From contig NZ_AP019781.1 of assembly GCF_019669965.1 (NCBI RefSeq), positions 496,001-560,000 on the forward strand: a DNA stretch of 64,000 bases, read 5' to 3'. The position numbers and the translations under genes were made by a program. Positions 1 through 64,000 of the stretch are shown piece after piece. Position 1 is the stretch's first letter. Each line of letters begins with the position of its first letter. This stretch comes from Methanoculleus chikugoensis. GTDB lineage: Archaea; Halobacteriota; Methanomicrobia; Methanomicrobiales; Methanoculleaceae. The notes below the pieces were generated by a model. The model was not told where the DNA came from and searched no databases. It worked only from the letters and a program-made list of their open reading frames with translations.

Positions 1-1035
1 TTCGGCGCTGCTCACGAAGACGTCGTCGAGGGAGAGTGCGGCGATGAGATCCTTCGTCGCCTCGTAGTCCCGTTCCGTCTCCCCGGGGTAGCCGACGATA
101 AAACTCCCCGCAACCCGGAGACCGTGCTCCCGGCACCGCTCCACCGCCTCCTCGACCTGCCGGACGGTCGCGCCCTTGCCCATCATCCGGAGCACCCGGT
201 CGCTCCCCGACTCGATCCCGAAGAAGACCCACCCGATGGTGTATCGCCGGACGGCGTCCAGAACCTCGTCGGTGATACAGTCCACGCGGATGTCCGGGGA
301 AGAGACGTTTCGCGGCCCCATCACCTCTGCCATACCGCGGAGGAGGGCGATGAAGGCTTCCGGGTTCATCTCCCCGTCGGTGGAGCCGTAGAGCGACCCG
401 GTCCCTCCGGAGACCGAGAGCCGTGTCGCTCCGTGCGCCGCAAAGGCCTTCACCTCCTCGACGATGCTTCCGAGCGGCCGGCTCCGGATCGCCCTCCCGA
501 AGAACCGGGGCACCTGGCAGAAGGTGCATCCCCCGATGCACCCCCGGTGAGTCTCGATGTAGGCGCTCGCTCCCCGGACGCTCTGGCTCCCGATGTCGTC
601 CGGGATCAGGGGGAGCGGCCGGTCGATCGACGCCGGCGGTGCGGGCGGCGTCACGACCGGCCGGCCGGCGTCGAGGAACGCAATCCCCGAAAGGTCGGGC
701 GACACCCCCTCCTCGACGAGCCGGACCACCGTCTCCTCGCCCTCGCCGACGACCACCGCGTCGGGGGCGAGTTCCCCGAGCACCATCTCCGGCGCGGCCG
801 AGACCGGCCCCCCGACGTAGACCACCCCTCCGCGCTCGCGGTGTGCCCGGATCAGGTCGCGGATCGCGGGGTCGAGGAGGTGCTGGGTCGAGAAGAGGCT
901 CGCGAGCAGGACTGAATCGCCCGGAGCGGCAGGCGTCCGGGTGAGGGTCACCTGATGGCCCGCGTCGCGGAGGACACCGCCGATCAACATGGCGCCGTAG
1001 GTGTAGATGCCGGGGGAGAGGATCGTGATCTCCAT
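1..1035 (-). CDS. B12-binding-like / radical SAM protein, 3' end beyond window
   Basis: Reading from the ATG at 1035 towards the left edge gives an open frame of 345 codons with no stop, so the C-terminus lies outside the window. The first ~100 residues look like a cobalamin-binding Rossmann domain (glycine-rich start, then a GEGEETV stretch near residue 97). The radical SAM cluster motif CIGGCTFC follows, with cysteines at 166, 170 and 173 (C-x3-C-x2-C). The frame continues with typical barrel segments (SGGTGSLYG, FFGIESGSDRVL). The order resembles the methanogen-conserved B12-radical SAM family typified by MJ0865; that subfamily call is from memory. Its substrate is unknown. A TATA-like TTTTGTATAC about 25 bases upstream suggests a nearly leaderless transcript. 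Confidence 0.8.
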   Translation of the reverse strand, partial: MEITILSPGIYTYGAMLIGGVLRDAGHQVTLTRTPAAPGDSVLLASLFSTQHLLDPAIRDLIRAHRERGGVVYVGGPVSAAPEMVLGELAPDAVVVGEGEETVVRLVEEGVSPDLSGIAFLDAGRPVVTPPAPPASIDRPLPLIPDDIGSQSVRGASAYIETHRGCIGGCTFCQVPRFFGRAIRSRPLGSIVEEVKAFAAHGATRLSVSGGTGSLYGSTDGEMNPEAFIALLRGMAEVMGPRNVSSPDIRVDCITDEVLDAVRRYTIGWVFFGIESGSDRVLRMMGKGATVRQVEEAVERCREHGLRVAGSFIVGYPGETERDYEATKDLIAALSLDDVFVSSAE

Positions 1036-1081
1036 GATACAATATCGCCGGAACAGTATACAAAAGGTGGGGATCTGCCGG

Positions 1082-1759
1082 TCAGAGCGATGCGGGCTGC
1101 CTGAACCGCCGGGCCTCGGCGACGGTATGGACGCCCCGATCCGATGCGGCGATCAACCGTGCCTGGAGCCGCATGATGTCGGCGATGATGGGTTGCGGTC
1201 TCTTCTCCAGCGCCTCCGCGACAACGGCCCGGGCCTCCCGGAACCTCCCCGCCCGGCGGAGCAGATCCGCGAGGACGGCCTCGTCCGCTCCCTCCAGGGC
1301 GGCCAGCCGCTCGCCTTTCTCCCATCCCCGCCGCAGGAGATCGGCGGCACGTTTCCGGCAGATCCGGGCGGGCACATCCGCCCCCTCGTCGTCGCAGACC
1401 CAGGCGGCATGGAGGGACGCCCACGCTGCCTGGGCCGGGAAACCGAGATCTTCCTGGATGATCGACCAGCAGAGGAAGGTGTTTGCTATTCCAGGGAACT
1501 TCCGGGCGTCGAGTTGCCAGCGGTAGCGCGGGAGTTTCACCACGTCGGCCGCTCCTTCCGGTGCCTTGCCCGGGTCGGGCGCACAGTAACCGCAGGACGG
1601 GCACCGTTTCACCCACGCGTAGATGGTGGAGCGCAGGGGTTCCGCGGGGCGGGTGTCGAGGTCTCGCGACCCGACGCTGCCCGCGGCCTCGGGGATGGTG
1701 AACCGGCAGGCCTCGCCGCAGACTGCACAGGTGGTACTGAGGTGACGGAGGTGGGTCAT
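1082..1759 (-). CDS. zinc-ribbon protein with helical repeats (DUF2225-like)
   Basis: A 225-residue protein with two N-terminal CxxC pairs (CAVCG and CPSCGYC), as in a zinc ribbon. A mostly helical, alanine/arginine-rich C-terminal half follows, suggesting TPR-like repeats, as in the DUF2225 family. No catalytic residues are recognisable and the function is unknown. I chose the ATG at 1759 over the one six codons upstream at 1777. A strong A/T-rich TATA element (1785-1796) would place the transcript start near 1764, making 1759 almost leaderless and leaving 1777 outside the transcript. It lies just upstream of the radical SAM gene on the same strand. Confidence 0.6.
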   Translation of the reverse strand: MTHLRHLSTTCAVCGEACRFTIPEAAGSVGSRDLDTRPAEPLRSTIYAWVKRCPSCGYCAPDPGKAPEGAADVVKLPRYRWQLDARKFPGIANTFLCWSIIQEDLGFPAQAAWASLHAAWVCDDEGADVPARICRKRAADLLRRGWEKGERLAALEGADEAVLADLLRRAGRFREARAVVAEALEKRPQPIIADIMRLQARLIAASDRGVHTVAEARRFRQPASL

Positions 1760-1825
1760 CGATGGGCTGAATGGCATACCTGCCGATATATATTTTGCCC
1801 ACGATGGAATGCCGCGAGACGACGG

Positions 1826-2902
1826 CTACGCTGTAACCCCTTCCCCGACCCGGCGGGCGTAGGCCGTTACGGCCCATCCGAGGAGGGCTGCTACTCCCGC
1901 GACCAGCGCGAGAATCGGCCAGTGGACGGGGCCGGCGGTGTCCACCGCGAGCCTGACCATGAGGTTTAACGGATTGTAGGGGATGGCCATGACGAGGAGG
2001 AAGACCACGACGAGCGCGGTCGAGAAGATGAACTGGGCGCTCGTCCGTTCGCGGTAGTGGAGTGCCACGAGAGCCCCGAGCAGGATGAGGAAGAGCCCGC
2101 CTGCCGAGGCGTGGAGGAGGATGGCGGCGGCGTTATCGACCGCGATGCCGTTGAACCCGAGGAGGAGGAGCCAGGCCCCGGCCTGAACCGGAACCAGAAT
2201 CTCGCAGGCGGCCACCTTCCCCCAGACCATCTCCGCGAACGTGACCGGCGTCGACATCAGCGTCTCGAGCGTCCGGCGCTGGTACTCCTCGGTGATGAGG
2301 TCGATGATCAGGGCTGCCGAGACGATCGCCGGGAGGAGAACGAGCAGCGGGATCAGGAGGCCGTAGACGAACTCGAAGAAGTTTTCGCCGCCGCCGGACT
2401 CGGGGAAGTTCAGCGAGACCGGGAAGGTGGTCATCCGCCCGGCCCGGACCTCCCGCAGTTCCTTCTCGTAGCCCTGGAGCACCTCTTTTACCTTGACGTT
2501 GATGACGCTCGACTGCAGGTCGTTCTGGATGAGGTAGAGCGTGACCATGACCGGCTCCTCTGCGTCGGGCGGGGTGTCCGGAACGTAGACCACCGCCGAG
2601 ACCCGCCGTTCGCGGAGCGCCGCAAGCGCCTGGCTGAGATCCATCCGGTGGAGGATGAGGTCGTCTTGCTTCTCGAATTCGTCGATGAGGGCTGAGTCCG
2701 CTCCGGCGTAGCCGACGCCGTAAGCGATCGTCGAGTAGCCCTCGATCGCCTCCGGGTCGTACATGGCGGTGAGCCCCACCATCAGGAACGACGAGAACAT
2801 CGCGATGAAGACCTGCAGGAGGATCGCAAAGACGATCGTCTTCTCCGACGAGAGCCCGAGGAGCTCTTTCTTCGCGATAAGGCCGATATTTCGTCTCTTC
2901 AC
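1826..2902 (-). CDS. ABC-2 type exporter permease (NatB-like)
   Basis: A 358-residue membrane protein. It has an N-terminal helix (about residues 23-46) and a large extracytoplasmic loop. Five or so C-terminal helices begin at the FEFVYGLLIPLLVLLPAI stretch. The segment EEYQRRTLETLMSTPVT between helices is the hallmark of ABC-2 permeases that pair with a separate ATPase (NatB, CcmB and lantibiotic exporter types). It overlaps the next permease by four bases (ATGA, 2899-2902), so the two are translationally coupled. The matching ATPase is divergently transcribed from 4785. Likely role: one half of a heteromeric exporter; the substrate cannot be told. Confidence 0.85.
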   Translation of the reverse strand: MKRRNIGLIAKKELLGLSSEKTIVFAILLQVFIAMFSSFLMVGLTAMYDPEAIEGYSTIAYGVGYAGADSALIDEFEKQDDLILHRMDLSQALAALRERRVSAVVYVPDTPPDAEEPVMVTLYLIQNDLQSSVINVKVKEVLQGYEKELREVRAGRMTTFPVSLNFPESGGGENFFEFVYGLLIPLLVLLPAIVSAALIIDLITEEYQRRTLETLMSTPVTFAEMVWGKVAACEILVPVQAGAWLLLLGFNGIAVDNAAAILLHASAGGLFLILLGALVALHYRERTSAQFIFSTALVVVFLLVMAIPYNPLNLMVRLAVDTAGPVHWPILALVAGVAALLGWAVTAYARRVGEGVTA

Positions 2903-4704
2903 AGGAGCGCCCCCATCAGGAAGTAGAGGTTGTAGAGGCTGTGCACCACGCTCGCGACGACGAGGCCGGACAGGTAGGCGCGGCGCCCCCAGAGCAGGAG
3001 GAAGCCGCCGGTGATGAGCACGCCCGCGATGTGGAGGAGGAGCGGCATCCAGAGCACCTGGAGGGAGAGGAAGAGAACGCTCCCGAAGATCGACTCGGTG
3101 ATCTGGGCGAGCGTGGCGAAGAGGAGGAGTTTTTCACCGGCAAGGAACCCGAACCCGATCGCGACCGCCCCGAGGAGCAGGTTCTTCGGTGTCAGGAACC
3201 CCGGCCGCTCCCGCGCCACCGCGTAAAGCCCGATCGACTTCGCGAACTCCTCGATGAACGCCGCAGAGACGGTCAGGAGAACGAGGGAGAGCGGCATCGG
3301 GATGTTGAAGAAGAGGACGAGCGTCAGCATCTGGGCCATGAAGACGAACGGTATCGTGAAGCCCGCGAGCAGGAAGAGCGAGAGGTGCGGGTGATCCCGG
3401 CCGATTCCGGCCGAGATGAAGTCCGCGAGCCTTGAAGCGAGCGGCTTCTGCGAGAAGAGGCGCTCCTCACGGAAGTTCGTGATGCCGACGTAGAAGAGGA
3501 TGATGCTCGTTGCAAAGAAGAGCACGGTCGAGTAGACGTACTCCATGGCGGTGAACCCGTCGCCCTGGATATCGAGGACGACCAGGGTGAGGGGCGAGAT
3601 GATGCTGATGACGTGGGTGTTCGCAAAGACCGTCGGGAAGAAGAGGTACGACGTGGCGAGGGTCGAGAAGAAGATCGAGACAAACGAGAGTTCCTTGAAA
3701 CTCCGGGAGGTCATTCCGATGATCAGGGCGTTTGCGAGGAAGAAGAGGATGACCGGGACGAGCGGGAGGAGGATGGTCATCGGCGCCCCGGCAAAGAGGG
3801 TGATCGCGGCGGCGATGAGGATCATGATCGTGAAGTAGGGGAGCGCTTTGCCGACGACGATCGCGGCAGGCCGGACGGGGGTAGAGAGGAGGGCTTCCCC
3901 GGCCCGTCCCACCCGCTCGTTCATCACGCTCATCATGAAGAACTGCGAGGTGAAGTAGAGCGGGAAGATGAAGACGAAGACCAGGATGATTGCATCGAAC
4001 GGAAGCGGCGCCGAGAGTTCCGAGGGCGTCCGGAACTGCTCCATGGTGGAGCCGCCCGAGATGACGCCGGTGTAGCGTTCGAGGGCATGACTGCTCCCCG
4101 TATCCGCGAGATGCTCCCGGAGGGTCTCCTCGGAGACGGGCATTGCCGACGCCGGCGGCGTCACCGCTTCGACCGGCCCCGAGGGGACGGGCGGTCTTCC
4201 GGCCTCCGCCGGGGCGCCGACCTGCTGCCCGCTCTGGGTCGCCAGGAAGTCGATCTCGCTCTTGACGTACTCGAGATCGATCCAGAGCGGGTAGGCGGCG
4301 AAGAGGTCGGGTTCTCCGGCGGCCACGTAGGAGACGTAACCCTCGTAGTCGCGTTCGAGGGTCTTTAAGGCCGCCCGCCCTTTGTCCGTATCGGCGGCGT
4401 AGACCTCGCCCTGCAGGATGACGATGTCGTACGCGAACCGGTTCTCCCAGAGGGCCGCCCCGCTGTCGAGGTAGGGGGTAAAACGGCTGTCGGGAGCGAC
4501 GATCCGGGCGATCTCGGGGTCGTCGATGCCGATGCGATACATGCCGTCCTGCATATGGACGCCGCTCTGGGCGGCAAATGCCGTTACCAGCACCAGGAGG
4601 ACGAGAAGCCCCGCCGCAAGCGGGAGGACGCTTCTCCCCATCGTGGTCATCGACCGGTTCATCTCCCAGACGGCAATCGTCCGGATGGAGGAGGCAAGGC
4701 TCAT
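2899..4704 (-). CDS. ABC-2 permease fused to a PrsW/CPBP-like membrane domain
   Basis: A 601-residue protein in two parts. Residues 1-~415 are an ABC-2 permease: an N-terminal helix, a long extracytoplasmic loop, then six helices with the conserved RVGRAGEALLSTPVRPAAIV segment. Residues ~430-601 form a second membrane module with the motif pattern of PrsW/CPBP intramembrane proteases: IEEFAK at about 484-489, GFGFLAGEKLL at about 518, and histidines at about 558 (LLLHIAG) and 588 (VVHSLYNL). PrsW-type proteins use paired glutamates and histidines as a metal-type active site, so this half may be a protease or a sensor. Whether it cleaves anything is inference. It is first in a two-gene unit with the permease below it. 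Confidence 0.8.
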   Translation of the reverse strand: MSLASSIRTIAVWEMNRSMTTMGRSVLPLAAGLLVLLVLVTAFAAQSGVHMQDGMYRIGIDDPEIARIVAPDSRFTPYLDSGAALWENRFAYDIVILQGEVYAADTDKGRAALKTLERDYEGYVSYVAAGEPDLFAAYPLWIDLEYVKSEIDFLATQSGQQVGAPAEAGRPPVPSGPVEAVTPPASAMPVSEETLREHLADTGSSHALERYTGVISGGSTMEQFRTPSELSAPLPFDAIILVFVFIFPLYFTSQFFMMSVMNERVGRAGEALLSTPVRPAAIVVGKALPYFTIMILIAAAITLFAGAPMTILLPLVPVILFFLANALIIGMTSRSFKELSFVSIFFSTLATSYLFFPTVFANTHVISIISPLTLVVLDIQGDGFTAMEYVYSTVLFFATSIILFYVGITNFREERLFSQKPLASRLADFISAGIGRDHPHLSLFLLAGFTIPFVFMAQMLTLVLFFNIPMPLSLVLLTVSAAFIEEFAKSIGLYAVARERPGFLTPKNLLLGAVAIGFGFLAGEKLLLFATLAQITESIFGSVLFLSLQVLWMPLLLHIAGVLITGGFLLLWGRRAYLSGLVVASVVHSLYNLYFLMGALL

Positions 4705-4784
4705 GGTAATCCCAGGCGGCGCTAGAGAACCATATCTCTGTGCAGCAACCTATTAGTAGGCATCGGAGACATAAGGGGTACCGG
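4705..4784. promoter_or_regulatory. divergent promoter region of the ABC exporter
   Basis: An 80-base gap between the two start codons (permease unit leftwards, ATPase rightwards). It contains the near-palindrome CCTATTAGTAGG around 4749-4760, which could bind a dimeric regulator. No such regulator is adjacent, so the role is a guess. Confidence 0.3.
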
Positions 4785-5672
4785 ATGATCACGGCCCGCT
4801 CCCTCGTCAAGCATTACGGCGACTTCCCGGCCCTCGACGACGTTACCTTCGATCTCGACGATGCACGGATACTCGGGGTTATCGGGCATAACGGCGCCGG
4901 GAAGACGACGCTTTTGAAGATCATGGCCGGCCTTGTCTCGCCGACGGCGGGAAGCCTCGTCGTCGACGGGATCGACGTTGTCAGGAGGCCGCTCGACCTG
5001 AAACAGAACCTGGGGTATCTTCCCGAAGAGTCGCGGCTCTACGAGACGATGACCACGGATGCGTATCTCGCGTTTTTCGGGGAGATCTACGGTCTCTCAA
5101 AACCGGCCATCCGGGAGCGGCGCGACGAACTCCTCGATTCGCTCGCGCTCGAGGCGGACAAAAAGAAGATCGGGGAACTCTCGAAGGGGATGAAGCGGAA
5201 GGTCGCGATTGCGCGGTCGCTGATGCACGACCCCGGGCTGCTCATCTACGACGAGCCCACCTCCGGCCTCGACCCCATGACCTCGCGGTCGGTGCTCGAT
5301 TATGTCAAGGGTCTCCGGGACCGGGGCAAGACGGTGATCTTCTCCGCCCACAACCTCTTCCAGGTGGAGGAGGCCTGCGACCTCGTCCTGATCCTGCGCC
5401 GGGGGAAGGTGGTGGCGAAAGGCACCATGCCCGAACTCCGGGAGACCTTCGGTTCGCTCACCTACCAGGTCTTCTTCCGGGTGCCCGACCCGGCGGCCTT
5501 CGCGACATCGGTCAGTTACTCGGCCTCCAACGGCCGATTCCTTGCCGAGGCGCGTTCCGTCGAGGAACTGAACCGGACGACAGCGGCGCTTGCGGCCGAC
5601 GGAGCGACGATCGAGCGGATCGAGTCGCATTACCCGACGCTTGAGGAGATGCTCCTGAAGATCGGGCGGTAA
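4785..5672 (+). CDS. ABC transporter ATP-binding protein
   Basis: A 295-residue ABC ATPase with all diagnostic motifs: Walker A GHNGAGKTT (residues 34-42), signature LSKGMKRK, Walker B LLIYDEP with the catalytic glutamate, D-loop SGLDP and an H-loop histidine (SAHNL). The C-terminal ~70 residues are the regulatory extension common in exporters of the NatA type. I start at the ATG at 4785, which follows a GGAG/AAGGGG stretch and gives the canonical MITARSLVKHYG N-terminus; the frame is open 15 codons further upstream without support. It should energise the divergent two-permease exporter (1826-4704). Confidence 0.9.
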   Translation: MITARSLVKHYGDFPALDDVTFDLDDARILGVIGHNGAGKTTLLKIMAGLVSPTAGSLVVDGIDVVRRPLDLKQNLGYLPEESRLYETMTTDAYLAFFGEIYGLSKPAIRERRDELLDSLALEADKKKIGELSKGMKRKVAIARSLMHDPGLLIYDEPTSGLDPMTSRSVLDYVKGLRDRGKTVIFSAHNLFQVEEACDLVLILRRGKVVAKGTMPELRETFGSLTYQVFFRVPDPAAFATSVSYSASNGRFLAEARSVEELNRTTAALAADGATIERIESHYPTLEEMLLKIGR

Positions 5673-5717
5673 GGGTGGGGTCGGCCCCCCTCCGGCCGTA
5701 GTGCGCCCGGAAGCGCC

Positions 5718-7601
5718 TCATCGGGGGGTTTCGCCGGTCTCATCCATAAATATCCTCTCCCACTTCTGGAATCTCTCCGCCCGCCGCTCTCCGGTGATAT
5801 CCCGGATCGACTCGATGGCGCCGACGATCTCCCCCCGGTTGTCGTAGAGGGGACCCGCCTTCACCCACCAGATCCATGGAAAACCGCCGCCCGACGGCGG
5901 GATGACAGCCTCTGCGATGATCTCACCCCCCTCGGCGTAGGTGATGAAGCGGTACCGGTTCCGGAGCGCAACATCAGGGTTCAGGACCTTATCCACGAGC
6001 ATGGCTGTCCTCTTCCCGTAAAACGGGAGGGTGTACTCATGATCTCCTTTGCCGAGGATCTCCTCTGCGGTGATCCCGGTCAACTCCTCCATTGCCAGGT
6101 TCCAGGCAGTGACGACTCCCCCGCGGTCGATTGCAAACATGGCGTCGGGCAGGTGTCGTACGATGCCGGCCAGCCGGTCATGGGACTCCCGGAGCGCTCC
6201 CTCCGCGAGAACACGGCCGGTGACATCGTGTACCTGGATGAGGCAGCCATCCGGATCCCCGTCGTCCGGCGACCTGAGCGGGCTGACGACACCCCCAACG
6301 TGGATGATCCCGGTTCGTGTCGTCGGGAGGAGATCCCGGCTGCGAACCCTGTCAAAGTCGAACCGGCACTCCAGCGGGGTCACCGCATCTCCTGGTGCCT
6401 GCATCTCGCAGGCATCGAGCGCCCTGCAGACCTGCAGGAGGTTGATCCCCCGTACATCGTTGAGACGGGCGATCCCAAAGAGTTCGAGGCAGGCACGGTT
6501 GGCATGGAGCAGTGCCCCGGCGCTATCGCAGACCGCGATCCCGGTGGGGGAATCCTCGAATATTCTCCTGAACCGCTCTTCACTCTCCCTGAGCGCGCCC
6601 TCCCGGTCGTGTGCCTCCTGCTCAAGGGCCTGTAGTTGCCGGCGCAGGGTCTCCTCGATCACCCTGAACTCGTGGCTATCGGAACAGAGGTACTGGTACT
6701 CGAGTATTGTTCCGTCAGGACTGCAGAGTGCCCGACCCCTCCAGCGGTAGTAACGGGTGCTCCCGTCCGGCATGACCATCCTGCAGTCGATCGTCGCTGC
6801 CGGGTTCTTCGGTGTGAGGCCCCGGACAAAGTTCCTCCACGCCGTTCGCTCCTCCTCGACAAGCGGCGGGCGGAACTGCCGCCCGATGAGGTCGTCCCGT
6901 CTCGTCCCGGTCATCCGGCAGTAGACATCATCGGCCCACCCAGCACGCCCGTCCGGCGAGACACGGACGATCCCTTCGGCCCGGTCTTCCCGGAGCGCCT
7001 CCTGCCGCGACGCCTCAAACAGGCGCTCTTCTCCGGGATCGCCATCCTCCAGGACCTTCTCCAGGACGAGCGAGACCGCGGGCCGGCCGGTCTCGAGTAC
7101 GGTGGGTATCAGGGAGACCCGGTAGGAGGCGGCACCCCTGCGAGAGCCGGGGCTCCACCGGAAGGTCCCCTCTTCTCCCCAGAGCGCCCTCCTGAGCAGA
7201 GAAGCTACATCATCGGAAGAGGAGATGCCCGGAAACAGTGGCAGGACCGGATGGCCGATGAGGGCCTCGGGCGTAGCCCCGAGGATGCCCGCGAGCGTGC
7301 CGGATACCTCCAGGACCTCCAGGTTGTGATCGACGACGATGAGGTTTGGGGAGCAGAACCGGCGGACGGCCGCGATAGGCAGGCGACGGGTCGGGCAGTA
7401 AATCTTTGCCGCGCCGACCAGCCGCATGTCGACCGATCCCTGCCGCTGCAGGATCGCGAGGTATTTCGAGACGGAGTTCCGGTTCATCGTGAGGAGGGTT
7501 GCGATATCGCTGATGCTCAGCCCGCCCGGGTGCTCCTGTAAAATCCCGAGTATCCCTGCAAGGTTATTCTCTGTCTGTCTGTCGACCTGGGAGGTGACCA
7601 T
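5718..7601 (-). CDS. winged-helix transcription regulator with multiple PAS domains
   Basis: A 627-residue cytoplasmic protein. Residues 1-~70 are a winged helix with an ISDIATLLTMNRNSVSKYLA recognition region. Four PAS-type domains follow (about 80-190, 205-320, 345-460 and 480-610), including S-box features such as EERFRRIFEDSPTGIAV and DAMFAIDRGGVVTAWN. There is no histidine kinase, GAF or output domain after the PAS array, so it is most simply a one-component sensor-regulator. This architecture is frequent in Methanomicrobiales. An A/T-rich TATA element (about 7622-7636) and a palindrome at 7605-7616 lie directly upstream, so the transcript is probably leaderless and possibly autoregulated. 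Confidence 0.8.
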   Translation of the reverse strand: MVTSQVDRQTENNLAGILGILQEHPGGLSISDIATLLTMNRNSVSKYLAILQRQGSVDMRLVGAAKIYCPTRRLPIAAVRRFCSPNLIVVDHNLEVLEVSGTLAGILGATPEALIGHPVLPLFPGISSSDDVASLLRRALWGEEGTFRWSPGSRRGAASYRVSLIPTVLETGRPAVSLVLEKVLEDGDPGEERLFEASRQEALREDRAEGIVRVSPDGRAGWADDVYCRMTGTRRDDLIGRQFRPPLVEEERTAWRNFVRGLTPKNPAATIDCRMVMPDGSTRYYRWRGRALCSPDGTILEYQYLCSDSHEFRVIEETLRRQLQALEQEAHDREGALRESEERFRRIFEDSPTGIAVCDSAGALLHANRACLELFGIARLNDVRGINLLQVCRALDACEMQAPGDAVTPLECRFDFDRVRSRDLLPTTRTGIIHVGGVVSPLRSPDDGDPDGCLIQVHDVTGRVLAEGALRESHDRLAGIVRHLPDAMFAIDRGGVVTAWNLAMEELTGITAEEILGKGDHEYTLPFYGKRTAMLVDKVLNPDVALRNRYRFITYAEGGEIIAEAVIPPSGGGFPWIWWVKAGPLYDNRGEIVGAIESIRDITGERRAERFQKWERIFMDETGETPR

Positions 7602-7604
7602 GAT

Positions 7605-7616
7605 GTATGGTCATAC
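7605..7616. promoter_or_regulatory. operator-like palindrome at the HTH-PAS promoter
   Basis: GTATGGTCATAC has perfect 5-base arms (GTATG/CATAC) and sits 4-15 bases before the start codon at 7601, between the TATA element and the gene. This position suits repression by the HTH-PAS protein itself. Binding is inferred only from position and symmetry. Confidence 0.4.
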
Positions 7617-7830
7617 AATAAGTAATATATAAATATTACGTAAATGCATAGCAAGTGTGCATGGCATAAGAGTCATTTTAAGGGATAAAGAAAGGATAGC
7701 CTTCCATTAGCGACGAAAATTGGCGGATCTGATCCGCTGTACGGTGAGGGGCCGGCACGACACCCCGAGCGTCCCTCGCCGGCCAGGCGGATGCTGCAGC
7801 GAGTATGGTGTCGCACAGGAGGTAAGACCT

Positions 7831-9684
7831 ATGATTAACGGTGAACTGGAAGCAGGCAGCCCCGTCTCCATCGCGGCGGAGGAGGCCCGGCGGCAGGCGG
7901 AGACCATCCTGCAGGAGAACCCGATGCCTACCATCATCTGGGATGGGAACCTGCACGTAACGACGGTAAACAAAGCGTTCCTGCAGATGACCGGCTACGA
8001 ACGAAAGAAAGCCGAGTCCATGACGATCAGGGACTTCGAGCTCGACGGTGACAGGTCGGGCAAGGAACTTATGGAGGTCTTCAGGACGAATCGGACGGTA
8101 TCCGGCGAGATAAGGGTTACAGTCCCGACCGGCACCTTCTCGTTTGTCCGCTACAACGTCCCGCTCCCCGACGGGGCCGGCAACGTCGAGAGCGTGATGA
8201 GCGTCTACAAGGACATCACCGAGCAGAAACGGCAGGTGGAGCAGATGGAGGTACTCCAGCAGCAGGCCGACGCGATTGTCCAGGAGAACCCGATGCCCAT
8301 CCTCCTCTGGAGCACCGACCTGACCATACGGCTGGTCAACAGGGCGTTCTGCGAACTGAGCGGTTTTTCCGAGGGGCAGGCCGCACGTCTCTCCGTGCGT
8401 GACTTCAAGTACCTCAACCAGTCCGGGGAAGGTGTTGCGGATACGCTGAAGAGCCGGAAACCCAGCAAGGGTGAAGCCACCCTCGAGTTTCCGGCCGGCA
8501 TCCGTATCATCGAGCGCTACAACATCCCCCTCTTCGATAAGAAAGGCGACGTCGCGAGCGTGCTCACCGTCTACAACGACATCACGGAGTCGCGGACCCT
8601 CGAGGAGCGGCTTCACAAGAGCATCGGGGAGCTCGCAGGAAGTCTCAACGCGATCGCCGGCGGCGACCTGACCCGCCCGGTACCCACCTATGCGGACGAT
8701 CCGCTCGACGAGATCAAGAAAGACCTGAACAAGGCGCTCGACAGCCTGCAGAAGTTTTTCCGGCAGACTCTCGAACAGGCGGACGCACTCGAGCACGCGA
8801 TCGTCGATGTCGGGAAGGGTGCCGACGAGATCGCCCGTGCCTCCCAGCAGGTGGCGAACACCGCTCAGAAGACATCGGACGGTGCGAAGGAGCAGATCCA
8901 GCAGCTCGACCGGGTCACCAAGGAGATCGGCGATCTCTCCGCAGCGGTGGAAGAGATTGCAAGCACGGCCCAGGAGGTCAGGAACCTCTCGACAAACGTT
9001 GCAAAAGCCGGAGAGTCCGCCGTCGGACTCGGGAACGAGGCGAGCACGAAGATGCAGGCGGTGCAACGGATCTCCGAGCAGGCCGTCGAGGAGATCACCA
9101 ACCTGAACGTGAAGATGCAGGATATCGGCCATATCGTGAAGCTGATCACCGATATCGCGAACCAGACCAACCTCCTCGCGCTCAACGCCGCGATCGAGGC
9201 GGCCCGTGCCGGTGAGCACGGCCGCGGGTTCGCGGTCGTCGCGGGTGAGGTCCGAAACCTTGCCGGGGAGTCGAAGAGCGCGACCCGGCAGATCGAAGAG
9301 GTGATCGGCGGCGTCACTGCAAGCAGTGGAAAGACCGCCGAAGCGATGCGGGGGGCTCACACGGAGATCCTCAGCGGGATCGAGAGCGTGAACGAGACCA
9401 TTGCGGCCTTAAACAAGATGGTTGCCGACGTCAACGGGTCCGTCAGCGGCATCGCCGACATCTCCCGTGCGACCGAGAATCAGGCCGCCGCGGCGAACGG
9501 GGTCACGACCAGCGTCGAAGAGGTCTTTGCCCTGATTCAGGAGGGCGAACGGGGCACCGAAAGCCTCGCTGCACTCGCCGAAGAGTCGTCCGCCTCAACT
9601 GAGGAGGTTGCCAGTGCCTCGACCGATATCCGGCAGATGGCCCAGCAACTTCGCGAGAGGGTTGCACAGTTCAGGTTCCAGTGA
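7831..9684 (+). CDS. soluble methyl-accepting chemotaxis protein with two PAS domains
   Basis: A 617-residue chemoreceptor with no membrane segment. Two closely similar PAS domains (about 15-135 and 140-265; each with an ENPMP motif and a DITE end) look like an internal duplication. A HAMP-like linker and a coiled-coil signalling domain follow. The signalling hairpin tip is unmistakable ([20 protein letters not shown], then [14 protein letters not shown]). The start at 7831 is preceded by AGGAGGT (7817-7823); the frame is open 37 codons further upstream but without a ribosome site. It signals to CheA through the CheW encoded 9 bases downstream. A cytoplasmic or bound ligand such as a redox cofactor is likely for the PAS domains, but none is evident. 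Confidence 0.93.
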
Positions 9685-9693
9685 GGCCGGAGC

Positions 9694-10185
9694 ATGATCG
9701 ACGTCGTCGAGTTCGAGCTGGGGCAGGAACTGTACGCGATGGACATCCAGCTCGCCCGGGAGATCGTGGAGATGATGCCCATCACCCACATCCCCCGGGC
9801 ACAGGACTACATTGCCGGGATCATGAATCTCCGGGGCGAGATCACCACTGTTGTCGACCTGAAACGATTGATCCGGATCCCGGGAGAACCGGGGAGCAGC
9901 CAGAAGATCATCGTCCTGGTCGCCGAGGCGGCCGGGGGGTCGAACCTCGGCATAATCGTGGACGACGTGCACAGCGTCATCCAGGTGGCCGAGGAGGATA
10001 TCGAGTTGATGGACGAGGGGATCTCTTCCGGGGTTCACGCCTTCGTCAAGGGGATCATCAAACTCACGAAGGATGAGGACGACCGGAAACCGGGCGATGC
10101 CAGGTCGCAGCGTGGGTCCGGGCTCATCCTCTGGATCGACATCAAGAAGATCCTCGACGACCTCGTCCAGAAGAGTCAGGTATAG
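9694..10185 (+). CDS. cheW: chemotaxis coupling protein CheW
   Basis: A 163-residue CheW. It has the typical FELGQELYAMDIQ opening, the IMNLRGEITTVVDL central strand-turn that contacts receptor and CheA, and the GIIVDDVHSVIQV segment. An insertion rich in charged residues (about 130-147) precedes the last strand. It lies 9 bases after the chemoreceptor and is surely co-transcribed, so it probably couples this receptor to a CheA encoded elsewhere. Confidence 0.93.
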   Translation: MIDVVEFELGQELYAMDIQLAREIVEMMPITHIPRAQDYIAGIMNLRGEITTVVDLKRLIRIPGEPGSSQKIIVLVAEAAGGSNLGIIVDDVHSVIQVAEEDIELMDEGISSGVHAFVKGIIKLTKDEDDRKPGDARSQRGSGLILWIDIKKILDDLVQKSQV

Positions 10186-10217
10186 TCGCCCGGTCGATTG
10201 CGCTGCAAAATGTGGCG

Positions 10218-10232
10218 TATCCGCAAACCTCT
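10218..10232 (+). terminator. T-rich terminator after cheW
   Basis: A run of seven T's in CTCTTTTTTTAGC about 35 bases after the cheW stop is a typical archaeal intrinsic termination signal. Confidence 0.4.
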
Positions 10233-10330
10233 TTTTTTAGCTCTGTCGCCGTACCTGCGTGAGAGGGTGGGGAAAGGGAAGTCTCCGGTTTACTCCTCCC
10301 CATGCAACGCTCTTGCGGGTTTTTGGCCGG

Positions 10331-10560
10331 GGCAGGATTTATATAGCAGCGGCATATATGTGCCTTCGCAATTCCGTTTCCGTCGCATCAAGCGGCCTCC
10401 CGCAAGAAGCCCCGGTGCGGGCGAAGACCGGCGGGGGTTGACCGGGCGGCCGTGCGCCCCGCCCGCAATGGAGAACCCACTCTGCGGAACAATGTCGCGC
10501 GAACCGAACGTTCGCAGCCTGAATCAAAGAATCGATCTCGGGTGCAAAGGATGAAAAGAA
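10331..10560 (+). other. GC-rich non-coding stretch with its own TATA box; candidate RNA
   Basis: The 387-base gap between cheW and tRNA-Lys has no convincing protein frame. TTTATATAG at 10338-10346 is a good archaeal TATA box. It is followed by about 190 bases of G+C-rich sequence able to form several short hairpins, for example CCGCA/TGCGG at about 10468-10492 followed by an ACA trinucleotide. I did not find the signature motifs of RNase P RNA or SRP RNA. A small structured RNA (H/ACA-like or other) is possible, but this is only a candidate. Confidence 0.3.
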
Positions 10561-10572
10561 TCGGGTGTTCGA

Positions 10573-10646
10573 CGGGCCTGAAGGGATTTGAACCCTTGGC
10601 CTACGGATTAAGAGTCCGTCGCTCTGCCGAACTAAGCTACAGGCCC
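10573..10646 (-). tRNA. tRNA-Lys (anticodon CUU)
   Basis: The reverse strand folds as a complete cloverleaf: acceptor GGGCCTG/CAGGCCC with discriminator G, anticodon stem ACGGA/TCCGT around loop CTCTTAA (anticodon CTT), and TΨC stem AAGGG/CCCTT with loop TTCAAAT. There is no intron and no encoded CCA. A TATA element (AAGTTTATAC on this strand) lies about 40 bases upstream. Confidence 0.97.
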
Positions 10647-10680
10647 ATGCGTCTGACCTAACAGTGTTGCATGGGAAACC

Positions 10681-10692
10681 GTATAAACTTTA
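10681..10692. promoter_or_regulatory. TATA element shared by tRNA-Lys and the TrkA-DHH gene
   Basis: GTATAAACTTTAT reads as a TATA box on both strands. It lies about 40 bases from the tRNA 5' end on one side and 30-75 bases from the candidate starts of the TrkA-DHH gene on the other. It also rules out the far-upstream in-frame ATG at 10664 as that gene's start. Confidence 0.4.
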
Positions 10693-10759
10693 TGGAACCT
10701 CCCTGAAAATCGCCGAAATGGAATCCCTTAATACCATGAGAAGTTACACCATTGTACGC

Positions 10760-12220
10760 ATGCCTGAGGCGGTCCAGAACGTTTCAAAGGAACGTATCAA
10801 ATACATCATTCTTGGCTGCGGGAGCACCGGCTATAACGTCGCCGAGGAGCTTGAGCAGGAGAACGAAGATCTCATCATCGTCGATAAGGACGAAAAGCGG
10901 GTGGAAGATCTTCGCGATCAGAAGTACGAAGCGATCGTTCGCGACCTCCGGAACCCGAACTTCATGGAAGGGCTGCCCGTGCCGGAGGTCGCGTTCATCC
11001 TCGCGAACGACCGGGAGGCCAACCTGACGGCGCTCCAGACCGTCAAAAACCGGTACCCGGCGACCTACGTCATCGCACGGGCTACCGACCCGGTCAGCGT
11101 CGACCTCCTCCAGCAGGAAGGCGCCGATATCGTCCTCTACCCGCAGGAGGTGGTTGCGAAAACCGCCATCCACCACATCCGGAAACTGCACTCTTCAAGG
11201 CTCGCCCTGCGGCTCTACGACATGCTCGCCTCCTGGGAGGGGACGCTCTGTATCGTCACCCACCTGAATCCCGACCCTGACTCGATATCGAGCGCCATGG
11301 CGCTCTCGATGATCGCGCGGCACGCGAGCCGCAACAAACTCAACTGCCGCATCGTCTACGAAGGGGATATCGGGCACCAGGAGAACCGGGCATTCATCAA
11401 CCTCCTCGATATCAAGTTGGATCGGCTCACCCCCCAGACCCTCGAGGAGTGCAACTACATCGCCCTGGTCGACTCGTCCGGGCCCGGCGTGAACAACGAG
11501 CTCCCCAGATCGACCCGGGTCAACATCATCATCGACCACCACAAGAACGGCGAGCATCCGTCCACGGTCGCCGACTTCATCGACATCAGGCCGGGGGTCG
11601 GCGCCACGGCGAGCATCATGACCCAGTACCTGATGGAGCTCGATATCCCGGTGAACAAGTCGGTGGCCACCGCGCTCCTGTACGGTATCCGGGCCGACAC
11701 CCGCGACTTCAAGCGGAACGTCACTCCCCAGGACCTCAACTACGCGGCGTTCCTCCTTCCCCTGACCGACTCGGATCTCCTCGATAAGATCACCTCCCCC
11801 TCAATGTCGCTTGAGACAGTGGAGATCATCGGGAACGCCATCCGGAACCGCCGGCTCAAGAGCGGCTACCTCTTCTCGAACGTCGGCTACATCAGGAACC
11901 GCGACGCTCTCCCGCAGGCGGCCGATATGCTGATCCACCTCGAGGGCGTGAACACGGCGCTGGTCTACGGCATCAGCGACCAGAACATCATCATCTCGGC
12001 GCGGAACAAGGATATCAGGCTCCATCTCGGCAACGTTATGGCCGAGGCGTTCGGCCCTATCGGTGAGGCCGGTGGCCACGCCACGATGGCGGCGGCCCTG
12101 ATACCGCTCAGTTACTTCTCCATGGCGAAGGAGAAGGAGGATCTGCTCGATCTCATCATCGATCCGATCCTGAAGAGGTTCTCGAGCATCGTCGGTCTGG
12201 ACGACGAGGATGGACAATGA
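10760..12220 (+). CDS. TrkA-N domain / DHH-DHHA1 phosphoesterase fusion
   Basis: A 486-residue protein. Residues ~10-135 are a TrkA-N (RCK) Rossmann domain with the nucleotide loop GCGSTGYN. The rest is a DHH phosphoesterase with metal motifs THLNPDPDS, ALVDSSGP and IIIDHHKN, ending in a DHHA1 domain (GEAGGHATMAAAL). Similar fusions occur across Euryarchaeota (MJ0831-like). The catalytic half resembles enzymes acting on short oligonucleotides, cyclic dinucleotides or pyrophosphate; which one is unknown. ATGs at 10718, 10736 and 10760 are all compatible with the TATA element; I chose the one that puts the first β-strand at residue 12. Its stop overlaps the mptE start (ATGA). Confidence 0.85.
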   Translation: MPEAVQNVSKERIKYIILGCGSTGYNVAEELEQENEDLIIVDKDEKRVEDLRDQKYEAIVRDLRNPNFMEGLPVPEVAFILANDREANLTALQTVKNRYPATYVIARATDPVSVDLLQQEGADIVLYPQEVVAKTAIHHIRKLHSSRLALRLYDMLASWEGTLCIVTHLNPDPDSISSAMALSMIARHASRNKLNCRIVYEGDIGHQENRAFINLLDIKLDRLTPQTLEECNYIALVDSSGPGVNNELPRSTRVNIIIDHHKNGEHPSTVADFIDIRPGVGATASIMTQYLMELDIPVNKSVATALLYGIRADTRDFKRNVTPQDLNYAAFLLPLTDSDLLDKITSPSMSLETVEIIGNAIRNRRLKSGYLFSNVGYIRNRDALPQAADMLIHLEGVNTALVYGISDQNIIISARNKDIRLHLGNVMAEAFGPIGEAGGHATMAAALIPLSYFSMAKEKEDLLDLIIDPILKRFSSIVGLDDEDGQ

Positions 12221-12840
12221 GGTTTTCGGACTGGGAGCCTCACTACACTGCAATTCTGGATTATTTCGGGTTCGAGCGCGAGGCGGACGAGGCGGCTGCC
12301 CGGACTCTCGCGGATCTTGCCGGTCGCGACGACGTCGGGCTGCTTGAAGCGTTCATCCGGGGGAGGCAGGTGACGGTCTGCGGGAACGCCCCCTGCCTTT
12401 CCGGGGAGCTCGACCGGATCGAGGGGACGGTGCTTGCCGCCGATGCGGCGGCGGAGGTGCTCGCGGATCACGGTATCCGGCCGGACGCGGTCTTCACCGA
12501 CCTCGACGGGGCGACGGACGTTTTCATCGAGCTCTCGGAGCAGGGGACGGTGATGGTCGTGCACGCCCACGGCGACAACGTCCCGCTCCTCCGCCACTGG
12601 GTTCCGCGTATCCCCGGCCCGCTCGTCGCCACCACGCAGGCGGCACCGCTTCCCCACGTTCACAACTTCGGCGGATTCACCGACGGCGACCGGGCGGTCT
12701 TTGCCGCCGACGAACTCGGGGCGGCGAGCGTCCGGATCGTCGGGTTCGATCTCGCCGACAAAAACGTCGATCCCCTCAAGCGGGGGAAACTCTACTGGGC
12801 GGGGGAACTCCTCCGCCTGATCGGGTATGACCTCCAGTAA
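12217..12840 (+). CDS. mptE: 6-hydroxymethyl-7,8-dihydropterin pyrophosphokinase (MptE-like)
   Basis: A 207-residue protein of the archaeal DUF115/MptE family. This enzyme activates 6-hydroxymethyl-dihydropterin with ATP in tetrahydromethanopterin synthesis. Recognisable segments are the N-terminal DWEPHYTAILDYFGF, GNAPCL near residue 55, the DAVFTDLDG metal-binding stretch, VVHAHGDN, HNFGGFTDGDRA and RIVGFDLADK. Its length fits the family. It is translationally coupled to the TrkA-DHH gene by an ATGA overlap, so the two probably form one operon. The assignment is firm at family level; the activity is from characterised archaeal homologues. Confidence 0.88.
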   Translation: MRFSDWEPHYTAILDYFGFEREADEAAARTLADLAGRDDVGLLEAFIRGRQVTVCGNAPCLSGELDRIEGTVLAADAAAEVLADHGIRPDAVFTDLDGATDVFIELSEQGTVMVVHAHGDNVPLLRHWVPRIPGPLVATTQAAPLPHVHNFGGFTDGDRAVFAADELGAASVRIVGFDLADKNVDPLKRGKLYWAGELLRLIGYDLQ

Positions 12841-12868
12841 ACCATTGCATCTAACATTTGTGACGTTG

Positions 12869-12952
12869 CCTCACGCGAAGATCGCGAAGCCGCGAAGGGA
12901 GTTTCCAGTCCCCCGACATTGGACTTCGCGCTCTTCGCGGCTTCGCGCGAGT
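12869..12952. repeat. palindromic TTCGCG repeat, copy 1
   Basis: Left arm CTCACGCGAAGATCGCGAAG (from 12870) and right arm CTTCGCGGCTTCGCGCGAG (ending about 12951) are near reverse complements separated by ~25 bases, so the transcript folds into a long hairpin. It is the first of several related intergenic copies in the window (14631, 20591, 54972, 55069). It lies between mptE and the radical SAM-HhH gene and does not disrupt either. Confidence 0.7.
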
Positions 12953-12976
12953 CTACCAGGAGGATTGAGTTAGCAC

Positions 12977-14626
12977 ATGCCGGAGTCAACTAGCGCCCTC
13001 ATCATCGACGGCTACGTCGACGAGCCCGCGTGCCTCGGCGTCGCGCCCTACGTCTCCCCGTACATCCGCGAGGTCGCCGGGGTCCTCGCCGGGCACGGCT
13101 ACGCGGCCCGCTACGTCACCATCGACCAGGTCCGGGCCGATCCTTCTCTTGTTGCCCGCCCCGGCCGCGGCGATCTCGTGGTGATGATCGCCGGGCTGAC
13201 CGTGCCGGGAGCATACATCGGGGGGAAACCCGCGACCCTGACAGAGATCCAGCAGCTCGGAATCCTGCTCCGGCAGCCGACCACCGCGATCGGCGGGCCG
13301 ATCGCCTTCGGCTACGCTCCCGGTGGCGGGAAGAAGGCGATCCGGCAGGCGATCGCCGGGTTCGACGTCACGCTCTCGGGGTCGCCCGCGGTTGCGCTGG
13401 ATTCCTGGCTCTCGGGCGGGGAGCCTGCCGGCGCGGGGGATTACTCCCTGACCGACCCCTGGTGCACGGCGGGCGCCGGGATCGTGGCGCAGCACCCGGC
13501 GTTCCCTTACGTGATCTGCGAGCTCGAGACCGCGACCGGGTGCTCGCGGGCGACGGTCGGGGGATGCTCGTTCTGCACCGAGCCGTTCTACGGGCTCCCG
13601 CGCTACCGGAGCATCGAGGGGATCGCGAAGGAGGTGGCTGCGCTCCATGCGGCGGGAGCCCGCCACTTCAGGCTCGGCCGGCAGCCGGATCTCCTCGCCT
13701 ACAAGAGCGGCGGCGGGGAGTTCCCGGTCCCCCGCCCCGAGGCGCTCGCCGAACTCTTCTTGGCCGTCCGGGAGAACGCGCCGGACTTGAAAACCCTGCA
13801 CATCGACAACATCAACCCCGGCACCATCGCCCGGCACGAGGACGCGGCACGGGCGGCGCTCGAGGCGATCGTCGCCGGCCACACCCCCGGCGACACCGCG
13901 GCCTTCGGTATGGAGACCGCCGATCCGGCGGTTGTGGCGGCAAACAACCTCAAAGCCCTGCCGGACGACGTCTTCCGCGCGATCGAGGTCGTGAACGAGG
14001 TCGGGGGGATGCGGACGGGGGGCATCCCCGAGCTCCTGCCGGGCCTGAACTTCATCGTCGGCCTCGCGGGGGAGACGCCGGCGACGTTCGACGCAAACGA
14101 GGCGTTCCTCCGTCGGGTGCTCGATGCCGGTCATCTCGTCCGACGGGTGAATATCCGGCAGGTGATGCCGTTCGAGGGAACAAAGGCCTACGAGGAGAAC
14201 ACCCTCGGGAAGCACGATGCCCGGTTCCGCTCCTTCAAGGAGTGGACGCGGAAGGAGTTCGACGAACCGATGCTCCGCCGGGTCTTCCCGGTCGGCACTG
14301 TTCTCCCGGAGGTCGTCGTCGAAGTTCCCGGAAAACCGTCGTTCGGGCGGCAGATGGGCTCCTACCCCATCCTCGTCGGGATCCCCCTCGAACTCCCGGC
14401 ACGGACGGTGCTCGACGCCGTCGTGGTCGACTGGGGGATGCGGTCGGTGACGGCCCTCCCCTGCCCGGTGGAGGTCAACACCCTGCCGGTAGCGGCGCTC
14501 CGGTGGATCCCGGGGGTGGGCAAGAAGAGAGCGGCGACCATCGCCGCCCGCCGGCCTTTTAGTGGTCTTGATGAGTTCCGGGAGGTCGCCGGGGAGACGG
14601 GGATCGAGGACGTGATAGTGTTTTAG
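12977..14626 (+). CDS. radical SAM protein with C-terminal helix-hairpin-helix (COG1031-like)
   Basis: A 549-residue protein. Residues 1-~170 form a Rossmann-like domain. The radical SAM core begins at ETATGCSRATVGGCSFCTEP, whose cysteines have C-x7-C-x2-C spacing. That spacing differs from the usual CxxxCxxC but is shared by the archaeal COG1031 family as I recall it. The extreme C-terminus (about 505-549) is a helix-hairpin-helix with LRWIPGVGKKRAATI, which suggests nucleic acid binding. A role in tRNA or other RNA modification is a reasonable inference, but the substrate is unknown. AGGAGG (about 12959) lies 13 bases before the ATG. Confidence 0.82.
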   Translation: MPESTSALIIDGYVDEPACLGVAPYVSPYIREVAGVLAGHGYAARYVTIDQVRADPSLVARPGRGDLVVMIAGLTVPGAYIGGKPATLTEIQQLGILLRQPTTAIGGPIAFGYAPGGGKKAIRQAIAGFDVTLSGSPAVALDSWLSGGEPAGAGDYSLTDPWCTAGAGIVAQHPAFPYVICELETATGCSRATVGGCSFCTEPFYGLPRYRSIEGIAKEVAALHAAGARHFRLGRQPDLLAYKSGGGEFPVPRPEALAELFLAVRENAPDLKTLHIDNINPGTIARHEDAARAALEAIVAGHTPGDTAAFGMETADPAVVAANNLKALPDDVFRAIEVVNEVGGMRTGGIPELLPGLNFIVGLAGETPATFDANEAFLRRVLDAGHLVRRVNIRQVMPFEGTKAYEENTLGKHDARFRSFKEWTRKEFDEPMLRRVFPVGTVLPEVVVEVPGKPSFGRQMGSYPILVGIPLELPARTVLDAVVVDWGMRSVTALPCPVEVNTLPVAALRWIPGVGKKRAATIAARRPFSGLDEFREVAGETGIEDVIVF

Positions 14627-14630
14627 AGTG

Positions 14631-14723
14631 CTCTCTTCGCGGCCTTCGCGGCTTCGCGCGAGTTAGCAGCGTATGAGTGGCCGATCCCTCACGCGAAGCC
14701 GCGAAGAACGCGAAGTTCGGTAG
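14631..14723. repeat. palindromic TTCGCG repeat, copy 2
   Basis: Right-type arm TTCGCGGCTTCGCGCGAG (about 14645-14662) precedes left-type arm CTCACGCGAAGCCGCGAAG (from 14688), the reverse order of copy 1. The two arms are complementary and close enough to form a stem. The rest of the gap to the protease gene (to 14795) shows no gene. Confidence 0.7.
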
Positions 14724-14795
14724 ACGGGTGCTGACGACTTCCCCTTGGTGGCTCGTACTTCGCGTAAGGCTGATTCTCCCTTCACGTCTCCTATG

Positions 14796-15932
14796 CTACT
14801 CCTCCTCCCGCAGTTCCATCACCCGCAGAACGTCCGTCCGGGTCACGATCCCGACCAGGGCGTCGCCCTCGACGACGGGAATCCTCCCGATCTCCTGGCC
14901 GGTTATGATCCGGAGCGCGTCGATGAGCGGTGCCGACGGCGGGAGGGCGGTCGGGTTCCGGGTCATGATGTCGCGCACCTGCATCGCCTCCCGGTCGATC
15001 GGCGAGATCTTGTGGATGTCGGCGAGGGCGACGATCCCGACGAGCGATCCCCGGTCCACCACGGGAAAGCCGAGGTGCTTCGTCTCGTACATCATGTCCA
15101 CCACCTGCGAGAGCGGCATCGTCGGTTCCACGGTGACGACGGGGCTGCTCATGGCGTCGGCGACCGTGACGTCCTGCAGCAGGATGTTGTAGCGGAGGAA
15201 CGTGGCCTCCTGGTTCGCCCCGATGTAGATGAAGAAGGCGATGAGGATCAGGATGGGGTTTAAGAGCAGGAACCCGACGATCCCGAAGAGGACGGCGAAC
15301 CCTTTCCCGACGTCGGCGGCGATCCGGGTCGCCCGGGAGAGCGGCATCCGGCGGGCGAGCCATGCCCGCAGCACGCGCCCGCCGTCCATGGGGAACGCCG
15401 GGAGGAGGTTGAACCCGAAGAGCAGGACGTTCAGGAGCCCCAGGTAGCCGAAGGTGAAGATCAGGACGCCGGCGACCCCCGGGTCCGGGACGACCGCCGC
15501 AACGACGTAGACGAGGGCGCTGGAGACAATGCCGACCGCAAGGCTCGTCAGCGGGCCCGCGAGCGCCATGGGGAGTTCGATCTTGGGGTCCGGCATCGTC
15601 TCCTCCATCTGGGAGACTCCCCCGAGGATGAGGAGCGTGATGCTGTGGATCTTGATCCCCTTTGCTTTCGCGATGAGTGAGTGGGCCATCTCATGGATGA
15701 AGACGCCGAAGAAGAGACCGAGCGCCACGACGGTTCCGAGGATGTAGGGATTGAGCCCCTCCGTGATCAGCGTCATATCGATCGGAACGCCGAAGAGAGC
15801 CTGGATCAACTCGGTCGTGAGCACGATCTGGCTCCCGATGATCCAGGCGAAGAGGGGGATCACCAGGAGGAAACTCCAGTGCAGTTTGACCGGAATCCCG
15901 GCCAGGTTTCCGATCTGTAGCGACGCTTCCAT
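14796..15932 (-). CDS. M50-family site-2 membrane protease with two CBS domains
   Basis: A 378-residue polytopic membrane metalloprotease of the SpoIVFB-like M50B group. Zinc ligands are visible: HEMAHS (HExxH) at about residues 80-85 and the second motif NLLPAFPMDGGR near 185-196. Residues ~255-375 are a pair of CBS domains (SSPVVTVEPTMPLSQV and TRNPTALPPSAPLIDAL), which usually bind adenosine nucleotides and tune activity. It probably cleaves a membrane-bound substrate within the bilayer; none is evident nearby. A TATA element (ACTATAAATG on this strand, about 15955-15963) gives a transcript start next to the ATG. Confidence 0.93.
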   Translation of the reverse strand: MEASLQIGNLAGIPVKLHWSFLLVIPLFAWIIGSQIVLTTELIQALFGVPIDMTLITEGLNPYILGTVVALGLFFGVFIHEMAHSLIAKAKGIKIHSITLLILGGVSQMEETMPDPKIELPMALAGPLTSLAVGIVSSALVYVVAAVVPDPGVAGVLIFTFGYLGLLNVLLFGFNLLPAFPMDGGRVLRAWLARRMPLSRATRIAADVGKGFAVLFGIVGFLLLNPILILIAFFIYIGANQEATFLRYNILLQDVTVADAMSSPVVTVEPTMPLSQVVDMMYETKHLGFPVVDRGSLVGIVALADIHKISPIDREAMQVRDIMTRNPTALPPSAPLIDALRIITGQEIGRIPVVEGDALVGIVTRTDVLRVMELREEE

Positions 15933-15984
15933 GGAAAGGAGTATCTTTTTATCATTTATAGTAATATACCTTCAGAGGATATCG

Positions 15985-16248
15985 ATGAGAACCCAGATCA
16001 CAGAGATGTTCGGATTACGCGTCTATACCGACAGAGCTGTCTTTATCGGGAATGTTGACGATGTCGTGCTTGATGTGGACCAGAAGAAGATCGATGCCCT
16101 TGCGGTCGGCGAGCTCAACCCCGAGATCGGGGAGGTAAAAGGCTATACCGGGCTGCAGATCCCCTTCCGCATCGTAAAGAGTGTCGGAGATATCGTCATC
16201 GTCCGGCACATCCCCGGGCTCTTCAAATCCCCGGCAAAAGAAGACTGA
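15985..16248 (+). CDS. PRC-barrel domain protein
   Basis: An 87-residue protein that is almost entirely a PRC-barrel: FGLRVYTDRAVFIGNVDDVV, then DQKKIDALAV, and the final strand pair FRIVKSVGDIVIV. In bacteria this β-barrel occurs in RimM and photosynthetic reaction-centre H subunits. Small stand-alone archaeal versions have no assigned role, though a link to RNA or division proteins has been proposed. A purine-rich AGAGGAT lies 10 bases before the ATG at 15985. It is five bases ahead of the Thg1-like gene and probably co-transcribed with it. Confidence 0.85.
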   Translation: MRTQITEMFGLRVYTDRAVFIGNVDDVVLDVDQKKIDALAVGELNPEIGEVKGYTGLQIPFRIVKSVGDIVIVRHIPGLFKSPAKED

Positions 16249-16253
16249 CCGCG

Positions 16254-17015
16254 ATGTCCGGGGCTCCCTTCCGATACAATATGGATACCGGAGATCGTGA
16301 GATCTTCTCGAACCTCACGATCTTCCCCCCCGTTTTTGTCCGGCTCGACGGTCGCGCCTTCCACCGTCTGGCACGTGCGCTTCACCTGAAAAAACCGTTC
16401 GACCCCGCCTTCAACGAGAGCATGCGGTCGGTCTGCCGTTACTTCCTCACCGGGAGCGGCCTATCCCCCGCGTTCGCCTACACCTTCTCCGACGAGATCA
16501 GCCTCTACTTCTCGACGCTGCCGTTCTCGGGGCGGGTGGAGAAACTCGACTCCGTGACCGCTGCGGTTGCGGCGAGCAAGCTCACGATCGAACTCGGGTG
16601 TACCGAACCGCTTGCGTTCGATGCCCGGACGATCCCCGCGGCGGGAGGGTTTGCGGTCGAGTACCTGGTCTCGCGCCAGAACGAGGCATGGCGCAACCAC
16701 GTCAACGCCTACTGCCAGAGCGCGCTCGTTGATGAGGGAATGACCTCCCGTCAGGCCGCCGCTGCCCTCCGTGGGATGCAGTCCGGGGCGATGCACGAGA
16801 TGATGTTTGAGCGGGGCGTCAACCTGGCGGAGACGCCGGCCTGGCAACGGCGGGGGACGCTCCTTTACCGGGAAGAGTGCATAAAAAAGGGGTATAACCC
16901 CCTGACGGGGGAGACCGTCGAGGCCGTAAGGACCTGTATCCGGGAACCGGAGGAGACGCCTCTCTTCTCGACGGAGGAGGGCGCGGCCCTGATCCGGTCA
17001 CTCACCGGCGCGTGA
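16254..17015 (+). CDS. thg1: tRNA(His) guanylyltransferase family protein (Thg1-like)
   Basis: A 253-residue Thg1 homologue of normal length. The palm-domain metal motif is FVRLDGRAFHRLAR (about 28-41), with the second carboxylate cluster AYTFSDEISLYF near 75-86; the conserved NEAWRNHVNAYCQ and RGTLLYRE segments follow. Thg1-like enzymes add nucleotides 3'-5' at tRNA 5' ends; archaeal members add the -1 G of tRNA-His templated by C73 or repair truncated ends. Its 3' end overlaps the 3' end of ileS by 18 bases in convergent orientation. Confidence 0.9.
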   Translation: MSGAPFRYNMDTGDREIFSNLTIFPPVFVRLDGRAFHRLARALHLKKPFDPAFNESMRSVCRYFLTGSGLSPAFAYTFSDEISLYFSTLPFSGRVEKLDSVTAAVAASKLTIELGCTEPLAFDARTIPAAGGFAVEYLVSRQNEAWRNHVNAYCQSALVDEGMTSRQAAAALRGMQSGAMHEMMFERGVNLAETPAWQRRGTLLYREECIKKGYNPLTGETVEAVRTCIREPEETPLFSTEEGAALIRSLTGA

Positions 17016-20000
17016 GATGCCGATCTGCATCTGCACGCCTTCCACATCCCAATCCTTCTCGAGCGCAAAGGGCTCCGCCGGCTTCTCCCCGTTGCGGCGG
17101 ACGGTGAGGGCTGCCGCCCGCACCTCCCCGGCGATCTCCTTCTGCCACTCCTCTTCTGCGATGAGCGAGGCCACCCGTTCGTCGGCGACATCCACGGCCG
17201 CGACGATGAAGTCGTCGACGTTCAGGTCGAGCTGGCGGCGCATCTCCTGGATCCGCCGGATCACCTCGCGGGCGTACCCCTCGGCCTCCAGCGCCGGCGT
17301 GAGAGTGACGTCGACGTAGACCGTCGCGTCCTTCATGGGCGCGGCAAAGACACCCTCGGGGAGGGCTTCCGCGAAGGTGACGTGGCGCGCCGCGATCTCA
17401 TAGCCGTCGATTTGGGTCTTTCCGTCCCGCTCGATCGCGGCCTTCAGGGCGGTGCCGTCCGCGCTCTCTATCAGCGCTTTGACCTTCGGCCCCTCTTTGC
17501 CGAACTCCGGGCCGATCGCCCGCATCACCGGTTCGGCCTGCCAGAGGATCCGGTCCCATCTTCCGGTGACAACCCCGACCGTCCGGGCGTTCGCCCGGTT
17601 CAGGGCGAGATCGTTCAAGCCTTCGAGAGCCGCCTTCACCTCGTTGCTCCCGGTGACCACAACGGTCTCGGAGACCGGCCAGCGGAGTTTCCGTCTCCCG
17701 TTCTGCCGGGCGGTGGCGACCGCGTCGTCGAACGACTGGATGATCGCCATATCGGCCTCGAGGCGCGAGTCGATAAGGGAGTCGTCCGCCTCCGGCCAGT
17801 CGAGCATATGGATGCTCTCCGGGTCGCCTGCAAGGCGCAGGTTCCGGTAGATCTCCTCGGCGATATGGGGGGTGAACGGCGCAAGGAGCGCGATCAGGCG
17901 GCGCATGACGTAATATACGGTCTCGTAGGCGTACCGCTTCTCCGGTGAATCCTCCTCGAGCCACATCCTCGGCCGGACGAGCTGGACGTACCACCGGGAG
18001 AGATCCTCGAGGATGAAGGCGGCGAGCGCCCGCGTCACTTTGTGGAGGTAATACTCCTGCATGTCCGCAGCCGTGGTCCGCGCGAGCGAGTTCACCCGGG
18101 AGATTATCCAGCGGTCTTCTTCCGGCATATCCCTGACATGCGTCCGGACGAACGAGTCGTCCCAGAGGCCACCGGCCCCCGATGCCGGTTCAAACGAGTC
18201 GAGAACCATATACGGGAGCGGGAACCGGTAGACGTTCCAGAGGATGTTGAGCGTCCGGTGAATGGTCTTGACGCTGTCCCAGTTGAACTTCAGGTCGTCC
18301 CAGGGAGCGTTTGCCCAGAGGACATAGAACCGCAGAACGTCGACGCCGAACTGGTTCATCACCTCCTCGGGCGTCACCACGTTGCCGAAACTCTTGCTCA
18401 TCTTGCGCCCGTCGGCGTCGAGAGCGAACCCGTGCATCAGGACGCTCTTGTAGGGGGCGCGGCCGAACGCCACGGTGCTCGCCCCGAGCTGGGAGTAGAA
18501 CCAGCCCCGGGTCTGATCCTGCCCTTCGGTGATGAAGTCCGCCGGCCAGAGGCGGTCGAAGGCCTCGCGTTTTCCGGGGAACCCAAGGGTCGCCCACGAC
18601 GCGACCGCCGAGTCGAACCAGACGTCGAAGATATCGGCGACCCGGCGCATCTCCCCGCCGCAGGAGCACGGGATGACGACTTCGTCCACGTAGGGGCGGT
18701 GCGGGTCGGGAACTTTCACGCCCGACCGCTCCTCGAGTTCGGCGATGGTGCCGATGACGGTTCGCTCGCCGCACTGCTCGCACTGCCAGATGGGGATGGG
18801 GATGCCCCAGTAGCGCTGCCGGGAGATGCACCAGTCGCGGGAGTCCCTGACGAAGTCGTGGAACCGGGCGCTTCCCGCCCAATCGGGGTACCACTTCACC
18901 TTCGCGATCTCCTCAAGCATCGGTTCGCGGATCTCGGTGGCTTTCAGGAACCACTGTGCCGTCGCCCGGTAGATGATGGGGGTCTTGCACCGCCAGCAGT
19001 GGCCGTAGCGGTGGGTGATCGTCCGCCGGGCGAGGAGGTAATCACCGAGCGCGTCGATGACGAGATCGTTTGCGTCCCGGACGTACATGTCCACGAACGT
19101 CCCGGCCTCCCGGGTGAAACACCCGCCGGCGTCGACCGGGCAGAAGACCTCGAGCCCTTCCCGGGTGCCGATCAGGTAGTCGTCCCACCCGTGCCCGGGA
19201 GCGATGTGGACGAGACCGGTGTTCTCGAGCTCGACGTAGTCGGCCGCGACGATCCGGTGCCGGATCTCCGCCTGGTGCGGAACCTGGCCGGCGAGCGGCG
19301 ACGTGTACTCCGTCCCGACGAGGTCGCTGCCGCTGGCCTTCTCAAGGACGGTGTAGTCCTGGTAGCGCCCCATCTTCAGGACGGACTCGACGAGTTCGTC
19401 GGCGATCCAGAGGATCTCTTCGCGGCCGTCCTTCTTTGCCGCTACCCGCGCGTAGGTGAACGCGGGGTTGACCGCAACCGCGACGTTTGCCGGAAGCGTC
19501 CACGGCGTGGTCGTCCAGATCACCAGGAACTCGTTCTCGCGCCCGGTGATGGGGAACTTGACGAAGATGGAAGGGTCGGTCTCGTCCCAGTACTCCACCT
19601 CCGAGTCGGCGATCGCCGTCTCGCACCGGGGGCACCAGTTCACGACCCGGTGGCCGCGTTCGAGGAGCCCGCGCTCTTCCGCCCGCTGGACCGCCCACCA
19701 CGCGGACTCGATGTATTCCTTCTTGATCGTCTGGTAGGGGTCGTCGAAGTCGAGCCAGATGGCGAGCTGCCGGAACTGGTCGCTCATGATCTCCATGTGC
19801 GTCACGGCGAACGTCCGGCACTGCTCGATGAACGCGGCGATCCCGTAATCCTCGATATCCTTCTTGGAGGTGAACCCGAGCTGGTGCTCGACCTTCACCT
19901 CGATAGGGAGGCCGTGCATGTCGTAGCCGGCCCGCTCGATGACGTTTCTCCCCCGCATCCGGTGGTAGCGGAGGATGGAGTCTTTTATGATCTTGTTCCA

Positions 20001-20174
20001 GGCGGTGCCGAGATGGATGTGGCCGGTGGTGTACGGCGGCCCGTCGACAAAAAAGAACGCTTTTCCATCCTCCCGCACCTCCTGGACGCGTGCATAGGTA
20101 TTCTCCCGTTTCCAGTAGTCCTGGACTCCCGCCTCAAGTTCGCGCGGGTTATAACTGCCGGTGACTTCTTTCAC
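16998..20174 (-). CDS. ileS: isoleucyl-tRNA synthetase
   Basis: A 1058-residue class I synthetase of full archaeal length. The first signature is PYTTGHIHLGTAW (the HIGH box, near residue 48). The KMSKS box is RKMSKSFGN (near 600). Between them are the CP1 editing domain and a zinc site (CEQCGERTVIG and CSCGGEMRR, a CxxC-type pair). The anticodon-binding domain and a C-terminal domain of ~200 residues follow. It charges tRNA-Ile in the cytoplasm. The start is a GTG: the frame opens with VKEVTGSYNPRELE, a normal N-terminus, and no in-frame ATG lies just upstream. Confidence 0.97.
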   Translation of the reverse strand: MKEVTGSYNPRELEAGVQDYWKRENTYARVQEVREDGKAFFFVDGPPYTTGHIHLGTAWNKIIKDSILRYHRMRGRNVIERAGYDMHGLPIEVKVEHQLGFTSKKDIEDYGIAAFIEQCRTFAVTHMEIMSDQFRQLAIWLDFDDPYQTIKKEYIESAWWAVQRAEERGLLERGHRVVNWCPRCETAIADSEVEYWDETDPSIFVKFPITGRENEFLVIWTTTPWTLPANVAVAVNPAFTYARVAAKKDGREEILWIADELVESVLKMGRYQDYTVLEKASGSDLVGTEYTSPLAGQVPHQAEIRHRIVAADYVELENTGLVHIAPGHGWDDYLIGTREGLEVFCPVDAGGCFTREAGTFVDMYVRDANDLVIDALGDYLLARRTITHRYGHCWRCKTPIIYRATAQWFLKATEIREPMLEEIAKVKWYPDWAGSARFHDFVRDSRDWCISRQRYWGIPIPIWQCEQCGERTVIGTIAELEERSGVKVPDPHRPYVDEVVIPCSCGGEMRRVADIFDVWFDSAVASWATLGFPGKREAFDRLWPADFITEGQDQTRGWFYSQLGASTVAFGRAPYKSVLMHGFALDADGRKMSKSFGNVVTPEEVMNQFGVDVLRFYVLWANAPWDDLKFNWDSVKTIHRTLNILWNVYRFPLPYMVLDSFEPASGAGGLWDDSFVRTHVRDMPEEDRWIISRVNSLARTTAADMQEYYLHKVTRALAAFILEDLSRWYVQLVRPRMWLEEDSPEKRYAYETVYYVMRRLIALLAPFTPHIAEEIYRNLRLAGDPESIHMLDWPEADDSLIDSRLEADMAIIQSFDDAVATARQNGRRKLRWPVSETVVVTGSNEVKAALEGLNDLALNRANARTVGVVTGRWDRILWQAEPVMRAIGPEFGKEGPKVKALIESADGTALKAAIERDGKTQIDGYEIAARHVTFAEALPEGVFAAPMKDATVYVDVTLTPALEAEGYAREVIRRIQEMRRQLDLNVDDFIVAAVDVADERVASLIAEEEWQKEIAGEVRAAALTVRRNGEKPAEPFALEKDWDVEGVQMQIGISRAGE

Positions 20175-20367
20175 CTCGTATCCCTCATATTCAGCACTGT
20201 GGTGTACCGTTTGTTGTTGGGGGACAAAGTGTTTCGTACTATGGGGAGTGGTGCAGACTCATGCGAAGCCGTGAAAGGGCGCGACTCGTGACCGCGTGCG
20301 ATCCCGAGGGGGGATGGTCAAGTGGGGAACTTGTTGGGGGACGAAGTAAGCGAAGCGAGGGGAAGAA
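20175..20367. other. gap upstream of ileS with a degenerate TTCGCG repeat
   Basis: No gene is visible here. A degenerate palindromic arm (CTCATGCGAAGCCGTGAAAG, from 20258) belongs to the dispersed TTCGCG repeat family. The purine-rich GGGGACGAAGTAAGCGAAGC (20337-20356) runs into the second repeat type described next. Confidence 0.4.
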
Positions 20368-20520
20368 CCCAGTACACTGGACCGTGGGGGTATCGCCATT
20401 TGGGGAGGCGGCTCGCGGGGTTCCATACCATTCGTCACCCCACCCCGCCCGCGCTTCGCGCTCCTCCCCCGCCCCTCAGGGGCGGGGGCAGTCCGTGGCG
20501 ATATCCCCTGAAATCCGTAT
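20368..20520 (-). repeat. GC-hairpin element with inverted ends, copy 1
   Basis: Read on the minus strand, this 153-base block aligns along most of its length with 36313-36500. Both begin TACGGATTTC, continue through ATATCGCCACG and the hairpin CCCCGCCCCT/AGGGGCGGGG, then GGGCGGGGTGGGG, and end with CGGTCCA(G/C)TGTA(C/T)TGGG. The middle differs in length (153 versus 188 bases). The ends ATATCGCCACG and a degenerate TGGCGATA are inverted repeats, as in a non-autonomous mobile element. Confidence 0.65.
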
Positions 20521-20590
20521 ATGGGGATTGAAATGGGTCCGGTACTTCACTATCATTTTTGAGACTATCCCCGGGAGGTCAAACCCTCGA

Positions 20591-20685
20591 CTTCCCTTCG
20601 CGTTCTTCGTGGCTTCGCGTGAGTTTTCAGTACGGGGCGATGGAGCCTCACGCGAGAGACATGATGCCGCGAAGGCATGTTCGCT
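20591..20685. repeat. palindromic TTCGCG repeat, degenerate copy
   Basis: The arm CCCTTCGCGTTCTTCGTGGC (from about 20594) ending in TTCGCGTGAG is followed at about 20647 by CTCACGCGAGAGACATGATG with a degenerate continuation. It lies 40 bases before the LOG-like gene. Together with the GC-hairpin element it fills the gap downstream of the ileS promoter. Confidence 0.55.
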
Positions 20686-20727
20686 TCACCCCACCCCTTT
20701 TATCCCCTGCTCCCCGACCTCTCCCCC

Positions 20728-21210
20728 ATGCAGATCGCAGTCATCGGGAGGGAGGACTGCTCCGCTGAGGAGTATGAAGCGGCTGAGACTATCGGCTACC
20801 TCATCGCCGGGAATCACGAGACCGTCTGCTGCGGCGGCCTCGGCGGGGTGATGGAGGCCGCCTGCAGGGGTGCAAAAGAGGCCGGCGGGACGACCGTGGG
20901 CATCCTCCCGGAGACCGGGGAGGGGAACCCCTACCTCGATATCGTCATCCGCACCGGGATGGGCCACGCGAGGAACGTCGTCCTCGTTCACTCGGCCGAC
21001 GCGGTGATCGCCGTCGGAGGAGGCTACGGCACGCTCTCGGAGATCGCAGTCAGCCTCAAGACGGACAAGCCCGTCTTCGGCCTCTCTACCTGGAAGATAG
21101 AGGGGGTGTTTGTCTGCGCCACGCCCGAGGAGGCGGTCATCCTCGCAGTTCGCGCAGCACGCCTGTCTCGGCCGTCTCGTAGCCCCCGAGATCCCGGAGA
21201 ACCTTCTTGA
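20728..21210 (+). CDS. LOG/TIGR00725-family nucleotide-binding protein
   Basis: A 160-residue Rossmann-like protein. The N-terminal strand MQIAVIGRE, the CCGGLGGVMEAACRGAKEAGG helix and the VGGGYGTLSEIAVSLK segment match the TIGR00725/LOG (putative 'lysine decarboxylase') family; the last is a variant of PGGxGTxxE. Some relatives hydrolyse cytokinin nucleotides, but archaeal roles are not established. I start at the ATG at 20728, which gives the conserved first strand; the 17 codons upstream run through repeat-flanking sequence. Its last ~25 codons (basic, SRPSRSPRD) run 74 bases over the 3' end of the convergent MoeA-fusion gene, which is unusually long and may be a lost stop. Confidence 0.75.
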   Translation: MQIAVIGREDCSAEEYEAAETIGYLIAGNHETVCCGGLGGVMEAACRGAKEAGGTTVGILPETGEGNPYLDIVIRTGMGHARNVVLVHSADAVIAVGGGYGTLSEIAVSLKTDKPVFGLSTWKIEGVFVCATPEEAVILAVRAARLSRPSRSPRDPGEPS

Positions 21211-23044
21211 ACGCCTCCGAGGAGACGGTCTCGATGAGAGCCGCGATCCGCGGGTCGTCGAGCATCTCGCGGTGCATAGCGAGCTCGTAGCGCTCCGTCG
21301 CCACCGGGACGAACGCGAGATCGAGCGCTTTTGCGGCGCTGTAGACCCCCATTCCCGCGTCGACCTCGCCGGTCCGGACGGCAAGCGCCACCGCAAGGTG
21401 CGTCGTCACCTCGCGTTCGTAGCCACTGATGGAGGCCGGTTCGATCCCGCGCTCCGCGAGATGGTGGTCAAGGAGCATCCTTGTCCCCGACCCCCTCTGC
21501 CGGTTGACGAACGTCCGGCCGGGCAGGTCCTCAAATCCGAGGCCGTCGCGGGAGATGACGCCCTGCTGGCGCTCCGCCACGCAGAGGAGGACGAGGTCGG
21601 CGCCCGGCAGGTAGCGCTCCAGGTAATGGGTGTTATAGGTGCCGTCGGGGGCGAGGAGGTGCATCGGAGCCGCGTGGCACTCCTGCTTCTTCAGTGCAAT
21701 CACCCCGCCCATGCTCCCGACATGGGTGGAGTGGACGTCGACGCCGCGCGGCCGCACCAGGTCGGCCAGGTGGTCGAGGGCGGGGTCGTGGCTGCCGGTG
21801 ACGAGCACCGCCTCCTCCGCCTCTGCGTGGGGGACGGTGAGCCGGACGTCCACGGCCTCCCCCGCCTCGGCCCCTTCCTTCTGCGACGGGATCTGCATGT
21901 AGCCGTTCGCCCGCACCGCGCTCATCTGGACGCCCGCGCCCCGTGACTGGGGCACCGCCACCCAGCGTTCGCCGATCCTTCCTGCCGAGAGGAGGACGAA
22001 CTCGTCGGTTCCGATATCGGAGTGGAGGCTTGTGGTCAGCCGGGCGGCAACATGTTCGGGCTCGCGGACGGGCATACCGTAGCGGGCGACGAGGGGCATG
22101 ACGATCTCGCGGAGCACCGTCGCCGCTGCAAGGGGATAGCCCGGGAGCCCGATCACCGGTTTCCCCTCGATCCTGCCGATGATCACCGGCTTTCCGGGTT
22201 TGATGGCGACCCCGTGCGCCAGCACCTCGCCGAGATCGCGGATGATATCGGCGGTGTAGTCCCGCGTTCCGGCGGACGATCCCGCCGAGACGAGCAGGAC
22301 GTCGTTCTCCGCGACGCCGCGCCTGACCGCCTCCCGGATCATATTGTAGTCGTCCGGGACGATCCCGTAGCGGTGCGCCTCCACGCCCGCCTCCGCGAGG
22401 ACGGACGCGGCCATCAGGGTGTTGCTCTCCACCACCTTCCCGGGCGGAGGCATCTCACCCGCCGGCACGAGTTCGCTCCCGGTGGGGATCAGGCCCGCCC
22501 GGAGACTGATGACCGCAACCTCCGTGACGCCGTAGTTTGCGAGCGCCCCGAGGTCGTGCGGCCGGATCCGGTGCCCCCTCGGGAGGATCATCTCCGACTC
22601 GCCGATGTCCTCGCCGACCGGGCGGACGTGCTGCCAGGGGCTGACCGGCTTTCGGACGGTGTAGGTCTCGCCGTCGCGACGTTCCACGGGAGCGGAGCGG
22701 GAGAAGTCGTCAGACTTCGACCCGACCCAGACGTCCTCGATCATGATCACCGCGTCGTAGCCGGGCGGGACGATGTTCCCCGTATTGACCCGCGCCGCGT
22801 CCGGGAGGGTCACCGGGTTCTGCTCGTTCGCGCCGACGGTATTGGCACTCCTGACTGCGATCCCGTCCATCGCCGAGAGATGGATGGCGGGGACCGAGAA
22901 CCGGGCGAATATGGGCTCCGCGGTGATCCTCCCCACCGCCCCGGGATTCACCGGAACGCGGACGACTCCCGGAACCGCCGAAAAAGAGGATTCTACAAGC
23001 GCCCGCGCCTCCGCGAGCGATATCACCGAGAGGTAGCGTTTCAC
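21137..23044 (-). CDS. MoeA-like molybdopterin enzyme fused to a periplasmic-binding-like domain
   Basis: A 635-residue protein. Residues 1-~405 are a MoeA with the usual motifs (SAMDGIAV, PTGSELVPAGE, SAGSSAGTRDYT, KPVIGLPGYPLAA). Residues ~420-635 form a PBP-like (PF12727-type, LysR-substrate/ModA-like) domain, with VNRQRGSGTRMLLDHHL near 545. MoeA inserts molybdate or tungstate into adenylated molybdopterin; the fused domain could bind the oxyanion or guide metal choice, which is inference. The start is the GTG at 23044, overlapping the stop of the upstream moeA (GTGA). Similar tandem MoeA pairs are common in methanogens, whose formylmethanofuran dehydrogenases need this cofactor. Confidence 0.88.
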   Translation of the reverse strand: MKRYLSVISLAEARALVESSFSAVPGVVRVPVNPGAVGRITAEPIFARFSVPAIHLSAMDGIAVRSANTVGANEQNPVTLPDAARVNTGNIVPPGYDAVIMIEDVWVGSKSDDFSRSAPVERRDGETYTVRKPVSPWQHVRPVGEDIGESEMILPRGHRIRPHDLGALANYGVTEVAVISLRAGLIPTGSELVPAGEMPPPGKVVESNTLMAASVLAEAGVEAHRYGIVPDDYNMIREAVRRGVAENDVLLVSAGSSAGTRDYTADIIRDLGEVLAHGVAIKPGKPVIIGRIEGKPVIGLPGYPLAAATVLREIVMPLVARYGMPVREPEHVAARLTTSLHSDIGTDEFVLLSAGRIGERWVAVPQSRGAGVQMSAVRANGYMQIPSQKEGAEAGEAVDVRLTVPHAEAEEAVLVTGSHDPALDHLADLVRPRGVDVHSTHVGSMGGVIALKKQECHAAPMHLLAPDGTYNTHYLERYLPGADLVLLCVAERQQGVISRDGLGFEDLPGRTFVNRQRGSGTRMLLDHHLAERGIEPASISGYEREVTTHLAVALAVRTGEVDAGMGVYSAAKALDLAFVPVATERYELAMHREMLDDPRIAALIETVSSEAFKKVLRDLGGYETAETGVLRELRG

Positions 23045-24243
23045 CACAGGATCACCTCGACCTCTTCGTCGACCTCGAACCCCTCGCTCGATGCCGGGAT
23101 CCGCACCAGCCCCTCGCTCTGTACCAGGGTGTTGAGGAGTCCCGACTTCCCGAAGACCGGTGTCGCCTCCCCGTCGCCGAGACGGACCCGGACATAGTCC
23201 TCCCGCCCGCGGGTGGAGGGGATGTTCTGGGTCAGCCGTGCGCGGACGGTTCGCCGGGAGACGGCGGTCTGCCGCATCGCCGCGAGGAGATGATCGACGA
23301 CGGCGACGAGCACGACGAAGGCCGAGGCCGGGTGCCCGGGGAGCCCGATGACCGGTTTGCCCCGTGCCGTCCCGATGATGGTGGGTTTTCCGGGGGCGAT
23401 GGCGATCCCGTGCACCAGCACCTCGCCGAGTTCCGCGACGACCGCGGCGGTGTTGTCCCGCTCGTCCTTCGACGAGCCTCCCGAGACCAGAACCGCGTCG
23501 CACCGCTCAAGCGCAGAAGAGACCGCCCGTTTCAGCACCGCCCGTTCGTCCCTGACGATCCCGAAGTAGACCGGATGGCAGCCCCGTTCGGTCACGAAGG
23601 CGCCGGCGAGGTAGGAGTTCGCGTCCCGCACCTCGCCCGGCCCGGGGGTCTCGACGACAGGGACAAGTTCGTTCCCCGTCGAGATGATCCCGATCTTCGG
23701 CACCTGCACCACGCTGACCCGGTCGGCGCCGATCGCCGCGGCAACGCCGATCTCGCGGGGGGTCAGCACGCGCCCCCGTTCCAGAGCCGCCTTCCCCCCC
23801 CTGAAGTCTTCGCCGCAGAAGACCACGTTCTCCCCCGGCGCCACCGGGCGGTGGACCAGGATATCGTCCCCGATCTGCTCGGCGTGCTCGATCATCACCA
23901 CCGCGTCCGCGCCCGCAGGGAGAGCTCCGCCGGTGGGGACGTAGCGACACGATCCGGGGGAGATGCTCCCGGCATCCGCGCTCCCCATCCCGACCCGGCC
24001 CCGGCACTGGAGCATCGCCGGGATGGCCTCGGACGCCCCGGTGGTCTCGGCCGCGGCGACAGCGTAGCCGTCGACCGTCGAGCGGTCGAACCCCGGGATG
24101 TCGATATCGGCATGGACGTCCCTCGCGAGAACCCGGTGCAGGGCGTCTTCGAGCGGCACGTCCTCGTACCCAAGCGGCGGCGCGATCCTCCGCACCGCCT
24201 CCACGGCCTCGGCGACGGATACGACCTCGAGAAAAAGGCTCAT
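23041..24243 (-). CDS. moeA: molybdopterin molybdenumtransferase MoeA
   Basis: A 400-residue stand-alone MoeA of normal length. Diagnostic segments are the N-terminal DRSTVDGYAV, GADAVVMIEH, ISTGNELVPV, VSGGSSKDERDNTAAVV and GKPVIGLPGHPASAFV; the C-terminal β-barrel (domain IV) ends at ILW. It catalyses metal insertion to give molybdenum or tungsten cofactor. It is coupled by short overlaps to a 60-residue protein upstream (ATGA at 24240-24243) and the MoeA-PBP fusion downstream. Having two non-identical MoeA proteins may reflect separate Mo and W handling; the sequence does not prove this. Confidence 0.93.
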   Translation of the reverse strand: MSLFLEVVSVAEAVEAVRRIAPPLGYEDVPLEDALHRVLARDVHADIDIPGFDRSTVDGYAVAAAETTGASEAIPAMLQCRGRVGMGSADAGSISPGSCRYVPTGGALPAGADAVVMIEHAEQIGDDILVHRPVAPGENVVFCGEDFRGGKAALERGRVLTPREIGVAAAIGADRVSVVQVPKIGIISTGNELVPVVETPGPGEVRDANSYLAGAFVTERGCHPVYFGIVRDERAVLKRAVSSALERCDAVLVSGGSSKDERDNTAAVVAELGEVLVHGIAIAPGKPTIIGTARGKPVIGLPGHPASAFVVLVAVVDHLLAAMRQTAVSRRTVRARLTQNIPSTRGREDYVRVRLGDGEATPVFGKSGLLNTLVQSEGLVRIPASSEGFEVDEEVEVILW

Positions 24244-24422
24244 CTGAAGCAGCCCAGCTGACAGCTGCGGATCTTTATTCTCGGTTCGCGCTGGTTGCAG
24301 TACCGGGCGATATCCATCTTCGGGATGCTGTACTTCTCCGATATCTCGAAGGCCTGCGGGCAGGTTAGCTCGTCTTCTATGCCGTATGCCTCGAAGGCTT
24401 TCCGTATCTTATCCTCGTCCAT
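24240..24422 (-). CDS. small cysteine-containing protein preceding moeA
   Basis: A 60-residue protein, acidic then basic, with four cysteines in its last two thirds (LTCPQAF, RYCNQRE and RSCQLGCFR). The helical segment AFEISEKYSIPKMDIARYC resembles a small winged-helix or metal-binding fold. It starts at the ATG at 24422, 100 bases from the divergent dtdA start, and its stop overlaps the moeA start by four bases, so it is the first gene of the molybdenum cofactor unit. I do not recognise its family with confidence. A metal- or cofactor-related accessory role is suggested by context only. Confidence 0.65.
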   Translation of the reverse strand: MDEDKIRKAFEAYGIEDELTCPQAFEISEKYSIPKMDIARYCNQREPRIKIRSCQLGCFR

Positions 24423-24515
24423 AGTACAACATGGTATGCCTGAAGGAAGATAGGATTTGCTATCGCGCCGGTCAAGCACTACCATTTAGCAGCCTCGCGG
24501 TCCACATGGTACCCG

Positions 24516-25829
24516 ATGCGGATCGCGCTGATCAATTCAAAACAGGACACTGCAGGGGTAACCATCAGACACCACCTCGAGACCCTGCTCGTGGCGGGCG
24601 GGCGGTGGCCGCTTGCCGAACGGCATGAACTGACGTTCTGCGAGGTCGCAGGAAGGCTGATCCATCAGGACCGGATCGACCGGGAGGTCGATGCCGATCT
24701 CATCCTTTTCATATCCCGGCATGCGAGCGTACACCCGACGCCCGCCCTGACGGTGCACGTCACCGGCAACTACGAGGCCGCCGATCTCGGCGGGGAGCCG
24801 GGGAGACTCGCTCCGGCAGCTCCCGCGTGGATGCACGCAATCCTCGGCAACCTCGCCGCCCGTGCCCCGGAGGGCTACCGTGTCTCCTACGAGGTGACGC
24901 ACCACGGCCCGACGGAGCTCTCGACGCCCTCGCTCTTCGTCGAGATCGGGTCGACCGCGACCGAATGGGCCGATCCGGCCGCCGGGCGAGCGGTTGCGGA
25001 GAGCATCCTTGCCGCGGAGCCGCAGGAGACGATCAACCTCCTCGGTTTCGGCGGCACCCACTACGCCGTGCGGCAGACCGGGATTGCTCTCTCTTCCCGG
25101 GGAGCCTTCGGACACATCGTCCCGACGCGGCAGATCGGCGCTATCGATCCCGATCTCCTCCGGGTGATGCAGGAGGCGAGCGGCGCCGTGGCGGCCTACA
25201 TCGACAGGAAATCGCTCTCGAAGGACGAAGCCGGGCGGGTCGAGCGGATGCTCGACGATGCCGGGCTCCTCCTCCTCTCCGAGTCGGAGATCCGGGAGGC
25301 GTCCGGTCTTGCGTGGACCACCTACCTCCGGGTCAGGTCTCTCGCCGAAGAGATTGCTCCCGGGTCACGCGTTCGCATCCACGATCTTGTGGGAGAGGGG
25401 AATCCCGCTGTGGTCAGGATTGTGCCCGATCTGATTGAAGAAACGATTAAATCCGACAGATCGGATTTTCTCAACGGTCTCGACCTGTTGCCCGTCGCCC
25501 ATCTCTCCTCAGGGTCTACAGAGGTATTATCGACGTTTATCGGCTTTGAAAGCGCATCGTCCCGACTCGCAAGAGATATAACTACCCTGTGCGTAAAACT
25601 CTTACTTATCTGTGAAAATGCTGTTATCGACGGTGATCACCTCGTCCTCCGGAAGGTGCGGTTCGACCCCGAGAAGGCGCGCAGACACGGGGTGCCGAAA
25701 GGGCCGCTCTTCGCCATGCTTGCCGGCGGAAAGGCGGTCGAGTTCGAGGGCCGAAGGATCACACCCGATGCAGTGCAGACAACCAGCGTGAAGCGGATAC
25801 ATATCCCGGGATTGGAGAAATACATATGA
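24516..25829 (+). CDS. dtdA: D-aminoacyl-tRNA deacylase, archaeal type, with C-terminal extension
   Basis: A 437-residue protein. The first ~265 residues match the archaeal/plant DTD2 family (DUF516, GEK1): [38 protein letters not shown], and the conserved [16 protein letters not shown] segment. DTD2 removes D-amino acids or aldehyde adducts from charged tRNAs. The remaining ~170 residues are an extension beyond the core, with a serine-rich region near 325 and a basic [20 protein letters not shown] stretch. I believe such an extension is known in methanogens but cannot check it. The stop overlaps the ftsZ start (ATGA), tying it to the division-secretion-transcription unit downstream. Confidence 0.88.
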
Positions 25830-26923
25830 AATCCATCGTAGAAGAGGCACTTTCACGGGCGCGAGAGGACCAGCGCTTTGCTGAGCCCACGGAGGTCGAC
25901 AAAGAGCTTGAAGAGCTCCTTATGGAACTCCGGACTGAGATTGCAGTCGTCGGGTGCGGGGGGGGCGGTTCGAACACGGTGACCCGGATGACGGAGGAAG
26001 GGATCAACGGGGCGCGGCTGATCGCTCTCAACACCGACGCGCAGCACCTGGTCAGAACACGGGCGGATACCCGGATCCTCATCGGGAGACAGAGGACCCG
26101 CGGTCTCGGCGCCGGCTCGATCCCTCAGGTTGGCGAAGAGGCGGCCATCGAGACCGAAGACGAGATCAAGCGGGCCGTCGAGGGGTGCGACATGGTATTC
26201 ATCACCACCGGGCTTGGGGGCGGCACCGGTACCGGCTCCGCACCCGTGGTCGCGAAAGCTGCCCGGGAGGAGGGCGCACTGACCATTGCGGTGGTCACCC
26301 TGCCGTTCACGGTGGAAGGCGCTATCCGGGGCCAGAACGCTGAGGCCGGCCTCGAGCGGCTCCGTGAGGTTGCGGATACCGTCATCGTCGTCCCGAACGA
26401 CCGGCTGCTCGAGGTCGTGCCCCGGCTTCCGCTCCACGCCGCGTTCAAGGTCTCGGACGAGGTGCTGATGCGGGCGGTCAAGGGCATCACCGAGCTCATC
26501 ACGATGCCCGGTCTCGTGAACCTCGACTTCGCCGATGTCCGGACGGTCATGGAGCGCGGAGGCGTCGCGATGATCGGGATGGGCGAGAGCGACAGCGAGG
26601 ACAAAGCCGCCGACTCGGTCAAGAAGGCGCTGCGCTCCCCGCTGCTCGATGTCGACATCTCCGGGGCGACCGCAGCCCTCGTCAACGTGGTCGGCGGGCC
26701 CGATATGACCATGTCCGAGGCGGAAGGCGTCATCCAGGAGGTCTACGACCGCATCGATCCCGACGCCCGCATCATCTGGGGTGCCCAGGTCGACCCCGAT
26801 ATGCAGGGCAAGATGCGGACGCTGCTTGTGGTCACCGGCGTCCGGTCACCACAAATATATGGGAGAAACGAAAAGAGTATGCCACGCATGATGAAACAGT
26901 TTGAGATCGACTTCCTGAAGTGA
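25826..26923 (+). CDS. ftsZ: cell division GTPase FtsZ
   Basis: A 365-residue FtsZ. It has a ~38-residue N-terminal tail, then the nucleotide-binding strand [15 protein letters not shown]. The tubulin signature [10 protein letters not shown] is at 131-140, and the T7 region ([11 protein letters not shown]) carries the catalytic aspartates. It ends at a short C-terminal tail ([13 protein letters not shown]). It forms the GTP-dependent division ring at midcell. It is in an operon dtdA-ftsZ-secE-spt5 with 4-base or very short spacings, a gene order common in Euryarchaeota. Confidence 0.97.
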
Positions 26924-26929
26924 GCCAAG

Positions 26930-27139
26930 ATGATGGATTATAAAGAGACGTTGAAGGAAGTAAAGTCGTTCAAGATCGAGGAGGAACTCTTCAAAAAGTA
27001 CTGGCGGGTGCTGAAACTGGCACGGACGCCGACCCGCGACGAGTTCTCCAAGATCGCCATTGTGGCGGCGGCCGGGATCATGCTCATCGGCCTTGTCGGC
27101 TTTATCATATACGAGATCATGCTGGTACTGCCCAAATGA
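26930..27139 (+). CDS. secE: protein translocase SecE (Sec61 gamma)
   Basis: A 69-residue protein. An amphipathic N-terminal helix (YKETLKEVKSFKIEEELFKK) and the conserved WRVLKLARTPTRDEF hinge are followed by one transmembrane helix (about 43-66). This is the minimal archaeal SecE, which clamps SecY in the translocon. It sits six bases after ftsZ and overlaps spt5 by four bases, the classic archaeal secE-spt5 pair. Confidence 0.95.
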   Translation: MMDYKETLKEVKSFKIEEELFKKYWRVLKLARTPTRDEFSKIAIVAAAGIMLIGLVGFIIYEIMLVLPK

Positions 27140-27618
27140 TGGATATGGCTGAGAGCGCAAACAGGATATACGCGATAAAGACGACCGCAAAACAGGAGCG
27201 GACGGTAGCCGACAACATCGAGAAGGTGACCCGCGAGCAGAAGGACATCCATGTGGTGGCCGTTATGGTTCCCGAAGAACTGAAAGGCTACGTCCTCGTG
27301 GAGAGCCCTGACTCCATCGCCCGTATAGAGCAGTTGGTGGAGCTGATCCCCCACGCGCGTGCGGTGGTGCAGGGTTCGACGGCTCTCTCCGAGGTGGAGC
27401 ATTTCCTGGTGCCGAAGAAGGCGGTCACCGGCATCACCGAGGGCACCATCGTCGAGATCATCGCCGGCCCGTTCAAGAGCGAGAAGGCGGTCGTCAAGCG
27501 CGTCGACACCGGAAAGGAAGAGATCACGGTCGAACTCTACGAGAGTATGATTCCGATCCCGATTACGGTCCGCGGCGACTCCGTTCGCGTCGTGGAGCGG
27601 TCGGACGAGATGTCCTGA
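27136..27618 (+). CDS. spt5: transcription elongation factor Spt5 (NusG)
   Basis: A 160-residue archaeal Spt5. The NGN domain (about 8-95) begins RIYAIKTTAKQERTVA and contains the KGYVLVE core; the KOW domain (about 100-155) begins ITEGTIVEIIAGPFKSEKAVV. It binds the RNA polymerase clamp, usually with Spt4, to raise processivity. Three clustered starts are possible (27136, 27139, 27145); the first overlaps the secE stop. A T-rich stretch at 27634-27641 just after the stop is a likely terminator. Confidence 0.96.
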   Translation: MMDMAESANRIYAIKTTAKQERTVADNIEKVTREQKDIHVVAVMVPEELKGYVLVESPDSIARIEQLVELIPHARAVVQGSTALSEVEHFLVPKKAVTGITEGTIVEIIAGPFKSEKAVVKRVDTGKEEITVELYESMIPIPITVRGDSVRVVERSDEMS

Positions 27619-27633
27619 AGAATATCCTCATCT

Positions 27634-27641
27634 TCTTTTTT
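27634..27641 (+). terminator. T-run terminator after spt5
   Basis: TCTTCTTTTTTCCC 16 bases after the spt5 stop fits an archaeal oligo-T terminator and separates this operon from the ribosomal stalk operon. Confidence 0.45.
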
Positions 27642-27734
27642 CCCGCCGCGTCCCGCTATACCGGCGGCGATAGAACCCCCGGCGACCGGGTGTCACGCAC
27701 GCGCGACGTCTGCATGTGCTACCCGGGTACTGTA

Positions 27735-27742
27735 CTTTAAAT
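27735..27742 (+). promoter_or_regulatory. TATA box of the rpl11 operon
   Basis: CTTTAAAT in a purine/pyrimidine context matches an archaeal TATA box. A transcript would start near 27764, giving a leader of about 45 bases before the rpl11 ATG. The rest of the 191-base gap shows no gene. Confidence 0.5.
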
Positions 27743-27809
27743 CCTCTCACGTAGACCTTAGATAACCCAGGCAACTATTCCCCTGAGGAATAATAGCTGG
27801 TGAACTTGT

Positions 27810-28286
27810 ATGGCAGAAACGGTCGAGGTATTGGTACCCGGCGGCAAGGCAACAGCAGGCCCGCCTCTGGGGCCCGCGCTCGGACCTCTCGGTATCAACG
27901 TGAAGGCTGTCGTCGACGAGATCAACAAGAAAACAGCCGAATTCAACGGCATGCAGGTGCCGGTGACGGTCACGGTCGACGATAAGAAGAACTTCACGAT
28001 TGAGGTGGGCATCCCGCCCACGACGGCGCTCGTCATGAAAGAGGCCGGTATTGCGAAAGGTTCGGCAGAGCCGGGTGCTCAGGTGGCAGGCAATCTGCCG
28101 CTGGAGGCCGCCGTCCGTATTGCCCGTATGAAGTTTGATGGCATGCTCTCGTACGATCTGAAGTCCGCGGTCAAAGAGGTCCTCGGAACGTGCGTAAGCG
28201 TCGGCGTCACCATCGAGGGGAGAAAACCCCGCGAGATGATCCAGGCCATCAATGACGGGGAGTACGACGGCGTACTCGTCGCATAG
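27810..28286 (+). CDS. rpl11: 50S ribosomal protein L11
   Basis: A 158-residue uL11. The N-terminal domain carries [20 protein letters not shown]; the C-terminal rRNA-binding domain begins near residue 75 ([12 protein letters not shown]) and ends with [20 protein letters not shown]. It binds the GTPase-associated region of 23S rRNA and is the base of the ribosomal stalk. It is the first gene of rpl11-rpl1-rpl10-rpl12. Confidence 0.98.
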
Positions 28287-28337
28287 ATGTCAGACAACCA
28301 TAGAAGATCGTGAGGTCGTGTACTATGGAGGCAAAGG

Positions 28338-28979
28338 ATGGTTGATAAAACCAGTATACAGAAAGCCGTTGTAACGGCACTGGAGAAGGCTCCGGAACGG
28401 AAGTTCAAGGAGAGCGTGGATATCACCGTCAACCTCAGGAATATCGACATGTCCCAGCCCAAGAATCGTATTGATGAGACGATTCACCTCCCGCACGGTT
28501 TTGACAACGTCAAGATCGCAGTTCTCGGGAAGGGCGATATCACCACGCAGGCAAAAGAGGTGAACGTGGACCTCATCATCGGACCTGAGGAGATCGAGCG
28601 GCTCGGGGGAGAGCCCCGCGAAGCGCGCAAGGTGGCGGATGAGTACCGGTTCTTCCTTGCCGAGACGGCAATGATGCCGCTCGTCGGTCGGTATCTCGGT
28701 GTCAGGCTCGGTCCACGCGGACGGATGCCGATGCCGGTTCCGCAGGGAATGGATATCCGGCCCATCGTTCAGCGTCTCCGGAGCTCCGTGAAGGTCCGGA
28801 CGAAGGACAAGAAGGTCTTCCACGCAAAGGTCGGAACTTCCGGGATGGATTCCGAGCAGATCGCCGAGAACATCGATACGGTTCTCCGGAGGGTCGAGTC
28901 CGTCCTCGAGAGCGGCGCGATGAATATCCACTCGGTCTACGTGAAGACGACCATGGGGCCGGCAGTGAGGGTGATCTGA
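28338..28979 (+). CDS. rpl1: 50S ribosomal protein L1
   Basis: A 213-residue uL1 with typical segments: ERKFKESVDITVNLRNIDM, RIDETIHLPHG, and the RLGPRGRMPMPVPQGMDI loop of domain II. It forms the L1 stalk of the large subunit and in many prokaryotes represses its own mRNA. A hairpin 27 bases inside the gene (GCCGT/ACGGC, 28365-28378) is a possible regulatory site. Its last base overlaps the rpl10 start. Confidence 0.98.
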   Translation: MVDKTSIQKAVVTALEKAPERKFKESVDITVNLRNIDMSQPKNRIDETIHLPHGFDNVKIAVLGKGDITTQAKEVNVDLIIGPEEIERLGGEPREARKVADEYRFFLAETAMMPLVGRYLGVRLGPRGRMPMPVPQGMDIRPIVQRLRSSVKVRTKDKKVFHAKVGTSGMDSEQIAENIDTVLRRVESVLESGAMNIHSVYVKTTMGPAVRVI

Positions 28980-30007
28980 TGGCGCTCTATACGCAGCACC
29001 TGCCCCGGTGGAAGAAGGAAGAAGTAGAGGAGATCAGGCGCGGTATCGAGGAGCACTCGCTCGTCGGCGTCGTGGACATGTACGGCATTCCCGCCTCGCA
29101 GGTCCAGCAGATCCGGCGGAACCTCCGCGGCACGGCGAGGGTGAAGATGGCCCGCAACACGCTGATCGAGCACGCCTTAAACGAGCTCGGCGGCAGCGTT
29201 GCGTCCTTAAACGACCACGCCGAAGGCCAGAGCGCCCTGATCTTCACGAACGAGAATCCTTTCAAGCTCTTCAAACTGCTCGAGAAGACCAAGACGAAGA
29301 TGGCGGCGAAGCCCGGCGAGACAGCTCCCGAGGATATCGTCATCCCGAAGGGTCCGACCAGCTTCAAGCCCGGCCCGATTGTGGGCGAGCTCCAGCAGGT
29401 GGGCATTCCCGCAGCCATTGAGGGCGGAAAGGTCAAGATCCGCGAGACGAAGACGGTCGTGAAGAAGGGCGAGGTCATCAGCAAGAAGGTTGCCGACGCT
29501 CTCGTGAAGCTCGGCGTCAAGCCGATGGATGTCGGTCTCATCCTGCAGGCCGCATACTACCGGAATACCATCTTCACGCCGGACCTGCTTGCTATCGATG
29601 AGGAAGCCTACGCGAACAACATCGTGCTCGCGGCCCAGCAGGCGTTCAACCTCTCGGTCAACGCCGTCATCCCGACCCGGCTTACCGTCGCGGCCATCAT
29701 CGGCAAGGCGGTTCGCGAGGCCCGGAACGTGGGCGTCGAGGCGAGCATCTACGAGAAGGATATCGTCGACCTGATCATCGGGCGGGCCCAGCGCGAGATG
29801 CTGGCCGTCGCGCTCGCGGCACAGGGCCGTGGGTTCGAGCTCGATGAGGCGACCCTGAAAGCCGCATCGGCTGCGACCGTTGCGGCACCCGCGGCAGCAG
29901 CCCCGGCGGCAGCCGAGGAGAAGCCCGAGGAAGAAGAGTCTGAAGAGGAAAAGAAGGAAGAAGAGGAGGAGAGCGGCATGGCCGGTCTCGGTGCCCTCTT
30001 CGGCTAA
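28979..30007 (+). CDS. rpl10: 50S ribosomal protein L10 (P0-type)
   Basis: A 342-residue archaeal L10/P0. The rRNA-binding N-terminus has SLVGVVDMYGIPASQVQQIR and the universal RNTLIEHAL. An archaeal/eukaryotic insertion (about 110-180) and the helical spine that carries L12 dimers follow. The tail is alanine-rich, then highly acidic, ending [12 protein letters not shown], the same end as L12. That shared tail recruits translation factors. Start and rpl1 stop share bases (TGATG). Confidence 0.97.
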   Translation: MALYTQHLPRWKKEEVEEIRRGIEEHSLVGVVDMYGIPASQVQQIRRNLRGTARVKMARNTLIEHALNELGGSVASLNDHAEGQSALIFTNENPFKLFKLLEKTKTKMAAKPGETAPEDIVIPKGPTSFKPGPIVGELQQVGIPAAIEGGKVKIRETKTVVKKGEVISKKVADALVKLGVKPMDVGLILQAAYYRNTIFTPDLLAIDEEAYANNIVLAAQQAFNLSVNAVIPTRLTVAAIIGKAVREARNVGVEASIYEKDIVDLIIGRAQREMLAVALAAQGRGFELDEATLKAASAATVAAPAAAAPAAAEEKPEEEESEEEKKEEEEESGMAGLGALFG

Positions 30008-30035
30008 TATCATTTCAACAAGAGGTGAATGAACT

Positions 30036-30353
30036 ATGGAGTATATCTACGCTGCACTGCTCCTGCACAACGCAGGCAAGGATGTAACTGAAGAGAATGT
30101 GACTGCTGTCCTGAACGCGGCCGGTGTCGAGGTCCAGGATGCCCGCGTGAAGGCGCTCGTCGCCGCACTCGAGGACGTGAACATCGAGGAGGCCATCAGC
30201 AAGGCCGCCGTCGCGCCCGTCGCCGCTGCCCCTGCAGCTGCTGCCCCTGCAGCCGCCGCCGCGCCCGCAGCCGAGGAAGAGGCCGAGGAAGAGTCCAAGA
30301 AGGAAGAGGAAGAAGAGAGCGGCATGGCCGGTCTCGGCGCCCTCTTCGGCTAA
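30036..30353 (+). CDS. rpl12: 50S ribosomal protein L12 (P1-type)
   Basis: A 105-residue archaeal P1/L12. The N-terminal dimerisation helices ([20 protein letters not shown]) are followed by the conserved EDVNIEEAI, an alanine/proline hinge and an acidic tail ending in the shared [11 protein letters not shown]. Multiple copies form the stalk that recruits EF1A and EF2. The sequence AAGAGGTGA lies 8-16 bases before the ATG. Confidence 0.98.
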
Positions 30354-30356
30354 ACC

Positions 30357-30364
30357 TTTTTTTT
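30357..30364 (+). terminator. oligo-T terminator after rpl12
   Basis: Eight consecutive T's directly after the rpl12 stop (AACCTTTTTTTTC) close the stalk operon. The remaining ~245 bases up to the hypF stop show no gene. Confidence 0.6.
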
Positions 30365-30611
30365 CTTTCGCGTTCAACGAACCGGATCGACCGGTTATTT
30401 TCAGGAATTCCGGGACGCGACGCCGTCTCCGCGTCAAAGCCCCCCGTATCGTTCTCAAGATTCTTTTACTATCTACGTCGCGGCATCGCATCGTTGCGAA
30501 TCACGGGGCGCCGAACGGCTGGATCAAAAACAGTTACGAACCAGCGGTCGCCGGTGTTCTGCGAAGAAAAGGGATGCCTGTCCGGCTACGGCCCGGTGAA
30601 TACGGGGGCTC

Positions 30612-32819
30612 TCACTCCTCCACGCTCCCCCCGTAGACCACCTGCCCGAAGCTGATGCAGCCGTCGCCGAGCGGGTAGCCCTTATTCATGATGAACTCGA
30701 GCCCGGCGGTGCGGATCTCGGTTCTGATCGTCTCCCGGATCGCCCGGTTGTAGGCCACGCCGCCCGAGAGCGCCACCCGGGGGATCCCCCGCTCTTCTGC
30801 CGCCCGGACGGCCATCGCGGCGACGCCCCGGGCGAGGTTGTACTGGATCGATGCGGCGAGATCTTCGGCACGCTCCCCGGCGGCGGACCGCCGGTAGGCC
30901 TCTGCGAGGAGCGACCTGGTCGAGAGGACCTCGCAGCCGCTGTCCAGCTGGTATTCGATCTCCCAGGCCGAGGGCTTCCCGGCGTGCGCCGCCGTCTCGA
31001 GTTTCATCGCCGGCTCCCCGTCGTAGGTCCGTTCCCGGCAGATCCCGAGGAGGGCTGCGGCGGCGTCCAGCACCCGGCCGGTGCTCGATGTCGCGGCGAC
31101 GTTCAGGCCCCGCTCCACCTGCCTGACGAGGACGGCGAGCTCGATATCGCTCCAGCCCCGCGATGCGAGCAGGTCCCGGACTTCGGGGGTGGGGAGGATG
31201 CCGTAGAGCATCCGCTCCGGGAACCGGGTGGCGAGGTCGCCGCCCGGCATCGGGACGACCTCAAGGTGGGCGACCCGATCGAGGTAGGGGACCTGTCCGG
31301 CGAATACCTCGCCGCCCCAGATCGTGGCGTCGTCGCCGTAGCCCACCCCGTCGATCGCGATCCCGACGCACTCCTCCCGGGTTGCGGCGGCGATGTGCGC
31401 CCGGTGGTGCTGGACGGCGAGGAGCTCAGCCCCTGTCGCTTCGGCAACCTCCCTCGCGTAGCGGGTCGAGAGGAACTGCGGGTGGAGGTCGTGGACGATC
31501 CGGTCGTATCGTGCGCCGGTGAGGCCGCCGAGCCGTTCTGCCGTCTCCTGCAGGTAGGCAAGGGTCTGGGGGTTCCTGACGTTTCCGACATGGGGGGAGG
31601 TGATGCAGAAGCCGCCTTTATAGATGGAGATGTTTGCGTTCAGTTCCGGGCCGACGCCGAGGATGCATCCCTTGCCGAGGTCGATCGCCTCCCGCTTCGG
31701 GGCGAGGCCGCGGGAGAGCCGGATGATGTAACCGTCCCGGACGACGGAGTCGTCGCACCGGTTGACGATCCGGCGATCGTGGGTGAGGATGTAGTCCACC
31801 TGCCCCGGAAGCCGCTCGAGAGCGATTCCGAGATCGGTGATCATCGGGTAGCCCGGCAGGTTCGCGCTCGTCATGACGAGGAGCGGGTGGGCGAGGTTCG
31901 CGAAGAGGAGGTGGTGCAGCCCGGTGTAGGGGAGCATGCACCCGATGGTGTGGAGGTCCGATATCGCCGGGTGGGACGCGGGATCGCGCTTTTCGAGCAC
32001 CACGATCGGGCGTGCCCGGGAGTGGAGGATCCGCCGCTCTTCGTCCGGGACGAGCGCGATCCGTTCCACCTCCTCCGGGGTCGCCATCACCGCGAGCGGC
32101 TGCTCCGTCCGGCCGAGGCGGCGTTTCAGAACCCCCGCCGCCTCTTCGGTGCAGGCGATATGAAATCCCCCGATCCCGCGGATGGCGACGATCGAGCCTG
32201 CGTCGAGGAGGGCCGCCGCCTCCCGGACGGGGTCCCCCGCCACCGGCGTTCCGTCGGCCCGGAGGAGGGCGAGACCCGGCCCGCAGGCCGTGCAGGCGAT
32301 CGTCTGGGCGTGGTGGCGGCGGCACGACGGGTCGGTGTACTCGCTCTTGCAGGCGGGGCAGACCGGGAACTCCGCCATCGACGTCCGCTCCCGGTCGTAG
32401 GGGATGGTATTGATGATGCTGTACCGGGGCCCGCAGTTGACGCAGGACGTTGCCCAATAACCTTCATATCGGCCGCCCTGTTCGAAAATATCGGCGATGC
32501 AGTCGTCGCAGATGGCGACGTCGGTCGGGATGAACCCCGAGAGGCTCCCGGAATTGCTCTCGAGGATGGTAAACTCTCCGGTCTGCCTGCCGCGCAGATT
32601 CTGGACATCTACGGAATCTATTTGAGATAGTGGCGTTCCTCTGGAAACGGCGTCCAGGAATTCCTCGAAGCGCTCGCCGGACGCGTGAATCTCGACCTCG
32701 CTCCCGAGGTTTTTGACCGTCCCAGTGATCCCGAATTCCTGCGCTTTTGCATAGACGAAGGGACGAAACCCGACTCCCTGGACGATGCCCCGGATGATGA
32801 TTGTGCCACTGGTACGCAT
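30612..32819 (-). CDS. hypF: carbamoyltransferase HypF ([NiFe]-hydrogenase maturation)
   Basis: A 735-residue HypF with the full domain order. The acylphosphatase-like N-terminus is GIVQGVGFRPFVY. Two zinc fingers follow (CDDCIADIF...CVNCGPRYS and CPACKSEYTDPSCRRHHAQ), then a YrdC-like domain (about 200-370). The last is the Kae1-like carbamoyltransferase domain (HDLHPQFLSTRYA, VQHHRAHIAA, GGVAYNRAI). It converts carbamoyl phosphate and ATP to a carbamoyl group passed to HypE for the CN ligands of hydrogenases such as F420-reducing and energy-converting types. No other hyp gene is in the window. It diverges from the HTH-helicase unit. Confidence 0.97.
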   Translation of the reverse strand: MRTSGTIIIRGIVQGVGFRPFVYAKAQEFGITGTVKNLGSEVEIHASGERFEEFLDAVSRGTPLSQIDSVDVQNLRGRQTGEFTILESNSGSLSGFIPTDVAICDDCIADIFEQGGRYEGYWATSCVNCGPRYSIINTIPYDRERTSMAEFPVCPACKSEYTDPSCRRHHAQTIACTACGPGLALLRADGTPVAGDPVREAAALLDAGSIVAIRGIGGFHIACTEEAAGVLKRRLGRTEQPLAVMATPEEVERIALVPDEERRILHSRARPIVVLEKRDPASHPAISDLHTIGCMLPYTGLHHLLFANLAHPLLVMTSANLPGYPMITDLGIALERLPGQVDYILTHDRRIVNRCDDSVVRDGYIIRLSRGLAPKREAIDLGKGCILGVGPELNANISIYKGGFCITSPHVGNVRNPQTLAYLQETAERLGGLTGARYDRIVHDLHPQFLSTRYAREVAEATGAELLAVQHHRAHIAAATREECVGIAIDGVGYGDDATIWGGEVFAGQVPYLDRVAHLEVVPMPGGDLATRFPERMLYGILPTPEVRDLLASRGWSDIELAVLVRQVERGLNVAATSSTGRVLDAAAALLGICRERTYDGEPAMKLETAAHAGKPSAWEIEYQLDSGCEVLSTRSLLAEAYRRSAAGERAEDLAASIQYNLARGVAAMAVRAAEERGIPRVALSGGVAYNRAIRETIRTEIRTAGLEFIMNKGYPLGDGCISFGQVVYGGSVEE

Positions 32820-32876
32820 TGAGATTTCAGCAAAAATTTATGGAGTTATACCACCATATAATAATAGGGTATCGCA

Positions 32877-33389
32877 GTGACGGGACATATTAAAATTCTT
32901 AACGATCCAGTAGAGCTGGTTCCTCTTCTCATAACGTTCAATAATGCCGACTATAAAAAGATCTACGAATTCTTAAACAAGGCCTGGCTGACCGAAGAAG
33001 ACCTTGTGGCGTATGCCGCCCCCTCGACCGTGACCGAGTGCCTCTCTATCCTCAAGAAGGGAAACCTGATCGAAGAGCAGTGGCGGATGCCGAAGCCCGG
33101 AGAAAAGCCGACGAAGGAGTACCGGGCGACATACAGCAAGTTCCGGGCCAGTTTCCAGTGTTCCATGGGCGATATCGGAGACCTGCTGCACATCGCCGTC
33201 TCGAACGACGAGGGTCTCCGCACGATCGTGGACTCGGTCGAGCAGGAGATCGTGGCCGGGACCACCTCCATCGGAGACATCTCCCGAAAATACGGGGTCA
33301 GCCCTATCTTCATCAAGGGCCTGGCGAAGAGGATCCCCGGCCTCGACGTGAAAGGGCAGGGAATGGTGCTGCTTGACCGACTTCAGTGA
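32877..33389 (+). CDS. winged-helix (ArsR-like) regulator
   Basis: A 170-residue protein starting at a GTG (TGHIKILNDPVELVPLL). Residues ~20-90 look like a winged helix (IYEFLNKAWLTEEDLVAY...LSILKKGNLIEEQWRMP). The C-terminus has a second short helix-turn-helix-like segment (GTTSIGDISRKYGVSPIFIKGLAKR). No metal or ligand site is obvious. Its 3' end overlaps the next regulator by 17 bases, so it starts a three-gene unit with a second regulator and a helicase. Divergent A/T-rich TATA elements (CATATAATAAT and AAATTTAT) lie in the 57-base gap to hypF. Confidence 0.75.
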   Translation: MTGHIKILNDPVELVPLLITFNNADYKKIYEFLNKAWLTEEDLVAYAAPSTVTECLSILKKGNLIEEQWRMPKPGEKPTKEYRATYSKFRASFQCSMGDIGDLLHIAVSNDEGLRTIVDSVEQEIVAGTTSIGDISRKYGVSPIFIKGLAKRIPGLDVKGQGMVLLDRLQ

Positions 33390-34182
33390 CGACCCTCTTT
33401 ACGTCATCCTGCGCAGCAAACGGGAGGCCACCCGGTTCCAGATCCTCGTCGAGATCGCCGAACACCAGCCGGCCGTCCGCCAGCAGGAGATCGCCGCGAA
33501 ACTCGGCGTGACGCCTCAGGCCGTCTCCGAGTACATCCGGGAGCTGGTGGACGAAGGACTGGTCACCGCTCACGGCCGGGGTCGCTACGAGGTGACGAAG
33601 AGCGGGATCGAATGGGTTCTGCGTCACGCCGAGGCCCTCGAGGCTTATGCCCGCCACATCAACCGGGACATCATCCAGCAGGTGGCGGTCTGGACGGCTA
33701 TCGCCCGGGACGATATCCGGAAGGGGGATACGGTCGGTGTCTTGATGCAGGACGGGTGGCTCTATGCGACGAAAGAAGAGCAGAGCGCCACCGGCCTTGC
33801 GACCATGGACGCGGCACCGGGAGAAGATCTCGGCGTCGCCCGGTTGAACGGTATCATCCAGCACGAGGAGGGGCTCATTCACGTCTGCAAGGTGCCGCGG
33901 GTGGAGCGGGGCGGGTCCCGGCAGGTCAGCACGGATCTTCTCCGGGAGGTCGTTCGGGGTGTGGAGATGGTGGGCGCCGTCGGCCTCGAATCCTACGTGG
34001 CCCTCAGGAAGGCGGACATCGAGCCGGATATGTTCTTTGGTTCGCGGGAAGGTGTCGTCGAAGCGGCGTTTCACGGTCGAGAGTGCGCAATTTTTATCGT
34101 CGATGAGGAGTTTACTGATTTCCTCAAACGTCTGGAGACGGTGGGGCTCGCCTACACGATCCACGACCTGATCCCGTCATGA
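33373..34182 (+). CDS. MarR-like winged-helix protein with conserved archaeal C-terminal domain
   Basis: A 269-residue protein. The start is a TTG (TDFSDDPLYVILRSKREATRF); the N-terminal ~85 residues form a clear winged helix (IAAKLGVTPQAVSEYIRELV and the wing GRGRYEVTKSG). The C-terminal ~180 residues (GDTVGVLMQDGWLYATKEEQ, then VGAVGLESYVALRKADIEP) form a domain conserved in Euryarchaeota that I cannot name, possibly ligand-sensing. It is overlapped by the preceding regulator (17 bases) and overlaps the helicase start (ATGA), so all three are probably co-translated. Confidence 0.75.
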   Translation: MTDFSDDPLYVILRSKREATRFQILVEIAEHQPAVRQQEIAAKLGVTPQAVSEYIRELVDEGLVTAHGRGRYEVTKSGIEWVLRHAEALEAYARHINRDIIQQVAVWTAIARDDIRKGDTVGVLMQDGWLYATKEEQSATGLATMDAAPGEDLGVARLNGIIQHEEGLIHVCKVPRVERGGSRQVSTDLLREVVRGVEMVGAVGLESYVALRKADIEPDMFFGSREGVVEAAFHGRECAIFIVDEEFTDFLKRLETVGLAYTIHDLIPS

Positions 34183-36188
34183 ACGTCATTGTCCAGCCTC
34201 AGAAAGGCACGTATAAACTGTTGTTCGTCGAAGGCGGCCGCGTTGAGGGTTCCGGGTTCGTCGATCTGACCGCGACGCCGAAGGGTCAACGCCCCAAGAA
34301 CTTCAAGATGCGCCGGCGCGGCAAACAGCTCAAGCCAACCCCGACCCGGGACCTCATCGCCCTGCTGCGCCGTTCTTCGGTGCTCCTTGCGGCGAAGAGC
34401 CCTGAGTTCGAGTCGTTCCTTGCCGATCTCCAGATTCCGGCGTCACGGATCAACATCTGCCGATTCTGTCAGCTCGAGGACCGGTTCGTGCCGGTCGACA
34501 GGGCTACCGGCGTCCGGTACGGCGGCGAGTGGATCTGCATGGAGTGTGCAAAACGCGAGATGCGCCGGGAGCTCGGTTACCTGGGGAAGTTCGGCGGCTC
34601 GGTGCTCGTCCACCTGGAGAAACTCCTTGCCCAGGTCCGCGACCTCGACCGGGTGCTGGCGTCGGTGGGGCCCGAGCGCCCCGACCGGAAGCGGACGCTC
34701 TTTGACCGGCTCGAGGCGCACGAGGTTCAGAAGACCGCCCATATCACTGAACTCCCGCTCCCTCCCGCGTTCTCGAAGGCCGCCGGGGTCGAGTATCTGA
34801 TGCCCGTCCAGCAGCTTGCCGTCCAGAACGGCCTCCTCGAGGGGCAGCACCTCCTGGTCGTCTCGGCCACCGCGAGCGGCAAGACCTTCATCGGGGAGAT
34901 GGCCGGGATGAAGAACTTCCTCGAAGGCAAAGGAAGGATGCTCTTCCTGGTTCCGCTGGTCGCGCTCGCGAACCAGAAGTACCAGCGGTTCCGCGACCGC
35001 TACGGCCACCTCGTCCGGGTCACCCTCCAGACCGGGGTGAGCCGTCTCAACCTCCCCGAGACCCGGCCCGCAGGGGATCGGGACGTCAACGCCCCTATGG
35101 TGGTCGGAACCTACGAGGGGATCGATCACGCTCTCCGGACGGGGCGACCCTTGAAGGACATCGGAACCGTCGTCATCGACGAGGTGCAGATGCTCGAGGA
35201 CCCGGAGCGCGGCCACCGTCTCGACGGGCTGATCGCCCGGCTCAAGCACATTGCTCCCGAGGCGCAGTTCCTCTACCTCTCGGCCACGATCGGTGCTCCC
35301 GGGCTGCTTGCGGAGAAACTCCGGGCAAACCTTGTCCGCTACGCGGACCGGCCGGTCCCGCTCGAGCGCCACCTCATCTTCGTCGAGCGGGCGAAGAAGA
35401 TCAACTTCATCAAGCAGATGGCCGCCGAGGAGTACAAGATACGGTCGTCGAAGGGCTACCGCGGTCAGACGATCGTCTTCACGAACTCCCGCGCCCGCTG
35501 CCACGTCATCGCCGACGCCCTCGGCAGGAAGGCCGCTCCCTACCACGCGGGACTGTCCGCGCAGGAACGCCGGGACGTCGAGCGGTGGTTTGCGAACGGG
35601 GAGATCTCTACTGTCGTGACCACGGCGGCTCTTGCTGCTGGCGTCGATTTCCCGGCATCCCAGGTGATCTTCGACGCGCTTGCGATGGGCATCCAGTGGC
35701 TCACCGTCCAGGAGTTCCACCAGATGATGGGCAGGGCGGGCCGGCCGGACTTCCACGACCTCGGCCGGGTGGTCATCCTGGCGGAGCCCGGGGGGTCGTA
35801 CTCCCGGACGTCCGGGAAGACCGAGGAGGAGGTCGCCGTCGGCCTCCTGCGGGGCGAGATGGAGGAGGTCGCGCCCGAGTACGACATGGAGCAGAGCACG
35901 GAGGAGTTCGTGGCGAACGCCGTGGTCTCGAACGGCGACGAGCAGCAGATCATCAAGATGAACCGGGCGATGGTCGGGACGCTGGAGCCCGCCCTCCCCA
36001 CGCTCCTCGACTACGGGCTGGTCCGGCGGCGGGGCGGGCGTATCGAACTCGCCGATATGGCCCGGGTGATGGCCGAGCACTTCATCGGCGCCGAGCGGTT
36101 GATGGAGATCAAGGATCTCGTCCGGCGCATGGACGATGCCGCCGAGATCGTCGCGGAACTCGAGTGCGCCGAGGAGACGACGCCGTAG
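34179..36188 (+). CDS. archaeal superfamily 2 helicase with zinc finger (COG1202-like)
   Basis: A 669-residue protein. The N-terminal ~200 residues carry a four-cysteine zinc finger (ICRFCQLED ... WICMECAKRE, about 90-125) and a coiled segment. The helicase core follows: motif I SATASGKTFIGE, motif Ia LVPLVALANQKYQ, motif II VIDEVQML (DEVQ), motif III YLSATIG, motif IV IVFTNSRARC, and motif VI HQMMGRAGRPDFHDLG. A C-terminal winged-helix-like region ends it. The order matches archaea-only COG1202 helicases related to Hel308. A role in DNA repair or replication restart is a family-level guess. It is last in the overlapping unit with two winged-helix proteins. Confidence 0.9.
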   Translation: MNVIVQPQKGTYKLLFVEGGRVEGSGFVDLTATPKGQRPKNFKMRRRGKQLKPTPTRDLIALLRRSSVLLAAKSPEFESFLADLQIPASRINICRFCQLEDRFVPVDRATGVRYGGEWICMECAKREMRRELGYLGKFGGSVLVHLEKLLAQVRDLDRVLASVGPERPDRKRTLFDRLEAHEVQKTAHITELPLPPAFSKAAGVEYLMPVQQLAVQNGLLEGQHLLVVSATASGKTFIGEMAGMKNFLEGKGRMLFLVPLVALANQKYQRFRDRYGHLVRVTLQTGVSRLNLPETRPAGDRDVNAPMVVGTYEGIDHALRTGRPLKDIGTVVIDEVQMLEDPERGHRLDGLIARLKHIAPEAQFLYLSATIGAPGLLAEKLRANLVRYADRPVPLERHLIFVERAKKINFIKQMAAEEYKIRSSKGYRGQTIVFTNSRARCHVIADALGRKAAPYHAGLSAQERRDVERWFANGEISTVVTTAALAAGVDFPASQVIFDALAMGIQWLTVQEFHQMMGRAGRPDFHDLGRVVILAEPGGSYSRTSGKTEEEVAVGLLRGEMEEVAPEYDMEQSTEEFVANAVVSNGDEQQIIKMNRAMVGTLEPALPTLLDYGLVRRRGGRIELADMARVMAEHFIGAERLMEIKDLVRRMDDAAEIVAELECAEETTP

Positions 36189-36312
36189 GGTTTTTTCTCA
36201 GGATTTTCGGGGAACTCGCCTGGAAACTCCCCTCCAAAAAACCACATTTATTTGTGTTCTTCAAGATTCCTTGTCCCCTGGTTTCGCGTTTCGTGACATC
36301 GCAAAGCCCATG
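36189..36312. other. gap after the helicase gene
   Basis: No gene is visible. GGTTTTTTCTC immediately after the helicase stop is a possible terminator. The rest leads into the GC-hairpin element. Confidence 0.35.
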
Positions 36313-36500
36313 TACGGATTTCCACCGGATATCGCCACGCACTGTCCCCGCCCCTCGGGGCGGGGGAGGAGGCCGGAGGCCGGGCGGGGTGGGGGTTACA
36401 GGCATTCATTCCGACGTGGAGACAGGGGGGGGATGCTCCCCCCTCCCCGTCAGCCCCACCCCCGCGTGGCGATAGCCACCACGGTCCACTGTATTGGGAC
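36313..36500 (+). repeat. GC-hairpin element with inverted ends, copy 2
   Basis: This is the second and longer copy (188 bases) of the element at 20368-20520, in opposite orientation. Inverted ends GATATCGCCACG (36328-36339) and CGTGGCGATA (36465-36474) match at 10 of 11 positions. The hairpin CCCCGCCCC/GGGGCGGGG sits just inside the left end. The flanks (TACGGATTTC and CGGTCCACTGTATTGGG) are shared by both copies. No open frame lies inside. Confidence 0.65.
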
Positions 36501-36614
36501 TCTCTTGTCTCAACAGGTCTATTGGCGATCAACAGCACTGCAGTATTCTCAACCATCACTGCAGGTTCACTGGCTCCTCACATCCCGGCCTGGTGCAACC
36601 CAAAACCCCTCTCC

Positions 36615-37688
36615 CTACCGATACCGCTCCAGATACTCCCGCACCTTCTCCGACTCCACCCAGCCTTCGTCGAGCTGCTTGAGGATTGCCTTGATCTGCC
36701 TGACCTGCTCGCGGATCTTCTCCGCCCGCGGATCGTCGATGAGGTCGGCCATCCCCTGGACGACCTGGAGGGGGTTTCTGATGTGGTCGGTCAGGACCGC
36801 GAACTGCTCGATGTTTCTCTCGATCTGTCGGTATGCCTCCATTCTCTCCCGCTCGATCCTCTCCCGCTCTCCCATCTCGCGCCTGAGGCTCTCGTTCGCC
36901 GCCCGGAGCTCATCCGTCCGCTGCGTCACCAGTTCCTCAAGGCGGTAGCGGTAGTCCATCAGCTCCTTCTCGGTCCGTCGCCTCTCCGTCACGTCCCGGG
37001 CGATGATCAGGATGGCCGGGGTGCCCCCGAGGGTGATGCGGTGGATGCTCGCCTCGACGGGGATCCGGTTGCCCTCCCGGGGGATCAGGTCGGCGGAGTG
37101 CAGGCGTTGGTCGCCCTTCTTGAAGTCGCTCCGGATGAGGATGACCGATCCGGGAGTGAGGGCGAAGAGCTCGTCCCGGGTATACCCGAGACACCGGCAG
37201 GCGAGCGCGTTCGCATCCAGTATCCGGTAGGGCGTCCCTTCCCTCCCGACGGCGCAGACCAGCAGAAAGTCGTTCCCGCTCTCAAAGAGGAGACGGTATC
37301 GGTCCCGGCTCTCCTGGAGATCCCGCCGGGAGCGCTCCAGTTCCCCGAGCACCAGGTTGACCTCCTCGACAAACCGCGAGACCGGGTCGCCCCTGACTGA
37401 AGGGAGGCGGGGCGGGACACTGTTCGTTGACCTGATGCCCTCGATGCTTGCATCCATGCCGGCGATGCGGGTAGCCACCTCCCGCTCCTTGAACCAGACG
37501 CCGATCAGCCCGAAGGCGATGCAGATGACGAGGAGTTCGATGAGCAGGACACCGGGAGAGGTCAGGACCTCCCCGGAGAACTCGAACGGAAGAATGAGCG
37601 CGAGGAGTGCCTGATGGCAGGGTCGGGGCATGCGGTGGGCTGGAGGAGGAAACGCCGGGAACAGAGGTTGATCGTTGCGGGAGATCAT
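36615..37688 (-). CDS. membrane-anchored PAS protein with kinase-like dimerisation helix, no ATPase domain
   Basis: Up to 357 residues. One N-terminal transmembrane helix (VLLIELLVICIAFGLIGVWF, about 47-66), a linker, one PAS domain (about 125-245: YRLLFESGNDFLLV through ARDVTERRR), a coiled coil, then a histidine-kinase-like DHp helix with a candidate phosphoacceptor (LTDHIRNPLQVVQGMADLI). The protein stops ~45 residues later, with no N, G1 or G2 boxes. It may be a truncated kinase or a phosphotransfer/scaffold protein. The start is uncertain: GGTATAAC at 37692-37699 could be the TATA box, in which case the ATG at 37634 is the true start. Confidence 0.7.
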   Translation of the reverse strand: MISRNDQPLFPAFPPPAHRMPRPCHQALLALILPFEFSGEVLTSPGVLLIELLVICIAFGLIGVWFKEREVATRIAGMDASIEGIRSTNSVPPRLPSVRGDPVSRFVEEVNLVLGELERSRRDLQESRDRYRLLFESGNDFLLVCAVGREGTPYRILDANALACRCLGYTRDELFALTPGSVILIRSDFKKGDQRLHSADLIPREGNRIPVEASIHRITLGGTPAILIIARDVTERRRTEKELMDYRYRLEELVTQRTDELRAANESLRREMGERERIERERMEAYRQIERNIEQFAVLTDHIRNPLQVVQGMADLIDDPRAEKIREQVRQIKAILKQLDEGWVESEKVREYLERYR

Positions 37689-37979
37689 ACCGTTATACCA
37701 AGTCGCATATGGCGGGGAGATTCCTGCCCGGGGCCTGCGGGGCGGAGCCGTGGGGCGGTCGTCCGGTCGCCCTGCAGGTAGTTACCGTGGCGGTTCAGGC
37801 GCGTTTTCGTCCGCGCGCCTTCGTATCCCATGATGGCGAATTTAGTATATAAATATTTCCCATGCGGGGGAGAAGTTTACAGCGTAAATTCTACTTTTTA
37901 TCCCGTCTGAGGGGTGTTACGGGGCACCAGGAGAATTATGTCGGTCTTTTGGCTGACGGAACCGGGGACCGGAGGAGGT
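37689..37979. other. gap with A/T-rich promoter element
   Basis: The 291-base gap contains no gene. On the minus strand AAATATTTATATACT (about 37848-37862) is a strong TATA-like element. Its distance to the PAS gene (~170 bases) would imply a long leader, so it may belong to an unannotated short transcript. Confidence 0.35.
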
Positions 37980-39173
37980 CTACCCGGACCCGGGAATATC
38001 GTTCGTATCGGCTGCTCGGGCGCTCCTCTGCATCATCACCGCGAATATCACGGTTCCGAGGAGGCTTATCGCACCGCCTACGTAGAAGACGGCGTCGATG
38101 CCGATGTAGTCCATGAAGACGCCCCCCATCAGCGGCGCGATGATCATGCCGATCCCAAAGACCGTGTTGTAGGCGCCCATCGAGGTTCCCATCCCGATAG
38201 TCCGGCCAGCATCGACCGTCAGGGCCATGATGGCCGGCTGCTGGATGGCCCCCCCGATACCGACGAAGGAGGTGATCGCGAGCAGGGGCCAAAACGACCC
38301 CGATATAGGAATCGCAGCGATCGCCAGCGCTGTTATTGCCGAACCGACGACGATCAGGACGACCTTGTTCCCGGTATCGGTGACTCTCCCCACCGGCACC
38401 TGGAGGAGCGCCATCAGGAAGGTGTTCGCGGAGAGGACGATGCCCACCTCGAAGGGGGTGATCGCGATCAGCGGACCGAAGATCGGGATGAAGACCATCA
38501 TGCCTCCCCGCCCGAGGGCGCTGATGAAGGAGAAGACCATGACCCCCCGCATGACCGGGAGCCTGAAGCTCTCCCGGAGCGGGATAGCGTCCCCTTCCGG
38601 AGCCGTGAACGTGCTGCGTTTCGCTTCCGGGAGGGAGATGCCGACGAGGAGCGTGGCGAACGCCGAGAGGGCGGCCATGACGTAGAAGACCGATTCCATC
38701 CCGAACGCATCGTTCAGGAACCCGCCGAGCAGCGGCCCCACCCCCATGCCGAGGAACATCGAGATGGAGAAGTTCCCCATATGGCTCCCCTCTCTCCCCT
38801 TCTCCGAGAGGTCGGCGACGTAGGCCATGGCTATCGGGACGACCATGGCCGATGCGAGGCCGTGGGCGAAGCGGACTGCCGTGAGCGAGTAAACGCTGTC
38901 GGCGATGATATACGCAAGCGACAGAACCGCGTACGCGAGCATGCCGATGAGGATGATCCATTTCCTCCCCCGGCGATCCGATATCCTGCCGATGATGGGC
39001 ATGAAGACCGACCGGGAGAGCGCGAAGGCTGAGAAGATGATGCCGAGCCAGATGCCGGTCGCGCCCAGGTTCTCCGCGTAGATGGGCAGCAGCGGGCTGA
39101 CGATGCCGAGCCCGAGCATGGTGGCGAAGACGGATATGAATAAGACGTTATAGATTCGTTTAGCGGTATTCAT
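37980..39173 (-). CDS. major facilitator superfamily transporter
   Basis: A 397-residue, twelve-helix membrane protein. The MFS loop motif between helices 2 and 3 is GRISDRRGRKWII; its half-repeat is GRVTDTGNKVVLI. A motif C-like glycine stretch (FLGMGVGPLLGGFLND) in helix 5 points to a drug:H+ antiporter-type exporter. The substrate is unknown. It is a single gene on the minus strand with a 118-base gap to the methyltransferase gene. Confidence 0.88.
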   Translation of the reverse strand: MNTAKRIYNVLFISVFATMLGLGIVSPLLPIYAENLGATGIWLGIIFSAFALSRSVFMPIIGRISDRRGRKWIILIGMLAYAVLSLAYIIADSVYSLTAVRFAHGLASAMVVPIAMAYVADLSEKGREGSHMGNFSISMFLGMGVGPLLGGFLNDAFGMESVFYVMAALSAFATLLVGISLPEAKRSTFTAPEGDAIPLRESFRLPVMRGVMVFSFISALGRGGMMVFIPIFGPLIAITPFEVGIVLSANTFLMALLQVPVGRVTDTGNKVVLIVVGSAITALAIAAIPISGSFWPLLAITSFVGIGGAIQQPAIMALTVDAGRTIGMGTSMGAYNTVFGIGMIIAPLMGGVFMDYIGIDAVFYVGGAISLLGTVIFAVMMQRSARAADTNDIPGSG

Positions 39174-39291
39174 GCCGATTACACTCGAATGAAGGTCCGG
39201 TCCGCGAATCAGGTCCGTGGTGGGTTATTCTCCTGTTGCGGGGAAAAGAGTTGGTGGTACTGCGCACTATATATTGGGTGGCAGGCCGCAA

Positions 39292-40128
39292 TCACGTCCG
39301 TTGCGCGACGCAGCACCACCGATCGTAGAGCGGATCGCGCCGGTTTTCGAAGACCTCGGTCGTTCTCCCCTCCCGCGTGCACCACTCCTCCACCCTTGCC
39401 GCCTCCTTCTCTGTCCCGACGGTGATCAGCGTCTCATCGGTGAGGGCGAGGAGGTTCGCGATGATCGATCTCCAGAGGGCCGTATTGTAGGAGTAGATCT
39501 CCCCGACCATGAAGGCCGCGCCGAGGGGCACCGGGTCGATATAGTGGGACGCCTTCCGCGCGTCGATGCACATGGTGTCGGAGGGCACGAGACGCCCTTT
39601 CGAGAGGCCGAGTGCGAGAAGGCCTGGGTCGTTGTCGTAGGCGAGCGCCCGCACCCCTCCCGCCCGGAGAGCCGCGGTGCCGACCCCCGACCCGCAGCAG
39701 CAGTCGAGGCAGGGGGTCCCCGTACGGTCGCCCCAGACCTCGTCGAGGAGGTCGCGGATCTTTCCCTCCCGGTCGGGGCGCAGGTCTTCGAGGGAGGGGA
39801 TGGTGGTCTTCGAGAGTTCCGCACTATAATACTCGCGGACCGCCGAGAGCCATGCCTCCCGGCTCTCCTGGTAGATGTCGCCGCCGACCGCCTCGAAGCA
39901 CTCGATGGCGGCGAGCGTCGGCTCCCGGAAGAGGAACGAGGCGGCGTGCCACTCCTCGCCGTCGTGGAGGGCAAGCGCGATCGGCTCCTCCTTCTCGTCG
40001 ACCAGGAGACGTGCCTCGTCAGGCGCAATCTGGAGCAGCAGGAGCGTGCATGCATCCACCGCCAGTTCCGAAAACGACGGTTCGACCAGCCGGCACCTCT
40101 CGACCTCGAGGATCTCTGCAACCTTCAT
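39292..40128 (-). CDS. SAM-dependent methyltransferase-like protein
   Basis: A 278-residue protein. A ~120-residue N-terminal α-rich domain precedes a Rossmann methyltransferase fold with motif I CLDCCCGSGVGTAALRAG, an acidic motif II (ALAYDNDPGLLALGL) and DTMCIDARKAS. There is no NPPY-type motif, so the target cannot be named. I start at the ATG at 40128; its ATGA overlaps the stop of the bactofilin-like gene upstream, showing coupling. The family appears restricted to methanogens as far as I recall. Confidence 0.75.
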   Translation of the reverse strand: MKVAEILEVERCRLVEPSFSELAVDACTLLLLQIAPDEARLLVDEKEEPIALALHDGEEWHAASFLFREPTLAAIECFEAVGGDIYQESREAWLSAVREYYSAELSKTTIPSLEDLRPDREGKIRDLLDEVWGDRTGTPCLDCCCGSGVGTAALRAGGVRALAYDNDPGLLALGLSKGRLVPSDTMCIDARKASHYIDPVPLGAAFMVGEIYSYNTALWRSIIANLLALTDETLITVGTEKEAARVEEWCTREGRTTEVFENRRDPLYDRWCCVAQRT

Positions 40129-40976
40129 GCCGTCCGCCTCTCGATCTTCATGCCGCCCGGCGCCCGGATGACCCCGTCCACGCGTGCGTCCTCGTGCAGG
40201 GTGAGACGCTTGCAGGAGACGTTCCCGAGAATATGGGCTTCCTGCTCGATCGTCACGTCGCCCTCGCTCTGGACGTCGCCGTGAACGGTTGTTCCTCTGG
40301 CGACACTCGCACCTTCGCGCGCATGAAGGCTCCCGAAGATCGTCGTCTCCTCCCGGACGGCGATCGAGCCGGCACGGATGTTCCCGTGCAGCCGGCACCC
40401 TGACCCGACGGCCATCTTCTCCGGGACGGAGAACGTCTGCATGTTGAGGACGGCGCCGCCCGGGATCATCAGTGGCGTGGCGGTGGGGGCGGTCTCGTCG
40501 TCGCCGAAGAGTTTTTCGAGGACGGAACTCAGTTCTTCCTCTTTCTCGATCCCGAGAACGGCCACCAGGTACATCACGATGTAGATGATGACCGGCATAG
40601 GGTTTCGGATGGAGATCCAGCCTTTCGCCTCAAACCCGCGCTCGATCTGGACGTTGTCCCCGATATCGAGGTCGCCCCTGACGACCAGCTTGCCCTGGAT
40701 CTTCACCCCTTCGCCGAGGTAGGCGTCCTCCTCGACGACGACGTCCCCGTTGATCTCGCACCAGTTGTCTATCCTGGCGTCGCCGCTCGCAACGATGTTG
40801 CCGTTGATCTTGCTGAATTCACAGACCACGACGTCGTTACCGAGGAGGCCGTAATCAATCCGGCACCGCTCGCCGATGACGATGTCCTGATCGGTCTTGA
40901 GCGTCCTCTCCTGGAGCTCGGTATGGTCCGGGAGGGTGCAGCCCTTGATCCAGTCGTGGTCTCCTGTCGGTTCCAT
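40125..40976 (-). CDS. bactofilin-like β-helix protein with a central hydrophobic segment
   Basis: A 283-residue protein made of two left- or right-handed β-helix blocks. The hexapeptide-like repeats are visible as runs such as KINGNIVASGDARIDNWCEI and TTVHGDVQSEGDVTIEQEAH. Between the blocks, at about residues 127-144, is a hydrophobic stretch (PVIIYIVMYLVAVLGI) followed by an acidic linker. Polymer-forming bactofilins have one such block and associate with membranes. Here a membrane anchor seems to be inserted between two blocks. It may organise an envelope structure. It is coupled to the methyltransferase-like gene. Confidence 0.7.
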   Translation of the reverse strand: MEPTGDHDWIKGCTLPDHTELQERTLKTDQDIVIGERCRIDYGLLGNDVVVCEFSKINGNIVASGDARIDNWCEINGDVVVEEDAYLGEGVKIQGKLVVRGDLDIGDNVQIERGFEAKGWISIRNPMPVIIYIVMYLVAVLGIEKEEELSSVLEKLFGDDETAPTATPLMIPGGAVLNMQTFSVPEKMAVGSGCRLHGNIRAGSIAVREETTIFGSLHAREGASVARGTTVHGDVQSEGDVTIEQEAHILGNVSCKRLTLHEDARVDGVIRAPGGMKIERRTA

Positions 40977-40992
40977 TTACCTGGTATAATCT

Positions 40993-42228
40993 TCATGCGC
41001 CATACTTATGACTCTTATTAATTAGATCCAGGGTGATCGGCATGAGATCGCGGCCGCGGATCCGGTGAAGCCCGCCCTCCGCGCACGAAACCTCGTCGAA
41101 CTGGTTCGTCCGGTCGACCCGGACGCCGGGCCCCCTGATGACGACCGGAACCGGGTCGGCGCTGTGGTCTTTGACCGAGCAGGGCGTGCTGTGGTCGGCG
41201 CAGACGACGATCAGGGTCTCCTTGAGATCGAGCAGCGGCGCGAGCGCCTCATCGATCACCTCGATGAAGTCGCGCTTCTGGATGCCTTTGCCGTCGTGGC
41301 CCGCCTCGTCCGCACCCTTGATGTTCATCAGCACGAAGTCTTTCCGGCCGAGTTCCTCTATCGCCGCCCGCACCTTGGCGTCGAGATCGGAGTCGACCGA
41401 CCCGGTCGTCCCCGGAACCGGGATGTGCTCGAGCCCCACGACCTTTCCGATCCCGGAGATGAGGGTGGCCGCCGAGATGACGCTCCCGGAGAGCCCGTAA
41501 CGCTCGGAGAACTGCGGGAACGCGCCCATCTTTCCGGCGCCCCGGATCAGGAGGAGGTTTGCGGGCGGCAGTCCTTCCTCCATCCGCCGGACGTTCACCG
41601 GGTGGTTGTAGAGGATCTCGCCGGACTGGCGGATGAACTCGTTGCAGGCGCGGGCGGTCTTTGCATCCGCCGGGTCGTCGGTGCAGGGCCGGATCGTGAG
41701 CGGTCGTGCTCCCTCTTTCTTCGGGTCGTTCGAGGAGACCTTATCGCCGAGCCCTTCCCCGACGAGGGCGAGGGCTGCCCGGTGACCGGCGCCCGCCTCG
41801 AACCGGATCTCGACGCCGAGCGCCGAGAGGTCGACGCCGTCCCGGATGGCCTCTGCAAGCGGTTCCGTCCCGGAGATCCGGCCGGCCCGGCGGTCGGTGA
41901 CGAGGCCGTCCGCGTCCACGGTGGCGAAGTTGCACCGGAAGCCGATCATCCCGGCGGTCATATGGATGCCGGTTCCTTCGGCCTCGAGCGGGCCGCGGCC
42001 GGTGTAGTACTCCTGCGGCGGGTAGCCGAGCAGGGCGAGGTGGGAGGTGTCGGACCCGGGCCGTATCCCGGGCGCGACGGAGTCCATGATCCCGCATATG
42101 CCTTCGGCGGCGATCTGGTCGAGAACCGGGGTTCGTGCGGCGGCGAGCGGGGTCAATCCATCCAGCGCTTCGCAGGGGCGGTCGGAGATCCCGTCCAGTA
42201 CCAGGAAGAGAACTTTCTCAGCAATCAT
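40993..42228 (-). CDS. apgM: 2,3-bisphosphoglycerate-independent phosphoglycerate mutase, archaeal type
   Basis: A 411-residue ApgM of normal length. The alkaline-phosphatase-fold metal ligands are in FLVLDGISDRP at the start and DEAGHDGKGIQKRDFIEVID and CADHSTPCSVKDHSADPVP towards the C-terminus. PGSDTSHLALLGY carries the phosphoserine nucleophile. It interconverts 3- and 2-phosphoglycerate in gluconeogenesis/glycolysis. It is followed after 16 bases by the bactofilin-like gene on the same strand. Confidence 0.95.
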   Translation of the reverse strand: MIAEKVLFLVLDGISDRPCEALDGLTPLAAARTPVLDQIAAEGICGIMDSVAPGIRPGSDTSHLALLGYPPQEYYTGRGPLEAEGTGIHMTAGMIGFRCNFATVDADGLVTDRRAGRISGTEPLAEAIRDGVDLSALGVEIRFEAGAGHRAALALVGEGLGDKVSSNDPKKEGARPLTIRPCTDDPADAKTARACNEFIRQSGEILYNHPVNVRRMEEGLPPANLLLIRGAGKMGAFPQFSERYGLSGSVISAATLISGIGKVVGLEHIPVPGTTGSVDSDLDAKVRAAIEELGRKDFVLMNIKGADEAGHDGKGIQKRDFIEVIDEALAPLLDLKETLIVVCADHSTPCSVKDHSADPVPVVIRGPGVRVDRTNQFDEVSCAEGGLHRIRGRDLMPITLDLINKSHKYGA

Positions 42229-42255
42229 CGAGAACAGGTGAGATCCAGAACCTGA

Positions 42256-42720
42256 TTACTCTTCCCGGTGAGCGGCGGAGATCCGGGTTGCCGGGCAGCT
42301 CTTCGCCTTCTGGACGAGTGCCAGGCACCGCTCGATCCGGAGAAGCGCCTCCTTCGCGAGGGTTTCGCTCTCCTCGCGGCACTCCTCCCCGCACCCGAGC
42401 ATGATGAGGATGTTGGCCGTCTTGATGATGTCGGCCGAGAGGCACCGGAGTTCTCCGGCGAGTTCTTCGCCGAGGAGTGCTCTCATGTCGCACGCGGTGT
42501 TGTAGAGCTGGTGCGAGCACCGCTCAAGCATCGCGTTCGAGGCGAGAACCCGGGCGCTGCCGCTCTCCTGCTCTCTGAGTTCGTCCCACTCCCGGTGGAA
42601 CCGGACAATCACCCTCATGACGATCCCCCGTGCCATCGTCTGTCGCTCGTCGAGGCCCCGATCTTCGAGCGCGACCCCGTTTATCCGCCGGAGCCTTGCA
42701 TGCCGTCCTTCGATCATCAT
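42256..42720 (-). CDS. uncharacterised helical protein
   Basis: A 154-residue, almost entirely α-helical protein with no recognised domain. It has cysteines at LERCSHQL, TACDMR, LRCLSADI, GCGEECREE, ERCLALV and KSCPAT, which is many for its length. I start at the ATG at 42720, preceded by GGGAGGTGA at a good distance; a GTG three codons upstream lies inside that ribosome site. It lies 27 bases upstream of apgM on the same strand, so they may share a transcript. The function is unknown. A four-helix bundle binding metal or acting as an adaptor is only a guess. Confidence 0.6.
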   Translation of the reverse strand: MMIEGRHARLRRINGVALEDRGLDERQTMARGIVMRVIVRFHREWDELREQESGSARVLASNAMLERCSHQLYNTACDMRALLGEELAGELRCLSADIIKTANILIMLGCGEECREESETLAKEALLRIERCLALVQKAKSCPATRISAAHREE

Positions 42721-42853
42721 TGCCGTCACCTCCCTCTCGTTTTCCAGGGGAGGTATACCCCGTCATGGGGCATATACCCTTCGCGCCGTTCCCGTCGAGT
42801 GAGCGAGGGGGCGTGAAAGGTACGGGATTCTTAAAAAAACGAAGGGAAGGGCC

Positions 42854-43447
42854 TTATACGGCCGCAACCTGTTCCAGTTTGGACTTGGTGATCTCGACCC
42901 GGCGGATCGGGTAGATCGTCTTGACGACCTTGAAGATGTCCCGGGCCATGTCGCCGGAGACGATATCCTTGACCAGGGTCTCGAAGTCGCTCTCGGCCGC
43001 CCTGGCGGCGAGAGCCTGCGAGATTGCCTGCCGCACGGCGTGGACCTGGCTCTGCTCGGCCCGCGAGAGGGTGAGACAGACGACCGTCACCCGCAGGAGT
43101 TTCTTGTCCTTGCTGACGACCGGGTGGATGGTGTCGATGCGGGATGCCCGCCGCTTGACCATCGACCGGAGGTAGTCGCGGGTCACTTCGTGCCCGACGA
43201 ACTCGGTGTACGCGGCGTCGCCTGCGACGTTGTTGATCTTGAACCTCATCTTGATGTGAGACTTGGAGTAGTCCTGCACGACTTCGCCGAGCGTTGCGGT
43301 CATGATGCGGCCGACCATGTTCTCGGGGTCGGCGGAGATGGCGTCGCCGATCTCGGCTTTACCGAAGGCGTCGGGTACGTAGACACGGTACCACTTCTTG
43401 GCCTTCCAGCCTTCCAACCTTCTTCCAACCTGTTTCTTCTTTGCCAT
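42854..43447 (-). CDS. rps3ae: 30S ribosomal protein S3Ae (eS1)
   Basis: A 197-residue archaeal eS1. Typical segments are KKWYRVYVPDAFG at the start, VGHEVTRDYLRSMVKRRASRID in the centre and IYPIRRVEITKSKLEQ at the end. It is a small-subunit platform protein near the mRNA exit. It is the last gene of rps15-DHH-pcc1-rps3ae, an order widespread in Euryarchaeota. Confidence 0.97.
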   Translation of the reverse strand: MAKKKQVGRRLEGWKAKKWYRVYVPDAFGKAEIGDAISADPENMVGRIMTATLGEVVQDYSKSHIKMRFKINNVAGDAAYTEFVGHEVTRDYLRSMVKRRASRIDTIHPVVSKDKKLLRVTVVCLTLSRAEQSQVHAVRQAISQALAARAAESDFETLVKDIVSGDMARDIFKVVKTIYPIRRVEITKSKLEQVAAV

Positions 43448-43465
43448 GGTATCACTTCTCTCTGA

Positions 43466-43753
43466 TTATCGATTTTTCAACCCATTTGATCCTGATTTCA
43501 CTCCGGAACTCCCTGATCCGCTCTGCCGCCGCATTGAGGCGGCAGTGCACACGTCCTCCGCTATCGCCAGGTTCATGAGGTAGTCGTCCACCGAGGCGAT
43601 GATCGACCGGAGCCTGGTTCCGTCGATCTCGGCCCGCACCCCGCCCTCGATCGGGAATGTCCTGATCAGGGTGAGGTTGTCGGGTTCGAGTGCCGCGGCC
43701 ACGCAGCCGGGGAGGCTGTGCGGCGTCTCGATCGTGCCCTCGATCCGGATCAT
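43466..43753 (-). CDS. pcc1: KEOPS complex subunit Pcc1
   Basis: A 95-residue protein with the diagnostic Pcc1 segment RLRSIIASVDDYLMNLAIAEDV after an N-terminal β-sheet (RIEGTIETPHS). Pcc1 dimerises and binds Kae1 in the KEOPS complex that makes t6A37 on tRNAs. The intermediate for that step is made by the Sua5-type enzyme encoded at 53433. I start at the ATG at 43753, which overlaps the stop of the DHH gene by four bases. Confidence 0.9.
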   Translation of the reverse strand: MIRIEGTIETPHSLPGCVAAALEPDNLTLIRTFPIEGGVRAEIDGTRLRSIIASVDDYLMNLAIAEDVCTAASMRRQSGSGSSGVKSGSNGLKNR

Positions 43754-44967
43754 GCGGGAACCGCCTCCAGGAGTGCCTGCCTGAACCGGTCGGCCTGGTC
43801 GGCGCCGATCCGGGCTCCGGCTCTCAAGCGGTGTCCGCCGCCCCGGCCGCCGCACGCTTCCGCGATCGTTCGCATCAGCGCCTCGAGGTCGAGGTCGATG
43901 CCCGGTGGGCAGCGTGCCGAGACGGAGCAGTGGTCGCCGCTCATGCCGATGACGAAGACGGGGCCGGTCCGGACGAAGTCGTTTGCGAGCGCGTCCGCGA
44001 CGTCGCTTGCAACCCCTCCGTCGCCCACCTCAAAGATGGCGACGCGCTCGTCGAGGCGGCGTGCCCCGCGGATGCCGGCGACGACCGCCTGCCGGTAGCG
44101 GGCGGTGATCTCCCAGGCTTCCTGGAGCGCGTGACTCGAACGAAGACAGAGCGATGCGCCGATATCCCCGTTCCCGGCCTTGCCGCAGGCGTCGACGACG
44201 GCGGCGAGATTCAGGGCCTCGTCGATCACCTCCCGGCCGAGGCTGTAGGTGGTGCCCCAGATCCCGCAGAGTGCGGAGACCGAGGCGTTCGGGGCGGTGG
44301 TGAGGACGAGCCGGGTGAGGAGCGACTCGATATCCATGTCGTCCTCGTCGGTGATCTCTGCAACCAGCGTTCGGGCGGCGTCGGGCTCGCCGGAGAACCC
44401 GGGGAGGTAGGGGTCGACGGCGAGCGAGAGCTGCTCGGCGAGCCCTCGTCCCGGGAGGCGGAGGCCGCGACGGGGCGTTATGAACCCGTTTGCGATGCCT
44501 TCGTTCACGATCTCCCTGTTCGGGCCGTCGAGTGCCTGGCCGTCCCCGATGATCCCGAGAAGCGCGAGCCCCGCGAGATCCCGGTTGTCTCCCATGCGCT
44601 GGGCGACGAGGTAAGCCGCGCCGGCCGCCGAGAGATCCCGGTCGCCGTCGATTCCGGCAAGGTGCGGGTTGACGTGATAGTCTCCCTCGAAGCGGGGCAG
44701 GTGGTGATCCACCACCATGACGTCGCCGGGGAGGTCCGTGAGTGCCGATCCGAAGTCGCAGAGCAGCACGCTGCCGTCGCCCGGGAGGTCGGCCGTGGCG
44801 ATGCCGGGGCGGATCCTCAGCCGGAACCGTCCGCCCTCGCGGAACATGGCGTGGCAGAGGATGGATGCGGCGGCTATACCGTCGGCATCGTGGTGCGCCA
44901 GCACCTCCACGAACTCCTGCTCGAGCAGGCGGTCGGCCAGGCTTGCAGCAGCGGCGTCAAGCGACAT
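43750..44967 (-). CDS. RecJ-like DHH phosphoesterase
   Basis: A 405-residue protein. Metal motifs are VLAHHDADGIAAAS (motif I), DFGSAL (II) and VVDHHLPRF (III); the DHHA1 domain ends with ACGGRGGGHRLRAGA. This is the archaeal RecJ-like protein usually encoded beside rps15, related to GINS-associated nuclease. Single-strand exonuclease or nanoRNase activity is expected from the family, not shown here. It is coupled to pcc1 by an ATGA overlap and lies 6 bases after rps15. Confidence 0.9.
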   Translation of the reverse strand: MSLDAAAASLADRLLEQEFVEVLAHHDADGIAAASILCHAMFREGGRFRLRIRPGIATADLPGDGSVLLCDFGSALTDLPGDVMVVDHHLPRFEGDYHVNPHLAGIDGDRDLSAAGAAYLVAQRMGDNRDLAGLALLGIIGDGQALDGPNREIVNEGIANGFITPRRGLRLPGRGLAEQLSLAVDPYLPGFSGEPDAARTLVAEITDEDDMDIESLLTRLVLTTAPNASVSALCGIWGTTYSLGREVIDEALNLAAVVDACGKAGNGDIGASLCLRSSHALQEAWEITARYRQAVVAGIRGARRLDERVAIFEVGDGGVASDVADALANDFVRTGPVFVIGMSGDHCSVSARCPPGIDLDLEALMRTIAEACGGRGGGHRLRAGARIGADQADRFRQALLEAVPA

Positions 44968-44973
44968 GGATCA

Positions 44974-45432
44974 TCAGCGGGTGAGCAGGATCTCCGCGGT
45001 CTCCGGTTTGTAGGTCCAGCCTTCCGGCATCCGTCCGGACTTGACGTAGTACTTGACCAGTCTGCGCACCTTGGATTCGGCGATCTGCAGCTGCCGCACG
45101 TTGTGGACGTCTTTCTTGTTCTCCGCCAGGTGTTTCCTGATCCCGAGCGCTTTCTGCATCAGGTTCCGGAGATCCTCGGGGATCTCGGATTCAAGCCCCT
45201 TCTCGCGGAGGATCTCGCTTATGCGCTTGCCCGTAGCGAGTTTGACGTCGGGTACGGCGTATCGATCCCGCAGCGCAAGGCCGATCTGGCTGGTCGACAT
45301 GCCGTCTTTACGAAGATCGACGACGATCTTCTCGATCTCTGTTGCGTCCGTGTTGGACCACTCGGGTGCCTCCTTCCGGTAGGGCCGGACGGAACCGCTG
45401 GTTCCGCGACGCCGAGCGTACATTCTTGCCAT
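44974..45432 (-). CDS. rps15: 30S ribosomal protein S15
   Basis: A 152-residue archaeal uS15 with the extended N-terminus MARMYARRRGTSGSVRP. The conserved core is AENKKDVHNVRQLQIAESKVRRLVKYY; the C-terminus WTYKPETAEILLTR is typical. It binds the central domain of 16S rRNA. It is first in the rps15-DHH-pcc1-rps3ae unit; CGGAGG lies close before the ATG. Confidence 0.97.
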   Translation of the reverse strand: MARMYARRRGTSGSVRPYRKEAPEWSNTDATEIEKIVVDLRKDGMSTSQIGLALRDRYAVPDVKLATGKRISEILREKGLESEIPEDLRNLMQKALGIRKHLAENKKDVHNVRQLQIAESKVRRLVKYYVKSGRMPEGWTYKPETAEILLTR

Positions 45433-45553
45433 TCATGCACCTCCGATAGATATACTATGTTAAGTCCAGAAAAGAGTCCTTTAACTGACTAATCTCTGTA
45501 ATCCCGAGCCCTTGCGGGCAGTGCTTCCGGGAGCACGTCGGACTTACCATAGC

Positions 45554-45645
45554 CAGCACGTGATCGTGCTGCAATATCGTTCGCTACAGGACGTCTTAAG
45601 GATATCGGAGGCGCGCCCTGTTTCCCAGGAAATGCATTTCCTGGG
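45554..45645 (+). other. cluster of perfect hairpins in the rps15/kinase gap
   Basis: The 240-base gap between rps15 (leftwards) and the sensor kinase (rightwards) holds no gene but several strong inverted repeats. CAGCACG-TGAT-CGTGCTG lies at 45554-45571. A perfect 22-base palindrome (half-site CCCAGGAAATG and its complement) lies at 45624-45645, followed by GGTTTTATC. A smaller GCCC/GGGC hairpin lies near 45505. They could be a structured leader, an attenuator or an operator for the kinase gene 28 bases downstream. Confidence 0.45.
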
Positions 45646-45672
45646 GTTTTATCATGGTTTAGAGCGAATTCT

Positions 45673-47904
45673 ATGATAATGGGAGTTCATCCGGGCTACC
45701 ATCTCGCGAATGCTTCCGCAAAGGAGCATCTGTTCACCTACGGGATCATCGTCTCCACCCTGCTTGCGTTCGCCATTACCGCATATTGTCTCTCTGCAGG
45801 GATATTTGTGGTCTGTTCCCATCTCTTCTACGTCCCGATCATACTTGCGTCCTATCGCTGTCCCGACCGGGGCATCGCGTTCGCCGGTCTGCTTGCCGCC
45901 GGGTACCTCGCGGAGGTCATCACGTTCTCCCCGGGCAGCGGGTTCGAGGTCGTGAATGCCCTGCTCAGAACCGCGCTCTTCCTTGCCGTTGCCGCCGTCG
46001 TGTCGCAACTCTCTGCCCGCCTGCAGGCACGGGAGAGCCGGTACCGGGGGATATTCGAGACGTCCGGTGCGGGGCTCTTCCTCTTCTCGCCCGCGACCGG
46101 GAAGATCGAGGAGATGAACCGCGGGTGCGCCGAGATGCTCGGGTATCCCGGGGACGCTGCCCTGCCCCTGGATGCGGCTGCGGTCTGGCCCGGGTATGCC
46201 GGGGCTCCGGGGGTGAACAGGATTGAGAACCTGGACTGCACCCTCACCGGACGGGACGGGAAAGCCTGCCCGGTTCTCCTTTCGGCGAACCCGCTCCCCG
46301 ACCGGGATCTGGTCTGCGTGGCGGTCACCGGGATGGCAGAGCAGAAGCGGGCGGAGAACCGGCTCCGGCGTTCGGAGGAGACCTACCGGGTCATCCTCAA
46401 CACCGCCGATGTCGGGGTTCTCCTCACCGACCCCGGGAGAAGGATCGTGGAGACGAATACGGCCGCGGTCCGGCTCTTCGGTGGGGCCGGTCCGGAAGAC
46501 CTGATCGGGCGGAACCCTGAAGACCTGATCGCAGCGGGATCTCGCGAGGCTGCCCGGGTCTACCGGGAGCGGGTCCTCTCCGGGGAGACGCCTGCGCCGG
46601 CTGAGTGTGCCTTCTGCAGGCTTGACGGCAGTGAATGGCCCGGGGAGGTCTCGGCCACTCACCTCCCGAGGGATGGCGACGCTCCGGAGCGGCTGGTCCT
46701 CTCCATCCGGGACGTTACCGAACGGCATCGGGTGGCGAAGAGGATGCGGGAAGAGAACCGTCGCCTCTCGATCGTCAACGAGGTGGTCGCCGCCGCGACT
46801 GCGTCCCGCCGTCTGGACAGCCTTCTTGGGGATTCGCTCGCGAAGATCGTCGACCTGCTCGAGTTCGACGAGGGGGCGGTCTACCTGATACCCCCGGGGA
46901 GCGATACGGCGGTTCTCCATGCCCGGGAAGGGACGGACCCGGTTCTGCCGCAGACGGTCCGCCTCGATGATCTCTTCTGCGAGACTTCTGTCCCGGCAGG
47001 CGAGGTCTACTGCATCGAGGGGCTCCAGGGACGGTATCCCGGCTCCGGAATACGGGCACCTGTCATGGTGCCCATTCCCGGCGACGACGGGCTGGTGGGG
47101 TGGATCGCGCTCGGAAGCAGGGCACGCAAGACCGCCCCGGAGACCGAGCGCGACATTCTTCTCGATATCGGGAAGGAACTCGGCAACGTGGTCGTGAAGG
47201 GGATGCTCTACGAGGAACTGGAAACGGCGCTCTCGGAGGTCAATCTCTACGTGGATATCCTCACCCACGACATCAACAACGCGAACACGGCGGCGATGGG
47301 CTACCTGCAGATGTACCTCGATTTCGCTGCCGGGTCGGACGGGGCGATGGTCGAAAAGTCGCTTGCGGCCGTTCACCAGAGCAACGAGATCATCCGGAAC
47401 GTATCGACGCTCCGCAGACTCAAGGCCGGTCCCGTGGAACTCAGCCCGGTCCCGCTTGGACCCGTGATCCGGGGGATCTGCAGTTACCATACGAGCGCCC
47501 GCATCGCCTGCAACGGAGTGGACGCAACGGTTCTCGCCGACGACCTCATCGGCGAGATCTTCACGAACCTTATCGGCAACGCCGTGAAGTTCGGGGGGCC
47601 GGATGTGGAGATCGTCATCAGCGTCCGGGAGGAAGGGGATGCGGTCATGGTCACGGTTGCCGATACCGGTCCCGGGATCCCCGACGACCTCAAGTCGCGC
47701 ATCTTTGAGCGCTACCAGCGCGGAGAGACGAAGAAGAGCGGGAAGGGTCTTGGCCTCTACATTGTCTGGATGCTCGTCGAGCGCTATGGGGGGAGCATCC
47801 TCGTCGGCGACCGGATCCCCGGCCATCCCCGGGAGGGGGCGGCTTTCGTGTTCACCCTGCCCCGTTACCGCCCTGTTGCGGCTACGGGTGAGGCGAATGT
47901 TTAA
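45673..47904 (+). CDS. PAS-PAS-GAF sensor histidine kinase
   Basis: A 743-residue kinase. The N-terminal ~115 residues contain about four hydrophobic helices (GIIVSTLLAFAITAYCLSAG onward). Then PAS (about 120-235), PAS (about 238-360), a GAF-like domain (about 375-510), and a complete kinase core. The H-box is YVDILTHDINNANTAAMGYL, the N-box LIGNAVKFGG, G1 DTGPGIPD, F-box FERYQRG and G2 GKGLGLYIVWML. It probably senses redox or a ligand at the membrane. No response regulator is adjacent, so its partner is elsewhere. Most methanogen kinases of this type are orphans. Confidence 0.92.
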   Translation: MIMGVHPGYHLANASAKEHLFTYGIIVSTLLAFAITAYCLSAGIFVVCSHLFYVPIILASYRCPDRGIAFAGLLAAGYLAEVITFSPGSGFEVVNALLRTALFLAVAAVVSQLSARLQARESRYRGIFETSGAGLFLFSPATGKIEEMNRGCAEMLGYPGDAALPLDAAAVWPGYAGAPGVNRIENLDCTLTGRDGKACPVLLSANPLPDRDLVCVAVTGMAEQKRAENRLRRSEETYRVILNTADVGVLLTDPGRRIVETNTAAVRLFGGAGPEDLIGRNPEDLIAAGSREAARVYRERVLSGETPAPAECAFCRLDGSEWPGEVSATHLPRDGDAPERLVLSIRDVTERHRVAKRMREENRRLSIVNEVVAAATASRRLDSLLGDSLAKIVDLLEFDEGAVYLIPPGSDTAVLHAREGTDPVLPQTVRLDDLFCETSVPAGEVYCIEGLQGRYPGSGIRAPVMVPIPGDDGLVGWIALGSRARKTAPETERDILLDIGKELGNVVVKGMLYEELETALSEVNLYVDILTHDINNANTAAMGYLQMYLDFAAGSDGAMVEKSLAAVHQSNEIIRNVSTLRRLKAGPVELSPVPLGPVIRGICSYHTSARIACNGVDATVLADDLIGEIFTNLIGNAVKFGGPDVEIVISVREEGDAVMVTVADTGPGIPDDLKSRIFERYQRGETKKSGKGLGLYIVWMLVERYGGSILVGDRIPGHPREGAAFVFTLPRYRPVAATGEANV

Positions 47905-47937
47905 TCTTCTCCTGGGTCAACATGTACTGGTACCGGT

Positions 47938-48008
47938 GCGATAGTAGTCTAGCGGTAGGACAGGGGCTTCCCAAGCCTCTAGCCCGGGTTCGATCCCCGG
48001 CTATCGCA
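47938..48008 (+). tRNA. tRNA-Gly (anticodon CCC)
   Basis: A complete cloverleaf: acceptor GCGATAG/CTATCGC with discriminator A, D-arm GTCTAGCGGTAGGAC, anticodon stem GGGGC/GCCTC around loop TTCCCAA, and TΨC stem CCGGG/CCCGG with loop TTCGATC. There is no intron and no encoded CCA. It is followed by TTTTTTCC, a likely terminator. Confidence 0.97.
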
Positions 48009-48030
48009 TGACGTTTTTTCCTGTTGTTTG

Positions 48031-48861
48031 CTATTTCCCTTCCAGCATCCCTGTGCCGTCACACGGTTCTCCGCCGCCTTCGACGACGATCTCGAACCGG
48101 CAGTGATCGGACCCCATCGAGTAGCACCGGGTCTCGACCGCTTCTGCCGGCCGGTGGTAGTGGCGGGAGAAAAGCGCCCGGAGGATGCCTGAGTCGAACG
48201 CGCACGCAGGCTTCCCCGTCACCGGCAGGTCGACGCATTCGAAGCAGTCGTAGACGAGGAGGACGAGCGGCTCCGTCTCCGCGACCTCGATCCTTCCCAG
48301 GCGGTGCTCCTCCCAGAACCGGGCGATGTTCGCGCAGAACGCCCCTGTATCCGGGTCGGCAACCGCCGGATAGAGTTCTTCGCCGATCCGCTCCCCGGCC
48401 CGGGAGAGGAGCGGATCGAGGAGGACTCCCTCCTGCATGAGCGCCACCCGGATCGTCCGGAACGCGAGCCGGTAGAACGCGTTGGGGTCGCCCGACCCGG
48501 GTCGGTACATCCCGGCATAGGCGGCGAGGTCGTCGACCACCCGCTCCTCCGGCGAGACGCTTGCGACAAGGTCGCCGGTGAGGAAGAAGATCTTCCTCCG
48601 GGAGTCCTCCGGGTCGGGCCGCGACCCGATCACGCCCGCCGTCGCGAGGTCCTGGAGGTGCACCGAGACCGTTGATTTCGCCCGTCCCGCGAGGACGACG
48701 AGTTCCTCGAACGTATACTCTCGCTCCCTGAGTGCTGCGAGGATACTACGTCGCACCGGGTTCCCGACCGCCCGCGTGCCCGTGGGGGTCGAATAGAGGT
48801 CTATGTCACGCCCCGGTCTCGGCCGGCCGGCCCTCCCCCCGCCGGTCATCCCCTGATCCAT
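48031..48861 (-). CDS. ArsR-type HTH regulator with V4R ligand-sensing domain
   Basis: A 276-residue protein. An N-terminal winged helix (NPVRRSILAALREREYTFEE, recognition helix AGRAKSTVSVHLQDL, wing DPEDSRRKIFFL) is followed by a C-terminal V4R domain (about 170-270). That domain has cysteines in YDCFECVDLPV and the closing GSDHCRFEIVVEGG. V4R domains bind small hydrophobic or metal ligands and some sense redox. It diverges from fprA. The shared 72-base gap carries a strong palindrome, so it very likely controls the F420H2 oxidase and itself. A TATA element (GATATATCA, 48881-48889) places its own start near the ATG at 48861. Confidence 0.88.
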   Translation of the reverse strand: MDQGMTGGGRAGRPRPGRDIDLYSTPTGTRAVGNPVRRSILAALREREYTFEELVVLAGRAKSTVSVHLQDLATAGVIGSRPDPEDSRRKIFFLTGDLVASVSPEERVVDDLAAYAGMYRPGSGDPNAFYRLAFRTIRVALMQEGVLLDPLLSRAGERIGEELYPAVADPDTGAFCANIARFWEEHRLGRIEVAETEPLVLLVYDCFECVDLPVTGKPACAFDSGILRALFSRHYHRPAEAVETRCYSMGSDHCRFEIVVEGGGEPCDGTGMLEGK

Positions 48862-48891
48862 AGGTACAGATCGAAAGGGTGATATATCAAT

Positions 48892-48929
48892 TGTTCGGAT
48901 ATACTGGAATGTTCGTATTGTATCGAACA
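48892..48929. promoter_or_regulatory. operator for the V4R regulator between the regulator gene and fprA
   Basis: TGTTCG occurs at 48892-48897 and again at 48910-48915, where it forms a perfect inverted repeat with CGAACA (48924-48929) around TATTGTAT. The palindrome ends five bases before the fprA start and would overlap its transcript start. The TATA elements GATATATC (48881-48888) and GGATATACT (about 48898) flank or overlap the half-sites. Repression of fprA by the adjacent regulator is the simplest reading. Confidence 0.6.
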
Positions 48930-48933
48930 AGGT

Positions 48934-50157
48934 ATGATGACAATGATGGCTACGGAACTTGCCCCCGGCGTCCACTGGGTCGGGGCAATAGACTGGAATC
49001 TCCGGGAGTATCATGGCTACACCCTCCCGGGAACGACCTACAACGCCTACCTCGTCCGGGGTGAGAAGACGGCGCTCATCGACGGCGCCTACCACGGTTT
49101 CGAGGGAGAGGTTCTCGGCCGCATCGGGTCCGTCTGCGACCCGGAGACGATCGACTACATCGTCGTGAACCACATTGAGATGGACCACTCCGGCACCCTG
49201 CCCGCGCTCGTGAAGAAACTGCCCGACACCCCGATCTACTGCACGGAGCGGGCCCGTGCCGGTCTCGCCCGCCACTATGACATCACGGGATGGAAGATCC
49301 GGGTCGTCAAGAGCGGCGATACCCTCGACCTCGGCGGGAAGACGCTCACTTTCCTCGAAGCGCCGATGCTCCACTGGCCCGACTCGATGTTCACCTACCT
49401 CGCGGAGGATGCCATTCTCTTCCCGAACGACGCGTTCGGACAGCACGTCGCAAGCGCCGCCCGGTTCGACGACGAACTCGGGCACGGCGCGGCGATGGCC
49501 CACGCGCAGAAGTTCTTCGCGAACCTGATCATACCGCTCGCGCCTAAAGTCCTGAAGAAACTCGACGAGGTCGGAGGTCTCGGGATCGATATCAGGATGA
49601 TCGCCCCGAGCCACGGCATCATATGGCGGTCGCACGCCGGCGATATCCTCAAGGCCTACGTCGACTGGAGCCGGGGCGTTGCAAAGGATAAGGTCACGAT
49701 CGTCTACGACACCATGCACGGCTCGACCACGATGATGGCGAAGGCGATCGCCGAGGGGGTCATGGCCGAAGGCGCCGATGTCCGGGTCTGCCTGCTGCGG
49801 GACGGGCGCTACGAAGGAACGCACAGGAGCGACATCGTCACGGAGATCCTCGACTCGAAGGCGGTTCTCGTCGGGTCGCCGACACTCCAGGACGAGGTCC
49901 TCCCCACGGTGGCCGGGTTCCTCAGCTACCTCCGCGGGTTACGGCCGGGCCGCCTTACCGCAAAGAAGATCGGGTGCGCGTTCGGGTCCCACGGTGGCAT
50001 GGGCGGCGCGGTTGCTCAGGCGGAGGCGGCCCTGAAGGCGGCCGGGATCGAGGTGATCGACGGCGGGTTCCACGTGAACTACCGGCCGGACGCCGACGAG
50101 ATTGCCCGGGCGTATGAACTCGGCCGGACGGTGGCGCGGGAGATCCGCGCCCGGTAG
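48934..50157 (+). CDS. fprA: F420H2 oxidase FprA (A-type flavodiiron protein)
   Basis: A 407-residue flavodiiron protein. The N-terminal metallo-β-lactamase domain carries the diiron ligands H80-x-E82-x-D84-H85 (NHIEMDHSG), plus HWPDSMFTY and PSHGIIWR. The flavodoxin domain begins VTIVYDTMHGSTTMMAKAI (about 254). In methanogens this protein oxidises F420H2 and reduces O2 to water, a defence against oxygen. ATGs at 48934, 48937, 48943 and 48946 are all possible; the first sits just past the operator. It is probably induced on oxygen or redox stress through the divergent V4R regulator. Confidence 0.95.
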   Translation: MMTMMATELAPGVHWVGAIDWNLREYHGYTLPGTTYNAYLVRGEKTALIDGAYHGFEGEVLGRIGSVCDPETIDYIVVNHIEMDHSGTLPALVKKLPDTPIYCTERARAGLARHYDITGWKIRVVKSGDTLDLGGKTLTFLEAPMLHWPDSMFTYLAEDAILFPNDAFGQHVASAARFDDELGHGAAMAHAQKFFANLIIPLAPKVLKKLDEVGGLGIDIRMIAPSHGIIWRSHAGDILKAYVDWSRGVAKDKVTIVYDTMHGSTTMMAKAIAEGVMAEGADVRVCLLRDGRYEGTHRSDIVTEILDSKAVLVGSPTLQDEVLPTVAGFLSYLRGLRPGRLTAKKIGCAFGSHGGMGGAVAQAEAALKAAGIEVIDGGFHVNYRPDADEIARAYELGRTVAREIRAR

Positions 50158-50218
50158 TGCCGGGGTTCGTGCGCCATCCCTCAGCAATATTATGCCGGAC
50201 AGATCGTCCCGCCACCTC

Positions 50219-50227
50219 TTTTTTTTT
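50219..50227 (+). terminator. oligo-T terminator after fprA
   Basis: Nine T's in CCTCTTTTTTTTTCAG about 60 bases after the fprA stop, ending where the convergent MFS gene stops. Confidence 0.55.
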
Positions 50228-51396
50228 CAGCCCGCCGGTGCGGCAAACCCGCGTCTCATCCAGGCGAATGCTGCGAGCGCCCCGACCTGCATCACGACCA
50301 TGAACCCGACGACGAGCGGGACGGCGACTGTGTAGGCCCACCCGATGACGGCGCTCCCGGCAAACCAGGCAGCCCCGTAGACGGTGTTGAATATCCCGTA
50401 TGCCGTCCCGCGCTTGCTGATATGGGTGTAGTCGGCGACGGCGGCCCTGAGGATCGTCTCCTGCGCACCCATCGCCGCGCCCCAGAGCACCACGGCGGCA
50501 AGCGCGAGGGCGTAACTCGTCCCGAAGGCGAGGAAGGGGATGCCGATGGCAAGGAGCGGCACGGAGAGGAGGGTGACAAGCCCGAACCGGTCGTATGCCC
50601 GCCCGATCGTGAGGGCTGCGATGGCATCGACGCCCATGGCGACGGCGTAGAAGAGCGGGATCTCTGCTTCTGAGACCATGCCGGTGACGGCGAAGTGGTA
50701 GGCGATGACCGGGAACGCCGCAAATCCGGCCATGGTGAGCGCGGTGAAGACGCCGTAGGGGAGCAGGGACCCCGGGAGGCTGGTTCCGCGGGAATCGGGG
50801 CCGCCAACCTCAAGCAAAACCGGTTCAGGCGCCCGACGCCGGGCGAAGAGGAGGGCGAGGATCATCAGCACGAACGGGACGGCGAGGATGGCGAACCCGC
50901 TCCGGTAGTCTCCCTGCGCAAGGATGATGGCGGTAAAGATTAGGGGTCCGATGACCGCCCCGACCTGGTCGAGGGCCTCATGCACGGCAAATCCCCAACC
51001 CCGGCCGACCGTCGCCGTGGCATTCGCAAGGATGGCGTCCCGTGCCGGCACCCTGATACCCTTCCCCACCCGTTCGAGGATGAGGAGAAGCGCGGCGGCC
51101 TCCCAGGACCCGGCAAGCGCGAGGAGCGGGACCGCGGCGAGCATCCCGTAGCCGATGAACGTGATCGCCCAGTAGTGCCGCGTGGTGTCGGCCAGGTACC
51201 CGGAGACCAGGCGCAGGGCGTAGCCAAGGAACTCACCGAGCCCCGCGACCACCCCGACGGCGAGAGCGCCGGCACCGAGGATGTAGAGGTAGGGTCCGGA
51301 GACGCTCCGTGCCCCTTCGTAGATGACATCCCCAAAGAGGCTTACGATGCCGAAGAGGACGATCACGGTGTAGGCTGCACGGTGTCTGCCGTCCAT
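50227..51396 (-). CDS. major facilitator superfamily transporter
   Basis: A 389-residue twelve-helix carrier. The first interhelix motif is SGYLADTTRHYWA, and ERVGKGIRVPARDAILANA in the 4-5 region is typical of a subfamily of archaeal/bacterial MFS proteins. The C-terminal half has GRAYDRFGLVTLLSVP. The substrate is unknown. It is convergent with fprA and separate from the 51.6 kb gene. Confidence 0.87.
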   Translation of the reverse strand: MDGRHRAAYTVIVLFGIVSLFGDVIYEGARSVSGPYLYILGAGALAVGVVAGLGEFLGYALRLVSGYLADTTRHYWAITFIGYGMLAAVPLLALAGSWEAAALLLILERVGKGIRVPARDAILANATATVGRGWGFAVHEALDQVGAVIGPLIFTAIILAQGDYRSGFAILAVPFVLMILALLFARRRAPEPVLLEVGGPDSRGTSLPGSLLPYGVFTALTMAGFAAFPVIAYHFAVTGMVSEAEIPLFYAVAMGVDAIAALTIGRAYDRFGLVTLLSVPLLAIGIPFLAFGTSYALALAAVVLWGAAMGAQETILRAAVADYTHISKRGTAYGIFNTVYGAAWFAGSAVIGWAYTVAVPLVVGFMVVMQVGALAAFAWMRRGFAAPAG

Positions 51397-51595
51397 CGAT
51401 GGTAATCTGTCGCTTATCGCCCATAAATCCTCTCCGACGGCCTGGGGTGTCCTCCTCTCGCCCCCGACTGTTACCGGCCCGGAGGAGGAGCTGCCGGATC
51501 CAAGACCCCGGGGGAACCATAATCACGGCCTCCCGCCACCTACCCTCTCTTGTGGTGCACCACTGGATAAGGAGCCGCCGGGGAGGGGGACCGGC

Positions 51596-52654
51596 ATGAA
51601 GAACCTGCGCTGGATCGTGCTCTCGCTCCTCCTCAGCAGCGCGGCTCTCATCGGGCTGCTCGCAGCGACCTTCACCCCGGCAACAAGGGCCTACCTCGGG
51701 GAGGTCGGCGGCGTCGCCCTCCTCCTCGCCTTCGCGCTCCGGGCCGGATCGATCTTGTGCCGGGTGGTCCGGATCGGGGTCATCTGCCGCGGCCTCGACT
51801 ACACCGTGCCGTTATCGAGCCTCGCGATCACCCAGAGCCTCTCGTTCTTCGCCGGCTCGTTCACCCCCGGCCAGGTGGGCGGCGAACCCGTCCGGATCCA
51901 CCGGCTCTCGCGTGCCGGGCTCGCCGTCGGGGACGCCGTCACCGTCGTCGTCGTGGAACGGGTGCTCGACCTCACGGTCTTTGCCTCCCTCACCTTCGCA
52001 TCCTTTCTTGCCGTCCGGCATCTCTGGGGTTACCTCGCCGCGACCGTCCTCTACCCGGTGGCGGTCTTCCTCGTCCTTGTCCTCGTTCTTCTGCTCGCGC
52101 TCGTCGTCCTGATCCGTCGCCCGTCCCTCGCGAACCGGGTTATCGGCGGCGTTGCCGTCCGGGTGCTCGACCGGTGCGGCCGGAGCCGGCACTGGCTCCG
52201 ATTCTGTCCGGGCTCAGACGGTGCGGAGAGGCTCGCGGAGCGGATTTCCCGTGAGACCGAGATCTTTGCCGCGAGTTCTTCCCGGTTTGCGAGAGCTGAT
52301 CCCCGGGCGCTCGGCGGCGCGATCCTGGCGAGCATCCTCGACTGGGTCTTGCTCTTCTCCACGGCGTCGGCGCTGCTCGTCGCTCTCGATCTCCCGCCGT
52401 CTTTTCCCGAGTCGTTCCTCTTCCAGGGCATCCTCCAGATGATCGCGGCCGTCCCGCTCATCCCCGGCGCGGCCGGGATCGCGGAGCTCGGCGCCGCCAC
52501 GCTGTACAGCCGGATCGTGCCCACCTACCTCCTCGGCCTCTTCGTCGTTCTCTGGCGGCTGATCCTCTACTTCCTCAATATTCCCCTCGGTCTCCTTGCG
52601 GCGGCTCTTGCGGCGAGGGAGAAGGCGGACCCCCGCCGCACCGAAAACCTATAA
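51596..52654 (+). CDS. UPF0104 (lysylphosphatidylglycerol synthase-like) membrane protein
   Basis: A 352-residue protein with about eight transmembrane helices. The conserved stretch SLSFFAGSFTPGQVGGEPVR with RIHRLSRAGLAVGDAVTVVVVERVLDL is diagnostic of the UPF0104/flippase-like family, related to the membrane part of MprF. The late segment IPGAAGIAELGAATLY is also typical. Members probably move or shield lipids or lipid-linked sugars; this one is uncharacterised. A GGGGAGGGGGA ribosome site precedes the ATG. Confidence 0.85.
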   Translation: MKNLRWIVLSLLLSSAALIGLLAATFTPATRAYLGEVGGVALLLAFALRAGSILCRVVRIGVICRGLDYTVPLSSLAITQSLSFFAGSFTPGQVGGEPVRIHRLSRAGLAVGDAVTVVVVERVLDLTVFASLTFASFLAVRHLWGYLAATVLYPVAVFLVLVLVLLLALVVLIRRPSLANRVIGGVAVRVLDRCGRSRHWLRFCPGSDGAERLAERISRETEIFAASSSRFARADPRALGGAILASILDWVLLFSTASALLVALDLPPSFPESFLFQGILQMIAAVPLIPGAAGIAELGAATLYSRIVPTYLLGLFVVLWRLILYFLNIPLGLLAAALAAREKADPRRTENL

Positions 52655-52755
52655 CCCTTAGGAGACCAAAATCTATCCTTTAACGCGGATATGACGAAAA
52701 ATACCCTGTTCGTGAAACGATCGGAGGACGTTTCGATCTCCTGCCGGGGAGGGTC

Positions 52756-53433
52756 ATGACCACCGATACCGAAATGTATGCCCTCTCGATCATCACCGAG
52801 AACCGGGCCGGCGTGCTGCGCGACGTGGCCACGGTGATGGCGGATTACCGGGCAAACATCCAGATGATCCAGCAGTCGATCATCGCCACCGGCCCGAACG
52901 CCGGGAAGGCCTACCTCTACTTCGAGTTCGAGGAGTGCGGGAACCGCCCCGAGCTCGTCGCCGACCTGGCACGGGTGCCGTCCGTCGCCGACGTCACCAT
53001 CTACCCGCCGTTCTCCCGGATATTCGGGTCAAGGGTGATCATCATCGGCGGCGGCGCGCAGGTGGCTCAGGTGGCGATGGGCGCCGTGAACGAGGCGGAT
53101 CGGCACAATATCCGCGGCGAGCGGATATCGGTGGACACGATCCCGCTCGTCGGAGAGCAGAACCTGGCGCTCGCCGTCGACGCGGTGGCGCGGCTCCCCC
53201 GGGCGTCGATCCTGGTGCTCGCCGGGTCGCTGATGGGCGGCGAGGTCTCGCGGGCGGTGGATCGGGTCAAGGCGGCGGGCATCCCGGTGATCGCCCTCAA
53301 GATGGCAGGGAGCGTTCCTGCGCATGCCGACCTGATCGTGACCGACCCGATCCAGGCCGGGGTCTTCGCCGTGATGCACGTCAGCGGCAAGGCCGTCTTC
53401 GATATCAACCGTGTGCGGGGGCGCGAGTTCTGA
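52756..53433 (+). CDS. ACT-domain regulatory protein (DUF5612-like C-terminus)
   Basis: A 225-residue protein. An N-terminal ACT domain (LSIITENRAGVLRDVATVMA, about 9-80) is followed by a Rossmann-like half beginning SRVIIIGGGAQVAQVAMGAV. The C-terminus (AGIPVIALKMAGSVPAHADLIVTDPIQAGV) resembles a methanogen-conserved domain of unknown role. ACT domains usually bind amino acids. Its TGA overlaps the ATG of the Sua5 gene, and the nucleotidyltransferase follows at once, so the three form an operon. Confidence 0.8.
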   Translation: MTTDTEMYALSIITENRAGVLRDVATVMADYRANIQMIQQSIIATGPNAGKAYLYFEFEECGNRPELVADLARVPSVADVTIYPPFSRIFGSRVIIIGGGAQVAQVAMGAVNEADRHNIRGERISVDTIPLVGEQNLALAVDAVARLPRASILVLAGSLMGGEVSRAVDRVKAAGIPVIALKMAGSVPAHADLIVTDPIQAGVFAVMHVSGKAVFDINRVRGREF

Positions 53434-54008
53434 TGGACCCGATCGATATGGCCGTCCGGGTGCTCTCGCGCGACGGGCTCGTCGTCTACCCCACCGAGAC
53501 GGTCTACGGTCTCGGGGCGGACGCCCTCTCGGAGGACGCGGTGATGCGGGTGTACGAGGCCAAGAACCGGCCGGTGAGTAAACCGATATCGGTCGCGGTC
53601 TCGGATATGGAGATGCTCGACGCCGTTGCGGTGGTGGACGACGCCGCCCGGGCGTTCATCGAGCGGTTCCTGCCCGGCCCGGTGACGGTGGTCCTCCCGG
53701 CGAAGTCCTGCCTCCCGGAGATTCTCACGGGGGGAACCGGGCTTATCGGGGTTCGGTGGCCCGACCACGAGATCGCCCTTGCTATCATCTCGCGGCTCGA
53801 TACGCCGATCACGTCCACCAGCGCGAACATCTCCGACGACATCCCGCCGACCCGCCCCGAGGAGGTCTCCGTCCCCCACGACTACCTGGTCGACGGCGGG
53901 GAACTCTCGGGGACGCCGAGCACGGTGGTGGATCTCACCGCCCGGCGCATCCTGCGCAAGGGCGCGGAATGGGAAGCGGTTGAAGCGTTCCTGGAGACCC
54001 TGGGGTGA
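53433..54008 (+). CDS. sua5: L-threonylcarbamoyladenylate synthase (YrdC/Sua5 family)
   Basis: A 191-residue YrdC-type protein. TVYGLGADAL near the start, AKNRPVSKPISVAV (the KxR...K substrate-binding set), the PGPVTVVLPAKS segment and TSTSANISDDIPPTRPEEV are characteristic. It makes threonylcarbamoyl-AMP from threonine, bicarbonate and ATP for t6A37, used by KEOPS (pcc1 lies at 43.5 kb). It is single-domain, lacking the C-terminal Sua5 extension, so TsaC might be the more exact name. The start overlaps the stop of the ACT gene (TGATG). Confidence 0.92.
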   Translation: MDPIDMAVRVLSRDGLVVYPTETVYGLGADALSEDAVMRVYEAKNRPVSKPISVAVSDMEMLDAVAVVDDAARAFIERFLPGPVTVVLPAKSCLPEILTGGTGLIGVRWPDHEIALAIISRLDTPITSTSANISDDIPPTRPEEVSVPHDYLVDGGELSGTPSTVVDLTARRILRKGAEWEAVEAFLETLG

Positions 54009-54011
54009 TTC

Positions 54012-54941
54012 ATGCAATCGGTACGACTCCGTGACTTCATCGAGGACCGCGAGGGATGCCTCTATGCGGTCTCGAACTACGACAACGCCGGGCGGATCGG
54101 GTGCATCCTCCGCTATGTCCCCGACGCGGCCGGGGAGCGGACGAACCGTGCCGGCCGGCGGTATCACAAATACGATTTTGTCGAGTCTTTCGACTGGATC
54201 CGGGCACACAGGCCGGATTACCTGGACACTGTCCACCGGGTGCCCTGCTGCGACGTGGTCCGGGTCTATAAGCCCGAGGAGGAGGTCGCCGGTGTGGCGG
54301 CCCGGAACGTCCGGGTGGCGCGGCTCCTCGCTCGCCTCTCCCTCCCGGCGGGCTCGTTCGGGTGCACGGGTTCGCTCCTCTGCGGCCTCGAGAACGAAGC
54401 GTCGGATATCGACCTGGTGGTCTACGGCGACGCCTGGTTCGTCGCGCAGCGCCGGCTCCGCGACCTCGTGGGGAGGGGTGTGATCCCCTCGATGAGCACC
54501 GCGATGTGGCGGAAGGTCTACGATAAAAGGGTGCCCGAGATATCGTTCGACGCCTTCGTCCTGCACGAGCAGCGGAAGTGGAACCGGGGCGAGTTCGAGG
54601 GAACCTACTTCGACCTCCTCTACACCCGCGCCTACGGGAACCTGGACGCGGTTCCGGCCGGCGTGGGGAAGGTGGTCGGCCGGGCGACGATCGAGGCGAC
54701 GGTCACGGACGCGTCGCTCTCCTTCGACAGCCCGGCGGTCTACGCGGTGGACCACGACGAGATCTCCCGGGTGCTCTCCTTCACCCACACCTACTCGGGC
54801 CAGGCGCTCGCGGGGGAGGTCATCGAGGCGAAGGGTGTCGTGGAGGAGCACGGCGACGAGCGGTGGCTGATCGTCGGGACGACCCGCGAGGCGAAGGGCG
54901 AGTACATCGTCTCGAAGACGCTGCTCGAGAACGCCGGGTAG
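54012..54941 (+). CDS. predicted nucleotidyltransferase (COG1665-like)
   Basis: A 309-residue protein. The N-terminal ~100 residues are a separate domain (IEDREGCLYAVSNYDNAGRI). A Pol-β-type nucleotidyltransferase core begins at about 115 with GSFGCTGSLLCGLENEASDIDLVVYG; the DxD after the GS motif would bind metal. A β-rich C-terminal ~80 residues follow. An archaeal family conserved beside sua5; the target is unknown. It starts 3 bases after sua5, so it is in the same operon. Confidence 0.8.
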   Translation: MQSVRLRDFIEDREGCLYAVSNYDNAGRIGCILRYVPDAAGERTNRAGRRYHKYDFVESFDWIRAHRPDYLDTVHRVPCCDVVRVYKPEEEVAGVAARNVRVARLLARLSLPAGSFGCTGSLLCGLENEASDIDLVVYGDAWFVAQRRLRDLVGRGVIPSMSTAMWRKVYDKRVPEISFDAFVLHEQRKWNRGEFEGTYFDLLYTRAYGNLDAVPAGVGKVVGRATIEATVTDASLSFDSPAVYAVDHDEISRVLSFTHTYSGQALAGEVIEAKGVVEEHGDERWLIVGTTREAKGEYIVSKTLLENAG

Positions 54942-54971
54942 TGATACGCTCCTGCCTGACCGGGCACCGCT

Positions 54972-55143
54972 GACTCACGCGAAGAACGTGAGGCGCATGT
55001 GGCTATTGGCGTTCCCCTTCGCGGCTTCGCGTCTTTTGCGTGAGGTCGTATCGTTGCTCAGCCCTGCCATCTCACGCGAAGGCGCGAAAAACGCGAAGTT
55101 CGGCAGATAGGTATGGCAACTCCCCTTCGCGCCTTCGCGTGAG
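54972..55143. repeat. two tandem palindromic TTCGCG repeats
   Basis: Two hairpin elements lie in a row. The first pairs CTCACGCGAAGAACGTGAGG (from 54974) with CTTCGCGGCTTCGCGTC and TTTTGCGTGAG (about 55016-55044). The second pairs CTCACGCGAAGGCGCGAAAA (from 55071) with CCCCTTCGCGCCTTCGCGTGAG (to 55142). They share sequence with 12869, 14631 and 20591. They fill the gap between the nucleotidyltransferase and Cas4-like genes. Confidence 0.75.
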
Positions 55144-55204
55144 AAGATATCAGGATCAGAACTCCAAAGTCTCTGTCTTTGCACCCTTCGAAGTTTGGCT
55201 ATTT

Positions 55205-55867
55205 TCAGAAGAGGTCGGAGAGCCGCCGCGGCCCGGCGGTGCACCGCTCAAGGTGCGGGCAGCCCTCGCAGGGAGCCCTGAGGGGCCGGGGCGGGAGTTC
55301 GCCCGCGACCACCCGTTTTGCCGCCCGGATCGCCTTGATCATCTCCCGCCGGTCCCGGGGCTGCGGTTCGACGTAGCGGCAGACGCCGCTCGCGACGTAC
55401 TCGACATAGCCGCCGGCGACGGGGCGGCCGAGGGTTTCGTTGAGGCAGGCTATATAGCACGCGACCCGGAGCCGGTCGGTGGTGTAGACCCCGGCTTTCG
55501 GCGCGGCGCTCGACCGGGCGACGGCGAACGTACCGTCCTCGAAGACCTTATCGACTCTTCCCCGGATGCCGAGGGTGTCGGACTCGACGGCGAGGTCGAC
55601 CTGGACGGGCCGCTGCCACGCGGTCGCGCTGCAGGCGGCGATGCACTCGTCGAAGAGTTCCCGGACGTCCTCCGCTGCTTCGGGGAGGACGCAGAGGATC
55701 TCCTGCCATATCTGCTCCGGCTCCAGGAGCTCCCCGAGGTGCGTCGAGACCTGTTTGCAGACGGTGTAGCGGGGCGACTCCGGGTGCTCTTCAGAACGCT
55801 CGAAGTAATAGCGCCGGGGACAGGTGTGGCAGGCGACGACGCCGGATACCGGGATGTAGTCGGTCAT
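55205..55867 (-). CDS. Cas4/Dna2-like nuclease-fold protein, catalytic lysine apparently missing
   Basis: A 220-residue protein. The iron-sulphur cysteine pattern of Cas4 is present: C13/C16 near the start (ACHTCPRRYYFE) and CEGCPHLERC at 200-209 (C-x2-C-x5-C). The PD-(D/E)XK core is partly there: GRVDKVFEDG supplies the aspartate and DRLRVACY the QxxxY-like motif. The strand that should carry E-x-K reads FAVARSSAAP, with no lysine. It may be inactive, or use the later lysine (PKAG). No CRISPR array or other cas gene is in the window, so it is a solitary Cas4-family protein. Confidence 0.8.
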   Translation of the reverse strand: MTDYIPVSGVVACHTCPRRYYFERSEEHPESPRYTVCKQVSTHLGELLEPEQIWQEILCVLPEAAEDVRELFDECIAACSATAWQRPVQVDLAVESDTLGIRGRVDKVFEDGTFAVARSSAAPKAGVYTTDRLRVACYIACLNETLGRPVAGGYVEYVASGVCRYVEPQPRDRREMIKAIRAAKRVVAGELPPRPLRAPCEGCPHLERCTAGPRRLSDLF

Positions 55868-55986
55868 GCACAGGGTTCCGTTTGACAGGAATTACGCCCT
55901 CCCGCTATTTAGCGGGGTATGCTCCGCACCGGTGGCGACCCGGCCAAGACCAACTCTTATGCCGGAGCGGGTCACAGATGATGGGT

Positions 55987-56283
55987 ATGGCAAACCGCGA
56001 GATATCGGTCAACATCCCCGGCAATCTCGACCCGGTCTACTCCAACCGCATCCAGATTGCCTACAAGGAGGACGAGTTCACGTTCCTCTTCCTGCACGAG
56101 ATCCCCGGCATGAACCAGGCGCGGGGGAAGGCAATCGTCTCGATCAGCCCCCGGCACGCGAAGAACCTGGTGGAGGTGCTCGCGAAGAGCGTCGCCGACT
56201 ACGAGCAGAAGTTCGGCAAGATCACCTCCCCGGAGGCCGCTGCGCAGCAGGAGAGCAACGTCACCATCCGGGGGTACTCCTGA
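55987..56283 (+). CDS. small DUF3467-like protein
   Basis: A 98-residue protein beginning ANREISVNIPGNLDPVYSNR, with a β-rich centre (IAYKEDEFTFLFLHEI) and an amphipathic C-terminal helix (AKNLVEVLAKSVADYEQKFG). It matches the DUF3467 family as I remember it (small proteins, also in bacteria, of unknown role). ATGs at 55978, 55981 and 55987 are close; I chose the one that gives the usual N-terminus. Nothing suggests a link to the divergent Cas4-like gene beyond neighbourhood. Confidence 0.8.
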   Translation: MANREISVNIPGNLDPVYSNRIQIAYKEDEFTFLFLHEIPGMNQARGKAIVSISPRHAKNLVEVLAKSVADYEQKFGKITSPEAAAQQESNVTIRGYS

Positions 56284-56356
56284 GCGGGACCGTGCCGGCG
56301 GGCCCCCGGCAGGTGATACCTTTTTAATTGCGGAGGTGCAACATTCTAAGGCAGTT

Positions 56357-56428
56357 GCCGCTGTGGCTTAGTGGTATAGCGGCTGATTCGTAATCAGCAG
56401 GCCGGGGGTTCGAATCCCTCCAGCGGCT
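56357..56428 (+). tRNA. tRNA-Thr (anticodon CGU)
   Basis: A complete cloverleaf: acceptor GCCGCTG/CAGCGGC with discriminator T, D-arm GCTTAGTGGTATAGC, anticodon stem GCTGA/TCAGC around loop TTCGTAA, and TΨC stem GGGGG/CCCTC with loop TTCGAAT. There is no intron or encoded CCA. It marks the left border of an A+T-richer accessory region, but I see no second copy of its 3' end further right within the window. Confidence 0.97.
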
Positions 56429-56689
56429 TCTATTATTCACGTTTAATTCCTTCGGGCAATCCATATATGGTTTTTTCCGATCACAATGTGTGCTGAACTT
56501 AGTCGTACCAATAATCGATACAAGAAACGCACTGCGACAAACGATGTGAAGGGGTGGGGTGTTCCCCCTGCGGTCCCTGTAAGAATTGAGAGATTGCGTT
56601 TCTCTGGGATATATTTGAAAGGCATACACCAAGGCATTAAAGAAACTGGAAATAAACAGATATTCAAGGTAATAAGTAAGTGATGGGAT
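56429..56689. other. A+T-rich gap after tRNA-Thr
   Basis: No supported gene. The base composition drops sharply relative to the rest of the window. A 65-codon frame (56486-56683) has no recognisable features and no ribosome site, so I do not call it. The region probably carries the left flank of the accessory segment. Confidence 0.4.
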
Positions 56690-56971
56690 GTGTACAACGA
56701 AAATCGTGATAAAATTCTCTTAATTCTCGGTGCAATAGTTGCTGTGCCTATTATCTACCTTTTATCGTCTATGCGTGGGGGTCTTGCCGAAGTATTCTTC
56801 AGTGCTGTTGATACATTCTTTGAGAAATTGGGGATTCATGGATTTGGAAAACTCCTGTCTGCGTTGCTTGGTCTGGTGCCGCCTCTCCTGGAACTAGGCA
56901 TCGCGCTTCTCATACTCGCATTGATTGGAGCAGTCTTTTCACTCATATTAGATGCATTCCGAATTCGTTAA
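56690..56971 (+). CDS. small membrane protein, accessory region
   Basis: A 93-residue protein from a GTG start (VYNENRDKILLILGAIVAV). It has two hydrophobic segments, about 8-27 and 63-87, separated by a short amphipathic linker, and ends in a basic tail (LDAFRIR). I do not recognise the family. Codon and base use are A+T-rich like the two genes downstream. It precedes the serine-dehydrogenase-type protease by ~140 bases. A membrane partner or anchor for that protease is possible. Confidence 0.55.
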   Translation: MYNENRDKILLILGAIVAVPIIYLLSSMRGGLAEVFFSAVDTFFEKLGIHGFGKLLSALLGLVPPLLELGIALLILALIGAVFSLILDAFRIR

Positions 56972-57078
56972 GGAGCCCAAGCGAATAACCGCAGTTAATG
57001 GTGATTTCTTAAGTACTCGCCTCATCGGTTTTGCGATTTGACATAGTTCAGGACGTATAGTGCAGAATAAATCCACCA

Positions 57079-57089
57079 TCTTAATATAC
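57079..57089 (+). promoter_or_regulatory. TATA element before the SDH-type protease
   Basis: TTAATATACCG at 57079-57089 is a good archaeal TATA box. A transcript would start near 57108, three bases before the ATG at 57111, which argues for that start over the upstream GTG at 57060. Confidence 0.5.
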
Positions 57090-57110
57090 CGTTTTATCCA
57101 AGGTTCTCTC

Positions 57111-58217
57111 ATGACCTACGCCGAGAGGGTCGATCTCTACAAGCAGATTGAGGAAGAGCGTGAACGGCCGCTTATTACATACGTTACCAGTTCAAGACCG
57201 AATGCCGAAGGAATAATTGCTTCCGATGTTATTCCTGAAATCTGCCGGCAAATCCTCAAAATACCCCCTGATAAAAAGGAGATTGATCTCCTCGTTGTAA
57301 GTCGAGGGGGCGACCCAATTGTCTCTTGGCGAATCGTCAGCCTGCTTAGAGAACGGTTTGAGAGTGTAAACGTCCTTATACCCTATGAAGCCTACAGTGC
57401 CGCGACACTTCTTGCACTCGGAGCGGATGAAATTGTAATGCACCCGTTCTCTAATTTAGGGCCTGTAGATCCGCAGCTGCATGGAACTAAGAAGGTTCCG
57501 GGGTTACCAGGTCAGCAAGAAGAGGTCCGCTTTGGCGCCGAGGACCTTTCACACTTTCTCGACTTCGTCAGGAAAGATGTTGGTATCTCCGATCAAGAGC
57601 AACTGGAACGGGCTTTTGAACTCGTGTGTCAGGAAGTTGGTTCGATCCCGATAGGAATTGCAAAGCGAAGCTCGAACCTAGCGCTCTCACTCGGAGAAAA
57701 ACTTCTTCGACTGCATATGGGTGACCACACTAAAGTGAAGGCGATATCGGAAGCACTCAATAAATCATTCTATCATCACGGGTATCCGGTAGGACGGAAG
57801 GAAGCGAAAGAGATCGGGCTTGAAATCCTTGATGCACCTGAAGAGCTCGAAAAACTTATGTGGGCAGTTTGGGAAGACATTGAAGCGGAAATGAAATGCA
57901 GAGAGCCGTTTCAGCCGCATACAGTTGTAATGCAGGAGCCATCGTTTTCTCAACAGCCAGAACCCACCCAACAAATACAGGTGCCACCGGTTGGCCCTCC
58001 GCATCCCTCAGGGCAGTCTTTCTCGCCGATGATCCAAGGGGTTCAACCTTTAGGTGTTGCACAGATCGAGTATGACCTATTTCAGGCAACAGTGGAAAGT
58101 ACCCGCATGAGAAGCGAGTTTAAAACAAAGCTTAAAATAAGCGCAGTACGTATGTCGGACCTGAACATTAATATCAATGTAACACCAATTTCACAAGGCT
58201 GGAAAACACTTGACTAA
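57111..58217 (+). CDS. serine dehydrogenase-type (ClpP/SppA-fold) protease
   Basis: A 368-residue protein from the ATG at 57111. The SDH-proteinase family (PF01972) pattern is clear. VVSRGGDPIVSWRIV at about 62-76 forms the oxyanion region. EAYSAATLLALGADEIVM carries the candidate nucleophile S96. HPFSNLGPVDPQL follows at about 111-123; the family has A-L-A-A-D-E-I and L-G-P-V-D-P-Q here. The core ends near 250. A ~110-residue tail rich in proline and glutamine (EPSFSQQPEPTQQIQ) ends in an IAVRMSDLNININV-like strand. Members are cytosolic or membrane-associated serine proteases with few known substrates. It is followed by an 87-residue protein 18 bases later. Confidence 0.78.
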   Translation: MTYAERVDLYKQIEEERERPLITYVTSSRPNAEGIIASDVIPEICRQILKIPPDKKEIDLLVVSRGGDPIVSWRIVSLLRERFESVNVLIPYEAYSAATLLALGADEIVMHPFSNLGPVDPQLHGTKKVPGLPGQQEEVRFGAEDLSHFLDFVRKDVGISDQEQLERAFELVCQEVGSIPIGIAKRSSNLALSLGEKLLRLHMGDHTKVKAISEALNKSFYHHGYPVGRKEAKEIGLEILDAPEELEKLMWAVWEDIEAEMKCREPFQPHTVVMQEPSFSQQPEPTQQIQVPPVGPPHPSGQSFSPMIQGVQPLGVAQIEYDLFQATVESTRMRSEFKTKLKISAVRMSDLNININVTPISQGWKTLD

Positions 58218-58235
58218 GAAAAGGAGGTAGGGAAG

Positions 58236-58499
58236 ATGTACTCGAGGATTAGGAAATCGGACAGCAACGAGAGTATTATTAAATCCATGGGCCCATACCG
58301 CTTCCACTCCTCTGGAAATTCAATCGCCTCAGTGCAGAGTTCTGGTTCGTTCGGCCCGATTGGGACGATTACCATTGTCTCTCCCCTTCAGTACCCTATA
58401 CCAGAGGCGCGGGAAAAGGCACCAAAGCCTTCAAAACAGGAAGACTTCAGAATGCTCATGAAGAAAAATAAGAAAACCCTTGAGCTTCTAGCAAAATAG
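58236..58499 (+). CDS. uncharacterised small protein of the protease operon
   Basis: An 87-residue protein from the ATG at 58236, preceded by AGGAGGTAGG, a strong ribosome site. The first two thirds are polar (SDSNESIIKSMGPYRFHSSG) with a central FGPIGTITIVSPLQYPIPEA. The last third is lysine-rich (EDFRMLMKKNKKTLELLAK) and helical. No domain is recognised. Its position right behind the SDH-type protease suggests a substrate, adaptor or inhibitor, which is inference only. Confidence 0.65.
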   Translation: MYSRIRKSDSNESIIKSMGPYRFHSSGNSIASVQSSGSFGPIGTITIVSPLQYPIPEAREKAPKPSKQEDFRMLMKKNKKTLELLAK

Positions 58500-58500
58500 A

Positions 58501-58890
58501 TCAACAACCTTTTTTCGTGACAGAGCGTAGCCAAGTCTCGACTTCTTCCATTGTCTTTTTGCCCTCTGCAATGGCTCTTACGAAGCGGTCATTCTCCTCA
58601 TGAGAACTCACGGTCTCGTATCGTTCAGGGGTTCGGAGCAGGACAAGTGAGGCGAGTTGAAACGCTATCCGTTTATTTCCCTCGATGAAGGCATGCCCTG
58701 TCGCAAGACCGTGTAGAATAAATGCCGCTCTCTCAAATGGATCAGAGTAACCACTACTGAATTCAATGACAAAGTAGAGATTCCCGGGAGTGAGCAATTT
58801 ACCTTCCATTCCCCGATCCTCCTCGCGATCGCTCGCCAGGATGATCTCAATATGATAGCCGATAATCTCCTCGACCGTGAACTCTTCCAT
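58501..58890 (-). CDS. Doc/Fic-family toxin
   Basis: A 129-residue protein with the Fic/Doc catalytic signature GHAFIEGNKRIAFQ (HxFx(D/E)GNKR at residues 66-74; H66 is the general base). Length and motif are those of the Doc (death-on-curing) type, which modifies EF-Tu or other targets by phosphorylation or AMPylation. It is transcribed towards the protease operon and ends next to its stop. AGGAGA lies before the ATG. No recognisable antitoxin gene precedes it: only a short weak frame (58903-59043) is there. It may be a free-standing toxin or have lost its partner. Confidence 0.82.
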   Translation of the reverse strand: MEEFTVEEIIGYHIEIILASDREEDRGMEGKLLTPGNLYFVIEFSSGYSDPFERAAFILHGLATGHAFIEGNKRIAFQLASLVLLRTPERYETVSSHEENDRFVRAIAEGKKTMEEVETWLRSVTKKGC

Positions 58891-59075
58891 CAGGTTCTCC
58901 TGCTATGCCTCTATCCGAGCGCTGCGCCAGAAAGAATAGTGAAATGTTAACGGTACTCGTGAAAAAAGGTTGTTGATTGGTGTACCGTAAATATCGATAT
59001 CTGTAGATAAGATCCCAGTGACATCGGCGAAGATATCTTCCAGGTTGACTGCCAAGTTACCTCTGACCCGAAACC

Positions 59076-59257
59076 ATGGCAAGCAACACCGGCCCCCTGC
59101 CCCTCCTCCCGGCATCGTGTTTGTCCCGCACCTCCCGGCAGCACGCTACTTCTTCATTGGATCGGCACTCACAGGGTTCGGCACCGGGACGCTCGGCCTG
59201 CTCCTCTGCGCCCTCGGGTGCTCTCCACCGGCTTTGCCACCGCGAAGCCAGGAGCGA
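59076..59257 (+). pseudogene. frameshifted small membrane protein, copy 1
   Basis: About 180 bases align with 60692-60881. The common protein frame reads GIVFVPHLPAARYFFIGSAL then FGTGTLGLLLCALG, a two-helix membrane protein, but start and end are in other frames. The ATG at 59076 leads to a frame out of register, and the 3' part (CCACCGGCTTTGCCACCGCG) is shifted again. It is therefore a broken copy. Confidence 0.55.
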
Positions 59258-59359
59258 AACCGCTGTTCTCCGGCCGTTCCCGGCGATGGGATGGTGAGCA
59301 GGCTCTGTTATTCTGCCAGATCCTTCAAAAAAGTCTTCTTATATCGGCAATGGACCATG

Positions 59360-59560
59360 CTATCGCTTCTTCATCTGCGCATAGCACCGTTGCGCCCCAT
59401 TGAGCGAGTGGGTTTCTTCCTCCTCGACCTCTTCCATTGAGAGCGCGAGCCCGCAGTCTTCGAGGAGTTCCTCGATCTTCTCGAAGGCTTCAATGTCAAG
59501 AACGACCCCGATCTTCCTGTCGTTGTCGGTTACGATGTATTGCCGCTTGATATTGATCAC
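59360..59560 (-). CDS. RelB/Phd-like antitoxin, orphan
   Basis: A 66-residue protein from a GTG start (INIKRQYIVTDNDRKIGVVL), preceded by AGGAGGTGGC. The pattern INIKRQYIVTDN-x-RKIGVVLDIEAFEKIEELLED is that of archaeal RelB-like antitoxins with a β-strand-helix DNA-binding part and a C-terminal toxin-binding tail (ETHSLNGAQRCYAQMKK). No toxin gene follows on the same strand; downstream lies the broken copy 1. The upstream part of its frame, in G/C-rich sequence, is not coding. Confidence 0.7.
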   Translation of the reverse strand: MINIKRQYIVTDNDRKIGVVLDIEAFEKIEELLEDCGLALSMEEVEEEETHSLNGAQRCYAQMKKR

Positions 59561-59734
59561 CGCTTGCCACCTCCTGCCGTTCTCTCGCCTATACGGGTGT
59601 CCTGGGGGAGTTGAACGATAACTGTCGAGGTGTTCCGGTGCTCTGCCGCATCCGGCCGGACGGGGCGAGGGAGGGTGACGCCGATTCCTGTTCAAAATGA
59701 GAACTTTGCCTTTCTACACATCATACCGGGCTTT

Positions 59735-60343
59735 TCAGAACAGCCACTCCCAGATCCTCATCCGGTAATACTTATTGATACTGATATTGGGATCCCCATC
59801 GAGCATCCGGCTCACCCGCATCTTCATCTTATACGATTTCTTAACCTTCAGGAACGTCTTGCTGAAGAGCGTGTTGGAGGACATCACCTGGTTGAGGTAG
59901 CTGTACTGCTCCTTTATCGATTCCAACTTCAGGCCGGCCGAAATCTCGTCGCAGTCTTTCGATCCCACATCCCTGAACGTATGACAGTCCCGTATGAAGT
60001 CCGTGAAGATCTTCACTCCCTGCTCGTTCCTGTTCAGGGTCGCAGTCAGGTTCAGTATCTTATCGGAGAATGAGATCACAAATATCAGAAAACCCAGGAA
60101 TGCAATCACGTTTCTCGTGTCCTGCTGGTCGTGGAAGGGAAGCGACAGTGAAATCAGGATGTCCGGATCTACGATACTCAAGAACGCAATGGATGCCGAG
60201 AACAGTAGAATGGCTAATGACAGGCTGGTTGAGATCCATTTGTACTTTCTATACTGGTACGCACAGATCTCCCTGGACAGACCGGCCTTGTCCGCTAAAT
60301 TATTAACCTCGTTGATGCAGTCTTCTACGGTTTTCCCGCTCAT
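59735..60343 (-). CDS. two-helix membrane protein resembling SLATT effectors
   Basis: A 202-residue protein from the ATG at 60343. An N-terminal amphipathic part (EDCINEVNNLADKAG) is followed by two transmembrane helices, about 37-57 (WISTSLSLAILLFSASIAFL) and 77-94 (NVIAFLGFLIFVISFSD). A long charged helical C-terminus follows (TATLNRNEQGVKIFTDFIRDC and on). The layout, two helices then a long cytosolic helix, is that of the SLATT domain found in CBASS and related conflict systems. This is a fold-level resemblance, not a confirmed match. No cyclase (SMODS) or SLOG sensor is adjacent in the window. Confidence 0.5.
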   Translation of the reverse strand: MSGKTVEDCINEVNNLADKAGLSREICAYQYRKYKWISTSLSLAILLFSASIAFLSIVDPDILISLSLPFHDQQDTRNVIAFLGFLIFVISFSDKILNLTATLNRNEQGVKIFTDFIRDCHTFRDVGSKDCDEISAGLKLESIKEQYSYLNQVMSSNTLFSKTFLKVKKSYKMKMRVSRMLDGDPNISINKYYRMRIWEWLF

Positions 60344-60691
60344 TGGAGTTCCTCGCAGTTGCAATTAATCGTCGACGAATGCGGTTTGGATTGCTTCAGG
60401 AGCGCTCTATCCGGAATTAGCATATTGGGGCGTAACGGCAAACCCTGCTGAGAAAAAATCGTGTAAACAAGCGGCGGAATCGATACCTCCGCCGAAGAAA
60501 AGCAGGCACCGTTTTGACATCGTCAGACCATGTAAAATGGTCGATTAATTGGATATATATGTTCTGGAACTTCTTTGCCCCCCATCGGTTCTGTAATTGG
60601 TTATCTGCCGTATCAGGTCCGGCAGGATTCAACCTCTACCGACAGGCCGGCAAAAAAACAGATGCTACATCCCACTCCTGATCTGATATCC
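60344..60691. other. gap between the SLATT-like gene and pseudogene copy 2
   Basis: No supported gene. A short frame on the minus strand (60417-60632) lacks a ribosome site and recognisable residues. A GGCGG/CCGCC-type hairpin surrounds ATCGATA near 60480. The sequence ATTAATTGGATATATATG (60543-60560) is a TATA-like element without an obvious gene after it. Confidence 0.35.
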
Positions 60692-60881
60692 ATGACAAAC
60701 GAAACCGGTACGGTGGCCATCCCCCTCTCTCCTCGGCATCGCGTTCGTGCCGCACCTCCCGGCGGCACCTTACTACTTCATCGGATCGGCACCGACGGAG
60801 TTCGGCACCGGGACGCTCGGCCTGATAATCTGCGTCCTCGGGGTGCTTCTCGCCGGGTTTGCCACTGCAAGGAGGGAGTGA
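60692..60881 (+). pseudogene. frameshifted small membrane protein, copy 2
   Basis: The ATG at 60692 starts TNETGTVAIPL. After a CTCTCTCCTC stretch the reading frame must shift by one base to continue as LGIAFVPHLPAAPYYFIGSA, TEFGTGTLGLIICVLGVLLA and GFATARRE, then a stop at 60879. Two hydrophobic helices are evident. It is paralogous to copy 1 at 59076-59257. A sequencing error could also explain the single shift here. Confidence 0.6.
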
Positions 60882-60892
60882 AGGCCGACCCC

Positions 60893-61558
60893 TCACTTCT
60901 TCACGGCGTAGACCAGATGTATCGTCCCCTGCTCCATCGGCACGGCCTTCCGGAGTTCGAGCGCCGTCCGCCCCCCTGCCCGGCCGAAGAGCTTCTTCTC
61001 TCCCTCGCCGACGATGACCGGATGAACGATCAGGCTGATCGTATCCGCAATCCCCTCCCGGATCAGGACGTCGTTCAAGTCCGGGCCGGTATCGGAAACC
61101 ACCCGCGTGATCCCGAACCGCTCCCCGAGTTCCCGGAGAGCCCCCTTAAGGTCAACCCGGTCCTTGCCGCACCGGATGAACGGGTACTCCCGTTCGCGGA
61201 GGTAGTCGAGGTAGTCCTCCGGCGTCGCCTCCGAGACGAGGACGACGACGTCCTTCGTGTGCTCCATGTTCCGGTAGAAGTGGAGCAGATCTTTTAGTAT
61301 GCCTCTGCTGTCGACGATGACAGAGATGGGGCGCGGATCGTCCGGCAGGACCGCGGGCCGGTGCCGGTCCGTCTCCGTTTCAGTCTCGTTGATGTCCATG
61401 AAGAGTTCGATCCCGGTCTTTGCCGTGGCCGAACCCGCGAGGACCGCCCCCGGCTCGAAGGCCAGGAGCGCGCCGTAGTGCAGCCCGAGATCGACCTCGA
61501 AGCCCCTCACTGCGTGATCCAGGCTCACGCTGTTGTGGATGATGATTTCAGGATACAT
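60893..61558 (-). CDS. RibD/dihydrofolate-reductase-fold protein
   Basis: A 221-residue protein from the ATG at 61558. The RibD C-terminal fold is recognisable: EIIIHNSVSLDHAV at the start, GALLAFEPGAVLAGSATAK, then RVVSDTGPDLNDVLIREGI and the ligand-end HPVIVGEGEKKLFGR. The family includes the archaeal 2,5-diamino-6-ribosylamino-pyrimidinone phosphate reductase of riboflavin synthesis (arfC/rib7). The N-terminus here differs from the canonical VNVAMSLDGK, so it may be a paralogue with another substrate. The next gene runs divergently. Confidence 0.75.
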   Translation of the reverse strand: MYPEIIIHNSVSLDHAVRGFEVDLGLHYGALLAFEPGAVLAGSATAKTGIELFMDINETETETDRHRPAVLPDDPRPISVIVDSRGILKDLLHFYRNMEHTKDVVVLVSEATPEDYLDYLREREYPFIRCGKDRVDLKGALRELGERFGITRVVSDTGPDLNDVLIREGIADTISLIVHPVIVGEGEKKLFGRAGGRTALELRKAVPMEQGTIHLVYAVKK

Positions 61559-61680
61559 GCGAGGAGATACGTCTGTTCGGGATATAACACGCGCGAATCC
61601 TTCCCGGCCGGCCACGACCTGACCGGAAGAGAAAACCCTATCCCTCTCCCTGCCGAGAACTCCTTGTCGGAGGACGCCCG

Positions 61681-62886
61681 ATGGAGATCCCGAAGAGTAT
61701 CTTTGACCGTATGGCAGGAAGCATGGCCGACCGCGAATCCCTCCTCTCGCCCCGGGCGACCCGGAACGATGACTACCTCAGGCGATCCGGCCGCAAACCC
61801 GAGGATCCGGTCATCCGGCCGCCGTTCTTCCGGGACGCCGACCGGATCGTCCACTCGAAGGCCTACTCGCGCTACATCGACAAGACCCAGGTCTTCTACC
61901 TCGTCGAGAACGACCACATCACCCACCGCGTCCTCCACGTCCAGCTGGTCTCGAAGATCGCACGGACGATCGGAAGAGCCCTCGGCCTGAACGAGGACCT
62001 GATCGAGGCGATCGCCCTCGGCCACGACATCGGCCACGTGCCCTACGGCCACCTCGGGGAGACGTTCCTCGACGAGCTCTGCGTCGAACACGGGCTCGGG
62101 GGGTTCCGGCACAACGTCCAGAGCGTCCGGTTCCTCGACGTCGTCGAGGACTGCGACCTCACGCTGCAGGTGCTGGACGGGATCCTCTGCCACAACGGCG
62201 AGGTCCATGACCGGAGCCTCACCGTCGAGGGCGAGGCCGACTGGGACTCGTTCGCGGGGAAACTGGAGAGGATCGAGGCCGGAGGCGACGCGCTCCCCCT
62301 CACCGCCGAGGGATGCGTCGTCCGGTGCGCCGACAGCGTCTCCTACCTCGGCCGCGATCTGGCGGATGCCCTCGAGGTCGAGGTTATCGGCGAGGATGAT
62401 CTCGAGGACTTCCCCGAGAACTGTATGCACCTCTTCGGTATCGCCGGACACAAAAAGGAGGCATTTTCCGATATCAACCGAAAAGTGCTCGACGTCCTGA
62501 TCCGCGACATCATCACCGGGAGTTACGATGCCGACTGCATGGCCTTCTCCGCCGAAACGTCGGCGTGCGTCGCGGCCTTCAAAGAGTTCAACATGCAGCA
62601 CATCTACAATAACGAGAGGCTTATAAAGAACCGGAAGAAGATCCGGTTCATGTTCCGCTACCTCTTCGGCCGCACGTTAGAGGATATCGAGAACGGCCGG
62701 AGGGATTCGCCGGTCTATGAAGATCTCGTCAACGCCCCGTGGGCGTCCCGTGCGTATGTCGGTGCCGCGGCGCCGGAGGAACTCGCGAGGGACTTCATCG
62801 CCGGGATGACCGATCGCTACTTCGAGTGGGTCTTCCAGCAAAGCATCCTCCCGGAGAGAGTGCGGTCGAGGTACCGGGGATGGTGA
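61681..62886 (+). CDS. dGTPase-like HD-domain phosphohydrolase
   Basis: A 401-residue protein. The HD-domain metal residues are seen in ITHRVLHVQLVSKIART and ALGHDIGHVPYGHLGE; a second set (GFRHNVQSVRFLDVVE and ILCHNGEVHDRS) follows. VVRCADSVSYLGRDLADAL carries a late aspartate. This is the Dgt/SAMHD1-like architecture that hydrolyses dNTPs. Dgt proteins keep dNTP pools or restrict phage; which applies here is unknown. It is a single gene downstream of a short A/T-rich gap. Confidence 0.88.
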   Translation: MEIPKSIFDRMAGSMADRESLLSPRATRNDDYLRRSGRKPEDPVIRPPFFRDADRIVHSKAYSRYIDKTQVFYLVENDHITHRVLHVQLVSKIARTIGRALGLNEDLIEAIALGHDIGHVPYGHLGETFLDELCVEHGLGGFRHNVQSVRFLDVVEDCDLTLQVLDGILCHNGEVHDRSLTVEGEADWDSFAGKLERIEAGGDALPLTAEGCVVRCADSVSYLGRDLADALEVEVIGEDDLEDFPENCMHLFGIAGHKKEAFSDINRKVLDVLIRDIITGSYDADCMAFSAETSACVAAFKEFNMQHIYNNERLIKNRKKIRFMFRYLFGRTLEDIENGRRDSPVYEDLVNAPWASRAYVGAAAPEELARDFIAGMTDRYFEWVFQQSILPERVRSRYRGW

Positions 62887-63021
62887 ACCACCGTGGCCGG
62901 CGGTTGAAGTGGGGTTTCATCTGCCCATTATCGCTGTATTTGTCTGAAATTCTGCTTAAAACCCATGAATATAACCCGATGGTTCCTACGTATTCTTATA
63001 TCGCCCTGAGCAATGCATGCT

Positions 63022-63363
63022 ATGCATAAGCGAATCCTTATTCTCGGTCTGGCTGCAGTGCTCGTCCTGACAGCCGGTTGCATGGGGCTTGGCGGTCCCA
63101 ACCCCAAGGTCGTGGAGGACTCCATGGTCACGGATATCAGCCTCTCCAAAGGGCTCGGATATGCCGTGAACGCGGTGATACAGAACGACGGGGGCGACGG
63201 CGACGTCACCGTGACGATGAAACTGATCGATGAGGAGAAGGGTTTTGTCCGGGACGAGGCATCGACAGTGATCTCCATCCCCTCAGGGGAGACAAAGAAG
63301 GTCAGCCTCACGCTGGACGGGGACATCGGCCGGGATTACGATTACAGGATTGAACTGAACTGA
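63022..63363 (+). CDS. small secreted lipoprotein
   Basis: A 113-residue protein with a classic lipoprotein signal: basic start (MHKRIL), hydrophobic core and lipobox LTAGC with the modified cysteine at about residue 20. The mature part is β-rich (GYAVNAVIQNDGGDGDVTVT then KKVSLTLDGDIGRDYDYRIE), like a FixG/CARDB immunoglobulin-type domain. TTCTTATATCG (62990-63000) is a TATA-like element that favours the ATG at 63022 over the one at 63013. Function unknown. Confidence 0.78.
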   Translation: MHKRILILGLAAVLVLTAGCMGLGGPNPKVVEDSMVTDISLSKGLGYAVNAVIQNDGGDGDVTVTMKLIDEEKGFVRDEASTVISIPSGETKKVSLTLDGDIGRDYDYRIELN

Positions 63364-63579
63364 TCCGCCCCGCCCGCCGCGAGGGGATCTCCCCTCCCGG
63401 CGGGAGTCTCGGGACAGCCTCGCGAACAACCCTTTTTTCGAGTTCGGCACCGCTCGCATGGTGCTGCTGGGTAGGCGTCAACGGGCATGCGGCAGGGGGA
63501 GGCGTGCGGGCCCGGCCTCGATACGTGCCTGCTGGCCCCGCCGAAACCTACATCGCGAGCGGCGTCGGATCATGAATGA
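63364..63579. other. gap with terminator before the lipase gene
   Basis: CAACCCTTTTTTCGAG (T-run 63431-63436) follows the lipoprotein stop and is a likely terminator. The rest shows no gene. Confidence 0.4.
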
Positions 63580-64000
63580 ATGAACTCGTGCTGCCCGGCC
63601 ATCCTGGTCCACGGCTGGCGGAGCCATCCCGGTATCTGGAACCGTCTCGCTCCCGCGCTCTCGGACGCCGCGGTGCCCCTCTGGAACTTCGACCACACCG
63701 CGATGCAGGGCGCCGGAACGGAGACGATCGCCCTTGCTCTCCGGGACTACATCCACAAAAAGCGTGATGAGACCGGCTACGCCGGCCCGGTCGACATCGT
63801 CTGCCACTCCATGGGGACGTGCATCGCCCGCTACCTCCTCGAGGTTCTCGACGGCGATGCACGGGAGGAGCAGGTCCGACAGCTCGTCGGGATCGGCCCC
63901 CCGAACAACGGCTCGGCCATGGCTGAACTCTTCAACGATCCCGAGCGGGGCTCCGAAGTGATCCGGCGACTTATCGGGGTCTTCGTGCCGGAGGACTACG
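63580..64000 (+). CDS. α/β-hydrolase (triacylglycerol lipase-like), 3' end beyond window
   Basis: From the ATG at 63580 (NSCCPAILVHGWRSHPGIW) the frame stays open to the right edge (140 codons). The oxyanion loop HGW is at about residues 10-12, the nucleophile elbow is VCHSMGTCIARYLL, and GIGPPNNGSAMAEL after it is typical of triacylglycerol or PHB-type lipases. No signal peptide is evident in this frame. The catalytic Asp/His lie beyond the window. Confidence 0.8.
   Translation, partial: MNSCCPAILVHGWRSHPGIWNRLAPALSDAAVPLWNFDHTAMQGAGTETIALALRDYIHKKRDETGYAGPVDIVCHSMGTCIARYLLEVLDGDAREEQVRQLVGIGPPNNGSAMAELFNDPERGSEVIRRLIGVFVPEDY

Follow-up and report, generated by a model that had tools for sequence, protein, structure and literature searches.

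A ClpP-fold protease, a two-part small protein and a Doc-family gene that recur together in archaea: a possible protease-linked toxin-antitoxin module

The genome of Methanoculleus chikugoensis, a single-contig, 2.62-Mb methanogen, contains a tRNA-Thr gene that is directly followed by a short A+T-rich stretch. Do the genes of this stretch form a functional set, and if so, which of them belong to it? We examined these questions in a window of 64,000 nt, by which we mean the whole stretch of DNA analysed. The original prediction for the locus had proposed an operon of three genes, encoding a two-helix membrane protein, a serine protease and an 87-residue protein, as a plausible defence or stress module next to toxin genes. 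The features discussed below, in window coordinates, are the following.

56357-56428, + strand: tRNA-Thr(CGT), left border of the variable site
56690-56971: two-helix ORF, the membrane protein of the original prediction
57081-57088, + strand: TATA-like box TTAATATA, 22 nt upstream of the protease ATG
57111-58217, + strand: SDH-type ClpP-fold serine protease of 368 aa, nucleophile S96 (by PF01972, a 62-sequence alignment, AlphaFold2 and Foldseek)
58236-58499, + strand: C87, a bipartite protein of 87 aa, with an N-terminal GPY half (protease companion) and a C-terminal helix (Doc partner)
58428-58493, + strand: residues 65-86 of C87, helix DFRMLMKKNKKTLELLAK, the predicted Doc-neutralising segment
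58501-58890, - strand: Doc/Fic-family gene, 129 aa, motif HAFIEGNKR (TIGR01550, PF02661)
59360-59695: RelB-like/Phd-like gene, about 470 nt upstream of the Doc gene
59735-60364, - strand: SLATT-like two-transmembrane protein (PADLOC CBASS '2TM effector' models at 6e-19)

A variable site at tRNA-Thr

The G+C content, measured in 1-kb bins, drops from 0.65-0.69 before tRNA-Thr to 0.47-0.51 in bins 56001 to 59000, which bears out the predicted A+T-rich island directly past this gene. The tRNA was the sole match of the Rfam scan, and a search of the window for a second copy of its 3′ end found none, in line with the earlier remark that no att repeat is visible. Sequence homology with relatives (in the named records, members of Methanomicrobiales including Methanoculleus and Methanocalculus) ends at, or at most about 110 nt past, the 3′ end of the tRNA. 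Across the genus, the distance from tRNA-Thr to the next conserved gene ranges from 1.7 to about 36 kb, and by this comparison the site is a variable hotspot. The stretch that holds the module is either missing in relatives (0.7 kb in G072) or filled by other A+T-rich genes; the absence of the unit at this tRNA in relatives, a point raised in the original prediction, was thus observed. At the same tRNA-Thr in relatives (loci L190 to L192), an ATP-grasp-like gene, an HNH-like gene and a nucleotidyltransferase-like pair were recognised by sequence reading.

On the far side of the Doc gene, the SLATT-like gene adjoins the RelB-like antitoxin gene and has no visible nucleotidyltransferase partner. 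This pair is resident at the hotspot in many Methanoculleus-type relatives, with SLATT proteins 67-97% identical, and both genes were rejected as module members because they reside in relatives that have no module. The pair is bracketed by the two imperfect copies of a direct repeat, about 160 nt long (81%), at 59076-59262 and 60722-60882. The genome has no further copy, and several genus members also carry the repeat at this tRNA-Thr site; it may mark a cassette border or be what is left of a membrane protein's coding sequence. For the 187-nt repeat we also considered a structured RNA or an attC-like element, and rejected both because its fold was not unusual (z = 1.6).

An accessory protease distinct from the housekeeping one

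We placed the start of the protease gene at ATG 57111, not at GTG 57060, since relatives begin there and two of them (L032 and L033) share the TTAATATA box at equal spacing from the ATG. Its transcription is probably leaderless and, given that the box is kept in two relatives, the gene seems to have its own promoter. With this start, the LGPVDPQ motif and S96 were correctly called in the original prediction, S96 being invariant in 62 of 62 aligned relatives, as are S64-x-G66-G67 and D120. The protein reached 73.3 bits against PF01972, above the gathering cut-off of 31.3, and 75.9 bits against the NCBIfam equivalog NF047768 (SDH family Clp fold serine proteinase), under its cut-off of 250. Its AlphaFold2 model (pLDDT 89.3) has a C-terminal three-strand domain at residues 318-367, and the best solved folds found with it by Foldseek were ClpP and SppA, at E of about 1e-6; sequence searches of the PDB with the protease, C87 and Doc returned no usable match. 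Thus, the window protease shares the fold and serine motif of the SDH-type PF01972/NF047768 proteinases and passes PF01972, but differs from them in a C-terminal extension with ES.R...GW motifs and in an obligatory small companion.

Could it simply be an ordinary SDH protease paralogue with a housekeeping role, next to genes unrelated to it? Membership in PF01972, and the presence of a protein of this family in most genus members, would fit such a reading. However, the housekeeping protein of these genomes is a separate gene of about 300 aa, represented in the window's genome by L002, which scored 71 bits against a profile of the accessory branch, versus 241-495 bits for accessory-branch proteins. 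The accessory protease is moreover patchy, mobile and tied to a companion, so that it is not a core gene at this site, and we consider the housekeeping reading very unlikely.

The two-helix ORF fared differently from the other parts of the original prediction. It was found in 1 of 150 genomes of the order, namely its own, with no relative in the others, and was absent from all related protease loci. As the ORF has no relatives and the protease has its own promoter-like box, the three ORFs do not make up one operon, and the two-helix ORF was dropped as an operon member. That the membrane ORF, protease and small-protein genes all point one way was the point in favour of a membrane-linked defence operon; the missing relatives refute it as a conserved set and the box in front of the protease argues against joint transcription, which leaves that reading with hardly any probability.

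C87 and Doc in archaea

Protease relatives with 46-72% identity, intact or nearly so, were detected in 8 other genomes among the 150 of the order; one of these proteases is cut by a contig end and another has an in-frame TAG. The small gene downstream is real, as the original prediction held: C87 begins 18 nt past the protease with a strong ribosome site (AAAGGAGGTAGGGAAG-ATG). It converges with the Doc gene on the other strand, their stop codons being 1 nt apart, and the order protease, C87 and convergent Doc was found in 9 of 9 archaeal loci with an intact or near-intact protease (window included). Both the fusion and this order are kept from Methanomicrobiales to Methanomassiliicoccales, with proteases 42-72% identical. 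Hence the predicted recurrence stood for the protease and its small companion, joined by Doc in archaea, and failed for the membrane ORF; judged by gene order, the conserved third gene is Doc (58501-58890, - strand). The module had been described as lying beside toxin genes, and the tie to a toxin gene holds, except that Doc is a member of the module and more than a neighbour. The predicted module of a protease and a small companion is thereby borne out, and the unit is mobile. No description of the protease-C87-Doc set was found by family names in open-licence PMC literature, and the three-gene unit appears to be undescribed so far.

The Doc gene scored 47.8 bits against TIGR01550 (cut-off 38.65) and 39.6 against PF02661 (cut-off 24). 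By family, Doc is predicted to be a Fic/Doc enzyme that modifies a translation factor. Compared with the Fic motif HxFx[D/E][G/A]N[G/K]R, the window copy reads HAFIEGNKR, with Glu at the acidic position; its relatives keep the His, Asn, Lys and Arg, and most have Gln at the acidic position. No Phd gene was found directly upstream of Doc in the same operon at the window locus, the RelB-like/Phd-like gene upstream belonging to the cassette that resides without Doc in relatives. We surveyed Doc independently of the protease by fetching 30 loci from the 150 genomes, of which 26 had Doc copies with an intact HxFxxGNKR, some of them shortened or carrying a stop. A helix ORF on the other strand, with its end between -24 and +11 nt relative to the Doc stop, was present at all 26 (23 recognised by pattern and 3 by reading), so that Doc has the inseparable small partner by which type II toxin-antitoxin pairs are recognised; among Doc remnants without the motif, the helix was missing in 2 of 4. 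An intact protease lies upstream at only 8 of these 26 loci and is lacking at 18, with protease remnants still visible in several of the latter. Next to Doc, the same helix also forms the C-terminus of a HicB-like fusion in L148 and of a minimal protein of 47 aa in L157. A helix-turn-helix-like protein ending in HKATLDLLAK was also seen in L155 (G012), ORF 1498-1866 on the - strand, with no Doc within the fetched stretch.

In the AlphaFold2 model of C87, the N-terminal half is disordered and the helix at 65-86 is confident (pLDDT about 88); in C87-type proteins this helix follows the pattern DFRxLxxRHKxTLDLLAE. We trained a helix profile on Doc loci without a full protease only, and applied it to 73 protease loci with a downstream ORF in range. 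It matched 14 of 15 companions at Doc loci versus 0 of 58 at Doc-less loci (Fisher p 4e-14, for loci that are related and thus not independent); the exception, L093, has Doc together with a companion that the profile does not match. The N-terminal half, on the other hand, resembles the protease companions of bacteria: with a profile built from those, the window C87 ranked top among sequences outside the training set (E 0.044, 8,643 ORFs), and further high-ranking matches outside training were companions at frame-shifted protease loci. C87 therefore most likely combines the Doc antitoxin and the protease's partner in one fused protein. Some C87 copies have an SxxxEG-like motif in their N-terminus; we considered it as a possible Fic inhibitory motif and discarded the idea, since the window copy does not keep it. 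Read from the sequences, the gene set is conserved, C87 is bipartite, its helix goes with Doc and its GPY half with the protease, the protease has been lost repeatedly from loci that kept the Doc-helix pair, and the unit has spread horizontally.

Relatives in bacteria and prophages

A single-sequence query of one-per-species genomes gave no relatives of the protease, while an alignment query gave 110, from Bacteroidota, Chloroflexota, Acidobacteriota, Bacillota, Spirochaetota, Planctomycetota, Pseudomonadota, Methanomassiliicoccales and others; many of these genomes are metagenome bins and single taxon assignments may be wrong. Downstream of the bacterial proteases comes a short ORF, of about 55-100 aa and in some cases longer, and no Doc. 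A [G/S]P[YFH] motif was found in the downstream ORF at 38 of 72 loci, compared with 6% of control ORFs, and several of the motif-negative companions carry close variants; on a Chloroflexota plasmid, the annotated neighbour of the protease carries a GPF motif. In Rhodothermales (L103:7165-7617 and L115:7169-7621), one companion ORF has an RSPYE-type motif three times and looks like a multi-site substrate or binding partner. In the tree, the archaeal proteases linked to Doc form one or two clades within the bacterial sequences, and the proteases of one Chitinophaga and one Bacteroidales genome are almost identical (branches below 0.06), which we read as a sign of recent transfer.

A distant cousin with 30% identity was detected in Escherichia coli, with 241 bits to the accessory profile (housekeeping protein 71); of 5,426 genomes of this species, 47 carry it with 99% identity or more. 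Two records were read, and both place it in a lambdoid prophage, between holin and Q and on the opposite strand (L237:4998-6170), with its stop overlapped by a 59-aa ORF, ATGGATAA, that is not listed in RefSeq. Such a place is where phages typically carry extra genes that are active in the lysogen. A phage collection gave no match, and viral contigs gave two distant ones only. In the flanks of the other relatives, restriction genes of types I and II and integrases occur alongside many ordinary genes. PADLOC-DB 2.0.0 has no family for the protease or C87, and Doc had weak matches to candidate families only. The extra-gene location in E. coli prophages, the restriction and integrase neighbours of some relatives and the lack of a PADLOC family lend indirect support to a defence role, and a part in phage or stress responses is plausible.

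How the parts may work together

Most simply, the helix would be the Doc antitoxin and the GPY half would belong to the protease, so that C87 joins both systems. The sequences suggest a small protein that keeps Doc asleep, and a protease that can touch this brake. We propose, as a reading that stands a little short of an even chance, a mobile protease-linked toxin-antitoxin module in which the helix silences Doc, the protease acts on C87 and Doc is freed. The C-terminal helix of C87 would hold the toxin inactive, and its GPY half would partner the ClpP-fold protease of the same operon, probably as its substrate or regulator. In resting cells, C87 would be intact and Doc silent; upon a trigger such as phage infection or stress, the protease would cut or withdraw C87, and Doc, thus freed, would stop growth. 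These steps, from neutralisation and cleavage to trigger and outcome, are our inference; toxin release is probably under protease control. The MaOC1 orthocaspase supplies a precedent that supports this reading: it is encoded beside a ParDE-like toxin-antitoxin pair, cleaves the antitoxin and frees the toxin (PMC7935541). Several observations weigh on the other side. The protease is dispensable for the Doc-helix pair, as most such pairs live without it, and its first job was not Doc control, given the bacterial protease-companion units without Doc. Most homologs of Doc, a putative toxin, have Gln at the acidic position of the Fic motif, where the window copy has Glu, and L093 has Doc with a companion that the helix profile did not match. 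Convergent genes are, in addition, unusual among type II toxin-antitoxin pairs.

The main rival keeps Doc out of the protease's reach. Here the protease and companion would be the working unit, an anti-phage or stress effector with the companion as inhibitor, adaptor or substrate, and Doc would be an addiction device: loss of the companion frees Doc, the cassette is kept, and neither Doc nor its antitoxin is ever a target of the protease. We hold this to be a substantial possibility, if less likely than not. It fits the two-gene unit without Doc at about 58 bacterial loci, the distant cousin with its overlapping ORF in E. coli prophages, and the position of the Doc-linked proteases inside the bacterial radiation, where Doc may have been gained once or twice. 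Yet addiction alone would not call for a fusion between the antitoxin helix and the companion of the protease, and where a part has been lost, it is most often the protease that has gone and Doc that has remained. Rather unlikely, in our view, is a broader idea in which the protease and GPY companion form a general undescribed anti-phage or stress unit of bacteria, archaea and prophages, with the companion as sensor bait or substrate; the archaeal helix fusion would then make any cut of the companion fire Doc. The arrangement may also owe itself to chance, a Doc-antitoxin pair having landed by the protease in an archaeal ancestor and C87 being a read-through fusion that has no function for the protease. 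The protease-independent Doc-helix pairs at 18 of 26 loci agree with this, but the fusion and gene order persist at the wide protease divergence given above and both halves of C87 are conserved, and we judge chance distinctly unlikely.

Returning to the protease-linked toxin-antitoxin module, its parts resemble several known systems. Like Phd-Doc, the window has a Doc-family gene with a small partner that probably acts as neutraliser through its C-terminal helix; unlike Phd-Doc, no Phd stands beside it, the partner gene is convergent, stop to stop, and, in place of a DNA-binding domain, the N-terminal half of the partner is a protease companion. With MaOC1 it shares a dedicated protease gene adjoining a toxin-antitoxin pair, but MaOC1 is a cysteine orthocaspase, its toxin is of the RelE/ParE type, and the genes are co-located with no shared bipartite protein (PMC7935541). 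The predicted three-component COG2856 protease-Xre-RelE/PIN systems likewise combine a protease, a regulator or antitoxin and a toxin on mobile elements, and differ in their Zn-dependent protease and Xre repressor (PMC2701414). Sofic with AS1, a Fic anti-phage toxin and a small antitoxin, is similar in that a Fic-fold toxin has a short antitoxin encoded alongside, with an anti-phage function in Sofic; Sofic itself is a multi-domain Fic AMPylase and has no protease (PMC12249575).

The locus offers a readable case of a toxin-antitoxin pair wired to a dedicated protease through one small two-half protein, each half of which tracks its own partner over wide evolutionary distances. The orphan accessory proteases of the SDH family (PF01972) gain a near-constant and easily missed small partner, and the E. 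coli prophages are a laboratory entry to them. If the protease does release Doc, the module would allow protease-triggered abortive infection to be tested directly in archaea and bacteria.
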